From: Spirosoma fluviale
GTDB taxonomy: Bacteria > Bacteroidota > Bacteroidia > Cytophagales > Spirosomataceae
Reading direction: 5' to 3'
Length of the DNA stretch: 64,000 bases
NCBI RefSeq assembly: GCF_900230225.1
Contig: NZ_OCNH01000007.1
Coordinates: forward strand, 1 to 64,000
The translations under genes were made by a program, and so were the position numbers. Under the pieces are notes generated by a model, which worked only from the letters and a program-made list of their open reading frames with translations, searched no databases and was not told where the DNA came from. This document shows positions 1 to 64,000 of this stretch, in pieces (within the stretch, counting starts at the first letter, position 1; every line of letters begins with the position of its first letter).

Positions 1-40
1 TTAATCTCTTTTTGTCAATCTCCCTTATTGTTTGGGAGTG

Positions 41-71
41 CAAAGGTACGAGACTTTTTTTTGTTTGTCAA
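41..71 (-). promoter_or_regulatory. Strong leftward promoter, proximal copy
   Basis: On the minus strand there is TTGACA (71-66), a 17-base spacer, then TACCTTTG (48-41), which fits the Bacteroidota -7 element TAnnTTTG with a good -33 element. The 19 bases from the -7 onward (TACCTTTGCACTCCCAAAC, 48-30) are identical to those at 189-171. It fires out of the left edge. A third TTGACA lies at 18-13, but its -7 would be off the window. Confidence 0.75.
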
Positions 72-181
72 GTAAATCTGAAAATAAATTTTTACATTGA
101 TTTTCAGGGCTTTGCACGTAATGAATTGATTGCCAGTGGCTTTCGCTTATGCTTTCAACTCATTCCCGATGTTTGGGAGTG

Positions 182-212
182 CAAAGGTAGGCTGATTTTA
201 CACCCTTGTCAA
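182..212 (-). promoter_or_regulatory. Strong leftward promoter, distal copy
   Basis: TTGACA (212-207), 17-base spacer and TACCTTTG (189-182) on the minus strand, followed by the same initiation region as the copy 141 bases downstream. Tandem promoters with identical start regions are typical of rRNA and other stable-RNA operons. The gene served would lie left of position 1. No gene is seen in 1-296. Confidence 0.75.
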
Positions 213-227
213 GACCTGTTCTGAAAA

Positions 228-270
228 TAATTGGGTGTTTACCAAACATTATTCGGTAAACACCCAATTA
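228..270 (-). terminator. Terminator after tyrS
   Basis: A perfect 16-bp inverted repeat (228-243 and 255-270) with an 11-base loop, starting 27 bases past the tyrS stop codon. The T-run after it is weak (ATTATTTTC). It also separates tyrS from the leftward promoters. Confidence 0.75.
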
Positions 271-296
271 TCAATTACTTAACCAATGAAAATTCT

Positions 297-1598
297 TTAC
301 AATTTTTTCAACAAATGGTTCTTTTTGCCTTTTGAGATCAGCACATAGCGGTCTTGAAGCCATTCCAGGTCAACAGATGCGGATGGATCAGACACCTTCG
401 TTTTGTTAATACTAACCGCATTTTGTGAAATCGCCCGCCTTGCCTCGCCCTTCGATGCATATACCTCGCCCCTACTGGCTACGGATAATAGGTCCGTAAT
501 ATCTTTACTGTTGGCCAGTTCTTCTGCCGATACTTCGGTTTGTGGTACTCCTTCGAAAATAACGTCGAATTCATCCACCTGTATGGAGCGTAATGTTTCG
601 AGAGTTGCTTTCCCAAATAGTACTTCAGACGCTTTTACGGCTAGGTCGTACCCGGCTTCTGAGTGGATTCGGGTCGTTACTTCTTTTGCAATTGCTTTTT
701 GAAGGATTCGCAGATGCGGTGCCTCGTTATGCTGCCGTTCCAGCTCTTCAATCTCCTCACGCGTTAATAAGGTGAAAACACGAATAAGGCGTGGGCAGTC
801 AGCATCAGCCGTGTTAAGCCAGAACTGATAGAATTGGTATGGCGAAGTAAGCGTCGGGTCAAGCCAGACATTCCCACTTTCCGATTTCCCAAACTTTGTG
901 CCATCCGATTTGGTCACTAGTGGTGTGGTCAGGGCAAAAGCCTGATGACCTCCTTCTTGATTGTCGCCCCCCCCCTCTTTGCGCCGGATAAATTCGGTGC
1001 CGGTGGTTATGTTGCCCCACTGATCAGAACCTCCCATTTGCAGACGTACATTCCTATGCTTGTAGAGCCAGTAAAAATCGTATCCCTGCAACAACTGGTA
1101 TGAGAATTCGGTGAACGAAATACCCGTTTCGAGCCGTTTCCTCACCGAATCTTTTGCCATCATATAATTGACGGTAATATGCTTTCCGGCTTCCCGCAGA
1201 AAGCCCAGGAAGGAAATCTCTTTAAACCAGTCGTAATTATTGACCATCTCGGCGGAGTTATCGCCACAATCGAAGTCGAGAAACTTAGTTAGCTGTTGCC
1301 GGATGCCTTCCTGATTACGTTGCAGCGTTTCTTCCGAAAGAAATTCCCGTTCGGCCGCTTTGCCCGACGGGTCGCCAATCATACCAGTGGCCCCCCCAAC
1401 GAGTGCGAATGGCTTATGCCCTGCCCGCTGTAAATGGACAAGTAGCATAATGGTAGCCAGATTTCCAATGTGGAGTGACGCAGCCGTTGGATCGAAGCCA
1501 ATGTAAGCCGCTGTCATTTCTTTCTGTAATTGCTCTTCGGTGCCGGGGGTCATGTCGTTTAACATACCACGCCAGCGGAGTTCGTCAATAAAATTCAT
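297..1598 (-). CDS. tyrS: Tyrosine--tRNA ligase
   Basis: Charges tRNA-Tyr with tyrosine in the cytoplasm (433 aa, normal length for bacterial TyrRS). The class I signature appears as HIGN at residues 43-46, and the second signature as KFGKS near residue 235. The C-terminal 65 residues look like an S4 RNA-binding domain. The start is ATG. A -7-like TAATTTTG lies at 1655-1648 on the minus strand, between this gene and queA. A strong stem-loop ends transcription downstream. Nothing unusual; the family assignment is secure from the motifs. Confidence 0.97.
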
Positions 1599-1660
1599 AA
1601 GTAAAAAAAAGAGTAAAACCGGGCCGCCGGTTCACTCGTTAAGTTTGCAAAATTAATTCT

Positions 1661-2893
1661 TTACGGTAAAAGAAGGGACGAGTCGCCATAACTCAGAAAA
1701 CGGTACTCGTTTTCGAGAGCTTCCTTATATACAGTCTTCCAGTTATCACCAATCAGGGTAGCAATCAGTAAAATGAGGGTTGAACCCGGCTGATGAAAAT
1801 TAGTCACCAGACCTTTGCACAGCCTGATTCGATAGCCGGGTGTTATATAGATACCCGTATGTGCCACAACCGACTCTTTATTCATAGCGATCAGATAATC
1901 TAGAACAGCTTTAAGCGCATCGGCTACAATGGGTTGCTTGTCGGGTGGAAGTTGGTATGCATAATGTTGATCGAGTTGAAACGGATTCGACTCCTTTCGC
2001 ACCAGTTTAGTGCCCATCCAATACAAACTTTCCAACGCTCGCATGGATGTAGTACCCACTGCTATGATCGTATCCAGATGATTCAGGAGATTCGTCAAAT
2101 TGGCCTGCGTATACACGACCTGCTCCGTATGCATGTGATGCTGCCTGACATCATCCGTCTTAATGGGCTGAAACGTTCCGGCCCCAACGTGTAAAGTAAG
2201 GTAGTCATGGCTGATATTCTTATTGGTTAATGCCTCGAATACAGCCGGTGTAAAATGCAGTCCAGCGGTTGGCGCGGCTACGGCACCCTCTTGTTTTGAA
2301 TAAACGGTCTGGTACGTTTCCCGGTCGGTGGCGGTGGCTTCCCGTTTGAGGTAGGGCGGTAAGGGGATCTCTCCTATATACTGGACAAGCTGTGCAAATG
2401 TCAGCTTGGCAGGTTGCCAGCTTAGTCGAACAGCCGACTGCTCGTAATCATACCAGGAAGCGGTAAGAATAACCTCCCCTTCGGGCGTAGGAAACGAGGT
2501 TACCAGCAATTCATCCTGTTTCCATCGCTTCCGATTACCGATCATACCCTGCCAAATGGTCGTGCCCGTTGCTTCCATAGCCAGCGAGATTGGCGCAGGC
2601 TCTCCGCCAGGTTCAGTTGGAAATGGGCTTAGCAGGAACAATTCAATAACAGCCCCTGTCGGTTTAGCAAAGTGCAGCCGTGCCGGTATGACTTTTGTGT
2701 CATTAAATACCAGAAAGCTATTCGGCGGCAGCAGATCGGGCAAATCCGTAAACCGGTTGTGGCTCACCTTCCCACCTTTGTAGAGAAGCAGTTTCGATGC
2801 ATCGCGCTGGGGCAATGGGAAACGGGCTATCCGGCTATCGGGCAAGTCGTATTGAAATTCGCTCAACAACAACTCATTCGAATTAGTCATCAT
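1661..2893 (-). CDS. queA: S-adenosylmethionine:tRNA ribosyltransferase-isomerase
   Basis: QueA moves the ribosyl part of S-adenosylmethionine onto preQ1 in tRNA to make epoxyqueuosine. The 410-aa product carries family blocks such as GAVAAPTAGLHFT (about residue 208), TTSMRALES and TNFHQPGSTLILL near the C-terminus. It is longer than the roughly 350-aa enterobacterial enzyme because of extra sequence in the middle. Two adjacent ATG codons (2893 and 2890) and an upstream GTG could start it; any of them overlaps the stop of the upstream membrane-protein gene, which suggests translational coupling. Confidence 0.95.
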   Translation of the reverse strand: MMTNSNELLLSEFQYDLPDSRIARFPLPQRDASKLLLYKGGKVSHNRFTDLPDLLPPNSFLVFNDTKVIPARLHFAKPTGAVIELFLLSPFPTEPGGEPAPISLAMEATGTTIWQGMIGNRKRWKQDELLVTSFPTPEGEVILTASWYDYEQSAVRLSWQPAKLTFAQLVQYIGEIPLPPYLKREATATDRETYQTVYSKQEGAVAAPTAGLHFTPAVFEALTNKNISHDYLTLHVGAGTFQPIKTDDVRQHHMHTEQVVYTQANLTNLLNHLDTIIAVGTTSMRALESLYWMGTKLVRKESNPFQLDQHYAYQLPPDKQPIVADALKAVLDYLIAMNKESVVAHTGIYITPGYRIRLCKGLVTNFHQPGSTLILLIATLIGDNWKTVYKEALENEYRFLSYGDSSLLLP

Positions 2894-3392
2894 CACCGGG
2901 TTTCATGAACAAACGGATGGGCAACCACGCCAGTACGGCAATCAGGATAGCCGTACTTAGGGGTAACAACCAGGCATACTCGACAGCCCGAATTGGCCGG
3001 TCGGACCGGTTGAGGAACGAGAGGACCAATAGTCCCAGGCCAACTATTGTATTAATAGCCGACATCAGTAAGCTGAACCAGTTCTTAAAAAGAAGATTCA
3101 ATTTTGGCCGATTCGCTGCCCAGACATCGTGATTTGGTATCGGAAGTTTGTCGGTCGGCACTTTAGCAATCAACCGGGAGGCCAGATTTATCAAGGTATT
3201 GTTGATGATAAAAATACCGATGGCCAGATAGAAAATTGTTTCGCGACCCAGGGTCTGGATAGGGTGATTCTGCTCGTCGAAGCGAACGGCTACCGCATCG
3301 GGATACGAAATGTAACTACTGAAAAGAGCGAATAAGAATCCGGCAATGGAGAGAATACGCCATACCCGGATAAAGAAGATACCTGCTTTCAT
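2883..3392 (-). CDS. Small membrane protein, DUF1648-like
   Basis: A 169-aa protein with four likely membrane segments (about residues 8-30, 53-75, 108-128 and 140-160). The loop after the first segment, with SYPDAVAVRFDEQNHP, resembles the DUF1648 pattern seen in SdpI-like proteins; I am only moderately sure of that match. No catalytic motif is visible. The gene overlaps the start of queA, so the two probably share a transcript. A TACCTTTG element 116 bases upstream may be the promoter. Confidence 0.7.
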   Translation of the reverse strand: MKAGIFFIRVWRILSIAGFLFALFSSYISYPDAVAVRFDEQNHPIQTLGRETIFYLAIGIFIINNTLINLASRLIAKVPTDKLPIPNHDVWAANRPKLNLLFKNWFSLLMSAINTIVGLGLLVLSFLNRSDRPIRAVEYAWLLPLSTAILIAVLAWLPIRLFMKPGDDD

Positions 3393-3507
3393 TTAAATAC
3401 AATGCGTGAAATAGTGAACGATTGAATGACGAATTATCCTTTTAGATCCTAAGTCATCGTTACAACCACTTTATGAAATTTACATCTGGCTTTTTCAAAT
3501 CAGGGCG

Positions 3508-3515
3508 CAAAGGTA
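3508..3515 (-). promoter_or_regulatory. -7 promoter element for the DUF1648-like gene and queA
   Basis: TACCTTTG on the minus strand, followed by CGCCC, an exact match to TAnnTTTG. No TTG is found at the -33 distance, so only half of the promoter is supported. Confidence 0.45.
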
Positions 3516-3578
3516 AGGCCCGAACGGGGGAAATCCGTTAGCTTAGCCCCTTGTTAAGCATAATGGTTTCGGTAGCGT

Positions 3579-4136
3579 ATGAAGATTTACACAAAAACAG
3601 GTGATAAAGGCCAGACGGCGCTGATTGGCGGGCGCAGAGTATCGAAAAGTGATCTACGGATTGACACCTATGGAACCGTGGACGAACTGAACTCCTGGAT
3701 AGGTTTGGTTCGTGACCAGCCCGTAAATAATGGTCGTAAGGATTTATTGAAAGAGATTCAGGATCGGCTTTTTACCATTGGCTCAGAACTGGCTACAGAT
3801 CCTGAAAAGAACCTCAAGCGGCCAATGCCTGCTATCACCCCCGAGGATGTTACGCTGCTGGAGCAAGGCATGGACACTATGGATGCCGAGTTACCTGAGC
3901 TTCGGGCCTTTGTGTTGCCGGGTGGTCATGAATCCGTTTCCTTCTGCCACCTTGCCAGGACGGTTTGCCGCCGGGCTGAGCGGCTTATTATTTCGTTGAA
4001 CGACGAGACGAATGGTGCTGTAGACGAACTCGTTTTACAATATGTTAATCGATTATCTGATTACCTTTTTGTGTTGAGTCGTAAAATGGCACAGGAATTG
4101 AACGCCGAAGAAGTAACCTGGCAACCAAGAGTCTGA
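3579..4136 (+). CDS. Cob(I)alamin adenosyltransferase, PduO type
   Basis: Transfers adenosyl from ATP to cob(I)alamin to form coenzyme B12 (185 aa, full length for PduO-type enzymes). The N-terminal TKTGDKGQT (residues 5-13) is the ATP-binding signature. YGTVDELNSWIG and the late RRAERL are also family blocks. The gene stands alone, divergent from the queA pair, and I see no cobalamin riboswitch upstream. Its product would serve B12-dependent enzymes encoded elsewhere. Confidence 0.95.
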   Translation: MKIYTKTGDKGQTALIGGRRVSKSDLRIDTYGTVDELNSWIGLVRDQPVNNGRKDLLKEIQDRLFTIGSELATDPEKNLKRPMPAITPEDVTLLEQGMDTMDAELPELRAFVLPGGHESVSFCHLARTVCRRAERLIISLNDETNGAVDELVLQYVNRLSDYLFVLSRKMAQELNAEEVTWQPRV

Positions 4137-4262
4137 TTTTAAGTTAATTGACGGGTCTCATTTCACTCGCTATATCTCGAAAGTACGGTATGCGAAATGG
4201 GATCAATCTAGCCACTCAAAAAAAAGTTGTCTTGACAACTAAACTTACTCAATCTAATTTTT

Positions 4263-4270
4263 TAGCTTTG
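4263..4270 (+). promoter_or_regulatory. -7 promoter element for ilvE
   Basis: TAGCTTTG lies 46 bases before the ilvE ATG and fits TAnnTTTG. TTGACA occurs at 4232-4237, but the 25-base spacing is longer than usual, so the pairing is uncertain. Confidence 0.45.
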
Positions 4271-4316
4271 CCTCAGCCAGTTCACAAACAGGCTAACTCA
4301 TTAACCACAAGCAGTT

Positions 4317-5387
4317 ATGACGACAGACGTATTACAAATTGAACTGCGGAAAGCGGAACGCTCTCGCATTCAGGAGGTAGATTTTAACCATCTGCCTTTC
4401 GGCAAACATTTTTCGGACCACATGTTCGTGGCCGATTTTATAGATGGTCAGTGGCAAAATCAAATGATTGTGCCGTTCGACAATTTCACGCTAAGCCCTG
4501 CTCTGTCGTCGCTGCATTATGGCCAGTCTATTTTTGAAGGCATGAAAGCGTTTAAAAATGAGGACGGTCAGGTTTCTCTATTTCGTCCTTACGCGAACTT
4601 TGAGCGTATTAACGAATCGGCCCGGCGGATGTGCATGGCCACCTTACCCGAAGAAGTATTCATCGGTGGCCTGGAAGCGCTGTTGCGCGTCGATGCGGAC
4701 TGGGTTCCCAACACCCCCGACAGTTCGCTTTATGTACGTCCTTACATGTTTGCGACGGATACCTATCTGGGCGTAGCGCCTTCCAAGACGTACCGCTTTT
4801 GCATTTTCACCTGCCCGGTGGGTGCGTATTACTCGAATCCGCCAAAGCTGAAGGTTGAAACCGAATACATCCGCTCGGCACCGGGTGGCGTTGGTTATGC
4901 CAAATGCGCCGGTAACTACGGTGGCTCGCTATACCCAACCCTCATGGCGCAGCAACAAGGTTATGACCAATTGATCTGGACCGATGCCCGCGAACACAAA
5001 TACATTGAGGAATCGGGTACGATGAATATCATGTTCGTCATTGATGGTAAACTAATAACTCCAGCCACTTCCGATTCAATTTTGAAAGGCGTGACCCGCG
5101 ATTCTATTCTGCAAATTGCCCGGAGTTGGGGTATGGAAGTAGAAGAGCGGCTGGTGTCTATCGACGAGGTGATCGGTGCTATTGAGAACGGTCGCTTAAC
5201 CGAGGCCTTCGGTGCGGGCACAGCGGTGGGTTCATCGCCTTATTCGCTCATTGGCTACAACGGTAAAGATTACATGCTGCCCGAGTTTGCGCCGGAAGAG
5301 TCGTTTGCCGTTAAAGTTAAAAACTACCTGGCTGATCTGCGCACCGGCAAAATAGATGATACATTTGGCTGGATGCACCACGTATAG
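4317..5387 (+). CDS. ilvE: Branched-chain amino acid aminotransferase
   Basis: A fold-type IV PLP enzyme that interconverts leucine, isoleucine and valine with their 2-oxo acids. At 356 aa it has the length of the longer BCAT form found in Bacteroidota and eukaryotes. GYAKCAGNYGGSL (around residue 200) carries the PLP lysine, and EESGTMNIMFV the following block. FEGMKAF near residue 75 is also typical. The gene is monocistronic: it has its own -7 element and ends at a strong bidirectional terminator. Confidence 0.96.
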   Translation: MTTDVLQIELRKAERSRIQEVDFNHLPFGKHFSDHMFVADFIDGQWQNQMIVPFDNFTLSPALSSLHYGQSIFEGMKAFKNEDGQVSLFRPYANFERINESARRMCMATLPEEVFIGGLEALLRVDADWVPNTPDSSLYVRPYMFATDTYLGVAPSKTYRFCIFTCPVGAYYSNPPKLKVETEYIRSAPGGVGYAKCAGNYGGSLYPTLMAQQQGYDQLIWTDAREHKYIEESGTMNIMFVIDGKLITPATSDSILKGVTRDSILQIARSWGMEVEERLVSIDEVIGAIENGRLTEAFGAGTAVGSSPYSLIGYNGKDYMLPEFAPEESFAVKVKNYLADLRTGKIDDTFGWMHHV

Positions 5388-5404
5388 ATTCGTTGATATA
5401 ATGG

Positions 5405-5446
5405 AAATATAAAAGCCTCAACCATGCAGTTGAGGCTTTTATATTT
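5405..5446. terminator. Bidirectional terminator
   Basis: A perfect 18-bp inverted repeat (5405-5422 and 5429-5446) with loop CATGCA. The A-rich and T-rich outer ends allow it to work on both strands. It sits between the convergent ilvE and lipoprotein genes. Confidence 0.9.
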
Positions 5447-5490
5447 CTGGGTATTGACTCTTGTTTTACAGAAACTCTGTTAAGAATGTT

Positions 5491-6075
5491 TTACTTCACA
5501 GAGGCTGTCGTAGCGCTATTGGCTGGTCCAATCTTAACTTTCAAACCGAAATCTTTTCCTTTCGAAACGTCTTTCAGAACAATCTGCTCCCCTTGCCGAC
5601 CTGTCCAGAGCGTGCCTCCTTCAGCGGGTTTCGACGCACCGTAACGCGCCGTGAAATACGCGCCCAGTTCTTTCTGGTAATCACTGACAGCCTGACGACT
5701 GTTTAGAAATAGATCAACATCAATGGCAGATACGTTCGAGTTTGTTTGATAATACAGTACATCCGCCGATTCTAGGCTCTTTAACTCAATGGTATAGCCG
5801 ATGTGATCAGCGTCACTCTCAAATGGCTCCCCTTTCTCAGCCGCTTTTACTTTCGTGAACTCATCGCCGAGGTTGATACCGCGCCAATGACTGTTGGGGG
5901 TTAGGCCTAAGTCCGCCAGATGTCCGGTTATGGCGATGGTAGAAGTTGCATCAGCGGATGATAAGGTCGTTGCCGTTGAATCCACCGATGTAGAGTCGCT
6001 CTTCTTTCGATCACCACAGGCTGTAAACACAAGCGTTGAGGCACAAACAGCGAGTGTAAGAAAATATCGATTCAT
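5491..6075 (-). CDS. Hypothetical lipoprotein
   Basis: A 194-aa protein with a lipoprotein signal: a hydrophobic stretch at residues 4-18, then the lipobox FTAC with Cys20. A Ser/Thr/Asp-rich linker follows to about residue 50. The remaining region (GINLGDEFTKVKAAEK, GYTIELKS) is probably a small mixed alpha/beta domain. I do not recognise a family. Likely anchored to the outer membrane facing the periplasm. Its -7 element TACCTTTG is 20 bases upstream. Confidence 0.75.
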   Translation of the reverse strand: MNRYFLTLAVCASTLVFTACGDRKKSDSTSVDSTATTLSSADATSTIAITGHLADLGLTPNSHWRGINLGDEFTKVKAAEKGEPFESDADHIGYTIELKSLESADVLYYQTNSNVSAIDVDLFLNSRQAVSDYQKELGAYFTARYGASKPAEGGTLWTGRQGEQIVLKDVSKGKDFGLKVKIGPANSATTASVK

Positions 6076-6094
6076 ATTCGTTTAATTGATTAGA

Positions 6095-6102
6095 CAAAGG
6101 TA
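6095..6102 (-). promoter_or_regulatory. -7 promoter element for the 5491-6075 lipoprotein gene
   Basis: TACCTTTG on the minus strand, 20 bases before the ATG, an exact fit to TAnnTTTG. No clear -33 TTG is seen. Confidence 0.5.
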
Positions 6103-6281
6103 ATCATTGAGATGGCTTAGGGTATATCATGAAGAAATTGCCCGATTACAAGCGCTTTATCAAGTATTGTATTTTAGGTAGGTGATCTTTAAATTATCTA
6201 ACCAATAGATCCTATAGATAAACCCAAATTAAAAAACGTAGTTCTTTAAGGTATAACACGCGTTCGCGACGAGCTACGATT

Positions 6282-7214
6282 ATGCTTTTTTCTTTATTTG
6301 GTGCCGAAAAAATTCCTTTCGACAGTATACACAACATCGAGAAAAACATTCCTAATATCATTTTATGGGCTGTTCCGGTTATGCTGTTCTTCACGGTTAT
6401 CGAGATGGCCGTTACGTATTATCAGGAGAAAGAGTTTTATGAAAAGAAGGAAACGATTGGGTCAATCCTGGTTGGTCTGGGGAATCTGGTCGTTACGGCA
6501 GCGCTGAAACTGGGCTTGCTGTACATGTGCATCTGGATCTATAACCTCATTCCCTGGCGCATGGAATTACAATGGTGGACGCTTATCCCCTGCTATATTA
6601 TTTATGATTTCTTCAGTTACTGGGCGCACCGGGTATCGCACGAGCAACGCTTTTGGTGGGCTACACACATTGTTCACCACTCCGGAGAGCATTACAATTT
6701 GACGGTTTCCTACCGGCTAAGCTGGATTCAGCACCTGAAAATCATTTTCTTTTTACCCGTCGCCTTCATGGGTTTTCACCCGATCATTTTCTTCGTGACC
6801 AATCAGATTGCCGTGCTTTTCCAATTTTGGGTGCATACCGAATACATCCGGCGAATGCCCGCCTGGGTTGAGTACATCTTTGCCACGCCCTCCAATCACC
6901 GGGTACATCACGGCTCGCAGGAGAAGTACATCGACAAGAATTTTGGGGCAACATTCATTTTCTGGGACCGGATATTTGGCACCTTCCAGCCAGAAGAAGA
7001 GCCAGTCATCTACGGCGTCACAACAAACATCACCAACAAAGCCAATCCGTTCTTTATCAATTTCCACGAAATTACCGACATGGTAAGTGATGTGAAACGA
7101 GCGAAGGGGTTCCGCAAGAAGTTTTTCTACGTCTTCGGTAGCCCCGTAAAAATTGCCGAAGAAAAAAAGGAGCTGGAACGTCAGCAGCAGAAAGAAGCGC
7201 CTGTGACGGCCTGA
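6282..7214 (+). CDS. Sterol desaturase / fatty acid hydroxylase family protein
   Basis: An integral membrane di-iron oxygenase of the fatty acid hydroxylase superfamily (310 aa). The histidine boxes are visible: HRVSHE (about residue 113), HIVHHSGEHYN (about 128) and HRVHHG (about 207). Four to five membrane segments occupy the first 190 residues. The substrate cannot be told from sequence; in Bacteroidota such proteins may hydroxylate fatty acids or other lipids. Its stop codon directly abuts the stop of the convergent ABC gene, with no terminator between. Confidence 0.9.
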   Translation: MLFSLFGAEKIPFDSIHNIEKNIPNIILWAVPVMLFFTVIEMAVTYYQEKEFYEKKETIGSILVGLGNLVVTAALKLGLLYMCIWIYNLIPWRMELQWWTLIPCYIIYDFFSYWAHRVSHEQRFWWATHIVHHSGEHYNLTVSYRLSWIQHLKIIFFLPVAFMGFHPIIFFVTNQIAVLFQFWVHTEYIRRMPAWVEYIFATPSNHRVHHGSQEKYIDKNFGATFIFWDRIFGTFQPEEEPVIYGVTTNITNKANPFFINFHEITDMVSDVKRAKGFRKKFFYVFGSPVKIAEEKKELERQQQKEAPVTA

Positions 7215-8978
7215 TTAGCTCACCCGTTTGCCATGCAGCAGCATATCGACGGCATCGTTGAGCGAGCCCGCCGGGCTAACCTGCCCTGAGTTGATGAAGA
7301 ATATTTCGTCGGCACTCTCAATAGTGTTCAGTCGATGCGCGATGATAATGCGGGTTGTCTTTTCGGGAAGTTTTTGAAGAATTTCGTCCAATAGTTGCTC
7401 CGTAACGGTGTCGATGTTGGCAGTGGCTTCGTCCAGAATGAGGAGGTCGGGGTTACGCAGAACGGCCCGCATAAAGGCAATAAGCTGTTTCTGGCCAAGA
7501 CTGATGGCATCCCCGACATTCTGAACGGCTGTGTCCAGCCCCTCGTCAAATCGCTCGACCAGGTTTTCCAGATTGGCCTCCCGGATAACCTCCGCGAGTT
7601 TTTCATTCGAATAGTGCTGATAGGACTCGTTTCCGTAAAGAATATTTTCGCGCACTGTGCCCGTAAACAAAAAGGGTTCCTGTAAAATGAAGCCGATCTT
7701 ACGGGTACGCTCCTCGGGTGTGTACGAACGAATGTCGTTTCCTTCGAGCAAAATGGTTCCGCTGGTTGGGTCGTACAAACGGGCCATGAGCGATGCGGTG
7801 GTCGTTTTGCCGCCCCCGGTTGGCCCAACGAGCGCGTACGTCTTGCCCCGCGCCAACTCGAAACTGATGTCGTGCAACACCTCTTTTCCATCGGGATAAC
7901 TGAACGAAACATGCTGGAAGGAAAGCAGAGCCGACGTTTGTACCGGTGCGGAATTTGCGACCGGTAGCAAATCTGTTTGCATAGACAACAGATGCGAAAT
8001 ACGATCCCAAGCGGCTAAGGCTACCTGAAAGTTGGCCCACAAAGCCGCCAGTTGTCGAAGCGGGTTGTAAAAATTATTGACGTACGAGAAGAAGCTGATC
8101 AGAAGACCAACTGTAAAATTGCCCGTCGAGATCAGGTAAATACCGAAGGTCAGTACGATAAGCTGGCCCAGATTGGCCGCCATGCCAATAACGGGCGTAA
8201 ACACATTATTGGCCAGCCCCGCCCCAACGGCTGTCTGATAACTTTGCTGATTGGCGTCATCGAAACGTCTCCGAAAATAATCGCGCCGGTTAAACGCAAT
8301 GATGACCTTGAAGTTGTTCAGGTTCTCCTGAATTTCGGCACTCAGGTTCCCTACGCTTTCTAGGTTCGCGGCATTCTTTCGCTTTACCCAGGCTGAGGTT
8401 GCTTGGGTGAAAACCCACATCAGAATGGCAGGCGACAGCGCAGCGGCTCCGAGCGGTAACTTAATGAACAACAAAAACAGACCCGCGCCGGTCATGATGA
8501 AGATACTCCCAACGAACTGCATCAACGACTGCGAGAAGAACTGATTCAGCTTATCGGTGTCGTTATTGATTCGGGAAATCAGGTCTCCTGCTTTGTTCTG
8601 GTTGAAGAAAGCCACAGGCAGTTCCTGTAGTTTATTGAACACCGCGTTCCGAAGTTTGAACAGTGTACGCTGCCCTATGCCGCCCATCAAACGTGTTTGC
8701 ACGTAATTGGTTACGAACGCAACGATGTAGATACCCATCAGAATACCCGCATTTATCAGAATGCCATTGTAATCCTTCTTTTGAACATAGTTGTCGATTG
8801 TGTGACCGATCAGCACGGGGCTTACCAGTGTCAGACCTGAGTTCACCAGGATAGCAGCAAAAGCCAGAATCAGTCGTTGCCGTTCGTCGTCAATTAAGGC
8901 CAGTAGTTTGCGGAGGGCTTTATAGGTGGCGTTTTTTTCCGCTTTTGGCCCCGTAGCCTGATTAAGATCGTACTTCAT
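7215..8978 (-). CDS. ABC exporter subunit (fused TMD-NBD), canonical Walker B half
   Basis: A 587-aa half-transporter: six membrane segments in residues ~30-320, then a nucleotide-binding domain. Walker A is VGPTGGGKT and Walker B is LLILDEATANID with the catalytic Glu present. The switch region IIIAHRL has its His. The signature, however, is ISLGQ instead of LSGGQ. This is the complement of the partner encoded just upstream, so the pair should form one working and one degenerate ATP site. It overlaps the partner by 17 bases. The substrate is unknown; drug or lipid export is usual for the family. Confidence 0.93.
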   Translation of the reverse strand: MKYDLNQATGPKAEKNATYKALRKLLALIDDERQRLILAFAAILVNSGLTLVSPVLIGHTIDNYVQKKDYNGILINAGILMGIYIVAFVTNYVQTRLMGGIGQRTLFKLRNAVFNKLQELPVAFFNQNKAGDLISRINNDTDKLNQFFSQSLMQFVGSIFIMTGAGLFLLFIKLPLGAAALSPAILMWVFTQATSAWVKRKNAANLESVGNLSAEIQENLNNFKVIIAFNRRDYFRRRFDDANQQSYQTAVGAGLANNVFTPVIGMAANLGQLIVLTFGIYLISTGNFTVGLLISFFSYVNNFYNPLRQLAALWANFQVALAAWDRISHLLSMQTDLLPVANSAPVQTSALLSFQHVSFSYPDGKEVLHDISFELARGKTYALVGPTGGGKTTTASLMARLYDPTSGTILLEGNDIRSYTPEERTRKIGFILQEPFLFTGTVRENILYGNESYQHYSNEKLAEVIREANLENLVERFDEGLDTAVQNVGDAISLGQKQLIAFMRAVLRNPDLLILDEATANIDTVTEQLLDEILQKLPEKTTRIIIAHRLNTIESADEIFFINSGQVSPAGSLNDAVDMLLHGKRVS

Positions 8979-10716
8979 ACTGGCTGGTGCTGCGTTGGGA
9001 TTGGTAAATCTGAACGTACTCGGGGCTGCTCAACAGGAGTTCGGCATGGGTGCCTTTGGCAACAATTTCGCCTTCCATCAGCAGGATTATCTGCTCGTAA
9101 TCCTCGACAGGCGCGATTTTCTGAGTTACCGACAGCAGTGTCAGGCCGGGGTAATTCTGCTGCACATTCGCCAGAATTTTCTGCTCCGTACTGGCGTCCA
9201 CCCGAGCGGTGAAATCGTCCAGCAACAATACGCGGGGATTCAATGCCAGTGCCCGTGCCAGCATGATCCGCTGCTTTTGCCCACCCGACAGGCTGTTGCC
9301 CCGTTCGGAAACAACCGTCTGAAGTTTTTCCGGCAGTGAATCAATAAATTCCGGCAACTCCGCCGTAGCAATCGCCTTCGCCAGCGATTCGTTGGTTGCG
9401 GTGTCACTGAACGCAATGTTTTCGCGGAGACTAAGGTTGAAAATAATGCTATCCTGAAAGACGAACCCAACCTGCTGATGGAACGAATCCTCATCATAGT
9501 CGGCAATGGGTTTGCCGTCATACAGCACACTGCCTGAATTGGAATTGATTAGTCCGGTGAGCAGATACAGCAATTGACTCTTTCCGGCCGCCGTTGGCCC
9601 GACAATGGCCGTTCGGCTTCCGGCTTTTACCGAGAACGACACATTTTTCAACGCCGGTTTTTCGCCATAATAAACCGATACATTTTCCAGGTCAATATCA
9701 CCCTTCAGTGTCGCGGTCAGTGTTCCGGTTTGGAGGGTTTCGACGGCTTGCAGCACCTGATTAACGCGCTCGTACGAAGCAGAAGCCTGCGCTATGACAT
9801 TACTCATGAAACCGATCACGACAATCGGAAAAATCAGTAAGGCGAGGTAGCTGTTAAACGCGGCAAAATCGCCCAGCGACATGCTTCCCGTAATGACAAA
9901 GTGCCCGCCCAGCACCAGAATCGTCAGCGCGGCCATGTTGGCGGTAAAACTGATAATGGGAATAAGGGCCGCGAACAACCGTAAAATGGACAAGCCAAGG
10001 TCTTTTGCTTCGGTATTAGCCGCCAGAAATTTGTCGTATTCAAGCTGTTGCGAGTTTAGCACCCGGATAATGGCCGAGCCAAGAATACTTTCGTTGATCA
10101 CCCGATTGAGCCAGTCGATCACCTCTCGGCTACGCTTGAACAATACCCGAACTTTTTTCAGAACCAGATAGAAGGTAACGCCAATGATCGGTACAATGGT
10201 CAACACCGCCAGTGCCAACTGCCAGTTAATACTAATCAGTAAAATACTCGCGCCGATAATGATGCACAGAGACGAGGCAATAGACACAATGGCCTGCGAG
10301 ACAAACAGCTTGATCGAATCAACATCCGACGTCAGGTTCGTCAATAAGCGGGACGGATTGGTTTGCTGAATGTAGCTGAAATTTTGCCGTGAAATTTTGG
10401 CCGCCAGCTTCGTTCGCACATCCCGCGCAACCCGTTCCGATGCGTACGTCTGAACAATGCTCTGGAGGTACGTAAAAACAAGGATAAGTACCGAGGCTAC
10501 CAGAAATTCGAGAAGCATCGTGCGCAGGACAAACCGACCGGCGGCATAATCGTCAATACCGTGCGCGATCAGCATTGGCAGCACCAGATTTATTCCATTG
10601 CTAAGCAGCGCGAGGAGAATAAGTAGAAAAATGGGGCGGGCATAGGGCTTGAGCAGGCCTATTAACGGGGACGATGGTTTCTTCGACGCTCCTTTCTGCG
10701 ACGCATCTTTATCCAT
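8962..10716 (-). CDS. ABC exporter subunit (fused TMD-NBD), degenerate Walker B half
   Basis: A 584-aa partner of the next gene. The TMD covers residues ~25-310. In the NBD, Walker A is VGPTAAGKS and the signature is canonical LSGGQKQR. Walker B reads LLLDDFTARVD, so the catalytic Glu is Asp, and the switch His is Gln (SVTQKI). This matches the asymmetric heterodimers typified by TM287/288 and BmrCD. I chose the ATG at 10716 over an upstream TTG (10767) because MDKDASQKG begins normally and the upstream extension has no family support. Confidence 0.93.
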   Translation of the reverse strand: MDKDASQKGASKKPSSPLIGLLKPYARPIFLLILLALLSNGINLVLPMLIAHGIDDYAAGRFVLRTMLLEFLVASVLILVFTYLQSIVQTYASERVARDVRTKLAAKISRQNFSYIQQTNPSRLLTNLTSDVDSIKLFVSQAIVSIASSLCIIIGASILLISINWQLALAVLTIVPIIGVTFYLVLKKVRVLFKRSREVIDWLNRVINESILGSAIIRVLNSQQLEYDKFLAANTEAKDLGLSILRLFAALIPIISFTANMAALTILVLGGHFVITGSMSLGDFAAFNSYLALLIFPIVVIGFMSNVIAQASASYERVNQVLQAVETLQTGTLTATLKGDIDLENVSVYYGEKPALKNVSFSVKAGSRTAIVGPTAAGKSQLLYLLTGLINSNSGSVLYDGKPIADYDEDSFHQQVGFVFQDSIIFNLSLRENIAFSDTATNESLAKAIATAELPEFIDSLPEKLQTVVSERGNSLSGGQKQRIMLARALALNPRVLLLDDFTARVDASTEQKILANVQQNYPGLTLLSVTQKIAPVEDYEQIILLMEGEIVAKGTHAELLLSSPEYVQIYQSQRSTSQYEVRS

Positions 10717-10769
10717 AGCAAGTCCTGGTGGTGAGGTTCTTTGATGAACAAAGATAGATAATTGCAACA

Positions 10770-10814
10770 GTAGCGTGTAGTACCTCGACAGGAAAGCCGG
10801 GTTCTACACGCTAC
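10770..10814 (-). terminator. Probable terminator after the SPFH gene
   Basis: Fifteen-base arms (10770-10784 and 10800-10814) pair with one mismatch. It sits 26 bases past the SPFH stop codon and before the ABC pair. The T-run is poor, so the role is likely but not certain. Confidence 0.55.
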
Positions 10815-10840
10815 AAATTACGGTTCACCACACGTTCTAC

Positions 10841-12793
10841 TTACTCTTTCTCCGCGGTTGGCTTTGTTATATCGACAATCTTTGTCGGTTTTCCCGTCTT
10901 GCGTTCTTCGATCTGTTCGAGCAGTTTCAAGCCCATCAGGCCATTGAGTGACCCTTCGGTGCCGTTGCCCGTGCCATTGATCACGATGTCCGGAATGACG
11001 CGGATATGTCCTTTGCCAATTTCCTCCGTGATTTTGAAGCGCGTAAAGTTCTCGTCGCCCATGGCTTTCACCTGTAGTTCGTAAGCCTCCGCCGTGGAGC
11101 GGCCGATGGCCAGAATTTTCTCGGCTTCGGCGGTACCGGTTTTGGCTATCCGCTCCGCTTCGGCGTCGGCCGTCAGTTTAGTGGCTTCGGCATCGGCGGC
11201 CGCCTGCCGACGACGCGCTTCTGCGTTAGCCTCCGCCCGAACTTTGGTGGCTTCGGATTCAGCACCAACCTGTAATTTCAGACTACGAGCCTCCCCTTCC
11301 GACTTTTTGACGGCCGCATCGGCCGTCCGCTGGGCGATCTCAACACTTTGCTGCGCCTTCACCACTTCGCGCTGAATATCGGCCAGGGCCGTTTCGCGTT
11401 CCATACCCTGCCGTTTTTCCTGCGCCATCCGCTGCGTTTCGTAGGTCTTTTCTTCTTCCTGCGCAATTTTCCGGTCGGTGAGGGTTTTCATCAAACTATC
11501 GGGCGGCACAATGTCGCCGATGAGCGTATCAACGGCGTTGACGTTATATACTTCGAGCACCGCCCGGATGTGCTCACGGGCCGCTTCCTGCCGTTCTTTC
11601 CGGGTGCTCAGGAACGCAATCACATCCGAGTCCTGGGCCGAGTTCCGAAAATAGTTACCGATGGTGGGTTCCAGCACCTGCGACACCAGGTTGGTCATGC
11701 TGCCAAAGCGGGCAATCACTTTGGGGGCCTCCACGGAAGGGATGTGAATGATCTGCGCCACATCGAGGTTGAACGGGAAACCATCTTTAGACCGTACCGT
11801 AATGGTCGAAAGGTTTCTATCCAGTGCGTGTGACTCCGTACGGGCGTTGGCCCAGTTGAGCACGAGGTTCGTTGTTGGTACCACCTCTACCTTCATAGTG
11901 AACGTATTGATGGGGTATTTGCCCGGTCCGGTGGGTTCCATCCAGACACCCCGGAAACCCTTTTTCACAATGTTCCCGTGTTTAAATGTTGCTCCCGTAA
12001 CATCTTCGCCGTCTTCGCCGATGTACGAAATCACCACTCCTACGTGGCCAATGGGCACTTCGGTCATGGGAATCTCCTCAATCTGAACGGCCCAAGGGTT
12101 AATGTAATAGGACCCGGCCAGCACCACCTGCGGTTGCAGACCCCGGTTACCGCCGTTCTGCAAAAAGAAATCGACGTTCTGAAAGTTATTGTGTCCTTCT
12201 ACGTTCTTACCGGCAATCTGGCCGGGTTGCAAAGGTGCTCCATCGAGGGTGGTGATAATACCCACCATATTCTCCCGGATAACAGTCATATCGGCAATGG
12301 TAACCGTAAATGCATAAGGGTTGATCCGATACGTGCCTGGCGTCAACACCGACGTTTGTCGGCCTTTTTGCCCGCCACTGTTCAGGAACCGCTCGGTATC
12401 CTGAAAGTTATCGGATTCTACCCGCCGGGCGAGGATGTTACCCGTTGGCAGTTCGGCCCCATCGTTGGAGAGAACCAGCCCGATTTTACCTTCCGGAATA
12501 ACCGTAAACGGCTGCATAGTGATGCCATACTGCCAGGGCCAAAGCCACCAATATAAGCCAGGGGCCAGGGTTTGTGCCTGATAACCGGCTTCACCTTTTG
12601 TGGCAATGATGCGCCCATCGGGTAAGCCCCGGTCGGCACCAACGAGTACATATTTTTTGGTCACCAGACCAATACGGTCTTCAGGCACGATGACCATACC
12701 GAACAGGAAGCGGAGAACTAGTTTGTACAGTACAACCGCGAGCAATAACCCGATCAACCAGGACCAGGTAGACATAAAGGATAAAAACTCCAT
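10841..12793 (-). CDS. SPFH/Band 7 (flotillin-like) membrane protein
   Basis: A 650-aa protein with one N-terminal membrane segment (~residues 10-33). Four tandem segments of about 65 residues follow, each with a pattern like GLV...LP.G.I...FQ....FL..GG..G.Q...L.PG.Y.INP (about residues 38-290). Next comes the SPFH core, then an Ala/Glu-rich coiled coil (~430-590) that ends before ENFTRFKITEEIGKGHIRVIPDIVI. Such proteins form large membrane scaffolds. A possible -7 element, TACATTTG, is at 12920-12913. It is a single-gene unit. Confidence 0.9.
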   Translation of the reverse strand: MEFLSFMSTWSWLIGLLLAVVLYKLVLRFLFGMVIVPEDRIGLVTKKYVLVGADRGLPDGRIIATKGEAGYQAQTLAPGLYWWLWPWQYGITMQPFTVIPEGKIGLVLSNDGAELPTGNILARRVESDNFQDTERFLNSGGQKGRQTSVLTPGTYRINPYAFTVTIADMTVIRENMVGIITTLDGAPLQPGQIAGKNVEGHNNFQNVDFFLQNGGNRGLQPQVVLAGSYYINPWAVQIEEIPMTEVPIGHVGVVISYIGEDGEDVTGATFKHGNIVKKGFRGVWMEPTGPGKYPINTFTMKVEVVPTTNLVLNWANARTESHALDRNLSTITVRSKDGFPFNLDVAQIIHIPSVEAPKVIARFGSMTNLVSQVLEPTIGNYFRNSAQDSDVIAFLSTRKERQEAAREHIRAVLEVYNVNAVDTLIGDIVPPDSLMKTLTDRKIAQEEEKTYETQRMAQEKRQGMERETALADIQREVVKAQQSVEIAQRTADAAVKKSEGEARSLKLQVGAESEATKVRAEANAEARRRQAAADAEATKLTADAEAERIAKTGTAEAEKILAIGRSTAEAYELQVKAMGDENFTRFKITEEIGKGHIRVIPDIVINGTGNGTEGSLNGLMGLKLLEQIEERKTGKPTKIVDITKPTAEKE

Positions 12794-13028
12794 GAATGAA
12801 ACGGGGTTTTAGTGGTTAAGAAATGAGATAGAAAACAGTCCGACTATGAGTCGAAAAATGAAGACAGAGCGCCTACATCGGAGTGAAGGATAAGTGTGTC
12901 AGATTGACGGGTCAAATGTATAATTCCCCCGAATAGCGCGTGACAGAAATCGGATAATCGGCTACTAAAGACCTAAATTGTGCAGGGGAATTGATGAGTG
13001 GGGAGGTGCTGGCACGTTGGTAAATACC

Positions 13029-14465
13029 CTATAAATCCTGCGCCAGATTGAAGAAGAAACCGGCTTTGCCTTGCGCGTTTATAGTACCGCTGAAACGCAT
13101 GACCAGATTGTAGAAGGAAACAATATCCAGACTCATGCCAGTGCCTGCCAAAAGTTTGTTAGCCAGTTGGCTCTGGTATTGTTCGGCCACGGTGCTGCTC
13201 ACATAGCCCGCATCGCCAAAAGCCGTAATATAAGCGGCCACAGGCACGGTATTGAACTGCCGCACATGCAACCAGTTGAGTTGCTTGCGTACATTGAAGA
13301 GTTGATACCGTACGCTATTACGCCAGATGAACGTCCGTTGCCCGTCGACCACGTTGAGTTCATAGCCCCGCACCATATCGTTACCACTACCCAGGCCACG
13401 CAGCGTAAAATAAGGCTGGCGGACAGGCCACGTACTCCGCAGACGTACACTCCCGGCCAGATAGAATCGTTTGCCCAATGGCCAGTACCGCGTAGCCGAT
13501 GTATTCAGGTCGAGAAAATGAAAGTTGTCACGAGGCAGAACACCCGATACACCAATGCCTGCCGAAAACAAGGTGCCCTGCAAGGGGTACACGATATTAT
13601 CGCGCCGGTCGTATCGATACATATAATTTATAGCCAGAAACTGAAGCCGGGTTTTACCATCCAGAAAATAGTCGGGGTTCAGCAGGGCAATGGTATCGGC
13701 AATGGTGTTGCGGACGTAACGCGTATCGAGGGTGTGGTAATGGTACAGGCCACGCCGGTGCGTCAGGATTAGTGCCGCGTAAACGCGTTCGCGAAGTACA
13801 TCTTCCGATTTTACATAAACCCATTTATCAAACTGGGTACGAAACGGGATTTCTTTATTGGTTATGTAGCCAACATCGGCCCGCAAACCAATTTTTTGTG
13901 CCCGGTCGATATAGGGTTTGGAATACGACAGGATGGTTCGTTGCAGGAACCCCCGTTCAATGACAACCTGTAGCCTGTCGTTGTTGCCCGTCACGTTGCG
14001 GTAGCTAAGATGCCCGCCATAAATGACCCGTCGAAAATCGTGCCCGCGATCGTACCACCACTCGTTGAAATTGCGGTCTGCCAGATCAAAGACCGGGTAA
14101 GCGATGAAGTACCATCGCTCTTTCATGGTTACCGTTATGTCCAGTTGGGCCAGTTGAGTAGAGTCTACGGCGGGGATAAATTCGCTGGTTACGTCGACAG
14201 TAATGAACAGGGTAGTGTTATTGATATTCCGTTGATCCCAGGCAATACGTCCCGACAAATCGGCCAGCCGAACGGAATCTCCCATGTGAAGCGTCATCTC
14301 CCGAAGAATGATTCGGTCGCGGGTGCGGTAGTTCCCTTTTAAGTAAACAGCCCGCACAATAGCTTTCTGCGTCGAATCAACAGACGTGTCGGCCGTTGCA
14401 GCAAAAGAGGTTACTAAAAAAGCTGTAAGTACCAGAATACAGAGCAGCCACTTTTTCGGAATCAT
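13029..14465 (-). CDS. Omp85/BamA-like outer-membrane protein
   Basis: A 478-aa exported protein. The signal peptide is residues 1-25 (WLLCILVLTAFLVTSFA). One POTRA-like domain follows (VRAVYLKGNYRTRDRIILREM, about residues 35-120), then a beta-barrel of amphipathic strands ending in F-rich FFFNLAQDL with a terminal Leu instead of the usual aromatic residue. Glycine-rich LRGLGSGNDMVRGYE resembles the conserved Omp85 barrel motif. One POTRA and 478 aa is shorter than BamA, so this is an accessory Omp85 or surface-antigen-type protein. ATG 14465 is preferred to an in-frame TTG two codons earlier. Confidence 0.8.
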   Translation of the reverse strand: MIPKKWLLCILVLTAFLVTSFAATADTSVDSTQKAIVRAVYLKGNYRTRDRIILREMTLHMGDSVRLADLSGRIAWDQRNINNTTLFITVDVTSEFIPAVDSTQLAQLDITVTMKERWYFIAYPVFDLADRNFNEWWYDRGHDFRRVIYGGHLSYRNVTGNNDRLQVVIERGFLQRTILSYSKPYIDRAQKIGLRADVGYITNKEIPFRTQFDKWVYVKSEDVLRERVYAALILTHRRGLYHYHTLDTRYVRNTIADTIALLNPDYFLDGKTRLQFLAINYMYRYDRRDNIVYPLQGTLFSAGIGVSGVLPRDNFHFLDLNTSATRYWPLGKRFYLAGSVRLRSTWPVRQPYFTLRGLGSGNDMVRGYELNVVDGQRTFIWRNSVRYQLFNVRKQLNWLHVRQFNTVPVAAYITAFGDAGYVSSTVAEQYQSQLANKLLAGTGMSLDIVSFYNLVMRFSGTINAQGKAGFFFNLAQDL

Positions 14466-14587
14466 TCTCAAAAGTACGGCTTTTCAAAAAAATAAGACAA
14501 GTATATCTCCGTATGCTGCAAATCAGTACGTATTATTGTTGGCTATTCGTTGAAATAAACAACCATTCTATAAATATAGCGCAATCG

Positions 14588-16117
14588 ATGCAAACAGGAA
14601 ATATTCAGAAGCCGAAGGCCACCGGTAAACCCAGTTTGAGCTTCTGGCAAATCTGGAATATGAGTTTCGGATTTCTAGGCATTCAATATGGATTTGGACT
14701 TCAACAGGCCAATATGAGCCCAATTTATCGGTATCTGGGAGCCGACGAAGCCTCTATTCCAGGACTTTGGCTCGCCGGTCCACTCACGGGGCTATTGCTC
14801 CAGCCTATCGTTGGTGCCATTTCGGATAAGAGCTGGTCGCCCCGCTGGGGCCGACGGAAACCGTTTATCCTGGTAGGGGCACTGGCGGGAAGTATTGCCA
14901 TGATTTTTATGCCCAACTCGTCCTACATCTGGATGGCTGCGGGACTGATGTGGATGCTTGATGCGGGGCTAAATTCGGCCATGGAACCCTTTCGGGCTTT
15001 TGTGGGCGACATGCTCAATGACAAACAACGACCTGTCGGTTTTGCCATACAATCCTTTATGGTTGGCTTTGGACAGACCCTGGCGAATCTGATGCCCTAT
15101 TTGCTGCCTCTTCTGGGTATATCGATGGTCATGTCGGAAGATCAACTGGCTAATGGGATTCCCAACTCAGTGCGTTATCCATTCTACATTGGGGCAGCGG
15201 CTATTCTGATCTCGGTGTTCTGGACAATCCGTACGACGAAAGAATACCCGCCCGTTAATGATAAATATAAAGAACCACACGTTTTCACCGATGAAGAAAA
15301 GAAGTCGATTTCGTTCTGGCACCTGGCGTTAGCCTTGGGCGGGGCCATTCTGGCTTTCTTTTTTGCAGCACGAATTGGTGGTCTGGTTACGGGCTCGCTA
15401 TGGGGACTGGGTGTGTTTGCATTCAGTTATCTACTCTTGATGCTGCCTATTTTCAAAGAGATACTGGCTTCGCTCTCGGCCATGCCAACCGTTATGAAAC
15501 AGTTGTGGTGGGTCAAATTTTTCACCTGGTATGGATTGCCGCTTATGTGGCAGTATCTATCGCTGGCCGTGGCCCGGTATGCCTTCAACGCCCCGGATGC
15601 CGTGTCCAATAAAGTTGGCTTTGAAGAAGGTACTAAATGGGGTGGCCTCTGCTTTGCCATGTTTAGCATCTCCTGTGCCGTTATTTCGTTCTTTATTCCA
15701 CGTATTGCCAAAGCTCTGGGCAGTGCGAGGGCTACCCATGCGCTATTCCTCACCATTGGGGCGATGGGCTTCTTCCTGACCCTTACCTCCTCGGATAAGT
15801 TGGTCTATCTTGTGGGCATGATGATTATCGGGTTTGCCTGGGGGTCTATTATGTCAATGCCTTATCTGATGCTGGCCAGTGCGGTTCCCAAAGAACGTAT
15901 GGGCGTTTACATGGGCATATTCAATGGCTTTATTTGTGTGCCACAGTTTATTGGTATGCTCACTGTACCCCTTTATTACAAACCTCTGCTGGGCGACGAT
16001 CCGCGCAACGCACTGGTATTGGCTGGTATCTGTCTCTTATTGGCAGCCGCTTCCTGTTTTCTGGTAAAAGAGATCAAAGCGACAGACGAACCTACCATTC
16101 CCGTTGAACTTGGTTAA
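14588..16117 (+). CDS. MFS transporter, SLC45-like (sugar:proton symporter)
   Basis: A 509-aa protein with about 12 membrane segments. The loop SPRWGRRKPFILVGA carries the RWGRRKP motif of the SLC45/sucrose-transporter group, and SFGFLGIQYGFGLQQANMSP is typical of its first helix. Likely moves a disaccharide or hexose with protons across the inner membrane. A PfkB-family sugar kinase lies 122 bases downstream, consistent with uptake followed by phosphorylation. The ATG at 14588 fits the family; an ATG 75 bases upstream adds an unrelated hydrophilic stretch. Confidence 0.88.
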   Translation: MQTGNIQKPKATGKPSLSFWQIWNMSFGFLGIQYGFGLQQANMSPIYRYLGADEASIPGLWLAGPLTGLLLQPIVGAISDKSWSPRWGRRKPFILVGALAGSIAMIFMPNSSYIWMAAGLMWMLDAGLNSAMEPFRAFVGDMLNDKQRPVGFAIQSFMVGFGQTLANLMPYLLPLLGISMVMSEDQLANGIPNSVRYPFYIGAAAILISVFWTIRTTKEYPPVNDKYKEPHVFTDEEKKSISFWHLALALGGAILAFFFAARIGGLVTGSLWGLGVFAFSYLLLMLPIFKEILASLSAMPTVMKQLWWVKFFTWYGLPLMWQYLSLAVARYAFNAPDAVSNKVGFEEGTKWGGLCFAMFSISCAVISFFIPRIAKALGSARATHALFLTIGAMGFFLTLTSSDKLVYLVGMMIIGFAWGSIMSMPYLMLASAVPKERMGVYMGIFNGFICVPQFIGMLTVPLYYKPLLGDDPRNALVLAGICLLLAAASCFLVKEIKATDEPTIPVELG

Positions 16118-16158
16118 ACTTAAACCGAATTTATTGCCTGTGACCGTATGGCAGCTTC

Positions 16159-16194
16159 ATTACGATTTTTTTCCACGCCGGGAAAAACCGTAAT
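16159..16194 (+). other. Stem-loop between transporter and kinase genes
   Basis: ATTACG (16159-16164) pairs with CGTAAT (16189-16194), and inside it TTTTTCC (16168-16174) pairs with GGAAAAA (16181-16187). A wider imperfect 12-base inverted pair flanks it (16154-16165 and 16202-16213). It may reduce read-through into the kinase gene or act as an operator. No clear T-run follows. Confidence 0.45.
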
Positions 16195-16239
16195 TCGTGT
16201 ATCGTAACGAAGCCGCCCGTGCGGTCGTAATTCATTTAC

Positions 16240-17187
16240 ATGACAACCTCACCCCGCCCCTACGCCCTTCTCTCGGTCGGCGAACTCCTGGCCGATCTGA
16301 TTGGCCACCATGTTTCAAACAGTTTACTGGATGCTCAGGATTTTCGCCGTTACCAGGGCGGTAGTCCGGCTAACATGGCCACTAACATGGCTCGGCTAGG
16401 TAATCCGACTGCGTTGGTCTCCTGCGTAGGCAACGATAACATTGGGCGCTTCCTGACCCGCCAGATTGAAGAATCCGGGGTAGATACCCAATTTATCACG
16501 TACGACCCACTGGCACCCACCAGCATCGTACTGGTTTCCCGAACGGCGGGCACACCCGATTTTGTAGCCTACCGTCATGCAGACTGCCGCATTCATCCCG
16601 AACAACTGCCCGATTCGTTGCTTTCTCAGGCTCAGTTATTTCATACAACCTGTTTTGCCCTCAGCCAGCAACCGGCACAGGACACTATTGTAGATGCCGC
16701 CAAACGTGCGAAGGCCGCCGGTTGTCAGGTAACGATCGACACAAACTACGCCCCCAGCATATGGCCCGATCGTGATCAGGCGTGGCGGGTAATCAGTGAT
16801 TATTGCTCAGCCGGGGCACTGGTAAAAATCAGTGAAGACGATGCCGAACGACTTTACGGCAGCCCGCAGACGCCGGATCGGGTACTTGAGGATTTCCATA
16901 AGATGGGCGCTAAGATGATTTGCCTAACCCTGGGGCCCAACGGGAGCCTGGTTTCGTATGATGGCGGGGCTAAACAATCGCGGATACCGGGCAAAAAGAT
17001 AGATGTTGTCGATGTTACCGGCGCTGGTGATGCCTACTGGGCAGGTTTCTTAACTGCCTATCTGGATGGATACGCACCGGGAAACTGCGCCCACGCAGGA
17101 GCGGCTCTGGCAAAAATGAAACTTACCCGACAAGGGCCATTGCCGGATAAAGTTGACCGAAAGCTGCTTTACGATCAGTTTGAATAA
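16240..17187 (+). CDS. PfkB-family carbohydrate kinase (fructokinase-like)
   Basis: A 315-aa ribokinase-fold enzyme that phosphorylates a sugar with ATP. The first PfkB signature, GGSPANMATNMARLG, is at residues 41-55. The second, DVTGAGDAYWAGFL, near residue 260, includes the catalytic Asp. Fructose is the most likely substrate given the family and the neighbouring SLC45-like transporter, but this is inference. It ends at a strong bidirectional terminator. Confidence 0.9.
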   Translation: MTTSPRPYALLSVGELLADLIGHHVSNSLLDAQDFRRYQGGSPANMATNMARLGNPTALVSCVGNDNIGRFLTRQIEESGVDTQFITYDPLAPTSIVLVSRTAGTPDFVAYRHADCRIHPEQLPDSLLSQAQLFHTTCFALSQQPAQDTIVDAAKRAKAAGCQVTIDTNYAPSIWPDRDQAWRVISDYCSAGALVKISEDDAERLYGSPQTPDRVLEDFHKMGAKMICLTLGPNGSLVSYDGGAKQSRIPGKKIDVVDVTGAGDAYWAGFLTAYLDGYAPGNCAHAGAALAKMKLTRQGPLPDKVDRKLLYDQFE

Positions 17188-17247
17188 AGTTAAACGGCAG
17201 AAGGCCCCGATTACGAATTCGTAACCAGGGCCTTCTGCCGTTTAACT
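17188..17247. terminator. Bidirectional terminator with a nested palindrome
   Basis: Perfect 20-bp arms (17188-17207 and 17228-17247). The 20-base loop holds a 14-base palindrome, TTACGAATTCGTAA (17211-17224). The element begins at the PfkB stop and precedes the stop of the convergent lipoprotein gene by only three bases. Confidence 0.9.
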
Positions 17248-17250
17248 GGT

Positions 17251-17868
17251 TTACTTTAAATCGCTCAGTTTATCGAGATCAACATCTTCCAGGGCGGCTT
17301 TCATCTTATCCATGCTAACGCCACGGCCTTTGACCGTTACGACGAAGCGCTTGTTGACCAACACATTTAATTCGCCGTCTTTACCGCTGGTATCGTATTT
17401 TTCATACGATTTATTATCACCAATTGTGCTGGTTTTCTCATAACCATTTTCGGTTTCTTTATCCACTTCCATCATCGACCAGGCGGCTAAGCCCATCATC
17501 ATAGCCGAGCCACCTCCATCCACAATGGATATTTCTATGGTTTCGGTGCCGTCGGTGTTCGCGTATTTACCATTTGCCGTGGAGATGGAGAAACCAGCAG
17601 CTCCATTTTTTTCGCCGGTTGCTTCTTTCCGAGCCAGTCCATCGGCATCAGCAGGCAATAATTCTTTCAGTGCCCGAAAGTCAACCGTTGCTACTGGGCC
17701 GTTTTTCTGCATTTCTTCGGCCTGAGCCGCCATTTCTTTCATGGCACTCACGGCGCCTAAGGTCGATACAGACGCTTCGTCTTTGGCTTCTTCTTTATTT
17801 CCTCCGCAGTTCGTAAGCAACATGACAGGCAAGAGCCCAGCCGCCAGCAGGTATAGTTTCGTATGCAT
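17251..17868 (-). CDS. Hypothetical lipoprotein
   Basis: A 205-aa protein. The ATG at 17868 gives a clean lipoprotein signal (MHTKLYLLAAGLLPVMLLT, lipobox LTNC); the in-frame start 22 codons upstream would bury it. A charged linker (GGNKEEAKDEA) follows, then a domain with SMDKMKAALEDVDLDKLSDLK at the C-terminus. The central TETIEISIVDGGGSAMMMGLAAW may be an amphipathic strand and helix. I do not recognise a family. Probably outer-membrane anchored. Confidence 0.75.
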   Translation of the reverse strand: MHTKLYLLAAGLLPVMLLTNCGGNKEEAKDEASVSTLGAVSAMKEMAAQAEEMQKNGPVATVDFRALKELLPADADGLARKEATGEKNGAAGFSISTANGKYANTDGTETIEISIVDGGGSAMMMGLAAWSMMEVDKETENGYEKTSTIGDNKSYEKYDTSGKDGELNVLVNKRFVVTVKGRGVSMDKMKAALEDVDLDKLSDLK

Positions 17869-18037
17869 GGTAGAATTGTAGATAAGGATTCGATCATTCA
17901 TTAATCCTCCGCAAGCTACACGTCCTGTCTGCACGATGGCTACTTTTTTGATTTAACGTCATACAGCCATTACTCATCATTGATGGCTACCAACCTATTT
18001 ACGCTTGCAAAGCAATCAACACCTAACAGTACACCAA

Positions 18038-19696
18038 CTATGGCACCAGCTTACTTAACACATAATAATTGGCGTCGACAGTCAGGAGGGTTTCATTTTT
18101 TGCCGACACTGTTTTCCACTGCGAAGTCGGTTGCACCTTCACATAAGGCCCCGACTCGCCCAGACATAATTTGACGGGCATGGCAAACTCATTAACACAA
18201 TTGACCCAGCGATACTGAAAGCCTCCCGCAACCGGTCGGTATTCGAGAACGGGGATTTTACTATCCCGCAGATACTGGTCAAATACGGGTTTTAAATTAA
18301 CCCCCGATTGCTGACTCATATACTGCTCGATCTGAGCTGAGGTAACAGTCTTATGGTAGAACGTTTTATTCAGACCACGCAGAATTTGCCGCCACTTCGC
18401 ATCATTATCCACCAGTTGCCGGATGGTGTGCAGCATATTTCCTCCTTTATAATACATGTCCGACGACCCCTCATGATTTACATTGTAAATACCAATGATG
18501 GGCCGGTCGTTGCGAATGTTGGCCCTACACCCAATCACGTACTGTGCCCCGGCATCTTTTCCATAATAGTACTCCGTAAACAGGCATTCCGAGTAGTTGG
18601 TAAAGCTTTCATGAATCCACATGTCGGCCACATCCTTGTAGGTAATGTTGTTGGCAAACCACTCATGACCCGATTCGTGTACGATAATAAAATCCCACAG
18701 AAGCCCCCAACCCGTTCGCGAAAGGTCGCGGCCCAGATAACCATTCCGAAACCGGTTACCGTACGTCACTGAACTCTGGTGCTCCATACCGAGGTAAGGT
18801 GTCTCAACCAACTTATAACCATCTTCGTAAAATGGATACGGCCCAAACCAGTGCTCAAACGCCTTCAGCATTTTAGGCACCTGCTTGAATTGGGTCCGGG
18901 CGGAGTCGACGTGTTCGGGCAGGGCGTAATAATTCAACGCCAGCGGGCCTTTTTCGCCGGTGTACGTTTCCGACCAGTGTTCGTAGCGACCGATGTTGAG
19001 ATTAACGCCGTAATTGTTGATGGGATTGACCACATACCAGTCAAATGTGCGGGTATGGTCATTGTTCGTCGTTACCCGGCGCAGCCGTCCATTCGATACA
19101 TCGGTCAGGTCTTCGGGAACCGTGACGCTGATCGCCATCGAATCCGGCTCGTCGTACATATGGTCTTTGCAGGGCCACCAGGCGCTGGCACCTAACCCCT
19201 GGCAGGCGGTGGCAATGAACCAGTTCCCTGACTTATCGCGCGACCAGACCAGACCGCCATCCCAGGGTGGCCGTTTGGCAACCCGTGGTTTACCGCCGTA
19301 AAAAACCGTTATCGACTCTGTCTGACCAACTTTTTGCGGCTTCGTGAGCGTCACGAAATACGCGTTGCCATCCTGCCGAACGGCCAGTGACTGCCCATCC
19401 TGCTCAACGCGCATCACCTTTAACGGGCGCTGTAGATCGACCTGCATAGTCTGGCCCGGTTTTAGCACCCGGTATCGAATCAGCGTTGACCCGCTCAGGG
19501 TACTGTCTGTTGGTTGCACACGAACGGTTAAGTGATAAAACGCCAGGTCCCACCAGGCCCGTTCGGGTGTAATGGTGCCACGAAGCGTGTCGTCGTGGGT
19601 AAATTCATAGCGCTGCGCCGATGCCAGAAAAGGAAGCAGCAACACGAGTGTAATCAGGCGGAAAGTAATGGCAGTTTTCGGGGTATGTTTTCGCAT
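18038..19696 (-). CDS. M1-family metallopeptidase (secreted)
   Basis: A 552-aa zinc aminopeptidase-like protein with a signal peptide (residues 1-27, ending in FLASAQ). The zinc site is HESGHEW, with the third ligand Glu in WIHESF 18 residues after the second His, exactly the M1 spacing. The exopeptidase motif appears as GMEHQS. Likely trims peptides in the periplasm or at the surface. It lies 64 bases after an S9 peptidase gene on the same strand, so the two probably act on the same peptide pool. Confidence 0.93.
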   Translation of the reverse strand: MRKHTPKTAITFRLITLVLLLPFLASAQRYEFTHDDTLRGTITPERAWWDLAFYHLTVRVQPTDSTLSGSTLIRYRVLKPGQTMQVDLQRPLKVMRVEQDGQSLAVRQDGNAYFVTLTKPQKVGQTESITVFYGGKPRVAKRPPWDGGLVWSRDKSGNWFIATACQGLGASAWWPCKDHMYDEPDSMAISVTVPEDLTDVSNGRLRRVTTNNDHTRTFDWYVVNPINNYGVNLNIGRYEHWSETYTGEKGPLALNYYALPEHVDSARTQFKQVPKMLKAFEHWFGPYPFYEDGYKLVETPYLGMEHQSSVTYGNRFRNGYLGRDLSRTGWGLLWDFIIVHESGHEWFANNITYKDVADMWIHESFTNYSECLFTEYYYGKDAGAQYVIGCRANIRNDRPIIGIYNVNHEGSSDMYYKGGNMLHTIRQLVDNDAKWRQILRGLNKTFYHKTVTSAQIEQYMSQQSGVNLKPVFDQYLRDSKIPVLEYRPVAGGFQYRWVNCVNEFAMPVKLCLGESGPYVKVQPTSQWKTVSAKNETLLTVDANYYVLSKLVP

Positions 19697-19760
19697 TATA
19701 GTTCAGTGTCGGTAGTCAGGTAACCGGTTTATATTTCCCCGATCACCCGACAAATAATCA

Positions 19761-21998
19761 TTAACGTGGTCCCGGAGGGCAGTTTTTGAGTAGGTAGTTT
19801 GTGTACAAGGTGCGTAGATGCTGGGTCGTACCCTCTCCTTCATTGATACTGTGCGACCGATTCGGATAAGGCATCACCTGAAACTGCTTGTTATGTTTGA
19901 TCAGCTCGTTAATAAGCACTTCGGCATTGTCATAGTGTACGTTGTCATCGCCGGTACCGTGGATGTAGAGCAGATTACCCCGTAGATTTTTGGCGTACGT
20001 AATGGGCGAACCCGCTACAAAATCCTCCCGGTTTTCCTGTGGTATCCCCATATACCGTTCCTGGTAGATGTTGTCGTAAAACAATTGATTACCAACGGCG
20101 GCAATGGAAATGCCTGTTTTATAAATGTCCGGGTACTGAAATAACAGGTGCAAAGTTGTGGACCCGCCCCCACTCCATCCCCAAACGGCGACGCGGCTGG
20201 TATCGATAAACGCGTGTTGAGAAAATAACTTCCGGGCTCCCATCGCCTGATCGCGGATGTTGACGCGCCCAATTTGCCGGTAGATCGACTTGCGCCAGGC
20301 CGCTCCTTTCAGGTTGGGCGTTCCCCGGTTATCGAGGGCCACGTAGATGTAGCCCGACTTAGCTATGTCGCCCTGAAAGAGCCGATTTTGACCGATGGAA
20401 AAGTCATCATTCACTGTACTACCCGCTGGTTCGCCGTAAACGTAAAAGACAACCGGGTACTTCTTCGTGCTATCGAAGTCAGTAGGCTTGGCCATCCAGC
20501 CATCGAGCGAAACGCCGTCTTCGGTCTTCAGCGTAAAGAAACTGATGTTCGATTTGGCAACCGGCTTCACACGGGCGGCAATACTTTCGGCTTCATTAAC
20601 CGCTTTGTGGTCGGGCAAGCTAACCCATTCCCGCGTAGGTGGCGTTTGGTAGTTCGTGAACGTATGCTGGCTGAACTTCCCGTTTGGCGAAATCGTGTAG
20701 TTGTGCGTTCCCGATTGCCCAGCGGGGGTTATGCGCTCGGCTTTGCCTTTTCCGTCCAAACTGGTCCGATACAGGTACCGCTGGTTCGTATTCTCCAGTG
20801 ACGCTATGAAATAGATTCTATTGGTCGGTTCGTCGATGTGGCTGATGGTGGCAATATCGTACGCGCCTGGTGTCAGCAGGGTTTCTTTTTTTCCATCGAC
20901 ATTGATTCGATAGAGGTGACGCCAGCCGTCTTTTTCCGACACCCACACGAACGATTTGCCATTTTCCAGCCACTCCCAGCCGCTTGGATCATCGCGGCTC
21001 CAGCGGGCTTTGCCATCAATCCAGGCTTTGTCCGTTTCGGTATATATTGGCGTGACGGATGCACCACCCGCCTTGCAAACATACAGCTTACTTTCGTTCT
21101 GCTTGCGGTTCAGTTGCTGTACAATCACGCTGCCACCGGTGGGCAACCACTCCAGACGAATCAAATAATGTTGCTGCGAATCGCCGGGGATATTAAGCCA
21201 GGTTGTTGGTGGTACGGCATTCCGGCCGCCCGTTACCGAAACCACTCCAATGCGAGTGGGCGAAGGGCTTTCGCCCACTTTCGGGTACTCGACCGGAACC
21301 ACGTGCGAATAGGCCGAATCGGTGGTGTTCAGCATCAGGTAATCCCTGATTTTGGTAGCATCTACCTGCCAATAAGCAATCTGTTTACTGTCGGGGCTCC
21401 ACCGGAACCCATCCCGGCAACCGAACTCTTCTTCATACACCCAGTCGAATGTGCCGTTGATACGTTTGCGGGTGCCGTCTGTCGTCAGCTGGGTAGTTTT
21501 TCCGCTGGCTACGTCTTCAACAAACAGATTATGCTCGCTCACATAACCCACCATCCGCCCATCCGGCGACAGTTTTGCGTACATCAACGATTGACTAGGT
21601 CGTTTGCTGACGGTTCCGGCCGTTTGCCCCAATTGCCGGGCCTGTCCGCTCGCCCGGTTTATCAGGTAATAATCGCCTTTGGTGTTGTATCGCCAAACAC
21701 GGGCGGTATTCGTAAAAACCAGTACAGATGCGCTGTCGGGGGTGAACGCAAAATCAGCCACGGGCATAGGCTGATCACTGCCGGGCCGACGAAGTTTATC
21801 TTTTCCCAGCAAAACAGCTTTGTGGCCCGTTTTGATGTCCGTTTTTACCAGATCACCCTGTTCAACCGCTGCGTAGGCATTGCCATCGGTGGTCCAGTGC
21901 AGTTGACGGCCGGGCACCTGAGCGGTTGCCTCAACGGTAATAAAGCCAATGAGTAAGGCGGGTAGTAATTTTCGTAACCTAAACGAAGATGGGTTCAC
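19761..21998 (-). CDS. S9-family (DPP IV-like) prolyl oligopeptidase, exported
   Basis: A 745-aa protein with an N-terminal signal (LLPALLIGFITVEATAQ), a beta-propeller (DPPIV_N type, residues ~60-480) and a C-terminal alpha/beta hydrolase domain. The nucleophile elbow is GWSGGG, and the acid and His appear in IHGTGDDNVHYDN and NRSHSI. No ATG fits. I prefer the GTG at 21998, because a -7 element TATTTTTG (22039-22032) would put transcription start between it and the alternative TTG at 22034. It releases dipeptides, probably after proline. Confidence 0.9.
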   Translation of the reverse strand: MNPSSFRLRKLLPALLIGFITVEATAQVPGRQLHWTTDGNAYAAVEQGDLVKTDIKTGHKAVLLGKDKLRRPGSDQPMPVADFAFTPDSASVLVFTNTARVWRYNTKGDYYLINRASGQARQLGQTAGTVSKRPSQSLMYAKLSPDGRMVGYVSEHNLFVEDVASGKTTQLTTDGTRKRINGTFDWVYEEEFGCRDGFRWSPDSKQIAYWQVDATKIRDYLMLNTTDSAYSHVVPVEYPKVGESPSPTRIGVVSVTGGRNAVPPTTWLNIPGDSQQHYLIRLEWLPTGGSVIVQQLNRKQNESKLYVCKAGGASVTPIYTETDKAWIDGKARWSRDDPSGWEWLENGKSFVWVSEKDGWRHLYRINVDGKKETLLTPGAYDIATISHIDEPTNRIYFIASLENTNQRYLYRTSLDGKGKAERITPAGQSGTHNYTISPNGKFSQHTFTNYQTPPTREWVSLPDHKAVNEAESIAARVKPVAKSNISFFTLKTEDGVSLDGWMAKPTDFDSTKKYPVVFYVYGEPAGSTVNDDFSIGQNRLFQGDIAKSGYIYVALDNRGTPNLKGAAWRKSIYRQIGRVNIRDQAMGARKLFSQHAFIDTSRVAVWGWSGGGSTTLHLLFQYPDIYKTGISIAAVGNQLFYDNIYQERYMGIPQENREDFVAGSPITYAKNLRGNLLYIHGTGDDNVHYDNAEVLINELIKHNKQFQVMPYPNRSHSINEGEGTTQHLRTLYTNYLLKNCPPGPR

Positions 21999-22103
21999 AG
22001 AATGAAGTGTATGATTGAGGTAAGACACCGTCAAAAATACACCATTTCCGTGAACCCATCTTATTGAGCATTTAGGTTTCTCACCTATAAAGAACGGTCG
22101 GCG

Positions 22104-22949
22104 CTACGACTGAACTGTTTTCGGTTCCTCCGAAACAGAAGTCGGAACAGGCAGGCGATAGCTGCGAACAAGAAAATAAATACCCAACAATACAGCCGGA
22201 ATACTTAGAAGTTGCCCAACATTAAGTGGTAAACTATCCTCGAACGCAACCTGGTTTTCTTTCAGGTATTCGTAGAAGAAGCGGAGTCCGAAAATACAGA
22301 TCAGGAATATACCGAGCATACTCCCCCGTGGCGTCCGCTCTTTATGCCGATTCCAGAACCACAACAGGCCAAAGAACAGAACCAGACACGACAGCGACTC
22401 GTACAATTGGGCCGGATGGCGGGGTATTTTGGCGTACTCGTTGTTGTTCATGAATACAAACGCCCAGGGCACATCCGTTGGACGACCCACAATTTCCGAA
22501 TTCATCAGGTTACCAAACCGGATGCAGGCTCCGGCCAGTGCCACCACGATAGCAATACGGTCGGTTACCCACAAGAATGTCTGATTCGTCAGGCGGCTTT
22601 CCTTGCGACGGGAATAGAGCCAAAGACCCAGTAAAATACCAACTAAAGCGCCGTGGCTGGCTAATCCCGCAAAGGGCGGGGTAACAACGGTTAGCGGATG
22701 ATGCAACAACACCTCCGGTTCGTAAAACAGAAAATGGCCAATACGAGCCCCCAGAATGGTAGCGACGACCATGTAAATCAATAACGAATCGGTATCGGCA
22801 AGAGGCTTATTTTCTTTCTTGAAAACATAGCTCATGATTTGCATACCGATCAAAAAACCCAGTGCGAAAAGCAACCCGTACCAGCGCACCGAGAATGAGC
22901 CAACGTGGAAAATTTCGGGATTAACCTCCCAGATAACGTATTGAAGCAT
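22104..22949 (-). CDS. lgt: Prolipoprotein diacylglyceryl transferase
   Basis: An inner-membrane enzyme (281 aa, about seven membrane segments) that attaches diacylglycerol to the lipobox Cys of prolipoproteins. The signature region is [17 protein letters not shown], and HPAQLYES follows. It therefore matures the many lipoproteins seen here. The ATG at 22949 ([14 protein letters not shown]) is preferred to one 11 codons upstream. It is divergent from yidD, another envelope-biogenesis gene. Confidence 0.95.
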
Positions 22950-23034
22950 GAGAAAAGAGTGTATTACACGGGATATTGGCAAAGATACAGATTGCGGGAA
23001 AGTTTTTGGTTGTTTTCGTGTTTACGTGTTCATG

Positions 23035-23244
23035 ATGAAGTCAATTCTGATCGGGCTGGTCAAAATTTACCAGGCCATGGTATCGCCCTACTTCCCGAAT
23101 GCCTGCCGATATACACCCACCTGTTCGCAATACATGGTGGAGGCTATCCAGAAACACGGTGCTATTCGCGGTGGCTGGATGGGCCTGAAGCGAATGGGCC
23201 GTTGCCATCCGTGGGGCAGTCATGGCTACGACCCGGTTCCCTAA
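23035..23244 (+). CDS. yidD: Membrane protein insertion efficiency factor
   Basis: A small 69-aa protein assisting YidC-dependent insertion. The family pattern is complete: [16 protein letters not shown], then [12 protein letters not shown] and [14 protein letters not shown] at the C-terminus. An adjacent ATG at 23032 is equally possible. The longer reading frame back to 22948 has no family support. Unlike in many bacteria it is not next to rnpA or yidC; its neighbour is the divergent lgt. Confidence 0.93.
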
Positions 23245-23376
23245 GAAAATTTGTCAGTTATTGGTAGTCAGCCTATTGTGCCATTTCGCTGACATTTTGA
23301 CTTGCTATCGAGATTTGCCCGATTTTTGACCAGCCTCTGACAGCTTTAGACGAACGACTTACTCTTCTTGATTACT

Positions 23377-23751
23377 ATGATTGGCATTACTCCTGACAAT
23401 AAACTGAAACGCCTGATCGTGGTAGGCGACCGGGTTCTGATTAAACCCAAAGACCCATCCGACCGCACAACGAGTGGCCTGTATTTGCCACCAACGGTGC
23501 AGGAAAAAGAACAAGTTCAGTCCGGGTATGTTATTAAAGTAGGTCCGGGTTATCCCATTCCTTCACAAGCTGAGGATGAGCCCTGGAAGGAAACCGAAGA
23601 GAAAGTAAAATACATGCCGCTTCAGGCGCAGGAAGGCGATGTAGCGCTTTACTTACAACGCAACGCCATCGAATTGCAGTACGAAGGTGAGCAATACGTA
23701 ATCGTTCCGCAAGGGTCGATCCTGATGCTGGAACGTCTGGAAGATTTATAA
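23377..23751 (+). CDS. GroES-like co-chaperonin, divergent
   Basis: A 124-aa protein of the GroES fold: GDRVLIKPKDPSDRTTSGLYLP at the start and IVPQGSILMLERLEDL at the end. Between them lies an acidic insertion (about residues 63-80, SQAEDEPWKETEEK) absent from ordinary 95-aa GroES. No groEL is adjacent. It may be an additional co-chaperonin with its own role. I chose ATG 23377 over a TTG three codons upstream. A strong hairpin follows the gene. Confidence 0.85.
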   Translation: MIGITPDNKLKRLIVVGDRVLIKPKDPSDRTTSGLYLPPTVQEKEQVQSGYVIKVGPGYPIPSQAEDEPWKETEEKVKYMPLQAQEGDVALYLQRNAIELQYEGEQYVIVPQGSILMLERLEDL

Positions 23752-23752
23752 A

Positions 23753-23807
23753 AAAGCGGCTTCCCGGCCGCCAATGTATCAACAAACAGCGGCCGGGAAG
23801 CCGCTTT
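23753..23807 (+). terminator. Terminator after the GroES-like gene
   Basis: Nineteen-base perfect arms (23753-23771 and 23789-23807), GC-rich, with a 17-base loop. It ends only 12 bases before the ATG of the DUF4174 gene. The T-run is short. Confidence 0.75.
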
Positions 23808-23819
23808 ACAGCAAACACT

Positions 23820-24257
23820 ATGCGAAGCTATTGGTTGATATCGTTGACAATCCTGCTAATGGGATTAACCTTTGTTATGGAAAGTGTAGCAAATCAGCAA
23901 AAATCGCTCAAAGCGATATTGACCGAGAAGAAAGACCATCGGCGCGTATTATTGATCTATAGCCGCGACGATGCCCAGCATTATAGCCTAGAGCAACAGG
24001 AAGCCCTGAATGAAGAACGAGCCGGTTTAGATGAGCGTGATCTGGACGTAATTGTTTTGGTAGCGTCGCTGGTAATGGAACCCGACCGCCAGTTTCTGAT
24101 GCATGACTACAAGCTCAACCCTTCCGATAACTTTGTCGCCTGGCTGATTGGCAAAGACGGTGGCGTGAAGCAAACCTACCACAAACCCATTGACGTAAAA
24201 GAGCTGTTCAGAACCATCGACAGCATGCCGATGCGGAAGCAGGAAAGTAAACAGTAG
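23820..24257 (+). CDS. DUF4174 domain protein, exported
   Basis: A 145-aa protein with an N-terminal signal or membrane anchor (WLISLTILLMGLTFVMESV). The rest matches DUF4174: RRVLLIYSRDD, a central LDERDLDVIVLVA, and the closing LIGKDGGVKQTYHKP plus IDSMPMRKQE. The fold resembles a thioredoxin-like domain without active-site cysteines. Function unknown. It directly follows the hairpin of the GroES-like gene, so its promoter must overlap or precede that hairpin. Confidence 0.85.
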   Translation: MRSYWLISLTILLMGLTFVMESVANQQKSLKAILTEKKDHRRVLLIYSRDDAQHYSLEQQEALNEERAGLDERDLDVIVLVASLVMEPDRQFLMHDYKLNPSDNFVAWLIGKDGGVKQTYHKPIDVKELFRTIDSMPMRKQESKQ

Positions 24258-24261
24258 TCAG

Positions 24262-24364
24262 AACCAGGATTTTTATGATTTTGCTAACAGACTGTGATTT
24301 TACCTTCAGGAGAAGCTACCTGTTAACATCATAGTCTGTCAGCAAAATCATAAAAATCCTGGTT
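24262..24364. repeat. Long imperfect palindrome (37-base arms), possible mobile repeat or terminator
   Basis: Arms 24262-24298 and 24328-24364 pair with two mismatches around a 29-base centre. It fills the space between the convergent DUF4174 and esterase genes and covers part of the esterase stop codon. It is much longer than needed for termination, and its outer end (AACCAGGATTTTTATG) looks like a dispersed repeat unit. Confidence 0.75.
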
Positions 24365-26324
24365 AAGATTGATCCCCAAACTTAGCAGCCTCAGTAATTC
24401 CCTTCCAGGTGTCGGTACGAAAGGGCACCGCCGGGAAGTTTTCCTGATTGTACAGATTTATATCGCCGTTATCATCGGCCCAACCATACCGAACGGCCAT
24501 CGGTGCTGTCACGGAATCGGCGTGAACAACAACCGTATTTCCCTGAATTTCGGCTTTGGCATAGTAGAACTTTTGATCAGCACCGGCTACTTCAAAGCCC
24601 TTCAGATACCCATATTTATCTTTAGCGACCAAACCGCTGCCCACGCTGCGAAACGTTACGATAGCCCGGTTGCCATCAACGGTCATTTTCTCGAACATGG
24701 GTCCGCGCGAAGCATCCCCTGCTTTGGCATAAGCAACCCGCATGGCTTCGGCAGCTAAGCGATTGCCAACATCCAGTTTATTCTTTGGATGAATATCCGA
24801 CCGCTCGCCAATATCAGACGTTACGGCCATGCCCGTATTGGGCAGTTGAAGGGTCAACGTCTGCGCTTCCCGGAGTTCGGCCCAGTTACTCCCATGCCGA
24901 CTGTCTCCGTTGGCCGCGTTAAAGCTGGCCAGTTGAACAAACAGAAATGGAAAATCATACCCCCAATGCTGACGCCAGTCCTGGATCATGAGCGGAAACG
25001 TTTTCCGGTATTGGTACGCGCGACCCGCGTTTGACTCACCCTGATACCAGATAGCGCCTTGAACAGCGTACGGGATGAGCGGATTAAGCATGGCGTTGAA
25101 AAGCTGCGTGGCGTAGGTGTTTGGACCCGGTTTGTACGACGAGGCAAACACATTGGCAACCCGGTATTTCCATTTACCCGCCAGCGGAATCAGAAGGCCA
25201 TCGCCCGATAAGTTTAGCTTTTGGGGATCACCCATAAGGCCTCCGCTTCCACCCGTGTCCGTTACGCGGACGGCTACTACATTCCGGCCCGGCTTCAGCA
25301 AGCCTTCGGGTAGCGTGTATACGCGGGCACCTCTCCCCTTGGTACTGCCCACTAATTGGCCATTGACAAATGTTGAATCATTATCGTCGACCGAGTCCAT
25401 ATGCAGCGTTACTTTTTGCAGCTTACTACCTTCGGGAACTGTAATCTCCTGCCGGAACCAAACCACACCATCCAATGTCGGTAAGCCGCCCCACTCCCAG
25501 TCGCCGGGCATGTTCATGGATTTCCAGTCACTATCATTCAACGCAGCACTGGCCCAGGTCTGTTCTTCGACGGGCGTTGGCAGTCCACCCTGTTGCGTTT
25601 TCAATAAAGCTTGTGTACGTGCTGCACCACTTCTAATCACCTCTTCATCTGTGGCAGGCAATTTACCAGCTACCAGTTTTAGTTCGTCATGCTGGTTCAT
25701 GGCTTCGCGACTTGTCCAGGTTTCGGAATGTGTACCGCCCCAGGAGGTGTTGATCAACCCGATGGGGACGTTCAGTTCTTTTTGCAGTTGTTTGGCAAAA
25801 AAGTACCCAACAGCTGTAAACTGGGGAGCGGTTGCCGGTGTACATACACTCCAGTTTCCCTCGATATTTTCTTTAGGTGTCAGGCTAAGGTCTTTTTTAA
25901 CTAATAACTGCCGGATATTGGGGAAGTTCGCAATCGGGATTTCTGTCTTAGCATTGGCGGCCGCGGCCAGGGGCCACTCCATATTGGACTGACCGGAGCA
26001 AATCCAGACCTCGCCCGCCAGTACATCATCAAATGTAACGGTGTTTTTTTTGCCCTTTACCAGCAGTTGATATGGGCCACCGGCCTCCATTGGGTCGAGG
26101 GAGATGCGCCACTTCCCATCTTTGCCCGCTTTGGTGGTCTTGGTCTGACTGGCGAGGGTTACGGTTACTTTTTCACCGGCATCGGCCCATCCCCAGACGG
26201 GTACCGGCTTTCGGCGCTGCAAGACCATGTGTGAGCCAAAAACGTTCGGTAAACGAACATCAGCCAGGGCCGTTTGAACAATAAAAAAGCTTAAGAAGAA
26301 GAAACGTCCTGTCAAACGATTCAT
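24363..26324 (-). CDS. Sialate O-acetylesterase family protein (SGNH/SASA)
   Basis: A 653-aa secreted esterase. Signal peptide at residues 1-21 (ending in TALADV). An N-terminal beta domain (VRLPNVFGSHMVLQR, VPVWGWA) is typical of the family. The SGNH catalytic parts are GQSNMEWPL (Ser block, ~residue 110) and WYQGESNAGR (~430). A glycoside-hydrolase-2-like sandwich (DWEWGGLPTLDG to the GRNVVAVRV region) is inserted in between. It removes O-acetyl groups from sugars. ATG 26324 is preferred to one 13 codons upstream because it starts the signal. Confidence 0.92.
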   Translation of the reverse strand: MNRLTGRFFFLSFFIVQTALADVRLPNVFGSHMVLQRRKPVPVWGWADAGEKVTVTLASQTKTTKAGKDGKWRISLDPMEAGGPYQLLVKGKKNTVTFDDVLAGEVWICSGQSNMEWPLAAAANAKTEIPIANFPNIRQLLVKKDLSLTPKENIEGNWSVCTPATAPQFTAVGYFFAKQLQKELNVPIGLINTSWGGTHSETWTSREAMNQHDELKLVAGKLPATDEEVIRSGAARTQALLKTQQGGLPTPVEEQTWASAALNDSDWKSMNMPGDWEWGGLPTLDGVVWFRQEITVPEGSKLQKVTLHMDSVDDNDSTFVNGQLVGSTKGRGARVYTLPEGLLKPGRNVVAVRVTDTGGSGGLMGDPQKLNLSGDGLLIPLAGKWKYRVANVFASSYKPGPNTYATQLFNAMLNPLIPYAVQGAIWYQGESNAGRAYQYRKTFPLMIQDWRQHWGYDFPFLFVQLASFNAANGDSRHGSNWAELREAQTLTLQLPNTGMAVTSDIGERSDIHPKNKLDVGNRLAAEAMRVAYAKAGDASRGPMFEKMTVDGNRAIVTFRSVGSGLVAKDKYGYLKGFEVAGADQKFYYAKAEIQGNTVVVHADSVTAPMAVRYGWADDNGDINLYNQENFPAVPFRTDTWKGITEAAKFGDQS

Positions 26325-26434
26325 TTGTAATGAGCAGTTAAAATAAGTGATGACGCAGACCACGAGTATGGTGCTAACATAAAAGACAAAGTTCTACTTT
26401 TATCCTTATTGACTAATAAAACTTCCTCTCACCG

Positions 26435-27319
26435 ATGATGACTGAACGCATACTCATTACCGGAGCTACCGGCAATGTAGGGTTGGAAACCCTGACCGAG
26501 CTGATGAAACACCGGGATAAAGAAAATTTTACGTTTATAGCAGGATTACGTACCCTCACTCAATCAACCGGACAACCGGATATTGAGGCCGACGAAACCA
26601 TTTCCCTTGATTTCGAAAATGCGGCCACATTCGATGCCGCTCTAGCGGGTGTGAGCCGTGTGTTGCTGGTTCGTCCCCCGCAACTGGCCGACGTCGATAA
26701 GTACTTTAAGCCGTTTATAGATGCCATGCAACGGGCTAAAATCCGGCAAGTGGTCTTTTTGTCTTTACAGGGCGTTGAAAATAACCCCGTAACACCCCAT
26801 CATAAAATTGAAAAGCTGATTCGGGAAGCGGGCTTGCCATATACGTTCCTAAGGCCGAGTTTTTTCATGCAGAACTTAAGTACAACGCACCGGGACGAAA
26901 TCCGGCTTCGAGATGAGATTTTCGTACCTGCCGGTCAGGGTCGAACCAGTTTCATTGACGTGCGGGATATTAGCGCCATTGCGGCTTTAGTGCTAACGGG
27001 TGAGCCGAACGAATTTATAAACAAGGGCTACGAGTTAACCGGCTCCGAAGCGTTGACCTATACCGAAATAGGGCAGATATTGACGGACGTACTTGGCCGA
27101 AAAATAACGTACCGGAATCCATCAATTCTGAGTTTCGTCTGGCAGAAATGGCAGCATGAAAAACTTCCCCTTGGCTTTACCCTGATTATGACGGCCCTTT
27201 ATACCGTATCAAAACTAGGCAAGGCAGGAGGGCTTACGTCCGAAACAGAACGCTTACTAAAACGCCCGCCAATAACCTTCCGGCAGTTTGCTTATGATTT
27301 TCGGGATGTCTGGAACTAG
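26435..27319 (+). CDS. NAD(P)-binding NmrA-like SDR protein
   Basis: A 294-aa Rossmann-fold protein of the atypical SDR (NmrA/HSCARG-like) group. ITGATGNVG near the N-terminus binds the dinucleotide. No classical YxxxK is obvious. VLLVRPPQLADVDKY and FLRPSFFMQNL are typical of the group. It may sense NADP(H) or reduce a quinone; the exact role is open. It ends 12 bases before the stop of the convergent gene, with no terminator visible. Confidence 0.85.
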   Translation: MMTERILITGATGNVGLETLTELMKHRDKENFTFIAGLRTLTQSTGQPDIEADETISLDFENAATFDAALAGVSRVLLVRPPQLADVDKYFKPFIDAMQRAKIRQVVFLSLQGVENNPVTPHHKIEKLIREAGLPYTFLRPSFFMQNLSTTHRDEIRLRDEIFVPAGQGRTSFIDVRDISAIAALVLTGEPNEFINKGYELTGSEALTYTEIGQILTDVLGRKITYRNPSILSFVWQKWQHEKLPLGFTLIMTALYTVSKLGKAGGLTSETERLLKRPPITFRQFAYDFRDVWN

Positions 27320-27331
27320 CGATTGACACTA

Positions 27332-28198
27332 TTACAGTCGTGATGTTTTCCCGCGAACGTCCAGCGCGTTGCCTAACTTTCGTTTTGTCGAGAAAGTATA
27401 CCGGAGCGTCATGCCATAACTCATGCCCGTACCGGAGCCGGAAAGCTGAGCCTGTTGAACAGCCGTACGATTAATGCTATACGTAACATCGGTCGTCAAA
27501 GCACTGCCGATCCCCCAGAACCGACGAACCGAAAAGCCGAGGTCTACAGCTTTGCTCAAGCGCACGTTGTATTCGGCACCCACTTCGGCCAGAGCCGTTA
27601 AATTCACGTTGGTATTCGTCTGGCTGGTCAGGCGGAGCGTATCGGGGGTTTCCCGACGCCCGTAATAACTATAGCCGATCAAGGAGAAGCGACCTTCCTG
27701 CTGACCCGTATTGGGAACAACCCACAATCCGCCACTCAACCACAAACCGGACCGAAGCCAGGGCTTACTTGTCGATAAAACAAGGCGTTTCCCGCGTAAA
27801 ACAAATGCGTTACGAGCGTTGCTGTAGCGGAATACCAGCGGGGAGTTTGCACTCGTTACCGACACTTGTGTGTGAATAGGCATTCGAGCGTAGCCGCCTT
27901 CTACAGCCCACCGTTCACGATATACCCAACCAACAACCGCACCCCAACCCGGTTTACCCACTAAATCGCTTTCAATAAGGCCGTTTAAGGTGTTATCGAG
28001 TTTGGCGCGGTCTGTCCGGATAAATCCCTCCAAAGAAGCATACCAGCGACTTTGAATGTAGGGACCACCGTAACGGGTGAGCAGCCGGTCATATTGATGA
28101 CTTCGCTCCGGCAACCGGTAATAGTCCGTTACTCCCTGTCCAAAAGCAGGCATAACAACTAAGCCGAGCAGTATATACAGCAAGTAGCGTTTCATCAT
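27332..28198 (-). CDS. Hypothetical exported beta-rich outer-membrane protein
   Basis: A 288-aa protein with a signal peptide (residues 1-21, ending in MPAFGQG). Alternating strands rich in Tyr, Trp and Arg (WGAVVGWVYRERWAVEGGYARM, GMSYGMTLRYTF) suggest an 8- to 12-strand beta-barrel. I do not recognise a family. Two start codons (28198, 28195) are adjacent. The C-terminus after TLRYTF continues with a basic tail, so the last strand may not be the usual one. Confidence 0.7.
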   Translation of the reverse strand: MMKRYLLYILLGLVVMPAFGQGVTDYYRLPERSHQYDRLLTRYGGPYIQSRWYASLEGFIRTDRAKLDNTLNGLIESDLVGKPGWGAVVGWVYRERWAVEGGYARMPIHTQVSVTSANSPLVFRYSNARNAFVLRGKRLVLSTSKPWLRSGLWLSGGLWVVPNTGQQEGRFSLIGYSYYGRRETPDTLRLTSQTNTNVNLTALAEVGAEYNVRLSKAVDLGFSVRRFWGIGSALTTDVTYSINRTAVQQAQLSGSGTGMSYGMTLRYTFSTKRKLGNALDVRGKTSRL

Positions 28199-28376
28199 CT
28201 GGTATCCGTTAGAGCGTTTTACAAATAACGTGATAAACGTTTGTTTGTTAATTACTTAGGCGCAATTTAATTAACAAACAGTTATTAAATGGAACAAAGG
28301 AGATACGCAAAGAACAAGTTTTACGTTTATCACCTCACAAACCAATCATAATCCCCTGTGTAACAACCATATAACA

Positions 28377-28416
28377 AAAAAAACAGGTCTCACTTAAAAA
28401 TGAGACCTGTTTTTTT
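28377..28416 (-). terminator. Terminator after the DUF2911 gene
   Basis: Sixteen-base perfect arms (28377-28392 and 28401-28416) with an A-run and T-run at the two ends, 29 bases past the DUF2911 stop codon. It could work on either strand. Confidence 0.9.
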
Positions 28417-28445
28417 GAATTACTTTGTTATTTCGGGCCGTTTTC

Positions 28446-28976
28446 TCAGCCGTGTTTCATAACAGGCACCGCAATAGTCATGTTGTCCCAAGCAATAGAA
28501 ATGCTGCTGTTCGCAGGTGTGATCGTCAGCTTTTCGATGGGCGTTTTGTTCATCGAAACGGGTACTTTGATCATGGCAACATCCGTTCCTTTGATTTTGT
28601 CATAATCATACGCTCCCCACTGACCTAGTGTGCTGTTCAGGATAACACTCCACTCCTTTTCGCCAGGAATCGTGAACAGTGTATACGTACCCGCTTTCAC
28701 CATTTTACCACCAAACATGACATCACTCTTGAAGGTGACTTCAGTGGCGTCGTTTGCGCCGGTGCGCCATACTTTACCATATTTCTCCAGGCTGTTCGAC
28801 CCGTCGGCTCCAAAAATAACCCGACCTTTTTTAGAGGGTTGACCGTAAACCACTTTGATGTTTTTGTCTGGACTTTCGACCGTCACTTTTGGACTTGCAG
28901 GTGCTTTATTGTCCTGCGCCTGAACAACGGATACCAGGACAAATAGAAAAGTAAAAAGGGCAAATAGATTCTTCAT
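28446..28976 (-). CDS. DUF2911 domain protein, exported
   Basis: A 176-aa secreted protein: signal peptide at residues 1-20 (ending in VVQAQ), then a DUF2911 domain. Diagnostic blocks are VVYGQPSKKGRVIFG, VWRTGANDATEVTF and AGTYTLFTIPGEKEWSVILN. The domain is common in Bacteroidota and has no assigned activity. Single-gene unit with a strong terminator. Upstream (28977-29263) there are AT-rich bases with no other gene. Confidence 0.9.
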   Translation of the reverse strand: MKNLFALFTFLFVLVSVVQAQDNKAPASPKVTVESPDKNIKVVYGQPSKKGRVIFGADGSNSLEKYGKVWRTGANDATEVTFKSDVMFGGKMVKAGTYTLFTIPGEKEWSVILNSTLGQWGAYDYDKIKGTDVAMIKVPVSMNKTPIEKLTITPANSSISIAWDNMTIAVPVMKHG

Positions 28977-29263
28977 GTGCTAATGAATTGGATTGGTTTA
29001 TCGTTTATTACTCTATAAACGTTACAAAGTAAACGATAGTTTTCTGAGAACGGTACATCTACTACCAGAACATTAATGGTCAATAGCCTTATCGTCTGGA
29101 TATAATTTGCAAACGGTACAATACAAACTACGCACTGGTTTAAAGCATTACGACACTTAAAAATTATAAAAATCAGCGTTCTATTACCAATCAAATCCAA
29201 AAGCAGGTAATTTTAGGGGAATAATCGTATGTAAGCATACCTTTTCCAACTTGTTTGGCCCCT

Positions 29264-31084
29264 ATGGCAACGACCTACTTTAGTAAACGCAATCTCCAGT
29301 TTCTCCTGCACGATGTATTCAAAGCTGAGGAGCTAACCAAATACGACTATTTCAGCGCGCACGACCGCGAAACGTTTAACCTCGTGCTCGACTCGGCTAC
29401 CTACATTGCCGATACGCTCATGCACCCGTACCTGAAGGATGTCGACAAAAACCAGCCCGAACTTAAAAACGGGCAGGTAACAGTACACCCAAAGGTAAAA
29501 GAGTATTTAAAAGCCGTAGGCGAAGCCGGACTCATCGGAGCAGGATTTCCCTTTGAGCACGGTGGGCAGCAACTGCCCGAAATGATCAGTTCCTGCGTTG
29601 GATTTATTCTAATGGCGGCTAACAACGGTATGATGTATACGGGGCTGACGTCCGGAGCGGCTCACCTCATCACGTCTTTTGGCTCGCCCCAACTCAGCGA
29701 AACGTACGTACCCAACATGCTCGCCGGTACCTGGCAGGGAACTATGGCCCTGACGGAGCCCCAGGCAGGTTCGTCGCTGTCTGACGTAACGACGTCGGCC
29801 ACTCCGCTACCCGATGACCAGTTCGGGCCGGGCGCTTACAAGATCAAGGGCCAGAAGGTCTTTATTTCGGCGGGCGACCACGATGCCGTCGACAATATTA
29901 TTCACCTGATGCTGGCCCGAATCGACGGTGCACCCAAAGGCACTAAAGGTATTTCGCTGTTCGTGGTACCCAAATACCGGCCCGACGGCAACGGCGGCTT
30001 CGTCGACAACGACGTGACCTCAACGGGCGTTTATCATAAAATGGGGCAGAAAGGCGTACCCGCCATGCACCTGACCATGGGCACCAGCGACGACACCATC
30101 GGATTTATCGTTGGTCAGCCGCACCAGGGCCTGCCGTACATGTTCCAGATGATGAACGAAGCCCGCATCGGGGTTGGCATGACGGCAGCGGCCATTGCTA
30201 CCGCTGCTTACCATGCCGCGCTAGAATACGCAAAGGAGCGCCCTCAAAGTCGGCGGCTTAACCAGAAAAACCTCCTCGATGCGCCCCAAACCGCCATTAT
30301 CAATCACCCCGATGTTCGGCGGATGCTCCTTTTCCAGAAAGCCGTAACGGAAGGCTCGCTCTCGTTGCTGATTGAAGCTGCCCGTTTATACGACATCAGC
30401 GAAGTTGCGGAGGGCGAGGAAAAAGAAAACGCTTTTCTACTGCTCGATCTGCTGATGCCCGTGGCGAAATCCTACCCGTCCGAAATGGGCGTACAGTCGG
30501 TAAGCCAGAGCTTGCAGACGTTTGGCGGCTACGGCTTTACGGAAGATTTTCCCGTCGAGCAGTTGTACCGCGACATCCGCATTACGCCCATCTACGAAGG
30601 CACAACGGGGATTCAGGCCCAGGATTTATTAGGTCGGAAGATGACCATAAAAGGTGGCAAAGCGCCCCAGCTTCTTTTTGCCGAAATAAGCAAACTAATC
30701 GCCGAAGCCAGCACTTTCGACGATCTGAAACCCTACGCCGACCAGCTCACTGCCGAACTCAAACGCACACAGGAGGTCATGGGCAGCCTGATGCCCCACG
30801 CACTGAAAGGTGATATTGAACGCTACCTCTCCGACGCAACCTTGTTCCTGGAATTATTCGGAATCGTTGTCATTGCCTGGCAGTGGCTAAAACAGGCCGT
30901 GGTTGCCAAACAGTTGCTGCTCACGCAGAATCCACAAGGCGATGATCTGGTCTTTTACGAAGGAAAGATTCACACCATGAAATTCTTCTTCCATTACGAA
31001 GTTCCCAAAACCCTGGGCTTAGCGGTTCGGCTCAAAGACCCGGAAGTTCTTACCATTGTCACAGAGAAAGAACTGGCCCTGTAA
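29264..31084 (+). CDS. Acyl-CoA dehydrogenase, long form
   Basis: A 606-aa FAD enzyme catalysing alpha,beta-dehydrogenation of acyl-CoA. ALTEPQAGSSLSDV and the FAD-side block KVFISAGDHD are present. FGGYGFTEDFPVEQLYRD precedes PIYEGTTGIQAQDL, whose Glu is the likely catalytic base. The extra ~200 residues compared with short-chain enzymes resemble the FadE-like group with a C-terminal extension. The ATG at 29264 is preferred to the TTG at 29255. A 21-bp stem-loop ends the transcript. Confidence 0.93.
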   Translation: MATTYFSKRNLQFLLHDVFKAEELTKYDYFSAHDRETFNLVLDSATYIADTLMHPYLKDVDKNQPELKNGQVTVHPKVKEYLKAVGEAGLIGAGFPFEHGGQQLPEMISSCVGFILMAANNGMMYTGLTSGAAHLITSFGSPQLSETYVPNMLAGTWQGTMALTEPQAGSSLSDVTTSATPLPDDQFGPGAYKIKGQKVFISAGDHDAVDNIIHLMLARIDGAPKGTKGISLFVVPKYRPDGNGGFVDNDVTSTGVYHKMGQKGVPAMHLTMGTSDDTIGFIVGQPHQGLPYMFQMMNEARIGVGMTAAAIATAAYHAALEYAKERPQSRRLNQKNLLDAPQTAIINHPDVRRMLLFQKAVTEGSLSLLIEAARLYDISEVAEGEEKENAFLLLDLLMPVAKSYPSEMGVQSVSQSLQTFGGYGFTEDFPVEQLYRDIRITPIYEGTTGIQAQDLLGRKMTIKGGKAPQLLFAEISKLIAEASTFDDLKPYADQLTAELKRTQEVMGSLMPHALKGDIERYLSDATLFLELFGIVVIAWQWLKQAVVAKQLLLTQNPQGDDLVFYEGKIHTMKFFFHYEVPKTLGLAVRLKDPEVLTIVTEKELAL

Positions 31085-31104
31085 AGCCGTCTATCTTGGT
31101 CTCA

Positions 31105-31154
31105 AGCCAGTCAGTTACATTTCTTGGCACGTTAAGAAATGTAACTGACTGGCT
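31105..31154 (+). terminator. Terminator after the acyl-CoA dehydrogenase gene
   Basis: Perfect 21-bp arms (31105-31125 and 31134-31154) with loop GGCACGTT, followed by ATTTTATAAT. It begins 20 bases after the stop codon. Confidence 0.85.
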
Positions 31155-31222
31155 ATTTTATAATAATACCGGACAAAACTATGTTTTTTGTCATTTATCA
31201 AGCTTCTACATTTCAGAACCTT

Positions 31223-31230
31223 TACCTTTG
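31223..31230 (+). promoter_or_regulatory. -7 promoter element for the YheT-type hydrolase gene
   Basis: TACCTTTG followed by CGGC, 24 bases before the chosen ATG (31255). Its position inside the longer reading frame argues that the longer frame is not translated. The -33 region is not convincing. Confidence 0.5.
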
Positions 31231-31254
31231 CGGCTTCAATCGACCGCGTTCGTA

Positions 31255-32313
31255 ATGCCGCTGATTGCCCCATCAAGTTATGAGCCGCCTATCCGGTTAT
31301 GGAACGGCCACCTGCAAACCATCATTCCCTCGCTGTTTCGCAAGGTACAGGTTACCTACGTCCGCGAACGCATCGAAACCCCGGATGATGATTTTCTGGA
31401 TTTGGATTGGGGTTTTTCTTTAGGAGTTAGGAGCGAGGAGTTAGGAGTGAGGAGGGCTGACGCGTCAGCAACTCCTCACTCCCGGAACGCCGGCCGCTCG
31501 CTCCTAACTCCTAACTCCTCCCTTATCATTCTCTCCCACGGGCTGGAGGGGAGTTCCACCAGCTCTTACTTAGCGGGGATGGTTCGGCAGTTGACAAAAC
31601 ACGGGTTCGACTGTCTGGCCTGGCATTACCGCTCCTGTAGTGGCGAGTTAAACCGGCAGCAACGGTTTTACCACATTGGCGAAACGGGCGATTTACACTT
31701 CATCATTCAACACGCCCTCTCGAAAGGCTACCAGACTATTTACCTCATGGGGTTTAGCGCTGGCGGCAACGTCACCTTAAAATACATTGGTGAACAGGGA
31801 CAGGCGCTGCATCCGGCAGTAAAAAAAGCCGCTGTTTTCTCCGTACCCGTTCATTTGATGGGCTCAGCCAGTCGGCTCGAACGATGGGACAGCCTGGTCT
31901 ATAATTATCGGTTTAATCGCACCCTTAAACGAAAGATTTTGCAGAAAGCGTCGCTGATGCCGGGGGTTTTCCCAACCGAAGCGGTAACCAAAGCCCGTAA
32001 TATTCGTGAATTCGACAACCTGTTTACGGCACCGATGAATGGATTTAAGGACGTAACCGACTATTACACGCGAAGCAGCTCATTACAATTTATACCAGAC
32101 ATTGCCATTCCAACCTTGCTCGTGAACGCCAAAAATGACCCGTTTCTATCGCCCGAATGTTTTCCCGAAGCGTTGGGCAGGGAACTACCCAACGTCTGGA
32201 TGGAGTTTCCGGTACAAGGTGGTCACTGCGGCTTCCCGTCCCGGAAAGAAGGAATTCAGGGCACGTACTGGTCGGAAGAGCGGGCGTTGCAATTTTTGAC
32301 AATCACGAACTAA
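31255..32313 (+). CDS. YheT-type alpha/beta hydrolase with an in-frame repeat insertion
   Basis: A 352-aa hydrolase of the YheT/ABHD1-3 group. It opens with PPIRLWNGHLQTIIPSLFR and DDFLDLDW, then ILSHGLEGSSTSSY (oxyanion block), GFSAGGN (nucleophile elbow) and a final GGHCGF with the catalytic His. Residues ~56-90 do not belong to the family. They are encoded by an inverted array of 7-base units (31421-31522) that adds 34 codons without a stop, placed between the DLDW block and the first core strand, a loop position that may tolerate it. ATG 31255 is supported by the promoter element. Confidence 0.88.
   Translation: MPLIAPSSYEPPIRLWNGHLQTIIPSLFRKVQVTYVRERIETPDDDFLDLDWGFSLGVRSEELGVRRADASATPHSRNAGRSLLTPNSSLIILSHGLEGSSTSSYLAGMVRQLTKHGFDCLAWHYRSCSGELNRQQRFYHIGETGDLHFIIQHALSKGYQTIYLMGFSAGGNVTLKYIGEQGQALHPAVKKAAVFSVPVHLMGSASRLERWDSLVYNYRFNRTLKRKILQKASLMPGVFPTEAVTKARNIREFDNLFTAPMNGFKDVTDYYTRSSSLQFIPDIAIPTLLVNAKNDPFLSPECFPEALGRELPNVWMEFPVQGGHCGFPSRKEGIQGTYWSEERALQFLTITN
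31421..31522. repeat. Inverted array of 7-base units inside a coding region
   Basis: The left arm has GAGTTAG, GAGCGAG, GAGTTAG and GAGTGAG units (31424-31454). A 14-base palindrome, GCTGACGCGTCAGC (31456-31469), follows. The right arm has the complementary CTCCTCACTCC and CTCGCTC, CTAACTC, CTAACTC units (31471-31521). Total 102 bases, a multiple of three. Confidence 0.85.
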
Positions 32314-32379
32314 AGACCATACTCGTAGAATTCGTACACCGATTGCCCCGCATTTAGTTGGGGATAGCTAACTTATCTG

Positions 32380-34284
32380 ATGCTCACCAAACCACTCGAA
32401 CAGACGTATTACATCATTGATTTCGACAGTACCCTTACAAAGGTAGAAGCGCTTGACGTGCTGGGCGAAATCTCACTCACTGGTCGGCCCGACCGGGATG
32501 ATGTGCTGAATGAAATCAAGATAATCACCGACCGAGGAATGTCGGGAGAAATTTCGTTTACCGATTCACTCAAGCTACGGCTGCACCTGCTGAAAGCCCA
32601 TAAAAGTCAATTACCCGCCCTGATCGAAACCCTCATGGGAAAAATTTCGGATTCCTTTCAGCGGAACAGGCAATTTCTGTCCGAGAATGCCGACTCGATC
32701 TATATCGTTTCCAATGGGTTTAAGGAGTTTATCGTCCCTATTGTCACGTCGTTGGGCATTCATGCGGAGAATGTGTTTGCCAATACGTTCGAGTTCGATG
32801 AGAGCGGGGCTATCGTGGGATTCGACGCTCAAAACCCACTCTCGGCCAATGGCGGCAAATCGCAGGTGATCCGCAACCTGCACCTCGATGGCGAAGTGTA
32901 CGTCATTGGGGATGGTTATACCGACTACGAAATCAAAGCCTCTGGTCTGGCCAATCGCTTTTATGCGTTTACGGAAAACGTGATGCGCCCTCGCGTGGTG
33001 GAGCACGCCGATCACGTAGCGCCTTCGCTCGATGAGTTTTTGTACCACAACAACCTGAGCCGCAGCCAATCGTACCCGAAAAGCAGGATTAAAGTGCTGC
33101 TTCTGGAAAACGTTCACCCAAATGCCATTCAACTGTTTGAACAGGAAGGGTTTAACGTGGAAATTCGCAAAGGTGCGCTGGATGAAGATGAACTGATCGA
33201 AGCCATCCGCGACGTATCTATTCTGGGTATTCGGTCCAAGACCAATGTAACCGCACGCGTACTGGAACATGCCAATAAACTGATGACCATTGGTGCGTTT
33301 TGCATCGGCACCAATCAGATTGACCTCGACGCCTGCACCGAAAAAGGCATTGCCGTTTTCAACGCCCCCTACAGTAACACCCGCTCGGTGGTGGAGTTGG
33401 CCATCGGCGAGATCATCATGCTGATCCGCAGCATTGTGCCCAAGAGTAACTTGATGCACAAGGGCGGCTGGGACAAATCAGCGAAAAACAGCTTTGAGGT
33501 ACGGGGCAAAAAACTCGGCCTGGTGGGCTATGGCAACATTGGCACCCAACTATCGGTTGTGGCCGAAGCTCTGGGCATGGAAGTGTATTTCTACGACGCC
33601 GTCGACAAGCTGGCGCTGGGAAATGCCCGCAAATGTAAATCGCTGGACGAACTGCTGTCCATTTCGGACATCATCAGTCTGCATACTGACGGCCGGAAGG
33701 AAAACAAAAACCTGATCAGCTACCGCGAATTCGGGCTGATGAAAAACGGCGTCATCTTCCTGAACCTGTCGCGCGGGCATATCGTGGATATTCCGGCGCT
33801 GGTCGACGCCATTGAGCGGGGTAAGGTTGCCGGTGCGGGTGTCGACGTGTTTCCGTACGAGCCGAAGACAAACAACGAAGAGTTCATGAGTGCACTGCGT
33901 AACCTGCCCAACGTGATTTTGACGCCCCACATCGGCGGCAGCACGGAGGAGGCCCAGGCGAACATTGGGAGCTTTGTGCCGGGCAAACTACTCGAATACA
34001 TCAACAATGGTAGCACCTACGGCAGTGTCAACTTCCCCGAGCTGCAACTTCCGCTGTTGAAAGGGGCGCACCGCCTGTTGCACATTCACGCCAACGTTCC
34101 GGGTATTCTGGCCAACATGAACACCATCTTTGCCAAGTATCACATCAACATTCACGGCCAGTACCTCAAAACCAATGAGAAAATAGGCTACGTAATTACC
34201 GACGTTGCCAAAGAATACGCCGACGAAGTGGTGGAAGAACTGAAAGGCATCGACAACACGATCAAATTCCGACTGCTGTACTAA
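32380..34284 (+). CDS. serA: Phosphoserine phosphatase-phosphoglycerate dehydrogenase fusion
   Basis: A 634-aa two-enzyme protein for serine synthesis. Residues ~8-215 are a HAD phosphatase like SerB: DFDSTLT (motif I), IVSNGF (II), GGKSQVI (III) and GDGYTDYE (IV). Residues ~230-555 are D-3-phosphoglycerate dehydrogenase: the NAD motif GLVGYGNIGTQ (~380), NLSRGHIVD and the catalytic His in TPHIGGSTEEAQ (~515). The last ~70 residues form an ACT domain (IHANVPGILANMNTIF) that probably senses serine. The two activities are the first and last steps of the pathway; the middle step is encoded next door. Confidence 0.95.
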   Translation: MLTKPLEQTYYIIDFDSTLTKVEALDVLGEISLTGRPDRDDVLNEIKIITDRGMSGEISFTDSLKLRLHLLKAHKSQLPALIETLMGKISDSFQRNRQFLSENADSIYIVSNGFKEFIVPIVTSLGIHAENVFANTFEFDESGAIVGFDAQNPLSANGGKSQVIRNLHLDGEVYVIGDGYTDYEIKASGLANRFYAFTENVMRPRVVEHADHVAPSLDEFLYHNNLSRSQSYPKSRIKVLLLENVHPNAIQLFEQEGFNVEIRKGALDEDELIEAIRDVSILGIRSKTNVTARVLEHANKLMTIGAFCIGTNQIDLDACTEKGIAVFNAPYSNTRSVVELAIGEIIMLIRSIVPKSNLMHKGGWDKSAKNSFEVRGKKLGLVGYGNIGTQLSVVAEALGMEVYFYDAVDKLALGNARKCKSLDELLSISDIISLHTDGRKENKNLISYREFGLMKNGVIFLNLSRGHIVDIPALVDAIERGKVAGAGVDVFPYEPKTNNEEFMSALRNLPNVILTPHIGGSTEEAQANIGSFVPGKLLEYINNGSTYGSVNFPELQLPLLKGAHRLLHIHANVPGILANMNTIFAKYHINIHGQYLKTNEKIGYVITDVAKEYADEVVEELKGIDNTIKFRLLY

Positions 34285-34290
34285 ATTTTG

Positions 34291-34360
34291 ACTGAGTGAC
34301 TGAGTGAATGAGCCAATTGTATCGACGAGCCCATTCACTCATTCATTCATTCGCTCATTC
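34291..34360. repeat. Inverted array of 8-base units between serA and serC
   Basis: Left: ACTGAGTG twice, then AATGAG (34291-34312). Right: CATTCACT, CATTCATT, CATTCGCT, CATTC (34332-34360), the inverted counterpart. It fills almost all of the 80 bases between the two genes and ends four bases before the serC ATG. Confidence 0.85.
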
Positions 34361-34364
34361 AAAA

Positions 34365-35456
34365 ATGAAAAACACCTACTTCACGCCCGGCCCGGCCGAG
34401 TTATACCCAACGTTTTCTCAACACCTGCAAACGGCAATGGACGAACAGATTGGCTCGATCTCGCATCGGAGTCAGCGGTTTCGTGACATTTATAAGTTTG
34501 CCGATGAACAACTGCGGACGTTATTGAGCATTCCATCAACGCATGGTATTTTCTTTACCGGTTCGGCTTCGGAAGTATGGGAGCGGGTACTCCTGAACTG
34601 CGTGGAGCACGAAAGTTTTCACCTCGTGAATGGCTCGTTCTCCCAGAAATTTTACGATTATGCCAACGCGCTTCACAAACACGCGCATGTGCTGGAGAAA
34701 CCGTTTGGCGAAGGGTTCGATGCTGCCGACGTGGAGATTCCTGCCTACGCGGAACTGGTTTGCCTGACGCATAATGAAACCTCATCGGGTGTGCAGATGC
34801 GGACGAGCGAAATGCACAAGCTCAAGCGCAAATACCCAAAGAAGTTATTCTGCATCGACACCGTTTCCTCGGCCCCCTACCCCGACCTTGATTTTAGCCT
34901 GATCGACTCGGCATTTTTCTCGGTTCAGAAAGCGTTTGGTATGCCCGCCGGTCTGGGCGTCTGGATTGCCAGCCAGAATTGTCTGGTCAAAGCCGAGCGG
35001 CTGGAAAAGAACGAGTCGCTCACGATCGGCGCGCACCACACCCTGCCTACGCTCTGGAAGCATTACAAAACGTTCGAAACACCCGCTACGCCCAACGTTC
35101 TGTACATTTATATTCTGGGCAAAATTGCCGAAGATTTCAACCGGATCGGTATTGACACGATGCGGAAGCAGACGGAAGAAAAGGCCCGGATGCTCTATAA
35201 ATTCCTGGAAACATCCGATACCCTGTCCCCTTTCGTGAGTCAGGAACGTCACCGTTCGCAAACGGTCATTGTGGCAACTACCGGAACGCCCGACAAACCA
35301 AAGGCATCGGCAGATGTTATCGCTGCGGCTAAATCGATTAATATGATCGTGGGCAGCGGCTACGGTAAATTCAAGGATTCCCAAATTCGGATTGCTAACT
35401 TTCCGGCCGTTTCTATCGAACAGGTAGCCTCGCTCATTGACGAGTTGAAGAAATAG
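34365..35456 (+). CDS. serC: Phosphoserine aminotransferase
   Basis: A 363-aa class V PLP aminotransferase that converts 3-phosphohydroxypyruvate to phosphoserine. It opens with YFTPGPAELYP. The PLP lysine is in FFSVQKAFGMPAG, and THNETSSGVQ is a family block. With the upstream SerB-SerA fusion it completes the phosphorylated serine pathway. ATG 34365 is chosen because the longer frame begins inside the 8-base repeat array. Followed by a good terminator. Confidence 0.93.
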   Translation: MKNTYFTPGPAELYPTFSQHLQTAMDEQIGSISHRSQRFRDIYKFADEQLRTLLSIPSTHGIFFTGSASEVWERVLLNCVEHESFHLVNGSFSQKFYDYANALHKHAHVLEKPFGEGFDAADVEIPAYAELVCLTHNETSSGVQMRTSEMHKLKRKYPKKLFCIDTVSSAPYPDLDFSLIDSAFFSVQKAFGMPAGLGVWIASQNCLVKAERLEKNESLTIGAHHTLPTLWKHYKTFETPATPNVLYIYILGKIAEDFNRIGIDTMRKQTEEKARMLYKFLETSDTLSPFVSQERHRSQTVIVATTGTPDKPKASADVIAAAKSINMIVGSGYGKFKDSQIRIANFPAVSIEQVASLIDELKK

Positions 35457-35483
35457 TACTACCACCGCCCGGCAACTTTATAT

Positions 35484-35520
35484 AACGCCCTTTTCTGAAT
35501 TGGAAAGGGCGTTCTTTTTT
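35484..35520 (+). terminator. Terminator after serC
   Basis: Stem AACGCCCTTT / AAAGGGCGTT (35484-35493 and 35504-35513) followed by C and eight T residues, a textbook intrinsic terminator. Confidence 0.93.
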
Positions 35521-35614
35521 TGTGCGCTATTCCTAACAGAGCCTTCGTTACACAAACCTTATGGGGGTTGTGTGGTTAATAGGACAGTATTGAAAGAAAT
35601 TTAACTCAACGACG

Positions 35615-36310
35615 ATGAAGAAACTACTTACAACCTCAACACTATTGATGGGCCTGATGATTACGGGCATGGCTCAAAATAGAACCGAGTCCTCCAAGGA
35701 GGAGAAACCGCTGATTGACGAAAAAACAAAGCAGGAAGTTCGTCAGAAAGCAAACGAAGCTGGTGAGAAAGTGGAAGAAGAGATTGACAAATCCATTAGC
35801 TATCAGCAGGCAAACCAATTAAGCTGGTTTCAGCCAAACAACCTTTTTGTGGGTGGCGGCTTAGGTATGGGCGCTACCGACGGAAAAGTTTACCTGGCGT
35901 TCAATTCGCGGATCGGGTACTTTTTCCAGCCGGGTTTTGCGGCCGGGCTGCGCTATGATGCCGACCGGCTGGTAGGCAACAAGTACCATTCTCGTCAGGT
36001 AGGTGCCTTTGCCCGGTACTACCCGTTCCGAACTCGTATCAGTAGCTTCGTCGGAGCTAGTTTGAACAGTGGGCGAGAGTTCTCGGAAAATACATCTGCC
36101 GATACAAAATTCAAATACACCAGCGTAGGTCTCGAAATTGGCGCTATGGCCTGGATCCTGCACCGCCTGGGGGCCGAAATATCCTACGAAAGCAGCTTTT
36201 ACAACAAAATTGACCCAACTGTGAGCCGGGGTAAAGGGAATCGGGTAAAAATTGGCGTTAACTACTATTTTGGCCGGGTAGCCGGAAAAGGTATTAAGCT
36301 GGCACGGTAA
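35615..36310 (+). CDS. Hypothetical outer-membrane beta-barrel protein
   Basis: A 231-aa protein with a signal peptide (residues 1-20, ending in TGMAQN). A charged, helix-forming stretch (EEKPLIDEKTKQEVRQKANE, ~25-60) comes next, then a likely eight-strand barrel: FVGGGLGMGATDGKVYLAFN, GYFFQPGFAAGLRYD, VGAFARYYPF and VKIGVNYYFG. The fold is like small OmpA-type barrels. No family is recognised with certainty. A separate stem-loop 134 bases downstream probably ends the transcript. Confidence 0.75.
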   Translation: MKKLLTTSTLLMGLMITGMAQNRTESSKEEKPLIDEKTKQEVRQKANEAGEKVEEEIDKSISYQQANQLSWFQPNNLFVGGGLGMGATDGKVYLAFNSRIGYFFQPGFAAGLRYDADRLVGNKYHSRQVGAFARYYPFRTRISSFVGASLNSGREFSENTSADTKFKYTSVGLEIGAMAWILHRLGAEISYESSFYNKIDPTVSRGKGNRVKIGVNYYFGRVAGKGIKLAR

Positions 36311-36742
36311 TTAATAAAATTAAGTTTGCCCGATTATATAGTTGGTCATTTTAGTAGCCACAGACGCTCCATTGATTTCCAGATAAATCTCTACACAGCA
36401 GCGGGGGCACTTTGCAGAACTAATTCCGATTACAGTATAAGAGTAAGCCAAGGCTATGTTGTGTTGAAAAGCACTTCTAATAGCCTTGGCTTGTTTTTGA
36501 TATATACTAAATACCTAAAAATTGCCCGGGTATTTCCATTATCCGTAGACAATTTCCCCGAAGTACCTGTCTTATTGCTCATGTTTCTATTGTTGGTGAG
36601 CGCAATTTTGTGGCCTTTGTTCCAACTGTTGAGTTACGATCTTTGATTGAGAAGTTGAAAGAATGCAGTAGTTTTAGTCCTACAGGAAACAGTGACATGA
36701 ATTTGTAGTCTGGTTAATCACAAAGATTACCGGCTACCAGCC
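36311..36742. other. 432-base gap without a supported gene
   Basis: This holds the stem-loop at 36445-36492 and otherwise nothing I can identify. A 106-codon open frame here (36326-36646) contains that hairpin and has no recognisable domain, so I do not call it. The sulfatase promoter presumably lies in the last 100 bases. Confidence 0.6.
36445..36499 (+). terminator. Probable terminator downstream of the barrel-protein gene
   Basis: Perfect 13-bp arms (36445-36457 and 36480-36492) with a 22-base loop, followed by G and five T residues. It lies 134 bases after the stop codon, which would leave a long 3' untranslated region. Confidence 0.7.
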
Positions 36743-38569
36743 ATGCGTCGACACACCAACAATTTTTTTGACATGAAACCTCCTTTCTGGATTGGCATGG
36801 CCGCGCTACTCATCGGCGCATGGGTCGCCCGGCGGCCGACTATCGGCACGTCGACAGCCAATGCAACTCCAAACGTATTGTTCATTCTAACCGACGACCA
36901 GGGCTGGGGCGACCTGAGTTTGCATGGTAACCGATTCGTTGAAACGCCCAACATCGACCGGCTGGCCCACAGCGGAGCGCAGTTCGACCGCTTTTTCGTC
37001 AGCCCGCTTTGTGCGCCAACCCGCGCCAGTCTGCTCACAGGCCGCTACCACCTGCGCACGGGTACGGTATCTGTGACCCAGGGCTGGGAACGAATGCGAA
37101 GCGATGAACTCACGCTGGCCGAGGTGTTTCGTCAGAACGGATACGCCACTGGCTGTTTTGGCAAATGGCACAACGGCGAACACACGCCCGAAGACCCAAA
37201 CGGGCAGGGATTTGACGAGTTTCTGGGCTTTTGTGCGGGCCACTGGAATAATTACTTCGATACCGACCTTCAGCATAACGACCGGATGGTGTCCACAAAA
37301 GGATTCATTACCGACGTACTGACCGATGCCGCCCTGCACTTCATTGGCAAAAATAAATCCCGGCCTTTCTTCTGTTATGTACCGTTCAACGCCCCCCACA
37401 GCCCGCACCAGGTGCCCGACCGTTATTTTGACAAGTACAAGGCAAAAGGCCTCAACGATGAGGAAGCCAGCATCTACGGCATGGTCGAGAACCTGGACGA
37501 TAACGTGGGGCGACTGCTGACAAGATTGGACCAATTGGGTTTGGCCCAAAATACGATTGTTGTATTTGCGACCGACAACGGCCCGAACGGCCACCGCTTC
37601 AACGGCGACATGAAGGGGATCAAAGGGTCGGTGGACGAAGGGGGTATGCGCGTGCCGCTGTTTGTGCGCTGGCCGGGTGTTATCCGCCCCCAAACCCAAA
37701 TTAAACCAAATGCGGCCCACATCGACCTGATGCCAACACTGGTCGACTTATGCGCTCTGCGCTTTACGGCGGCCCACCCACTCGATGGCCACAGCCTCGC
37801 GGGACTGTTAACGGGCCGAACGGACACACTTCCCGACCGAATGCTGTTTACACACGTAGCCGGGACAGCCACGAACCCACTTCCTGCCGAGCCAGGGGGT
37901 GTTCGCACGGCTCAATACCGCCTGGTACGGCAAAAAGGGCAGACCCAACTTTACGATATGCTCCACGACCCCTCTCAAACGACTGATTTGGCGGCTGGGG
38001 AGCCTCGGCAGGTGAAAACGCTGCAAGCTGCTTACGACCGCTGGTTCCGGGATGCGTCACAACGTATAAATTTTTCCCGACCCGCAGCGGTGGCGGGTCG
38101 GCGGGTGCTGTTGCAGGCACCAGAAGCCCGCTTTTCGGGTAAAATACGGTACAAACAGGGCAACGGCTGGGCCAATGACTGGCTCATCAACTGGCAGTCG
38201 CCCGCCGATTCAATTTGGTGGGATGTCGTGGTGGAGCGGCCTGGATCATACCAACTGAGCCTGCAGTATACCGCTCCCGATGCGGCTCGCGGAACGATTC
38301 TTACCCTTACAACCAATAAGCAAACACTGCAACAAACCATAAACCGCAGCTTCGACCCACCCCTGAAACCCAGCCCCGACCGGATTCCGCGCAAGGAAGT
38401 GTACGAGAAGGCATGGGCATGGCTGCCACTGGGCAGGCTGGAATTACCCAGTGGCAATCACCGGATTCTGCTGCGGGCAACATCGGTGCCGAAAGAGCAG
38501 GTAGCCGAGGTAAAGGCGTTGCTGCTGACATTTCAAGGTACTCCGGCACCTGTCCGCACACAAAACTAA
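36743..38569 (+). CDS. Type I sulfatase (arylsulfatase family) with C-terminal beta domain
   Basis: A 608-aa exported sulfatase. Metal site ILTDDQGWGDL (~residue 48). Cys90 in LCAPTRASLLTG is the formylglycine site (CxPxR). CFGKWHNG and ATDNGPNGHR give the remaining active-site residues. After the sulfatase core (to ~430) an extra ~170-residue beta-rich part (RVLLQAPEARFSGKIRYKQG, VVVERPGSYQLSL) looks like a sugar-binding module. The start is either ATG 36743 or 36773; the second gives a cleaner signal segment. It precedes a sigma/FecR/SusC operon and may release the sugar that operon uses. Confidence 0.9.
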   Translation: MRRHTNNFFDMKPPFWIGMAALLIGAWVARRPTIGTSTANATPNVLFILTDDQGWGDLSLHGNRFVETPNIDRLAHSGAQFDRFFVSPLCAPTRASLLTGRYHLRTGTVSVTQGWERMRSDELTLAEVFRQNGYATGCFGKWHNGEHTPEDPNGQGFDEFLGFCAGHWNNYFDTDLQHNDRMVSTKGFITDVLTDAALHFIGKNKSRPFFCYVPFNAPHSPHQVPDRYFDKYKAKGLNDEEASIYGMVENLDDNVGRLLTRLDQLGLAQNTIVVFATDNGPNGHRFNGDMKGIKGSVDEGGMRVPLFVRWPGVIRPQTQIKPNAAHIDLMPTLVDLCALRFTAAHPLDGHSLAGLLTGRTDTLPDRMLFTHVAGTATNPLPAEPGGVRTAQYRLVRQKGQTQLYDMLHDPSQTTDLAAGEPRQVKTLQAAYDRWFRDASQRINFSRPAAVAGRRVLLQAPEARFSGKIRYKQGNGWANDWLINWQSPADSIWWDVVVERPGSYQLSLQYTAPDAARGTILTLTTNKQTLQQTINRSFDPPLKPSPDRIPRKEVYEKAWAWLPLGRLELPSGNHRILLRATSVPKEQVAEVKALLLTFQGTPAPVRTQN

Positions 38570-38892
38570 GCGATAAGCACCCTGCCGTATTCCATTTTTG
38601 GGAGTGGCTTAATTTCATTTATCCGCGAAGAAAAACTGATTAGTGAATAGACTGATCCCTCGCACTGTATTAGTGTCAGGCTAGTTACAGCTCAGTGTTC
38701 TCTGTGCCGCAGGGCGGACCGTCTCTGTGGTTAATAGATTTTTCAGGTAACTCCCCGGCCTGTAAATATCCGCCCGAAAAGTCTTCAGAGAGCCACTTAT
38801 TACAATTATTTCATATTTTATAAAAAAATAATCTTAATTCAGAGGTTAAGTTTCCTTTGAAAGCTGCTCATGGTATAAAGCCCCATGGAGCA
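38570..38892. other. 323-base gap before the sigma factor gene
   Basis: No gene is seen. Around 38690-38740 there are short pieces (TTCTCTGTGCC and TCTCTGTGGTTAA) that read like remnants of a degenerate dispersed repeat. The last 80 bases are AT-rich (TTTCATATTTTATAAAA) and probably hold the operon promoter, though no exact TAnnTTTG is found. Confidence 0.5.
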
Positions 38893-39492
38893 ATGAGCAG
38901 ACGGCTACCCCCAAACGACGCACAACAACTTTGGCAGGAATACAGGTCGGGCGATATGTACGCCCTCGCGAAGATCATGCAAAGTCATTACTCCGACCTT
39001 TTCCATTGGGGTATGCGGCTCCATGCCGACCGGGAGTTTGTGAAAGACTGCATTCAGGAAATCTTTCTGAACCTCTGGAAGATGCAGGAGTCCATCCGCC
39101 CGGTCGATAACGTGCGGGCATATCTGCTCGTCGTGCTCAAAAGCCGCATGTTGCGGGAGCTGGCAAAAAAACAAACAGCCTATAATTCGTCGGTTTCCGA
39201 TGAATACGCGTTCTCGGTCGAATTTGCGGCCGACGTCCACCTCATCGAAGAGGAGCACGAAATCTACCAGACCCGCAAGCTGGAGTACGGCATCAACCAT
39301 CTGCCCAACCGGCAGAAAGAGCTTATCTATCTTCGTTTTTACCAGAATCTAAGTTTCGAACAGATCGCGGATGTCATGCATCTGGGTCGTCAATCGGTGT
39401 ATAATCTGCTCCAGAAATCCCTCAACAGCCTCCGAAAGAACTGGACGGTCAATGGACTTGGGTTGGTGTTTTACTTTCTGACCGGAGCCTGA
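38893..39492 (+). CDS. ECF-type RNA polymerase sigma-70 factor
   Basis: A 199-aa sigma factor with region 2 (YSDLFHWGMRLHADREFVKDCIQEIFLNLW, ~35-75) and region 4 (INHLPNRQKELIYLRFYQNLSFEQIADVMHL, ~135-175) and no region 3. The partner FecR gene starts 48 bases downstream. It probably directs transcription of the following SusC operon when released by its anti-sigma factor. The ATG at 38893 is chosen over a TTG at 38857. Confidence 0.93.
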   Translation: MSRRLPPNDAQQLWQEYRSGDMYALAKIMQSHYSDLFHWGMRLHADREFVKDCIQEIFLNLWKMQESIRPVDNVRAYLLVVLKSRMLRELAKKQTAYNSSVSDEYAFSVEFAADVHLIEEEHEIYQTRKLEYGINHLPNRQKELIYLRFYQNLSFEQIADVMHLGRQSVYNLLQKSLNSLRKNWTVNGLGLVFYFLTGA

Positions 39493-39540
39493 GCAGCCCG
39501 CTAACGGTATCATCAACCCATTGGAACGCACCCAACAGCC

Positions 39541-40659
39541 ATGAAGCCTTACGAATCATACACAATAGACGACTTTATTCAGGACGAAGATTTTCGGGAC
39601 TGGGTGCAGGGCAACAGCAATCGCGAGTCGTTCTGGCTGTCTTTTCTTCAGCAATATCCCGAACAGTGGGAGACGTTCAAACACGCCGAACGCTTTATCC
39701 GGGCAACGAATGTTACTGACGAACGGCTCAGCGAAGCCGAAGTCAGAAAAGAAGCCAACCGGTTCATTGAACGGGCAAGCGCTTTTATACCCGTCCGCCA
39801 CCCGGCGAAAGCACCCCGAAACACCGAACAGTCAACCGTTTCCCCGTTCGACTTTCGCTGGAAATTAGCCCTTGCCACGCTCCTGACTGTCGTTTTAGGG
39901 ATAAGCTGGTATTTGTCACGACCAGACTTAATTCAGCCTTTCCCGCATCTGGCCGAAGCTTCCAAAAAACAACTGGTTGAAACCATCAACGATACGCAGC
40001 AGCCGTTGCGGGTGGTCCTGAATGATAGTTCTGAAGTGCTGCTCAGCCCGAAAAGCCGACTCCGGTACCCGGCACAGTTTACGGGAAATTCACGAACTGT
40101 GTACCTGACCGGCGAGGCCAGTTTTTCGGTGAAGCGACAAAGCCAGCCGTTTATGGTGTTCACCGGCGAAATGGTTACCAGAGTGCTGGGTACCCGCTTT
40201 GTCGTACGCGCCTTCGACCTCGACCGGAACATCACCGTACAGGTACTTTCGGGAAAAGTGTCGGTCTACAAGGCAAAAGCGAAACAAGAACCAGTCAGTA
40301 AGGAGGTTAGCGGGCTAATTCTCTACGCGAACCAAGCCGCTCTCTTCGAAAAAACAGTGGGCAATCTCACCAAAACGCTGGTAGCCAATCCGTCGTTGCT
40401 CATCAAATCCGAGAAAGAAGCTTCGTTCGTGTACGATGAAGTGCCCTTGCCGGTGATTTTACGGGAGTTGGAGAAAAGCTACGGCATTCCAATTCAGTTC
40501 GATGAGCAGAATTTTGCTGCCAGCCGGATCACGGCTACGCTTTCCAGCGAGTCGCTCTACGAAAAGCTGGATCTGCTTTGTAAAGCAGCCTCCGCGAGTT
40601 ACGAAATAACCGATGGCCAGATCGTGATCAGTCCCCAGAGAGTCCACGCCCAAAAGTAA
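39541..40659 (+). CDS. FecR-type anti-sigma factor
   Basis: A 372-aa inner-membrane regulator. The cytoplasmic N-terminal part (~1-105) would bind the sigma factor. One membrane segment (WKLALATLLTVVLGISWYL, ~110-128) leads to the periplasmic FecR domain (QPLRVVLNDSSEVLLSPKSRL to about residue 245). The C-terminal DUF4974 domain (FVYDEVPLPVILRELEKSYG) starts around residue 300. In this family the periplasmic part hears from the STN domain of a TonB-linked receptor, here encoded directly downstream. Confidence 0.95.
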   Translation: MKPYESYTIDDFIQDEDFRDWVQGNSNRESFWLSFLQQYPEQWETFKHAERFIRATNVTDERLSEAEVRKEANRFIERASAFIPVRHPAKAPRNTEQSTVSPFDFRWKLALATLLTVVLGISWYLSRPDLIQPFPHLAEASKKQLVETINDTQQPLRVVLNDSSEVLLSPKSRLRYPAQFTGNSRTVYLTGEASFSVKRQSQPFMVFTGEMVTRVLGTRFVVRAFDLDRNITVQVLSGKVSVYKAKAKQEPVSKEVSGLILYANQAALFEKTVGNLTKTLVANPSLLIKSEKEASFVYDEVPLPVILRELEKSYGIPIQFDEQNFAASRITATLSSESLYEKLDLLCKAASASYEITDGQIVISPQRVHAQK

Positions 40660-40707
40660 CCGCTCCGCAAAAGAGCCTGATTCTGAACGTATAACCCTTA
40701 TAAAACT

Positions 40708-43700
40708 ATGAACAAACACCTTTCCGGGCAATTCTGGGCAAAACTTATGCGGTTTTCACTAACACAGAGTTTAGTTATGTTCTTGCTTGTGGGTGTGTCG
40801 TACGCCCATTCGACAAACGCTCAGGAATACCTGAAAAAACGCCTGACCCTTCATGCCGAAAATCAGGAGATCAAAAAGGTATTGGCTGAGATTGAAAAAG
40901 CGACCGGTGTGCAGTTTGTTTACAGCTCGCAGGTAATCGAGCCGAAGCAAAAAATAAGTATCCAGGCCACAAACGCCACGCTGGAAGAGGTACTGATCAA
41001 GTATTTCAAACCCCTGAAAGTGGATTATGAGCTGGTGGGCCGGAAACTGGTTTTGTCGGCGGTAGTTCCACCAAACTCACAAACCGGCTTTATTAGTCCG
41101 GTAGAGAATGTTATGGAGACTGTAGCGCCCAAACGATTGGTGTCGGGGAAGGTAAGCGATGAGAAAGGAGCTGGTTTACCGGGCGTCAGTGTACTGGTAA
41201 AGGGATTACAGCGCGGCACCACCACCAACGCCGAAGGAAACTTCCAGCTCGACATTCCCGATGAGGGCGCTCCCGTGCTGGTATTCAGCTTTGTGGGGTA
41301 CGAAGCCAAAGAGGTAATTGTTGGAAACCAGTCGGTTGTGCGCGTTTCGCTGGCTCCCGAAAGTAAAGCTCTGGGCGAAGTGGTTGTAACGGCATTGGGC
41401 ATTAAAAAGCAGGCCAAAAGCATTGGCTATGCCACCTCTACGGTCACGTCGGATCAAATCACGATCAACCGCACCGCCAATTTCATGAACGCCCTGCAAG
41501 GCAAAATTCCGGGAGTAAACATCACGTCCCTGGGGTCAGGCCCCGCAGGAACCAGCAAAATCCGGATACGGGGGCAGTCGTCCTTTGGCGGCAACAACTC
41601 CCCGCTGATTGTGGTCAATGGTGTGCCTATCGACAACACCAACTACGGTGCCAGGGGCGATGTATCGGAAAGAGGCAGCAACCGCACCTCCGACAGCGGG
41701 GACGGCCTGAGCAGCATCAACCCCGACAATATCGAAACCATGACCGTGCTGAAAGGCGCGGCTGCTTCGGCGCTGTACGGCTCCCGCGCCAAAGACGGCG
41801 TTATCATGATTACGACCAAAACCCGGGGAGCCGGGTCAGGTATCGGTCTCGAATACAACACCAACTTCACGACCGACACCCCGCTGGACTATACCGATTA
41901 CCAGTACGAATACGGGCAGGGCGAGAATGGCGTTCGGCCCACGGCCCCCTTTCCAACGTCGGGCCAGTGGAGCTTTGGTGAGAAATTTCAGCCGGGCATG
42001 ACCCACACTCTGTTCGATGGCGTGGTAGTGCCTTATGAGCCACAGCGCAACCAGATTACGAAGTATTACCGTACCGGCCAAACCTGGACGAACACCCTTA
42101 CGCTGTCGTCGGGGGGCGAATTTGGTGGCTTTAGTCTGTCGCTTTCCAATCTGGACAACAAGACGATTCTGCCCGGTTCGGGCTATAACCGCAAAACGAT
42201 CAACTTGGGATTTACGCAAACGCTGGCCAAAAAGCTGACGGTTTCGGGAAACATCAACTACTCGAACGAGTCCCGTACCAATCCGCCGAACATCGCCGAG
42301 CAGGATTATAGCCCGGTTGTGCTGTTCAACATGGCAAATTCCATGCCGCTGGATCTGCTGGAAAAATACGCGTCCGATGCCCAGGGCAACGAAGTCGTCT
42401 GGTCGAGGTTCACGAACCGAACCAATCCGTACTTCGCCCTCAAACGCTTTGAGAATGTTCGCAACGACCGTATTTTCGGTAACCTGACCGCCCGCTATAA
42501 TTTTACCGACTGGCTGTTTCTTCAGGCGCGGGTAGGTCAGGATTACTACTCGCGTGAGCAGGATTACAACCTCCCCACCGGCAGCCAGCGACAGCCCGCA
42601 GCCCCCGCCGGTTTCGTGAATGGCCAGTATGTGCAGGACGCCCGGAACGTCCGCGAACTCAATACCGACTTTCTGCTGGGTGCCAACCGCACCTTCGGCG
42701 TTATCGGGGTGAACGTAAATGCCGGGGGTAACCAGATGTACCGTCGAATCAGCCGACATAACGTCTTTGTGCAGGATTTCTACACCCGCAACCTATATAC
42801 CATCGGCAATGGACGCCAGCGCGACGCCACCTACGAATTTTCTGAGCGTCAGGTCAACTCGGTTTACGGCTCGGCAGAGGTATCGTACAAGGACTTTCTG
42901 TTCGTAAACGGAACCGTCCGAAACGACTGGTTTTCTACCCTTTCGGCCGAAAACCGGAGCATTTTGTATCCGTCTGTAACCGCCAGTTTTGTATTTTCTC
43001 AAGCATTTGCCAATGCTCTGCCCGGCTGGATTTCGTTCGGAAAAATCAGGGCAGCCTACGCCGAAGTGGGCAGCGATACGGATGTACAACCCTACGCTAA
43101 CAACCTGTTTTACGGAATCAATGCCCAGCAGTTCCCCTCCCCCAGTGGAACCGCCCAGCCGCTGGCCAGTATCAGCGGTTCGACGGTGCCCAACGCCAAT
43201 CTGCGCCCCATGCGCGTATCCGAAAAGGAGGTCGGCCTGGAGTTGAAACTGTTCAACAATCGAATTGGACTCGACCTGACCTATTACGACAAACTCTCCT
43301 CCGACCAGATCCTGCGAGCCCAAACCTCCGATGCGGGTGGTTACCTGACACAATTGATTAACGTTGGCAAAAGCCAGAATCAGGGGTTCGAAATGCTGCT
43401 GACGTTCTCGCCCCTTAAGCGGGCTACTTTCAACTGGGATGTGAACGTAAATGCGGCCTATAACAAGACTAAAGTGCTTGATCTGGGCACCAGTGTCAGC
43501 GACAACATGATCACCGTGGGCACCGGCGACTTTACCGGCGAACTCCGGCAGGTGGTGGGCTTGCCAATGGGCCAGCTCTTTGGTTTCGGTTACCTCCGCG
43601 ACGCCCAGGGCCGTCAGGTGTTTGACGTAGGCAACGGGCGACCCCTGCGAACGCCCACCCAAATCAGCTTTGGTAGCGCCCTGCCCTTGTGGGTGGGCGG

Positions 43701-44211
43701 CATTACCAACAGCTTTACTTACAAAGGTGTCAGCCTGTCGTTTCTGATCGACTTCAAGCTGGGGAATAAGATGATTTCCGGCTCGAACCATAATGCCTGG
43801 CGGCACGGTTTGCACAAAGCCACGCTGGTTGGCCGGGAGCAGGGATTTGTCATTGGCAACGGCGTCAATCCAAACGGCGAAGTCAACCAGACCAAGTCGG
43901 GCGTGCAGGCGTATTACGAAACCGTTCGGTCGCAGAACATTGCCGAAGAGTTTGTGTACAATGCCGGTCTTTGGCAGTTGCGGCAGATCACGCTGGGCTA
44001 TGACTTCAGCAAATTCCTCCCGTCCACGATTCCGTTCATCAAGGGAATCCGGCTTAATGCCGTGGCGAATAATGTGGCGGTGATCAAAAAATGGGTACCT
44101 AATATTCACCCGGAGCAGTTTGGCTTCCCGTCCGATAACCTGATTGGCCTCGAAGCCACCGGACTGCCCGTCACCCGCAGCGTAGGTTTCAATCTCAATC
44201 TCCGCTTTTAA
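40708..44211 (+). CDS. SusC/RagA-family TonB-linked outer-membrane receptor with STN domain
   Basis: An 1167-aa TonB-dependent transporter. Signal peptide to ~residue 40, then an STN domain (QEIKKVLAEIEKATGVQFVY, ~52-118) that signals to FecR. A carboxypeptidase-regulatory-like domain (VSGKVSDEKGAGLPGVSVLV, ~145-225) follows, then TonB box and plug (LGEVVVTALGIKKQAKSIG) and the barrel. It forms a lidded uptake complex with the SusD-like lipoprotein. The operon downstream suggests the cargo contains glucarate or a related acidic sugar; that is inference. Confidence 0.97.
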   Translation: MNKHLSGQFWAKLMRFSLTQSLVMFLLVGVSYAHSTNAQEYLKKRLTLHAENQEIKKVLAEIEKATGVQFVYSSQVIEPKQKISIQATNATLEEVLIKYFKPLKVDYELVGRKLVLSAVVPPNSQTGFISPVENVMETVAPKRLVSGKVSDEKGAGLPGVSVLVKGLQRGTTTNAEGNFQLDIPDEGAPVLVFSFVGYEAKEVIVGNQSVVRVSLAPESKALGEVVVTALGIKKQAKSIGYATSTVTSDQITINRTANFMNALQGKIPGVNITSLGSGPAGTSKIRIRGQSSFGGNNSPLIVVNGVPIDNTNYGARGDVSERGSNRTSDSGDGLSSINPDNIETMTVLKGAAASALYGSRAKDGVIMITTKTRGAGSGIGLEYNTNFTTDTPLDYTDYQYEYGQGENGVRPTAPFPTSGQWSFGEKFQPGMTHTLFDGVVVPYEPQRNQITKYYRTGQTWTNTLTLSSGGEFGGFSLSLSNLDNKTILPGSGYNRKTINLGFTQTLAKKLTVSGNINYSNESRTNPPNIAEQDYSPVVLFNMANSMPLDLLEKYASDAQGNEVVWSRFTNRTNPYFALKRFENVRNDRIFGNLTARYNFTDWLFLQARVGQDYYSREQDYNLPTGSQRQPAAPAGFVNGQYVQDARNVRELNTDFLLGANRTFGVIGVNVNAGGNQMYRRISRHNVFVQDFYTRNLYTIGNGRQRDATYEFSERQVNSVYGSAEVSYKDFLFVNGTVRNDWFSTLSAENRSILYPSVTASFVFSQAFANALPGWISFGKIRAAYAEVGSDTDVQPYANNLFYGINAQQFPSPSGTAQPLASISGSTVPNANLRPMRVSEKEVGLELKLFNNRIGLDLTYYDKLSSDQILRAQTSDAGGYLTQLINVGKSQNQGFEMLLTFSPLKRATFNWDVNVNAAYNKTKVLDLGTSVSDNMITVGTGDFTGELRQVVGLPMGQLFGFGYLRDAQGRQVFDVGNGRPLRTPTQISFGSALPLWVGGITNSFTYKGVSLSFLIDFKLGNKMISGSNHNAWRHGLHKATLVGREQGFVIGNGVNPNGEVNQTKSGVQAYYETVRSQNIAEEFVYNAGLWQLRQITLGYDFSKFLPSTIPFIKGIRLNAVANNVAVIKKWVPNIHPEQFGFPSDNLIGLEATGLPVTRSVGFNLNLRF

Positions 44212-44253
44212 GTGCCCACGGCCCACATTCTCAACCCATCAAAACGGACTATC

Positions 44254-45783
44254 ATGAAAACGATCCATAAATACGTACCAGGCTTAACCCTCCTTGTCTT
44301 TCTGCTGGTCTCCTGCGACAAAGGGTTCGACCAGATGAACGTCAACCCCATTGCACTGACGGGCGTTGAACCGGCCTTTCAGTTGAATACCGCCATCCTC
44401 AACAGTGTTCCGGGCTACGGCAACCTCAGCTACGAAACCACCATCGTGAAGCAGATGATTACGCCCTTCAGCGGTCAGGGGTCGGCGGCTAACTTTAATC
44501 AGGACAATCGCAACGTGGCTGCGGGCAACTGGAACACCTTTTACCAGTCGGTCATCAAGGAATTGACGGATGTTGTCACGAAAACCAAAGACGATCCAAC
44601 CCGCACGAATCTGTACAACATGGCCCGGATCTGGCGAGCGTATTCGTTCATGATCCTGACGGACACCTACGGCGATATTCCTTATGCCCAGGCCGGAAAA
44701 AGTTATCTGGAAGGCATTGTTGCCCCCGTTTACGACACCCAGGAAGCCGTTTATACGAACCTCCTAACCGAACTCGATGCGGCCTCAGCGGCTATGGACG
44801 CCACCAAAACCAAAGTAGCCAGCGATATTCTGTACGATGGCGATGTGGTGAAATGGAAGCGACTGGGCTATTCTATTCTCCTGCGGACTGCCATGCGCCT
44901 GTCGAAAGTGAACCCGACCAAAGCCGCCGAATACGTGGCCAAAGCGGTAGCCGGTGGCGTTATGCAGTCCAACGACGACAACGCCATCATCCGTCATACG
45001 GCCAGCTTCACCAATCCCGTTGGCTCTCAGTTGAACGGCGGACAGTCAGCCTTCTTCTACCTGGCCGATGATTTCGTCAGCTACCTGAGCAAAACCAACG
45101 ACCCGCGTCTGGCTTCCATTGCGGTTCGTTACGTGGGTGCCACCAGTGGTGCTCAACAGGTGGAATCGAGAGCCAACCGGACACCGGCCGCTCAGATTGG
45201 CGCTCCGCTGGGTTACGATAATACGACCATCAGTGCGGCCGTTACGGCCAGCAAACTGGCGAGTTTATGGGACTACAGCCAGCTCGACAGAACGAGGATG
45301 GCGGCTCTGCTGGCTCCCAGCTTTCTGGTTACCTATGCTCAAACGCAGCTTTTACTGGCCGAAGCCGCCTTCCGAAAATGGATAACCGGCGACCCGGCCA
45401 CGTTGTACGCCAACGGTATCCGGTCGCATATGCGGCAACTGGCTATTTACGGAGCCAGCACCGCCGTTCCCGATGCCGCCATTACGACTTATTTACAGGC
45501 CAATCCGCTAACGACGGGTCAGGAACTGGAGCAGATCAACACCCAATATTGGGTCGCGTCTTTCCTGATCGGCCCGGAAACCTGGGCCAACTTCCGCCGG
45601 TCGGGCTTCCCGGTTCTGAAACCAAATCCATACCCCGGAAGCGACCTTAAAACGGAGCCGTTCATCCGTCGGCTAACCTATACCGATGCCGAGCTGAACG
45701 TCAACAAAGTCAATGTGCAACAGGCCATTAGCCGACAGGGTCCGAATCTGCTCGACACCCGAATCTGGTGGGATAAGAAGTAA
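44254..45783 (+). CDS. SusD/RagB-family nutrient-binding lipoprotein (SusD-like 2 type)
   Basis: A 509-aa outer-membrane lipoprotein that forms the lid over the SusC-like channel. The lipobox is LVSC in MKTIHKYVPGLTLLVFLLV, then CDKGFDQMNVNPIAL. TYGDIPYAQAG and the helical WKRLGYSILLRTAMRLSKVNP are typical of the SusD-like 2 group. ATG 44254 is the start; the longer frame reads back to the SusC stop. The spacing (42 bases after susC) fits one transcript. Confidence 0.95.
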   Translation: MKTIHKYVPGLTLLVFLLVSCDKGFDQMNVNPIALTGVEPAFQLNTAILNSVPGYGNLSYETTIVKQMITPFSGQGSAANFNQDNRNVAAGNWNTFYQSVIKELTDVVTKTKDDPTRTNLYNMARIWRAYSFMILTDTYGDIPYAQAGKSYLEGIVAPVYDTQEAVYTNLLTELDAASAAMDATKTKVASDILYDGDVVKWKRLGYSILLRTAMRLSKVNPTKAAEYVAKAVAGGVMQSNDDNAIIRHTASFTNPVGSQLNGGQSAFFYLADDFVSYLSKTNDPRLASIAVRYVGATSGAQQVESRANRTPAAQIGAPLGYDNTTISAAVTASKLASLWDYSQLDRTRMAALLAPSFLVTYAQTQLLLAEAAFRKWITGDPATLYANGIRSHMRQLAIYGASTAVPDAAITTYLQANPLTTGQELEQINTQYWVASFLIGPETWANFRRSGFPVLKPNPYPGSDLKTEPFIRRLTYTDAELNVNKVNVQQAISRQGPNLLDTRIWWDKK

Positions 45784-45816
45784 AGTAAAGCCCCGTTCAT
45801 TTCCCCTTTAGTGGCC

Positions 45817-46590
45817 ATGAAGAATTTAAAAAAACGACTTAAACAAGGCGAAACGCTCAACGGCTGCTGGCTGAATCTGGGCAGTCCGCTCACCGCCGAA
45901 ATCGTTGGGCAGGCCGGTTTCGACTGGGTCCTCATCGACCTCGAACACGGGGCCGGGTCCGAGAAAGACGCCCTGTATCAACTACAGGCCCTTGAGCATA
46001 CGGCCGCCGGGGTCATAGTGCGGGTAGAAAGTGCCGAAAGCCAGCGGATTCACCGGGTGCTCGACATGGGTGCTGAAGGGATTATGTGTCCAAAAATTTC
46101 CAATCCGGCCGAAGCGCAGAAGGTAGTGAACGGGCTTCATTACCCACCGCATGGCAGCCGGGGGGTGGCCAAAATGGTACGGGCAACGGGTTTTGCTCAA
46201 AATTTCAACCAGTATTACGAAGAGTCGCGGGATACGATTCTGGGCGTGGTGCAAATTGAAACGGTCGAAGTGCTGAACCACCTCGACGAAGTGGCGGCTA
46301 TGGACGGTGTCGACGTGCTGTTCATCGGGCCCGCCGACCTGTCGATGGAGTTGGGCATTTTCGGGCAGTTCGATCATCCCCGGTTCAAGGAAGCCTTGCA
46401 GGAAACGGTCAATGCCGCCCAGAAAGCGGGTAAAGCCACCGGTATTCTGTTCTTCAATCCCGATGACTACCAGCGATACCATGACCTCGGCATCCGGCTG
46501 ATCGCCTGCGGAGCCGACGCCACGTTTGTCGCCGACGGTGCCCGCAATCTGGCCAAAAAGCTGGACGGATTCAGAGCTGTTTATAGATAA
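45817..46590 (+). CDS. HpcH/HpaI aldolase, probably 5-dehydro-4-deoxyglucarate aldolase
   Basis: A 257-aa class II pyruvate aldolase. FDWVLIDLEHG, the metal-site block AEGIMCPKISNPAEAQ and FIGPADLSMELG are family motifs. Placed between SusD and GntP in an operon with glucarate dehydratase and GarR, it most likely splits 5-dehydro-4-deoxy-D-glucarate into pyruvate and tartronate semialdehyde, as GarL does. HpaI-type substrates cannot be excluded from sequence alone. ATG 45817 is preferred to the GTG two codons upstream. Confidence 0.9.
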   Translation: MKNLKKRLKQGETLNGCWLNLGSPLTAEIVGQAGFDWVLIDLEHGAGSEKDALYQLQALEHTAAGVIVRVESAESQRIHRVLDMGAEGIMCPKISNPAEAQKVVNGLHYPPHGSRGVAKMVRATGFAQNFNQYYEESRDTILGVVQIETVEVLNHLDEVAAMDGVDVLFIGPADLSMELGIFGQFDHPRFKEALQETVNAAQKAGKATGILFFNPDDYQRYHDLGIRLIACGADATFVADGARNLAKKLDGFRAVYR

Positions 46591-46633
46591 GAATTTGTGA
46601 AACTACCCCCTCCTAACTTTTATTTTTCCCTGA

Positions 46634-48079
46634 ATGACTGACCCCTTACTCATCCTGGCCTTAGGCGTAATTATTGTCGTTGGCGGCATCATTGGCCTGA
46701 AACTTCACCCGTTTCTGGCGCTGTTGCTCGGCGCTTTCGTCGTGGCTTTTTTAACCCCGGCTTCCGCCATCGAACAATTTGCGCTGGCCAAAGGCACCGC
46801 TCCGGCGGCTGCGCTGGCCCTGTCAAAAAAAGGCATTGGCGAACGCATTGCCACCGAGTTTGGCAACACCTGCGGTAAAATAGGCATTCTCATTGCCATG
46901 GCCGCGATCATCGGCAAATGCATGCTGGAAAGCGGTGCCGCCGAACGGATCATCCGCTCGGTGCTGAGGCTCACGGGCATCGACAAAGCACCCATCGCGT
47001 TTCTGGTCAGCAGTTTCTTTCTGGGGATACCGGTCTTTTTCGACACCGTTATTTTCCTGATGATGCCGCTGGCCAAAGCCATGACCCTGCGGATTGGCAA
47101 AAATTACCTGTTGCTCGTTCTCTGCGTCATGGCCGGTGCCGCTATGGCCAACTCGCTGGTTCCACCCGCACCGGGGCCGTTATTTCTGGTCGGCGAAATG
47201 CACATTCCCATCGGGATGATGATGGTTGGCGGTACCATCGTTGGTCTGTTTACCATCACCGCCGGGTATTTCTTTGCACTTTGGGCGAACAAAAAATGGC
47301 CCATTCCTTTGCGGGATTCGCTGGATGCTCGGCTGGTCGACATCGAAGCCATTGCGGCTAAAGAAACCATTCATCTGCCGGGGCTGGGGTTATCGCTTTT
47401 ACCAGTGCTGATCCCACTCGTATTTATCTGCCTCGATACGGCTCTCACCGCTATGGCGACGCCCGGCACCCCACTGACGACCTCGCCGTTGGGGATGAAG
47501 CTGGTAAACCTGATCAAATTTTTCGGGGATAAGAACATCGCCATTGTAACCGGCGGCATCGCTGCCCTGCTTGTACTGGCCAAAGAGAAAAAAGGCAGCA
47601 AAGAAGGGCTATCCCCTTTCGTTCAGGCAGCGCTGCTGAGCGGGGGCGGTATCATTCTCATTACGGCTGCGGGGGGTGCGTTTGGCGGTATGCTCCAGCA
47701 AACGGGCATCAGCGCCCGCATCGCTGATATGACCAAAGAGTATCAGATGGCCCTGATTCCGATGGCGTTTTTCATCGCGGCCGTTGTCCGAACAGCGCAG
47801 GGATCGGCTACGGTGGCCCTGATCACGGCTTCGGGGATACTATCGGGGATGGCCAGCAACGCGAACCTCGAATTTCATCCGCTGTACCTTGGGCTGGCTA
47901 TTGGCTGCGGCTCGAAACTGGTGCCCTGGATGAACGATGCCGGGTTCTGGATCATCTGTAAGCTCAGCAACTTAACAGAGCAGGAAGCCCTGAAAACCAT
48001 CTCGCCCCTGCTGGTAGTCATGGGCCTGACCGGCCTTGTTATCATTCTCATCGGTGCCCAGTTGTTTCCGCTGGTGTAA
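46634..48079 (+). CDS. GntP-family gluconate/sugar-acid permease
   Basis: A 481-aa inner-membrane symporter with 12 to 14 membrane segments. Typical GntP stretches are GGIIGLKLHPFLALLLGA at the start, FFLGIPVFFDTVIFLMMPLA (~140) and PPAPGPLFLVGEM (~180). The family takes up gluconate and other hydroxy-acids with protons. In this operon, glucarate or a related aldarate is the likely cargo after passage through SusC. Confidence 0.95.
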   Translation: MTDPLLILALGVIIVVGGIIGLKLHPFLALLLGAFVVAFLTPASAIEQFALAKGTAPAAALALSKKGIGERIATEFGNTCGKIGILIAMAAIIGKCMLESGAAERIIRSVLRLTGIDKAPIAFLVSSFFLGIPVFFDTVIFLMMPLAKAMTLRIGKNYLLLVLCVMAGAAMANSLVPPAPGPLFLVGEMHIPIGMMMVGGTIVGLFTITAGYFFALWANKKWPIPLRDSLDARLVDIEAIAAKETIHLPGLGLSLLPVLIPLVFICLDTALTAMATPGTPLTTSPLGMKLVNLIKFFGDKNIAIVTGGIAALLVLAKEKKGSKEGLSPFVQAALLSGGGIILITAAGGAFGGMLQQTGISARIADMTKEYQMALIPMAFFIAAVVRTAQGSATVALITASGILSGMASNANLEFHPLYLGLAIGCGSKLVPWMNDAGFWIICKLSNLTEQEALKTISPLLVVMGLTGLVIILIGAQLFPLV

Positions 48080-48109
48080 AGTATCTGATCGTTGATTTAT
48101 GAAAATCAC

Positions 48110-48973
48110 ATGGAAAAAATAGGGTTTATCGGACTGGGTATCATGGGAAAGCCTATGGCCCTGAATCTACTCAAAGCGGAGTATTCGGTGGCTGTTCTGA
48201 GCCAGAGCAAAGCAGCCGACGCCCTGATAAGCGCGGGTGCGGAAGCTTTTCCGACAAGTAAGGAATTAGCGCAGACCTGCGACATCGTCATTACAATGCT
48301 GCCCGATTCGACGGATGTTGAACAAGTCGTGAGCGGGCCGGACGGTGTGCTGGCCGGTATCCGGACGGGCGCTCTGTTCATTGATATGTCGACTATTGCG
48401 CCCGCTACGGCCAAAATTATTTACGGGCAAATGCAGGAAAAAGGCATTGACGCGCTGGATGCGCCAGTTTCGGGCGGTCAGGTGGGAGCCGAAGCGGCCT
48501 CGCTCTCCATCATGGTTGGCGGCAGCGAAGCGGCTTTCAATCGGGCGTTGCCGGTGTTTCAGGTGATGGGCAAAAACATTGTGCATATCGGCGAGCCGGG
48601 GGCGGGTCAAACGACCAAAGCCTGCAACCAGATGATCGTGGGCATGACGATTCAGGCCGTTGCCGAAGCCTTTGCGCTGGCCCGGAAAGCCGGTGTCGAC
48701 CTGGAGAAAATGCGGGAGGTGCTGCTGGGTGGCTTCGCCCAGAGCCGCATCCTCGACCTGCATGGCAAACGGATGATCGAACGGAACTTCACGCCGGGTT
48801 TCAAGATCAAGTTACATCGGAAAGACATGAGCATCGCCCTACAGACCGGCCAGGCATTTTCCGTTCCGCTCAACGGTACGGCCTTGGTAGCCGGGCAGAT
48901 GCAGGCCGCCATCGAGCAGGGCAACGGCGACCTGGACCATAGTTCCCTGCTGCTGCTTTTGGAAAAAGAATAA
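48110..48973 (+). CDS. garR: 2-hydroxy-3-oxopropionate (tartronate semialdehyde) reductase
   Basis: A 287-aa beta-hydroxyacid dehydrogenase. The NAD(P) motif GFIGLGIMGKPMALNLL starts at residue 5. Substrate block DAPVSGGQVGAEAASLSIM and catalytic Lys in GQTTKACNQMIVG match the family. It reduces the aldolase product tartronate semialdehyde to D-glycerate. The glycerate kinase needed next is not in the window. ATG 48110 is preferred to a TTG six codons upstream. Confidence 0.93.
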   Translation: MEKIGFIGLGIMGKPMALNLLKAEYSVAVLSQSKAADALISAGAEAFPTSKELAQTCDIVITMLPDSTDVEQVVSGPDGVLAGIRTGALFIDMSTIAPATAKIIYGQMQEKGIDALDAPVSGGQVGAEAASLSIMVGGSEAAFNRALPVFQVMGKNIVHIGEPGAGQTTKACNQMIVGMTIQAVAEAFALARKAGVDLEKMREVLLGGFAQSRILDLHGKRMIERNFTPGFKIKLHRKDMSIALQTGQAFSVPLNGTALVAGQMQAAIEQGNGDLDHSSLLLLLEKE

Positions 48974-48993
48974 CCCCTTAAACCTTTACCACA

Positions 48994-50121
48994 ATGAAAC
49001 GTAAAAGCTTTATCAAAGCCCTGACGGCGGGTTCCGTGGGTGCTGCCACGTTCGGTGCCGAGTCGGTAACGGCTGGCCATACGGGTCAAAAACCCGAGCG
49101 TCCGAAAAAGGTATTAATGAAAGCGGGCTGCCAGTCGGGCGGTACGACCATTGAGAATCTGGAGTTCAAAGCCCGGCATGGTATTTTCAACATCGACGGT
49201 GGAGCACCTAAAACCATTGCCGGAAAAGGCTGGGACCTCGATGATTCCATGCGCAAACGGGACGCCTGTGAGAAGTACGGCATCAGCCTCGACGCCTATC
49301 ATTTTCCGCTGGCCTCTTCGGGCATCGACAAAGCCGAATACCCGAATATCATGCTGGGAAAAAGCCCCGAGCGGGATCGGGAAATTGAGATTCTCCAGCA
49401 GATGATTCAGGTGGCCGGAAAGACGGGCGTCAGGGTGCTGAACTACAACACAACCATACTTCCGGTGCTACGCACGGGCAAAACGGTCGACCCAAAACGC
49501 GGCAATGCCATTTACAGCACCTGGAATTACGAAGAAGCATTAAAGCAAAACGCGCCTAAAACCATTGCCGGTGACGTATCCATCGAGCAGATGTTCGAGC
49601 GCATTACCTACCTCCTCGACCGCATTCTGCCAGTAGCCAAAGAATACAAAGTAAAGCTGGCCAACCACATTGCCGATCCGCCAACGCCCATCGGCTACCG
49701 GGGTATCAGCCGCTGGAACAGCCCCGATGTGTTCAAGGGGATTCAGCGGTTTGCGAAGTTATACGACAGCGAATACCACGGCTTCAATTTCTGCATCGGC
49801 TCCATCGCCGAAGGGCTGAAAGACCCCAAAACCGAAATTATGCCGATCATCAAATGGGTAGGCGAGCGAAATCAGATTTTCAACGTTCATTTGCGGAACA
49901 TTAAAGGCGGCTGGAATAATTTTCAGGAAGTTTACCCCGACAACGGCGATATGAATTTCCTGCACGTGGTTCGTGCCCTGCGCGATGTTGGCTACTCCGG
50001 CATGGTTATGCCCGACCACGTACCACATCACGCCGACACAGCCGCCGATTTGCAGGCTTTTTCTTTCTGTTACGGCTACATAAAAGGGCTGTTGCAAACC
50101 GTCACCGACGAAGCACTCTAA
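48994..50121 (+). CDS. Exported mannonate-dehydratase-like TIM-barrel protein
   Basis: A 375-aa protein similar to UxuA. Metal and active-site blocks are LANHIADPPTP (His), NFCIGS (Cys), NVHLRNIKGG (His) and MPDHVPHH (Asp-His), matching HPDDPP, CFCTGS, VHLRS and RPDHGH in the true UxuA encoded at 62189. It has an N-terminal Tat-like signal (KRKSFIKALTAG, one Arg replaced by Lys), so it probably acts outside the cytoplasm. The substrate is uncertain: mannonate or another aldonate. Confidence 0.85.
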   Translation: MKRKSFIKALTAGSVGAATFGAESVTAGHTGQKPERPKKVLMKAGCQSGGTTIENLEFKARHGIFNIDGGAPKTIAGKGWDLDDSMRKRDACEKYGISLDAYHFPLASSGIDKAEYPNIMLGKSPERDREIEILQQMIQVAGKTGVRVLNYNTTILPVLRTGKTVDPKRGNAIYSTWNYEEALKQNAPKTIAGDVSIEQMFERITYLLDRILPVAKEYKVKLANHIADPPTPIGYRGISRWNSPDVFKGIQRFAKLYDSEYHGFNFCIGSIAEGLKDPKTEIMPIIKWVGERNQIFNVHLRNIKGGWNNFQEVYPDNGDMNFLHVVRALRDVGYSGMVMPDHVPHHADTAADLQAFSFCYGYIKGLLQTVTDEAL

Positions 50122-50135
50122 CGCGTTACTCAAAC

Positions 50136-51440
50136 ATGCATACCAGAACCGGCCCAAGAATTAACCAGATCATCATTACCCCCATTGCCATTGTCGACCC
50201 TCCCCTATTGAACGCGGCCGGGTTGCACGCTCCCTATGCCCTGCGAACCATTGTCGAGATCATTACGGACGACAACATTTCGGGGATCAGTGAAATACCG
50301 GGTACTGCCGCCATTGATGCCTCCCTGAACGAATCCAGAGAGCTGCTCATTGGCCGGGATGTCTTTCAACTCAACGAAATCAGGCAGGTGTTGATCAATC
50401 GGTTCGGGACGGAGAGTGCCGCCCAACGCGGGGAAGCGCCCTGGGATCAGCGGAAACTGGTGCATATTTTCAGTGCCATTGAGGTGGCCTGTCTCGACAT
50501 TATCGGAAAAGTAACGGGTCGTCCGGTTGTGGATTTGCTGGGTGGAAAAATGAGGGACAGGGTTCCATTTTCGGCCTATCTGTTCTACAAATACGAAGGC
50601 GCTGGCGGGCCGTTGGCGTTCGGTACGGACCCGGCCGCACAGGGATGGGCAGCCGCCCGGCAGGCCAGCGCCCTCAACCCCAGCGAAATTGTGGCGCAGG
50701 CCAAAGCGATGTGTGCGGAGTTCGGTTTCCAGTCCATCAAACTCAAGGGCGGGGTATTCGAACCGCAGCAGGAAGTCGACGCGATGTTTGCGTTATACGA
50801 GGCTTTTGGCCCCGACGTACCCCTGCGCGTGGACCCCAACGCCCTTTGGACCGTCGAAACTGCCATTAAGCACGGGCGGCAGATGGAGCCGATTCTCGAA
50901 TACCTGGAAGACCCGGTTCGGGGACAGAAAAACATGGCGGAAGTCAGAAAAGCGGTGAAAACGCCCCTGGCAACGAACATGTGTACGACTTCATTTGATG
51001 ATATTCCCGGCAGCATTGCCCTTGGTTCGGAAGACATTATTCTGAGCGATCACCATTTCTGGGGAGGACTACGGGCATCCATGACACTTTCGGGCATTTG
51101 TGAGACGTTCGGGCGGGGTCTGTCGATGCACTCCAACAGCCATTTGGGCATTTCGCTGGCCGCAATGGTTCATCTGGGTGCGGCCCTCCCGCAGGTGCCC
51201 TATGCGCTCGATACCCATTACCCCTGGCAATCCGATGAAATCATCACCGCTGGACGATTTACGTTCGAAGAAGGGGCCGTATTGGTACCGCAGGAACCGG
51301 GTCTTGGCGTCGAACTGGACCGGGAAGCGTTAGCCCGGCTGCACCAGAACTACCTGACTTGCGGGCTAACCAAACGGGACGACGAAATCGAAATGCAGAA
51401 AGTCCAGCCCGGCTGGAAATTCCAGTCGGTACGTTGGTAA
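50136..51440 (+). CDS. gudD: Glucarate dehydratase-like enolase-superfamily protein
   Basis: A 434-aa member of the enolase superfamily, mandelate racemase subgroup. The KxK base is in SIKLKGGV (~205), with metal ligands after it (RVDPNALW, EYLEDPV). LSDHHFWGGLRAS and HSNSHLGISLA give the catalytic His region in the C-terminal part. These blocks match glucarate dehydratase closely. It dehydrates D-glucarate to 5-dehydro-4-deoxy-D-glucarate, the substrate of the aldolase upstream. Last gene of the operon. Confidence 0.93.
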   Translation: MHTRTGPRINQIIITPIAIVDPPLLNAAGLHAPYALRTIVEIITDDNISGISEIPGTAAIDASLNESRELLIGRDVFQLNEIRQVLINRFGTESAAQRGEAPWDQRKLVHIFSAIEVACLDIIGKVTGRPVVDLLGGKMRDRVPFSAYLFYKYEGAGGPLAFGTDPAAQGWAAARQASALNPSEIVAQAKAMCAEFGFQSIKLKGGVFEPQQEVDAMFALYEAFGPDVPLRVDPNALWTVETAIKHGRQMEPILEYLEDPVRGQKNMAEVRKAVKTPLATNMCTTSFDDIPGSIALGSEDIILSDHHFWGGLRASMTLSGICETFGRGLSMHSNSHLGISLAAMVHLGAALPQVPYALDTHYPWQSDEIITAGRFTFEEGAVLVPQEPGLGVELDREALARLHQNYLTCGLTKRDDEIEMQKVQPGWKFQSVRW

Positions 51441-51441
51441 A

Positions 51442-51516
51442 GTTGTAGTACCGACCGTCCCGGTCGGGTGGAAAACAGTTGGATACACGCCCGACCGGGA
51501 CGGTCGGCACTACAAC
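51442..51516. repeat. Paired GC-rich palindromes after gudD
   Basis: A 29-base segment at 51442-51470 has an inverted copy ending at 51516 with two mismatches. Each copy contains its own palindrome, CCGACCGTCCCGGTCGG (51451-51467 and, inverted, 51491-51507). A third, degraded copy is at 53153-53165 beyond the IS. It may act as terminator for the gudD operon. Confidence 0.75.
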
Positions 51517-51576
51517 CTACGCTCGGACGCTCGGCATACTATGTGACTGTTAACAAGTGGTGTCAGGTCCTCAGAC

Positions 51577-53007
51577 CTACGGTATATACACATCTATTTT
51601 TGTAGTTTTGTTCATATGTATTTACCAGATCTTCGCTTAGAAAATGTGCTTAGCCAATTCACCCAACGAGTGGCCGCCAAACAGTCCCTGATTATGCGCC
51701 AGCTAGCCAATTGCCGTAAGGAAGAGATTCAATTTGGTCGATTTTTAGCCAATCCCCGTGTGAGTCGGGAGGCTTTGGAGAAGAATCTCTATGCACAGTG
51801 TGCCGCTGGTATTGATCCCCATAGCCACCTACTCTTGCTGGAAGATACCTCCCAACTTGCCTTTGGACTCCAGCGTAGTATTGACGGACTGGGTAAACTG
51901 GCCCAGGGCCTTAAGCAAGGATTTTATCTGCATCCGGTCTTAACCCTGGATGCCACCACAGGAGCCTGTCATGGTATTGCCGCAGTGGAATTTCGAAACC
52001 GACCCCAAGTCGAGGATGGCTTGACGGCCCAGCAACGAAAAGTGGCTCGTGATCAACTTTGCTTTGAAGACAAAGAGAGCTATCGCTGGCAAAGTAGCAT
52101 TGCCCAAGCCATCGACCAATTACCGACGACCACCAAAAAAACGGCCATCATGGATCGGGAAGGGGACATTTACGCCGTTATTGTGGGCTTACATAAGACC
52201 CTGGGCGTGGATTACCTGATTCGCAGCCGACTGGATCGGCTCTTAGTCAGCCCGCCCAAATTATACCCAACGATTCAGGCCTGGCCCCTGGCTTTAACCA
52301 TTGAGTTAGACTTACCCGCCACCGATGGGCGTAGCGCGCACCTGGCCCGTTTAGAGATCCGATTTGGGCAGGTGATGCTCAAAAAGTCGGCGAGTAAAAC
52401 CCGTCAGGCCTTACCCCCTAGTTACCCCAGTTGGGTGGTTTGGGTGCAAGAAGTCGCCCAAACGGTGGTCAATCAGGAATCACCCATTGAGTGGGTGTTG
52501 TTGACCTCCCACCAGATTCAAAGTGCTCAGCAAGCATTGGTCATTGTAGGTTATTACAAACAGCGGTGGAATGTGGAGCAAGTGTTTCGAGTGCTCAAAA
52601 CCAAGTGCTTCCGTTTCGAGTCGAGTCAGTTATCGACTTATGAAAAGCTTCGTAAGCTGATGCTGGTGGCTTTGTTGGGGTCGGTCAAGATCTTACAATT
52701 GATCCGCGCTCGGGAGGGCCATAGCCAGCAGGGCTTAGGGGTGGTCTTTAGTGGAGAGGAAGCTACGTTTCTAGCTGTGCTTAAGCCCAAGTTGGAAGGT
52801 CAAACCAGTAAGCAGCAGAATCCCCACCCAAAAGAGAGTTTAGCTTTTGGCGCTTGGCTAATTGCTCGGTTGGGGGGGTGGAGCGGTTATGAAAGCCAGC
52901 GTCCACCCGGCCCAATCGATTTCTTTACGGGTCTACAGCGATTCTACGACCAATGGCAAGGTTTTTTGCTGGCTCAAGCGTATCAAAAAGATGTGTATAT
53001 ACCGTAG
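51577..53007 (+). mobile_element. IS4-family insertion sequence, apparently complete
   Basis: A 1431-base element with perfect 19-bp terminal inverted repeats (CTACGGTATATACACATCT), encoding one transposase. The flanking direct repeat GTCCTCAGAC (51567-51576 and 53008-53017) is the likely 10-bp target duplication. Because the target was a palindrome, duplications of 8, 12 or 14 bp are also compatible. I prefer 10 because it keeps the transposase stop codon inside the element. Intact ends and frame suggest a recent insertion. Confidence 0.9.
51616..53007 (+). CDS. IS4-family transposase
   Basis: A 463-aa DDE transposase. The first Asp is in LLLEDTSQLAFG (~residue 78), the second in AIMDREGDIYAV (~178). 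The YREK signature YYKQRWNVEQVFRVLKTK (~315) supplies the catalytic Glu with exact Y-2-R-3-E-6-K spacing. The stop codon TAG is the last three bases of the element. A -7 element TATTTTTG (51595-51602) inside the left end is 14 bases before the ATG. No frameshift; probably active. Confidence 0.95.
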   Translation: MYLPDLRLENVLSQFTQRVAAKQSLIMRQLANCRKEEIQFGRFLANPRVSREALEKNLYAQCAAGIDPHSHLLLLEDTSQLAFGLQRSIDGLGKLAQGLKQGFYLHPVLTLDATTGACHGIAAVEFRNRPQVEDGLTAQQRKVARDQLCFEDKESYRWQSSIAQAIDQLPTTTKKTAIMDREGDIYAVIVGLHKTLGVDYLIRSRLDRLLVSPPKLYPTIQAWPLALTIELDLPATDGRSAHLARLEIRFGQVMLKKSASKTRQALPPSYPSWVVWVQEVAQTVVNQESPIEWVLLTSHQIQSAQQALVIVGYYKQRWNVEQVFRVLKTKCFRFESSQLSTYEKLRKLMLVALLGSVKILQLIRAREGHSQQGLGVVFSGEEATFLAVLKPKLEGQTSKQQNPHPKESLAFGAWLIARLGGWSGYESQRPPGPIDFFTGLQRFYDQWQGFLLAQAYQKDVYIP

Positions 53008-53165
53008 GTCCTCAGACCTGACACAGCAAGGTTTCTCAAAACCTTGTGGAAGCTTTAAGAAACTGCCCAATGTCGGGCCTGAGGACCCGACACCACGAGA
53101 ACTGTACCGGTCAGAGACCGGATAACGCCCAGACATAGTCATAGACTACGCCCAACCGACCGGGA
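53008..53165. repeat. Cluster of small hairpins right of the IS
   Basis: Successive palindromes: the right half of the IS target (GACCTGACAC at 53015-53024), CAAGGTTT / AAACCTTG with loop CTCA (53027-53046), TGTCGGG / CCCGACA (53071-53092, the CTCA loop on the other strand), CCGGTC / GACCGG (53107-53121), TAGTC / GACTA (53136-53148) and AACCG / CGGTT (53151-53167). No coding frame is supported. Confidence 0.75.
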
Positions 53166-53190
53166 CGGTTCGACGCATCGACGGTTGGTA

Positions 53191-53706
53191 CTACTTCAAC
53201 AACTCCAAATGATGCTGCGTGTGTATACTCGTGAAATAGAGCATTTCGCGCACCGATAGTTTGCCGAGTACGGGATGGGGAATGCAGTAGTCATCCAGTT
53301 CGTGTGTCGGCCAATATTCTACGGCACGAATCAGGTCCTCGTAAATACCTTCAAATCGCTTCACCATGTCGCCCCGCCCGATCTGAATATCTTCCGGGCG
53401 GGGCGACATGCCTGCGGGCGCTTTCACCCCCGTACCCAAAATGGTTTTGTAAGTCGACGCGATTTCGTCGTAGCCTTTGGGCAACGTTTCCGACCTTCCC
53501 CACTGCTTGAGTGCGTCACGAGAACCTGCCAGCAATCGCGCTACCGGACGGGCCGACAAAAACAAATGCTGCATAACCTCGACTACAGACCACTTCCCGT
53601 CCAACTGCACAGCAAACTGTTCATCGGAGAGCGTATCAGCCCATTTTATAAATTCTTGGCAATCCTCTCGTAATCGGTCCTGAATAGTAATTTCCTGTGC
53701 TTCCAT
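53191..53706 (-). CDS. DinB-like four-helix protein
   Basis: A 171-aa protein of the DinB/DUF664 fold. Possible metal-binding His residues are in VVEVMQHLFLS (~residue 48) and the late SIHTQHHLELLK. KWSVVEVMQHL is the usual first block. Bacteroidota carry many such proteins, thought to act as metal-dependent transferases with small thiols, but the specific role is unknown. Monocistronic; repeats flank it on both sides. Confidence 0.85.
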   Translation of the reverse strand: MEAQEITIQDRLREDCQEFIKWADTLSDEQFAVQLDGKWSVVEVMQHLFLSARPVARLLAGSRDALKQWGRSETLPKGYDEIASTYKTILGTGVKAPAGMSPRPEDIQIGRGDMVKRFEGIYEDLIRAVEYWPTHELDDYCIPHPVLGKLSVREMLYFTSIHTQHHLELLK

Positions 53707-53740
53707 AGGGTATTTTCAAATTGCGAAATGACCTGTTAAT

Positions 53741-53828
53741 GTACAACGGATTGGTAATCCGTTAGGCCGCTAGGCCAATTGGACATATTGTTAGCTTATC
53801 GGCTCAACGGATTGCTAATCCGTTGTAC
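53741..53828. repeat. Palindromic repeat pair with ACGGATT arms
   Basis: The 23-base segment 53741-53763 has an inverted copy at 53806-53828 with two mismatches. Each copy is itself a hairpin (ACGGATT / AATCCGT). Outer ends read GTACAACGG. It occupies the space between the divergent DinB and SplB genes. Confidence 0.75.
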
Positions 53829-53922
53829 AAAAATTACAATCCCTTGTCTTTCAATTAATTAAATACCAAACTAATTCCCCCTTCCGGGATTCATCCCACT
53901 CTATTATCTGTTATAAATACAG

Positions 53923-55122
53923 ATGGATGAGTCTATACAAAATACTCAATCTTACCCTTTCTACTCCGTTATGATACCTGAACTAACCGCAACATTAATT
54001 CCCGAACCGCTTACCAAGTCGGCCCGCCTTTGGATGCCGAAGCGGGTCATCTTCACAGCCGACGCCCTTAACGAACCCTTTGGTCAGGCGATGTACGAGC
54101 GAATTTCGGCGCTTGACCTGCCCATTGAGATTGCCAAAAATAATCGCATTACGGGCTTGCGGGGTGCCGACGAACGCGAGACGTATCGAAACGCCAAGAA
54201 CACGCTGGCAATCGTAAATGCGCCCCCCGGTGCGTTCAAACTCCAACCCATCCCCCCTTCCGCCGACTGGCAGATGAACCTGGCCGAAGGGTGTCCGGCT
54301 CACTGTCAATATTGTTATCTGGCGGGTAGTCTTTCCGGGCCGCCGGTAGTACGGGCCTACGCCAACCTGCCCAAAATGCTGGCTCATACCGCCACGTACG
54401 AAGGCACCTATCCTCCCAACCGAACCTGGCAGGGATCGACCACCGGCGTCAATAGCACGCACCGCCCAACCACCTTCGAGGTGAGTTGCTATACCGATGT
54501 TTTAGGCATCGAGCACCTGACTGGAAGTATGGCGGAGTGCATCCGGTATTACGGTACGCGGGAGATGGCAGAACTACGTTTTGTGACGAAGTACGACCAG
54601 ATTGACAGCTTGCTAAACCTGCCTCATAACGGCCACACCCGCGCTCGTGTCAGCCTCAACGCCGACGCCATTGCCCGTCGTCTCGAAGGGGGAACAGCCT
54701 CCGTTGAAGCCCGGCTACAGGGTATCCGCAAGCTGTCGATGCCGCAAGAGCTGGGTGGTGGCGGCTACCCTATCGGGCTGGTCATTGCACCTATCATGCC
54801 CATTCCGGGCTGGCGCGATCACTACACAGCCCTGCTCGACCGCATGGCCGAAGTGCTGGACTTTGCGCAGGGTGGCGAAGCGGTCGATATGAACGTTGAA
54901 TTCATCAGCCACCGCTTCACCCCCGGCTCCAAAGACATTCTGTTGCAGTGGTACCCCAACACCTCGCTCGATATGGACGAGGCAACGCGGTCACAGAAGC
55001 GGAACAAATTCGGGGGTACCAAGTATGTGTACCGTCCGGAAGAGATGAAGGAAATGAAAGCCTTTTTCTATGCCGAATGGACGAAACGTTTCCCCAAAGC
55101 CCCGATTCTATACTGGACCTGA
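53923..55122 (+). CDS. Spore photoproduct lyase-like radical SAM protein
   Basis: A 399-aa radical SAM enzyme very similar to SplB. The cluster motif CPAHCQYC (CX3CX2C) is at residues ~125-132. FEVSCYTDVLGIEHLTG (~185) includes the Cys equivalent to the hydrogen-donor Cys141 of the Bacillus enzyme. RFVTKYDQIDSLL, HNGHTRARVSLNADAI and VEFISHRFTPGSK match too. In spore formers it splits the thymine photoproduct back to thymines. Bacteroidota do not sporulate, so its job here is unclear. A second ATG at 53971 is a possible start. Confidence 0.92.
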   Translation: MDESIQNTQSYPFYSVMIPELTATLIPEPLTKSARLWMPKRVIFTADALNEPFGQAMYERISALDLPIEIAKNNRITGLRGADERETYRNAKNTLAIVNAPPGAFKLQPIPPSADWQMNLAEGCPAHCQYCYLAGSLSGPPVVRAYANLPKMLAHTATYEGTYPPNRTWQGSTTGVNSTHRPTTFEVSCYTDVLGIEHLTGSMAECIRYYGTREMAELRFVTKYDQIDSLLNLPHNGHTRARVSLNADAIARRLEGGTASVEARLQGIRKLSMPQELGGGGYPIGLVIAPIMPIPGWRDHYTALLDRMAEVLDFAQGGEAVDMNVEFISHRFTPGSKDILLQWYPNTSLDMDEATRSQKRNKFGGTKYVYRPEEMKEMKAFFYAEWTKRFPKAPILYWT

Positions 55123-55129
55123 TTATTGA

Positions 55130-55208
55130 AGAAGGAGTAATTTTAAAGGGAGTCAAACGCCATATCTTAAGAATATGGCGTTTGACTCCCTTTAAAATTA
55201 CTCCTTCT
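55130..55208. terminator. Very long perfect stem-loop between convergent genes
   Basis: Perfect 36-bp arms (55130-55165 and 55173-55208) around a 7-base loop. It begins seven bases after the SplB-like stop and ends nine bases before the M13 peptidase stop. It is far longer than an ordinary terminator but well placed to end both transcripts. Confidence 0.85.
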
Positions 55209-55217
55209 AACCATACA

Positions 55218-57257
55218 TTACCACACTTTAGCCTGCTGCACTTCCGGCTTGTATAACTTCTGTCCCGGCTTTACGTCAAAAGCCGCGTAAAACGGGGCGA
55301 AGTTCGTGAGCGGCCCATTTACCCGAAACTTATCCGGCGAGTGCGGGTCTGTAGCTACCCGAACGCGCAGTGATTCATCACGAACTTTAGTACGCCACAC
55401 CTGCGCAAAACCCAGAAAGAACCGCTGATCAGGCGTAAAGCCGTCGATTTTTTCGGTGCCTTGGCCCTGCTTGGTCAATTTGAACGCCTGATAAGCCAGC
55501 GTAATACCGCCCAGATCGGCGAGGTTCTCGCCCAGCGTCAGGCGGCCGTTCAGGTGCAGATTATCCAGCACGGTGAAGTTATTGTACTGATTGACAACCG
55601 CCTGTGTTTTGGTGTTGAATCGCTCGGCGTCCGCTTTGGTCCACCAATCGCGGAGGTTACCATTGGCATCGTACTGGCGACCCTGATCGTCGAAAAGATG
55701 GGTCATTTCGTGGCCGATCACCATCCCAATAGCGCCGTAGTTGATCGCGTCATCGGCGTCTTTGTCGAAGAAGGGGAATTGCAGGATACCCGCCGGAAAG
55801 ACGATTTCGTTGTTTGTTGGATTGGCGTAGGCATTCACCGTTGGCGGTGTCATCATCCACTCAGCCCGGTCGACGGGTTTATTGATCTTGGCAAAATCTT
55901 CCTTTACGTGATGGATGTAGGTTTGCTGTACGTTGCCGTAAAAATCGTCGCGCTTTATGGTCACTTCCGAATAATCCTTCCATTTATCCGGGTAGCCAAT
56001 CTTCTTCACAAACCGATCCAGTTTGACCAGAGCGACTTTTTTAGTCTCCGGTGCCATCCAGTCCAGCTTTTCAATCCGCTCCCGATACACTTTTTGCAGA
56101 TTGTTAACCAGGGTGAGCATACGCTCTTTGGCTTCGGCCGGGAAGTACTTTTTCACCCATAACTGCCCTAGTGCTTCGCCCAACCCACGATCCACAAACT
56201 GAGTAACCCGTTTCCAGCGATCGGCCTGTTTTGGCTGGCCGTACAACGTTCGACCATAAAACTCGTATCGAGCCTGTTCGAACGGCTGACTGAGCAGTCT
56301 GGCGTTCTCATCAAGCAGATCAAATACCAGTTTGTCTTTCAGTTCGCCGATGGGCACCGTTGGCAGGGTTTTATCCAGCGCTTTGTAATAGCCGGGCTGA
56401 CCTACCAGCACGGTATCAATACTGGTCAGCTTCATGGAGTTTAGCAACGCTCGCCAGTTGAGGTTAGGCATTTGTTTTGTCAGATCGGCAACGGAAAGTT
56501 TGTTATAATTTGCCACCGGGTCGCGCAGATCAGCCTGCTCCTTATGCGACTGGGCGAGGGCCGTTTCAAAGGCCAGAATGGTGTTAGCTTTCGTTTTAGC
56601 CGAGAGCGAGTCGACGCCTACCAGCGTGAATAGTTTGGCCGCGTAGTTGAGAAATGCCGTGCGAATTTTTTTCGTAGACTCGTCCGTTTTGGTGTAATAG
56701 TCCTTTTCGGGTAAACTAAGCCCCGCCTGACCGAAGTTGATCCGGTTCAGGCTACTCTGTCGATCATCGGCCCCTACGTAATACCCGATGAACTTCCCGC
56801 CCGGATTACTCTGACTGGATGCCAGGTAATTCAGAGCCTCTTTGTAATCGTTCAGAGCCCCAATTTGGGCCAGTTCAGCCTTCAGCGGTTCGTAGCCAAG
56901 CTTATCAATCGTGGTTGTATCGAGGCCGCTGGCGTATAAATCGCCCACCTGCTGTTCTATACTTCCGGTTTTGGCACCGGCACCGGCGGCTTCAGTCAGG
57001 ATGGATTTCGTTTTTTGAAGATTCTCTTCATAGAGCGTATTGAAAGAACCCCAGCCGGTCTGATCGTCGGGTATTTTCGTTTCCTTTACCCACTTGCCGT
57101 TGGCATAGGTAAAGAAATCATCGCCGGGGCTAACGGTTGTATCCATCCCGGATTTATCAAAAAATGACGTTCGGGTGGTGGTTTCTTCTTTTTGCTGGCA
57201 GGATGCTACGGCTACGACCGAAAGTGCCGTGACCAGAATTTTTACAATGGGTCTCAT
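55218..57257 (-). CDS. M13-family (neprilysin/PepO-like) metallopeptidase lipoprotein
   Basis: A 679-aa zinc endopeptidase with a lipoprotein signal (MRPIVKILVTALSVVAVAS, lipobox VASC). The zinc site is VIGHEMTHLFDD (~residue 508), the third ligand Glu is in GENLADLGG, and the substrate-binding block VNAYANPTNNEIVFPAG precedes them. The C-terminal PEVQQAKVW is close to the usual CxxW end without the Cys, as in bacterial members. It cleaves oligopeptides in the periplasm. Confidence 0.95.
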   Translation of the reverse strand: MRPIVKILVTALSVVAVASCQQKEETTTRTSFFDKSGMDTTVSPGDDFFTYANGKWVKETKIPDDQTGWGSFNTLYEENLQKTKSILTEAAGAGAKTGSIEQQVGDLYASGLDTTTIDKLGYEPLKAELAQIGALNDYKEALNYLASSQSNPGGKFIGYYVGADDRQSSLNRINFGQAGLSLPEKDYYTKTDESTKKIRTAFLNYAAKLFTLVGVDSLSAKTKANTILAFETALAQSHKEQADLRDPVANYNKLSVADLTKQMPNLNWRALLNSMKLTSIDTVLVGQPGYYKALDKTLPTVPIGELKDKLVFDLLDENARLLSQPFEQARYEFYGRTLYGQPKQADRWKRVTQFVDRGLGEALGQLWVKKYFPAEAKERMLTLVNNLQKVYRERIEKLDWMAPETKKVALVKLDRFVKKIGYPDKWKDYSEVTIKRDDFYGNVQQTYIHHVKEDFAKINKPVDRAEWMMTPPTVNAYANPTNNEIVFPAGILQFPFFDKDADDAINYGAIGMVIGHEMTHLFDDQGRQYDANGNLRDWWTKADAERFNTKTQAVVNQYNNFTVLDNLHLNGRLTLGENLADLGGITLAYQAFKLTKQGQGTEKIDGFTPDQRFFLGFAQVWRTKVRDESLRVRVATDPHSPDKFRVNGPLTNFAPFYAAFDVKPGQKLYKPEVQQAKVW

Positions 57258-57382
57258 GCTGAGTTTGTAAATGAATGAGAATTGGTAATTTTGAGTGTAA
57301 ATATAACGACAAGGTATAGTCTACTCCGTTCGTTATTATAACTACGACCGTCAACAATACACGTATAATCAACGAATAAATC

Positions 57383-57838
57383 ATGAAGACCATCCTGCTT
57401 ACCAGTCTACTCATTGCAGCCTCTTTTGGCGTATTTGCACAAACAGAAGCCAGTTATCACGGCAAAAAAATCACGACCTCGGGTGCCCTTCCGGCAACGG
57501 AACTGGCCACTAAAATGGCCGATAAGAAAGAAATGCCCGCTAAAGTGGAAGGTACGGTTGAATCGGTTTGTAAAGTTAAAGGGTGCTGGATGAAGGTTAA
57601 AACCGGCGACGGACAAACGATGCGCGTAACCTTTAAAGACTACGGTTTCTTTGTTCCCAAAGACATCGTAGGTAAAACCGTTGTTGTTGAAGGCACGGCA
57701 GAAAACACGACAACCCCCGTTGCCGACCTCCGTCACTTTGCCGAGGACGCCGGTAAATCCAAAGAAGAAATTGCAAAGATTACCGAGCCGGAAAAAGCCC
57801 TAACGTTCGTGGCCGATGGGGTGATCGTGAAAAAATAA
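57383..57838 (+). CDS. DUF4920 domain protein, exported
   Basis: A 151-aa secreted protein: signal peptide at residues 1-19 (ending in FGVFAQ), then a DUF4920 domain. The core CKVKGCWMKVKTGDGQTMRV and FKDYGFFVPKD is diagnostic and contains two cysteines that could bind a metal or form a disulfide. LRHFAEDAGKSKEEIAKI is also typical. Function unknown. Start is the only ATG close to the signal. Confidence 0.9.
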   Translation: MKTILLTSLLIAASFGVFAQTEASYHGKKITTSGALPATELATKMADKKEMPAKVEGTVESVCKVKGCWMKVKTGDGQTMRVTFKDYGFFVPKDIVGKTVVVEGTAENTTTPVADLRHFAEDAGKSKEEIAKITEPEKALTFVADGVIVKK

Positions 57839-57918
57839 GAAAAAGCGGAAACCGTTTCCAACCCTTCGTTTGAGCGTGGCGTCTTCTCTAAAAAATTACA
57901 AGGAATATGCTTTACTCA

Positions 57919-58329
57919 ATGAAACGGTTTTCTGGTTTTCTCATCGTCGGAACAATTCTCTTTTCTGCCTGCAAATCCAACGAAACCACCCCAACGGAAT
58001 CTATTTCCCTTGGCCTCCATCAATCAGGCCGACTTGGTTCTGAAGTTGTTGTTCGGGTCGATTCGATTCAGGATGGCCGCTGCCCAATGGATCTCAACTG
58101 CATCTGGGCGGGACAGGCTAAGGTTAAATTGCTACTATCGAAAGGCACAGATTCAAAGTTTGCACGCCTGCTTTTGGGGCCTGACGGTTCAAACAAACGA
58201 CCCGACTCAACAACCGTTTCGCTCAAAAATGAGAGATACAAAGTGATTCTTCGTGAGATAAATCCATATCCTAGTTTAGCGAATCAGGGGAAACCGCAAA
58301 CAGCGGTGGTGCAGGTAACAAAAATTTAG
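57919..58329 (+). CDS. Hypothetical small lipoprotein
   Basis: A 136-aa lipoprotein with lipobox FSAC (MKRFSGFLIVGTILFSA then C). The block DSIQDGRCPMDLNCIWAG is a recurrent feature of small Bacteroidota lipoproteins, with two cysteines probably paired. The rest is a beta-rich domain. Function unknown. ATG 57919 is preferred over ATG 57907 four codons upstream. It ends at a good terminator. Confidence 0.8.
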   Translation: MKRFSGFLIVGTILFSACKSNETTPTESISLGLHQSGRLGSEVVVRVDSIQDGRCPMDLNCIWAGQAKVKLLLSKGTDSKFARLLLGPDGSNKRPDSTTVSLKNERYKVILREINPYPSLANQGKPQTAVVQVTKI

Positions 58330-58359
58330 ACGTTCTTCAAAGCGTTTTCGTACTTTAAG

Positions 58360-58388
58360 GGCTGCAACTCATCGTTGCAGCCTTTTTT
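58360..58388 (+). terminator. Terminator after the small lipoprotein gene
   Basis: Stem GGCTGCAAC / GTTGCAGCC (58360-58368 and 58374-58382) with loop TCATC, followed by six T residues. Confidence 0.92.
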
Positions 58389-58409
58389 GTACCCCAACTA
58401 ACTTCCTTT

Positions 58410-59687
58410 ATGAAGAAAATGTACCTGCTGGCCGGCCTGTCGCTGCTGGCCGCTCCCCTGTTTGCCCAACGCACGCTGATTCACTGCGGCAACCTCTTCG
58501 ACGGCATCAATAACAATGTCCAGCCGCAAATGACGGTTGTGGTTGAAGGCAACAAAATTACGGCCGTTCAGAAAGGGTACACGACGCCCGCCGGGCAGGA
58601 TCGGGTGCTGGATATGAAATCGAAAACGGTTCTGCCCGGCCTCATCGACATGCACGTACACCTCGAAAGCCAAACTCGCCGGGGTGGTGCTATTGATGGC
58701 TTTACAAAGAACCAGGCCGATGTGGCCTATCAGGCGGCTCAATATGCTAAAACAACGCTGATAGCCGGCTTTACAACGGTTCGTGATCTGGGTGGCTCGG
58801 GCGTTAACGTCTCCCTTCGCAACGCCATCAATGCCGGGCTGGTCGATGGTCCCCGCGTATTGACCGTTGGAAAATCCATTGCGACAACGGGTGGCCATGC
58901 CGATCCAACGAACGGCTACCGCAAAGACCTGATGGGCGACCCCGGCCCAATGGAAGGGGTTATCAATGGCCCCGAAGATGCCCGTAAAGCGGTGCGGCAG
59001 CGGTACAAAGACGGCTCCGACCTGATCAAGATTACGGCGACTGGTGGCGTATTGAGCAATGCCAAAGATGGCTCCGGTGCTCAGTTTACCGAAGAGGAAG
59101 TGAAAGCGGTTGTCGATGCCGCCAGGGATTATGGCTTTCCGGTGGCGGCCCACGCCCACGGTGCGGAAGGGATGAAACGCGCCATTCGGGCGGGTGTACA
59201 AACCATCGAGCACGGAACGCTGATGGATGATGAAGCGATTGAGCTGTTCAAGAAATACGGCACCTATTACGTCCCAACGATCATTGCCGGTAAAACAGCG
59301 GCTGATTCAGCCCGGCGTTTCGGCTATTACCCGGCGCTGGTAACGCCCAAAGCACTGGCCATTGGCCCCAAAATTCAGGCGACGTTTGCCAAAGCGTACA
59401 AAGCGGGCGTGAAGATTGCCTTCGGTACCGATGCGGGTGTTTACATCCACGGGTACAACGCCAAAGAGTTTGAGTACATGGTCGAAGCGGGTATGCCCCC
59501 ACTCGAAGCGATCAAAGCGGCTTTGATGACCAACGCAAAGTTATTGGGTATGGACGCCCAGATTGGCTCCATCGAAACCGGCAAAATGGCGGACATCATC
59601 GCCGTAAGCGAAAACCCCCTTCAGAACATCAAAACCCTGCAAGCCGTCCAATTCGTCATGAAAGACGGAAAGGTGTATAAGCAGTAA
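58410..59687 (+). CDS. Metal-dependent amidohydrolase (imidazolonepropionase-like), exported
   Basis: A 425-aa amidohydrolase with a signal peptide (MKKMYLLAGLSLLAAPLFAQ). Metal ligands: HVHLE (~residue 82), Lys in LIKITATGG, HAHG (~250), HGTLMDDE (~270) and GTDAG (~345). The family includes prolidase-like and Xaa-Arg peptidases, so peptides are a possible substrate. The last codons (KQ and stop) lie in a 7-base repeat array shared with the convergent gene. Confidence 0.9.
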   Translation: MKKMYLLAGLSLLAAPLFAQRTLIHCGNLFDGINNNVQPQMTVVVEGNKITAVQKGYTTPAGQDRVLDMKSKTVLPGLIDMHVHLESQTRRGGAIDGFTKNQADVAYQAAQYAKTTLIAGFTTVRDLGGSGVNVSLRNAINAGLVDGPRVLTVGKSIATTGGHADPTNGYRKDLMGDPGPMEGVINGPEDARKAVRQRYKDGSDLIKITATGGVLSNAKDGSGAQFTEEEVKAVVDAARDYGFPVAAHAHGAEGMKRAIRAGVQTIEHGTLMDDEAIELFKKYGTYYVPTIIAGKTAADSARRFGYYPALVTPKALAIGPKIQATFAKAYKAGVKIAFGTDAGVYIHGYNAKEFEYMVEAGMPPLEAIKAALMTNAKLLGMDAQIGSIETGKMADIIAVSENPLQNIKTLQAVQFVMKDGKVYKQ

Positions 59688-59787
59688 GCAGTAAGTAGTT
59701 AAGTAGTAAGTAGTAAGTGGCTGGCCCAAGCAAAATACATGCGTCAGCCACTTACTACTTACCACTTGGCAACTTACCACTTATTAT
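59681..59787. repeat. Inverted array of 7-base units overlapping two gene ends
   Basis: Left: GCAGTAA twice, GTAGTTAA, GTAGTAA twice, GTGGCTG (59681-59722). Right: CAGCCACTTACTACTTACC, then further CTTACCACTT units (59746-59787). The amidohydrolase stop (59685-59687) is in the left array, and the hydrolase stop plus its last eight codons are in the right one. Confidence 0.85.
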
Positions 59788-60624
59788 CAATTCATTCACT
59801 CGTTCGGCTTCTTCGTGCTGGACCCAGTGGGAGGCATTTTCGAGGAAGACCAGTCGGCCGTTGTCGCAGAGGTCGATACTGGGTTGAGCCATTTCCCGTT
59901 TTAGGAATTTATCGCGGGTGCCCCAGATAAGCAAGGTAGGAACGGTGACCCGGATAGAGGGACGTCGGGCGGGTGGTTTTCGGAGAGACGCCCGGTACCA
60001 GTTGATCATGGCCATTACGGCCCCCGGCTGCGACCAGGCCGCTTTATACTGCTGCAAATCTGCCCGCCGGAACGTCCCAGGCCGACTACTACTCAGAAGT
60101 GTCCGGACAAACATGGACCAGTTTCCGGCGCTTGACAGTGTTTCGGGGATCCAGGGCAACTGAAAAAAGCCGATGTACCAGCTCCGTATCATTTGCCCAA
60201 TGTTGCTACTGGCATATTTCTTCATCACAATCGGATGCGGCACATTCAGCACCACCAGCCGTTCTACGTGCTCGGGATGCGAAACGGCGGTCCACCAGGC
60301 AACCGCAGCGCCCCAATCGTGCCCGACGACTACAGCCTTTTGCCGGCCGGACGCATCAATCAGACCGATCACATCGGCTACCAGTGTATCAAGACTGTAG
60401 GCGTCGATACCCACCGGTTTTTCGCTCAGGTTGTACCCGCGCTGGTCGGGTACCCAGACGCAGTAACCCGCTTCGGCCAACGTATCGATCTGATTTTTCC
60501 AGCCATACCAGAACTCTGGAAAGCCGTGCAACAAAATGATGAGCGGGCCATCGTCCGGTCCGGCCTGCACCACGTGCAACCGAACCGGTGAGGCACCTTT
60601 GATATCGACAAACGTATTGGTCAT
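59755..60624 (-). CDS. Alpha/beta hydrolase, epoxide-hydrolase-like
   Basis: A 289-aa hydrolase. HGFPEFWYGWKNQ supplies the oxyanion HGxP. The nucleophile is Asp in VVGHDWGAAVAW, as in epoxide hydrolases and haloalkane dehalogenases. The catalytic His is in ASHWVQHEEAERV. Its C-terminal SGKLPSGK is encoded by a 7-base repeat array and so may be a late addition. It starts nine bases after the uxaC stop, so it is in the hexuronate operon; the link to sugar acids is not obvious. Confidence 0.9.
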   Translation of the reverse strand: MTNTFVDIKGASPVRLHVVQAGPDDGPLIILLHGFPEFWYGWKNQIDTLAEAGYCVWVPDQRGYNLSEKPVGIDAYSLDTLVADVIGLIDASGRQKAVVVGHDWGAAVAWWTAVSHPEHVERLVVLNVPHPIVMKKYASSNIGQMIRSWYIGFFQLPWIPETLSSAGNWSMFVRTLLSSSRPGTFRRADLQQYKAAWSQPGAVMAMINWYRASLRKPPARRPSIRVTVPTLLIWGTRDKFLKREMAQPSIDLCDNGRLVFLENASHWVQHEEAERVNELIISGKLPSGK

Positions 60625-60633
60625 CGACTTTCG

Positions 60634-62046
60634 TTAAAAACCAAAATACTGCTCCGCATTCCGGTAGCAAATGTCCTGCACGATCTGACCCACCCACTCA
60701 ACGTCGTTCGGTAATTCGCCATTCTCGATGTCGTTGCCAAAGATGTTGCAGAGAATACGACGGAAATATTCGTGGCGGCTGTACGACACAAAACTGCGCG
60801 AATCGGTAAGCATACCCACAAACGCGCTGATAAGTCCCATGTTCGACAACGTGTTGATCTGCTTTTCCATGCCGTCTTTCTGATCCAGAAACCACCAGCC
60901 CGAGCCAAACTGTACTTTACCCCGCACCGATCCGTCGTTGAAGTTGCCGATCATGGTCGCCATCACTTCGTTATCGGCCGGGTTCAGGTTGTAGAGAATA
61001 GTCTTGGCCAGTTGGTTGCGGTCGTCCAGCCCACCCAGGAAGCGGGACAAGGAAGCCGCCTGCGGGAAGTCGCCGATGCTGTCCCAGCCCGTATCCGGAC
61101 CCAGTTCGCGCAGTCGGCGGACGTTGTTATTCCGAAGCGCCCCGAGGTGAAACTGCTGTGTCCAGCCTTTGGCGTGATCCCACTCGGCAAACTGCACGAG
61201 CATGAACGACTTGAACTTCAGCACGTCGATGGGCGAAACGTCGACCCCGCGCAGCAGGTGATCGAATATCCGCTGCACGTCGCCCTCTTTGTAGGGTTCG
61301 GCATAGACCATTTCCAGGCCGTGGTCGGACAGGCGGCAACCCATCTCCCCAAAATAATCATGCCGCGACTTGAGCGCATCGAGGTAATGCGTCAGGTTTA
61401 GAATTTCCCGATTCGTAACGACCGCCAGTTTCTGAATGTAGCCCCGCAGCGATGCCGGATCGTCGGCGGCCATAGCCTTATCGGGCCGGAACGTGGGTAA
61501 CAGCTTAACGCTGAAGTCACTCTGAGCAATTACTTTATGGTGTTCGAGGGAATCGAGCGGGTCATCGGTCGTACACACAACGCGTACGTCGAAGTGTTTA
61601 AGCAACGCACGGGCCGACAAGTTGGGCAACTGTTCGTTACACGAATCGTAAATTGACCGGGCCGATGCCGGATTCAGCACTTCATTGATCCCAAATGGGT
61701 TTTTCAACTCCAGATGCGACCAGTGGTAAAGCGGGTTACGGAGCGTATACGGAATCGTTTCGGCCCATTTTTCAAACTTCTCCCAGTCCGAAGCCTCGCC
61801 GGTGCAATACTGCTCGGGGATGCCGTGGGTACGCATGGCCCGCCACTTGTAATGGTCGCCGTGAAGCCAGAGCTGGGTTATATTTTCAAACTGCCGGTCG
61901 GCGGCAATCTGGTCGGGCGGCAAGTGGCAATGGTAGTCGATTATCGGCATTTGCCGGGCATACTCATGATAAAGCCGACGGGCTGTTTCGGTTTGAAGCA
62001 GAAAATCGTCGGACAGAAACGTAGGAGCGGGAGCGAGCGTGTACAT
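60634..62046 (-). CDS. uxaC: Glucuronate isomerase
   Basis: A 470-aa TIM-barrel enzyme converting D-glucuronate to D-fructuronate and D-galacturonate to D-tagaturonate. The N-terminal DYHCHLPPDQIA carries metal-binding His residues. FRPDKAMAADD and the late DSRSFVSYSRHEYFRR are family blocks. Length and motifs match UxaC well. It lies downstream of uxuA and 9 bases ahead of an alpha/beta hydrolase gene. The reductase gene uxuB or uxaB that should act between UxaC and UxuA is not in the window. Confidence 0.96.
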   Translation of the reverse strand: MYTLAPAPTFLSDDFLLQTETARRLYHEYARQMPIIDYHCHLPPDQIAADRQFENITQLWLHGDHYKWRAMRTHGIPEQYCTGEASDWEKFEKWAETIPYTLRNPLYHWSHLELKNPFGINEVLNPASARSIYDSCNEQLPNLSARALLKHFDVRVVCTTDDPLDSLEHHKVIAQSDFSVKLLPTFRPDKAMAADDPASLRGYIQKLAVVTNREILNLTHYLDALKSRHDYFGEMGCRLSDHGLEMVYAEPYKEGDVQRIFDHLLRGVDVSPIDVLKFKSFMLVQFAEWDHAKGWTQQFHLGALRNNNVRRLRELGPDTGWDSIGDFPQAASLSRFLGGLDDRNQLAKTILYNLNPADNEVMATMIGNFNDGSVRGKVQFGSGWWFLDQKDGMEKQINTLSNMGLISAFVGMLTDSRSFVSYSRHEYFRRILCNIFGNDIENGELPNDVEWVGQIVQDICYRNAEQYFGF

Positions 62047-62059
62047 AAGTATTAAAGTA

Positions 62060-62085
62060 AAAGCCGGGTTGTTTCTCCCGGCTTT
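62060..62085 (-). terminator. Stem-loop between uxuA and uxaC
   Basis: AAAGCCGGG / CCCGGCTTT (62060-62068 and 62077-62085) with an 8-base loop, in the 142-base gap. On the minus strand it is followed only by a broken T-run, so it may only reduce read-through into uxaC. Confidence 0.55.
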
Positions 62086-62188
62086 GTATTATTTTTTTGT
62101 GATTTGAAGAGCAAATTTGAGCTTTTTGGTGGCATCCGTTGGCTCCTGCAAGATAAACAAATAATTTATGTCACTGGTAGCTGGGGGA

Positions 62189-63388
62189 CTACTCCCCCGC
62201 CGATAACCCAAGCATCAATCCACGAATTTCGGCCAGTCCGCGCAAACGACCGATGGCCGTGTAGCCCGGATTGGTTCGTTTCCCGGAGGTCAGGTCATCG
62301 AGCATGCGGTGCCCGTGGTCGGGCCGGAAAGGCATACGGGTATCCTGACGACCTTCCGCAATGCGCCGTTTCTGCTCGGCGAGCAATGCCCGTGTTACGC
62401 CCACCATCGGCACATCGCCTTCGAGGTGATTGGCTTCCTGAAAGCTATGCCGACCGGGTTGATTGTCCGCATCGCGCTGGGTGCTGCGAAGGTGAACGAA
62501 ATGAATGCTTGGTCCCAGTCGCTCAACCATCCCGACGAGGTCGTTATCGGCCCGAACACCGTACGAGCCGGTGCAAAAGCAGAGTCCGTTGGCAGGTGAG
62601 TCAGTAGCGGCCAGCAAAGCGCGGGCGTCGGCTTCGGTACTCACTACGCGGGGCAGCCCTAAAATCGGATACGGCGGATCGTCGGGGTGAATGGCCAGCC
62701 GGACGCCAGCCGATTCGGCCACGGGTACGATCTCACGCAGAAACGAGTACAGATTCTGACGTAACTCCTGATCGCTAATATCTTTGTACGCATCCAGCGC
62801 ATCACGAAACTGCTCGACCGTGTAACTCTCTTCCGAACCGGGCAAACCGGCAATGATGGTACGAACCAGCCGCTTCACCTGCGCATCGGTCATGCCATCG
62901 AGTTTGGCACGGGCCTGTTGCTTTTGATGGTCATTGTACAAATACTGGGCACCCGGCCGCTGAAGAATGAATAGTTCAAAAGCGGCAAACTCAATGGCAT
63001 CGAAACGAAGCCCCGTTGAGCCATCGGGCATGGGAAAGTCGAGGTCGGTGCGGGTCCAGTCGAGTACGGGCATAAAGTTGTAACAGACCGTATCAATACC
63101 GGCCTTTGCCAGATTAACAATAGACTCCTTGTAGTTTTCGATGTATTGCCGGTAGTCGCCGGTGCGGGTTTTGATGCCCTCATGGACCGGTATACTTTCA
63201 ACGACCGACCAGGTCAGCCCTTTTTCTTCGATAATCGCTTTCCGATCCAGAATATCCTCCAGCGACCATACTTTTCCATTTGAAATCTGGTGGAGGGCGG
63301 TAACGATACCGGTAGCACCCGCCTGTCGGACATCATTGAGCGATACGGGGTCATTCGGACCGAACCATCGCCAGGTTTGTTCAAGCAT
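62189..63388 (-). CDS. uxuA: Mannonate dehydratase
   Basis: A 399-aa metal enzyme that dehydrates D-mannonate to 2-keto-3-deoxygluconate. It opens with [17 protein letters not shown], the usual N-terminus. Metal and active-site residues: IHPDDPP (~residue 228), LCFCTGS (~267), FVHLRST (~294) and FRPDHGH (~345). ATG 63388 is clearly correct; a longer frame runs back into the divergent transporter gene. A 7-base repeat array starts just upstream. A second, exported UxuA-like protein is encoded at 48994. Confidence 0.96.
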
Positions 63389-63396
63389 TATAATGT

Positions 63397-63439
63397 GGTT
63401 GGTAAGTGAGTAAGTGGTAAGTGGGTACACCAACTTACC
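63397..63439. repeat. Short array of 7-base units in the uxuA/exuT divergent region
   Basis: GGTAAGT, GAGTAAGT, GGTAAGT and GGGT units (63401-63425), then the inverted ACCAACTTACC (63429-63439). The units resemble those of the array at 59681. It begins nine bases upstream of the uxuA ATG and lies in its 5' leader. Confidence 0.7.
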
Positions 63440-63504
63440 GACTAAATAAGGTAAAAAAGCACTCCCATCTCCTTTTCTCCCCAAAACTCCTGGTTGTTTT
63501 GCAA

Positions 63505-64000
63505 ATGCCAACCCCTTCCGGCCGCTTTCGCTGGCGTATTGTCGCTTTATTGTTTCTGGCAACGACGATCAATTACATCGATCGGCAAGTGTTGTCTTTT
63601 ACCATGACGGACGAAGTCTTTCGGAAGGAAATGCTGGATATCGCTCCCGACTCCATTCTGACCAAAGAGGCAACTGACCGGTTCAAAGTGCTTTATGGTG
63701 ATGTCGATGCCGCCTTCAAATTCGCTTATGCCATTGGTTTTCTGCTGGCTGGCTGGCTGGTTGACCGCATTGGTACGAGACGGGGGTTCTCACTGGGTAT
63801 TCTGGTCTGGAGCGTTGCGGGCGTTCTTACGGCTTCGGTCAATACCATTGCCGGATTAAGCTGGATGCGGGCGTTGCTGGGGCTAGGCGAATCGGCAAAT
63901 TTCCCTTCAGCCATCAAAACCATTGCCGAGTGGTTTCCCCGGCGCGAACGCTCCTTTGCCAATGGCCTCTTCAATGCGGGCACTAACGTAGGCATTATTT
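63505..64000 (+). CDS. MFS hexuronate transporter (ExuT-like), cut by window end
   Basis: The first 165 residues of an anion:cation symporter family protein. [24 protein letters not shown] is a classic first helix of the family. After a polar loop (residues ~45-70) come [22 protein letters not shown] and [24 protein letters not shown], both hallmarks of hexuronate and galactonate transporters. Being divergent from uxuA and uxaC, it most likely imports glucuronate or galacturonate. The frame is open to the last base. Confidence 0.92.

What the first reader, a model, noticed from the sequence alone, without database searches (positions are those of the whole stretch)
31421..31522. Repeat array inserted in frame into a hydrolase gene
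An inverted array of 7-base units with a central 14-base palindrome adds 34 codons between two conserved blocks of a YheT-type hydrolase. Its length is a multiple of three and it has no stop. Comparable arrays lie at 34291, 59681 and 63397, always intergenic or at gene ends. This looks like a mobile or expanding short-period repeat that can also become protein, similar in outcome to Rickettsia palindromic elements but built differently.
Basis: partly seen in the sequence, partly recalled or inferred. Interest (0 to 1): 0.72.

Follow-up and report, generated by a model that had tools for sequence, protein, structure and literature searches.

The report
Swapping hairpin repeats inside protein loops
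In bacteria of the genus Spirosoma, palindromic DNA made of seven-base repeats sits in frame inside loops of conserved proteins, and related species carry unrelated repeat families at the same spot, as if the place is kept while its occupant is exchanged.

Summary
The array is real: 102 bp, in frame, no stop, around a perfect 14-bp palindrome, in a loop of a YheT-type hydrolase (352 aa). It is one copy of a dispersed hairpin family with over 200 near matches to its unit pattern in this Spirosoma genome. Of 40 hairpins of this family isolated, three lie in frame in conserved genes: this hydrolase, uvrA and miaB.

The surprise is in the relatives. The same loop holds arrays of other heptamer families in many Spirosoma species (20 of 36 typed), and inverted arrays in some Larkinella. 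The loop's family is often the commonest one in that genome (14 of 20; permutation mean 3.6). A UvrA loop repeats this more weakly (8 of 21; mean 3.4). Between S. telluris and S. arboris, 12 of 16 hairpin-bearing intergenic gaps keep a hairpin, but in 9 of those 12 the sequence is unrelated.

Best reading: neutral or selfish REP/RPE-like palindromes, tolerated in protein loops and at gene ends, whose sites persist while occupants are replaced. How replacement happens is inferred; no mobilising enzyme was found. Intragenic REPs and heptamer repeats are known; same-site family swapping on this scale looks new.

The parts
31421..31522 (+). inverted array of 7-base units, in frame, residues 56-90 of the hydrolase
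   Evidence: length, frame and lack of stops checked; period 7; arms; RNA fold z -7.9
31420..31454 (+). 5' arm: five units TTAGGAG TTAGGAG CGAGGAG TTAGGAG TGAGGAG
   Evidence: the unit at the stop phase is CGAGGAG (read directly)
31456..31469 (.). central palindrome GCTGACGCGTCAGC; the same core motif occurs in many other copies in the genome
31497..31519 (+). 3' arm, complementary to the 5' arm
31255..32313 (+). YheT-type alpha/beta hydrolase gene, 352 aa plus stop
   Evidence: NF008218 E 1.8e-62, 211.5 bits, below its cut-off of 267; PF12146 and PF00561 above their cut-offs; start shared by 28 relatives
31390..31410 (+). conserved block before the loop (DFLDLDW, strand 47-53 of the model)
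31522..31551 (+). conserved block after the loop (LIILSHGLEG, strand 89-94 of the model)
34286..34364 (.). related hairpin array, period 8, after the end of the 32380-34284 ORF; G027 has a different hairpin at this site
59678..59786 (.). hairpin array of TAAGTAG units with a GGCTGGC/GCGTCAGCC core; G009 has similar arms around a larger palindrome and G027 an unrelated hairpin
63393..63447 (.). shorter, weaker inverted array of TGGTAAG units

Best explanation
The insert is an in-frame copy of this genome's resident dispersed palindromic element: arms of 7-bp units around a GCTGACGC/GCGTCAGC core. It sits in a disordered loop between two strands of a hydrolase, where it is tolerated because its length keeps the frame and the stop-prone unit is a stop-free variant. 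Such elements behave as neutral or selfish palindromes, like REPs and RPEs, at gene ends and in a few protein loops. Across the genus the sites persist while their occupants are exchanged, often for a palindrome family that is abundant in that lineage. Shown: the array, its dispersal, in-frame copies in three genes, different families at the same sites, agreement with the resident family, weaker hairpins in many coding copies. Inferred: that the elements move; that an existing hairpin attracts its replacement (by targeted insertion, or by break and copy of another hairpin); that the inserted residues are translated and nearly neutral.
For: Dispersal: 121 + 108 near matches against 17 + 12 for the reversed control; 40 hairpins with shared cores. 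Three coding copies: hydrolase, UvrA, MiaB. Other families in the same hydrolase loop and UvrA loop. Loop family is the genome's top family in 14 of 20 typed hydrolases and 8 of 21 typed UvrA loops (permutation means 3.6 and 3.4). Fewest family changes on the tree: 11 and 10. Intergenic hairpin sites kept with unrelated sequence: 9 of 12 (telluris to arboris), 6 of 10 (reverse), 5 of 10 and 4 of 9 (G000 to G009, G027). Three-species comparison: of 12 sites with a hairpin in all three, by eye 2 keep one family. Loop is disordered in the model.
Against: Loop family is not the top family in 6 of 20 typed hydrolases and 13 of 21 typed UvrA loops; G004 and G005 have few other copies of their loop family, and G019's UvrA array belongs to a family with no match elsewhere in that genome. 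The patterns were taken from the loops themselves, and some type calls look wrong by eye (G016, G023, G027). Kinship-corrected tests have too few pairs, and for GATGAAT one pair goes the other way. No mobilising enzyme was linked to the arrays. No expression data.
Confidence: 0.7

Rival explanations
1. Structure-only selection. Any strong hairpin serves at a gene end (termination, RNA stability), so new hairpins arise or insert at the same places independently and their sequence is free. The coding copies are bystanders in tolerant loops.
For: Hairpins prefer convergent gaps (8 of 9 and 10 of 12 mapped gaps in G000) and avoid divergent ones (1 of 9 and 1 of 11); gaps with a hairpin keep one far more often than gaps without get one.
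Against: The same exchange occurs in coding loops, where a terminator would harm; many coding hairpins are weak (9 of 21 typed UvrA loops below z -2). It does not explain the match with the genome's resident family.
Confidence: 0.3
2. Tolerance alone. Elements insert at random, and only a few loops and gene ends survive selection, so the same places are hit again and again without any attraction between hairpins; old copies decay and are lost.
For: The loop is disordered and varies in length (14-58 residues); new sites also appear (153061 and 183127, hairpin in S. telluris only).
Against: In 8 of the 10 swapped sites the flanks align to within 15 bases on both sides in both other species, so old copies leave little trace; gaps without a hairpin in one species rarely have one in the other (4 of 25, 2 of 26, 1 of 32, though 6 of 21 for arboris to telluris).
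Confidence: 0.35
3. The arrays are mobilised by RAYT-type (Y1, REP-associated) transposases, as REPINs are.
For: Units contain GGAG or GTAG, like the REP tag; the genome has 8 Y1_Tnp matches, and L236 is flanked by GTAG-type palindromes.
Against: By eye none of the 8 Y1 loci (1.5 kb on each side) has a heptamer array; most have palindromes of their own. GCTGACGC motifs beside the L234 gene are unexplained.
Confidence: 0.2
4. Local birth by slippage and template switching at each site, with no spread between sites.
For: Units in one array differ slightly and unit number varies (21 bases, three units, between the hydrolase loops of G001 and G021).
Against: Many copies in one genome share unit, core and in part the outer ends, which local birth does not give.
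Confidence: 0.05

Closest known systems
Rickettsia palindromic elements (RPE)
   Same: Palindromic repeats inserted in frame in conserved genes and kept in the protein (PMC3733652, sections and passages read).
   Different: Arms are heptamer arrays with species-specific units; the site is shared across species while the family changes; host is Bacteroidetes.
GTAG/CGTC-tagged REPs inside genes, including uvrA and recB (PMC3733652)
   Same: Many are intragenic, uvrA is a recurrent target, gene ends are preferred, and two Xanthomonas species have different REPs at about the same site of recB.
   Different: REPs there are 20-40 bp palindromes with a tag; here longer arrays of 7-9 base units without a transposase link, and exchange seen at many sites.
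Cyanobacterial STRRs and TAACTGA heptamer repeats of Beggiatoaceae, Cyanobacteria and a few Bacteroidetes (PMC4679880; STRR recalled)
   Same: 7-bp tandem units dispersed in the genome, mostly intergenic.
   Different: Here inverted around a core, in many families, and in frame in conserved genes at shared sites.
REP classes flanking orthologous RAYT genes (PMC3686654, passages read)
   Same: Different REP classes at syntenic places in related strains.
   Different: There it concerns REPs beside their transposase gene; here hairpin sites in general, coding loops included.
Coding palindromes of Nematomorpha mitochondria (PMC6649704, abstract and passages read)
   Same: Strong inverted repeats inside working coding genes.
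   Different: There both arms encode conserved residues; here the array is a variable, dispensable-looking loop.

Membership tests
Rickettsia palindromic elements | palindrome in frame inside conserved genes, in several genes of one genome | tested here: met
   hydrolase, UvrA, MiaB in frame
Rickettsia palindromic elements | sequence kinship with RPE families | not tested
   no RPE sequence was compared
REP/REPIN (GTAG-tagged, RAYT-linked) | copies flank a Y1/RAYT transposase gene | tested here: not met
   no heptamer array at any of 8 Y1 loci within 1.5 kb, by eye
REP/REPIN (GTAG-tagged, RAYT-linked) | unpaired GTAG-type tag at one end of a short palindrome | tested here: inconclusive
   GGAG or GTAG occurs inside the units, which are paired, not as an unpaired end tag
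STRR-type heptamer repeats | tandem 7-bp units dispersed in the genome | tested here: met
STRR-type heptamer repeats | sequence match to cyanobacterial units | not tested
   likeness is recalled only
MITE | terminal repeats of a known transposase and target-site duplication | tested here: inconclusive
   one site empty in two relatives seen (153061); no duplication analysed, no parent element sought
described RNA family | Rfam match at the gathering score | tested here: not met
   0 matches in the window

The most novel reading that the evidence does not exclude
Hairpin sites are inherited slots. A long hairpin, in coding or intergenic DNA, provokes its own replacement by a copy of an unrelated hairpin that is abundant in the genome (break and copy between non-homologous hairpins, or insertion aimed at hairpins with loss of the old one). 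When a lineage's dominant family changes, the slots follow, including loops of working proteins.
Probability: 0.3. Interest if true: 0.85.

Novelty: new variant of a known kind. Interest (0 to 1): 0.7.

Why it matters
Intragenic palindromes are usually reported as insertions of one family in one species. Here one tolerant loop, read in 36 genomes, records which palindrome family was common in many of them, and sister species show unrelated hairpins between alignable flanks. That makes an open question testable: how REP-like palindromes spread and are lost, and whether an existing hairpin guides its successor. It also shows how protein loops can receive new sequence repeatedly without loss of the reading frame.

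Tried and rejected
Terminator or structured RNA as the function of the coding array: not favoured, since it lies inside a conserved reading frame, Rfam finds nothing in the window, and many coding hairpins are weak (typed hydrolase loops 16 of 20 below z -2, typed UvrA loops 9 of 21; untyped 4 of 16 and 0 of 9). Local slippage as the only cause: rejected (dispersed cores). RAYT link: not found; GCTGACGC motifs beside one Y1 gene (L234) could not be shown to exceed chance. A first period-7 scan with a strict threshold listed only 2 regions in 400 kb and missed this array; it was replaced by a hairpin scan. Kinship-corrected association tests were underpowered, and part of that output was cut. 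In the PDB only two sequences matched, serine hydrolases 8hea and 8g0n, from residue 86 or 90 on. MiaB was not examined in other species. The UvrA loop was read in 30 of 36 genomes; the script did not recognise it in G008, G011, G020, G024 and G031, and no full UvrA locus was taken for G028. Paper searches; these listings showed no report on Spirosoma heptamer palindromes or on family exchange at orthologous hairpin sites as a general process. The library is open-access only.

Full report
WHAT IS THERE. The array at 31421-31522 is 102 nt, in frame and stop-free, around the 14-bp palindrome GCTGACGCGTCAGC. Its arms pair, and its RNA fold is far stronger than shuffles (z -7.9). The gene is a YheT-type hydrolase: NF008218 at 1.8e-62 but below the curated cut-off, PF12146 and PF00561 above theirs. 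The start at ATG 31255 is shared by the 28 relatives aligned. In an AlphaFold2 model (mean pLDDT 70.4, 29 sequences) the inserted residues form a coil between strands 47-53 and 89-94, with pLDDT under 50 at 64-73 and 75-84.

A DISPERSED ELEMENT. An 18-base pattern of the units, with up to 2 mismatches, gives 121 + 108 matches in the genome, against 17 + 12 for the reversed control. In 47 loci taken for their arrays I isolated 40 distinct hairpins of this family. Many have the form TTAGGAG-type units, then (TT or GG)GCTGACGC, a loop, GCGTCAGC, and the complementary units; several end in AGTATTA...TAATACT, and some hold another palindrome in the centre (L255, L262). Four of the 40 lie within open frames of 100 codons or more. 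One of these, a 108-codon frame (L267), I discount. The other three are the hydrolase, UvrA (L259; TIGR00630, 1046 bits, cut-off 730) and MiaB (L246; TIGR01574, 430 bits, cut-off 355). Of the 37 other hairpins only 9 have any of six frames open (mean 0.35 open frames, shuffled 1.30). Coding copies are thus a filtered minority: in the hydrolase the unit at the stop phase is CGAGGAG instead of TTAGGAG (read directly).

SAME LOOP, OTHER FAMILIES. The hydrolase was found in 36 of 36 Spirosoma genomes. Its linker ranges from 14 to 58 residues. 20 of 36 could be typed by script: GGAG (G000, G009), AATGGAT (G001, G007, G021, G022, G032), GGGC (G014, G035), AGTKAAR (G003, G011, G016), AGTKAYC (G024), GATGAAT (G006, G010, G033), CAGYCAR (G004, G005, G023, G027). 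By eye three of these calls look wrong: G027 is a decayed GGAG array like its sisters, G016 resembles GATGAAT, and G023 has no array. Named loci (30 read) show inverted arrays in Larkinella punicea and L. humicola, a different palindrome in L. knui, and GGGGCAT-like units in Fibrisoma. Several species have short ordinary linkers (for example G015, G017, G008, G020, G018, G012).

MATCH WITH THE RESIDENT FAMILY. Counts of seven patterns in 36 genomes were compared with linker types. 14 of 20 typed hydrolases carry the genome's most abundant of the seven families (label permutation mean 3.6; 0 of 20,000 as high). The misses are G003, G004, G005, G016, G023 and G027. For one UvrA loop 30 genomes were read, 21 typed, and 8 of 21 matched (mean 3.4, p 0.003); 13 of 21 did not, among them G019, whose genome has no match to the family of its UvrA array. 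The patterns came from the linkers, the counts include the linkers' own few matches, and kinship is not removed by permutation. On a 36-row tree built without these loops the fewest family changes are 11 (hydrolase) and 10 (UvrA). For the AATGGAT hydrolase type the 3 independent pairs go the expected way (mean 2.9 of 3); for AATGGAT in UvrA 2.3 of 4 do and none opposes; for GATGAAT 2 agree and 1 opposes; none of the tests shown can reach significance (output partly cut).

INTERGENIC SITES DO THE SAME. In 126 kb of G000, gaps with a hairpin keep one in G009 in 10 of 13 cases and in G027 in 9 of 15, against 2 of 26 and 1 of 32 for gaps without. Hairpins prefer convergent gaps (8 of 9, 10 of 12) and avoid divergent ones (1 of 9, 1 of 11). 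In S. telluris and S. arboris (matching blocks 83% identical), 12 of 16 hairpin gaps of telluris keep a hairpin in arboris, against 4 of 25 without; 9 of the 12 pairs are no more alike than hairpins from mismatched sites. The reverse direction is weaker: 10 of 15 against 6 of 21, and 6 of 10 pairs unrelated. For G000 with G009 and G027 it is 5 of 10 and 4 of 9. With G022 as third species 17 S. telluris hairpins mapped. In 12 all three species have a hairpin, the hydrolase loop among them: by eye 2 keep one family, 7 differ in one species, 3 differ in all. In 8 of the 10 swapped sites the flanks align to within 15 bases of the hairpin on both sides in both other species, in 2 to the base. Two sites (153061, 183127) have a hairpin in S. 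telluris only, so new sites also arise. Of 9 G009 loci with a partner among the G000 array loci, 7 have a GGAG hairpin in G009 with altered units; these loci were chosen for arrays, so this is no unbiased rate.

DECAY. Typed hydrolase loops fold better than shuffles by z below -2 in 16 of 20 (untyped 4 of 16); typed UvrA loops in 9 of 21 (untyped 0 of 9). This fits arrival as a strong hairpin and later decay in coding DNA.

HOW IT MOST LIKELY WORKS. Dispersed palindromes spread by an unknown route, survive at gene ends and in a few protein loops, and are exchanged in place. By eye no Y1 transposase locus carries them (0 of 8 within 1.5 kb). Either insertion is aimed at hairpins and the old copy is lost, or hairpin breakage is repaired by copying another hairpin; I cannot tell these apart. 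Selection for any hairpin at gene ends, and plain tolerance, are serious rivals for part of the picture, but the first does not explain the coding loops.

WHAT IS KNOWN. REPs inside coding regions, notably repair genes including uvrA, and different REPs at about one site of recB in two Xanthomonas species are in PMC3733652 (abstract, sections 15 and 16, part 1 of section 17, passages). Heptamer repeats in Beggiatoaceae, Cyanobacteria and five Bacteroidetes, a few inside ORFs, are in PMC4679880 (passages and section 12). Different REP classes beside orthologous RAYT genes are in PMC3686654 (passages). Coding palindromes in worm mitochondria are in PMC6649704 (abstract and passages). Cyanobacterial STRRs are recalled. 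What I did not find in the searches listed under Tried and rejected is exchange of palindrome families at many orthologous coding and intergenic sites; hence a new variant of a known kind.

Noticed in passing
L259 (G000:C7:84400-88500), UvrA, second loop after VQIEDIL: A second in-frame array of the AGTKAAR type in the same UvrA; G015 has a similar one, while most other species read have ordinary linkers there.
   Followed up: partly
L234 (G000:C8, Y1 transposase locus): GCTGACGC/GCGTCAGC motifs on both sides of a Y1 transposase gene, within GGGGCTGACGCAGTGCGGG-like repeats; relation to the array core unclear.
   Followed up: partly
window 51442-51516; L236: GTAG-type REP pair (TGTAGTACCGACCGTCCCGGTCGGG); the same palindrome flanks a Y1 transposase gene in L236, so this looks like a classical REP system beside the heptamer arrays.
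   Followed up: no
window 55130-55208: Hairpin whose tip (ATATGGCGTTT) is the same in G000, G009 and G027 while the lower stem differs but stays paired.
   Followed up: no
L173 (Larkinella knui) hydrolase linker: In-frame palindrome with GGACACCTACACCTGTCAGGTTTTGAAAATCTGACAGGTGTAGGTGTCC, a different repeat kind in the same loop.
   Followed up: no
L167 (G025:C644) hydrolase paralogue linker: Three perfect 15-base tandem copies in frame, (AVQPG)x3, in the same loop.
   Followed up: no
L255, L262 (G000): Palindromes nested exactly in the centre of GGAG arrays.
   Followed up: no
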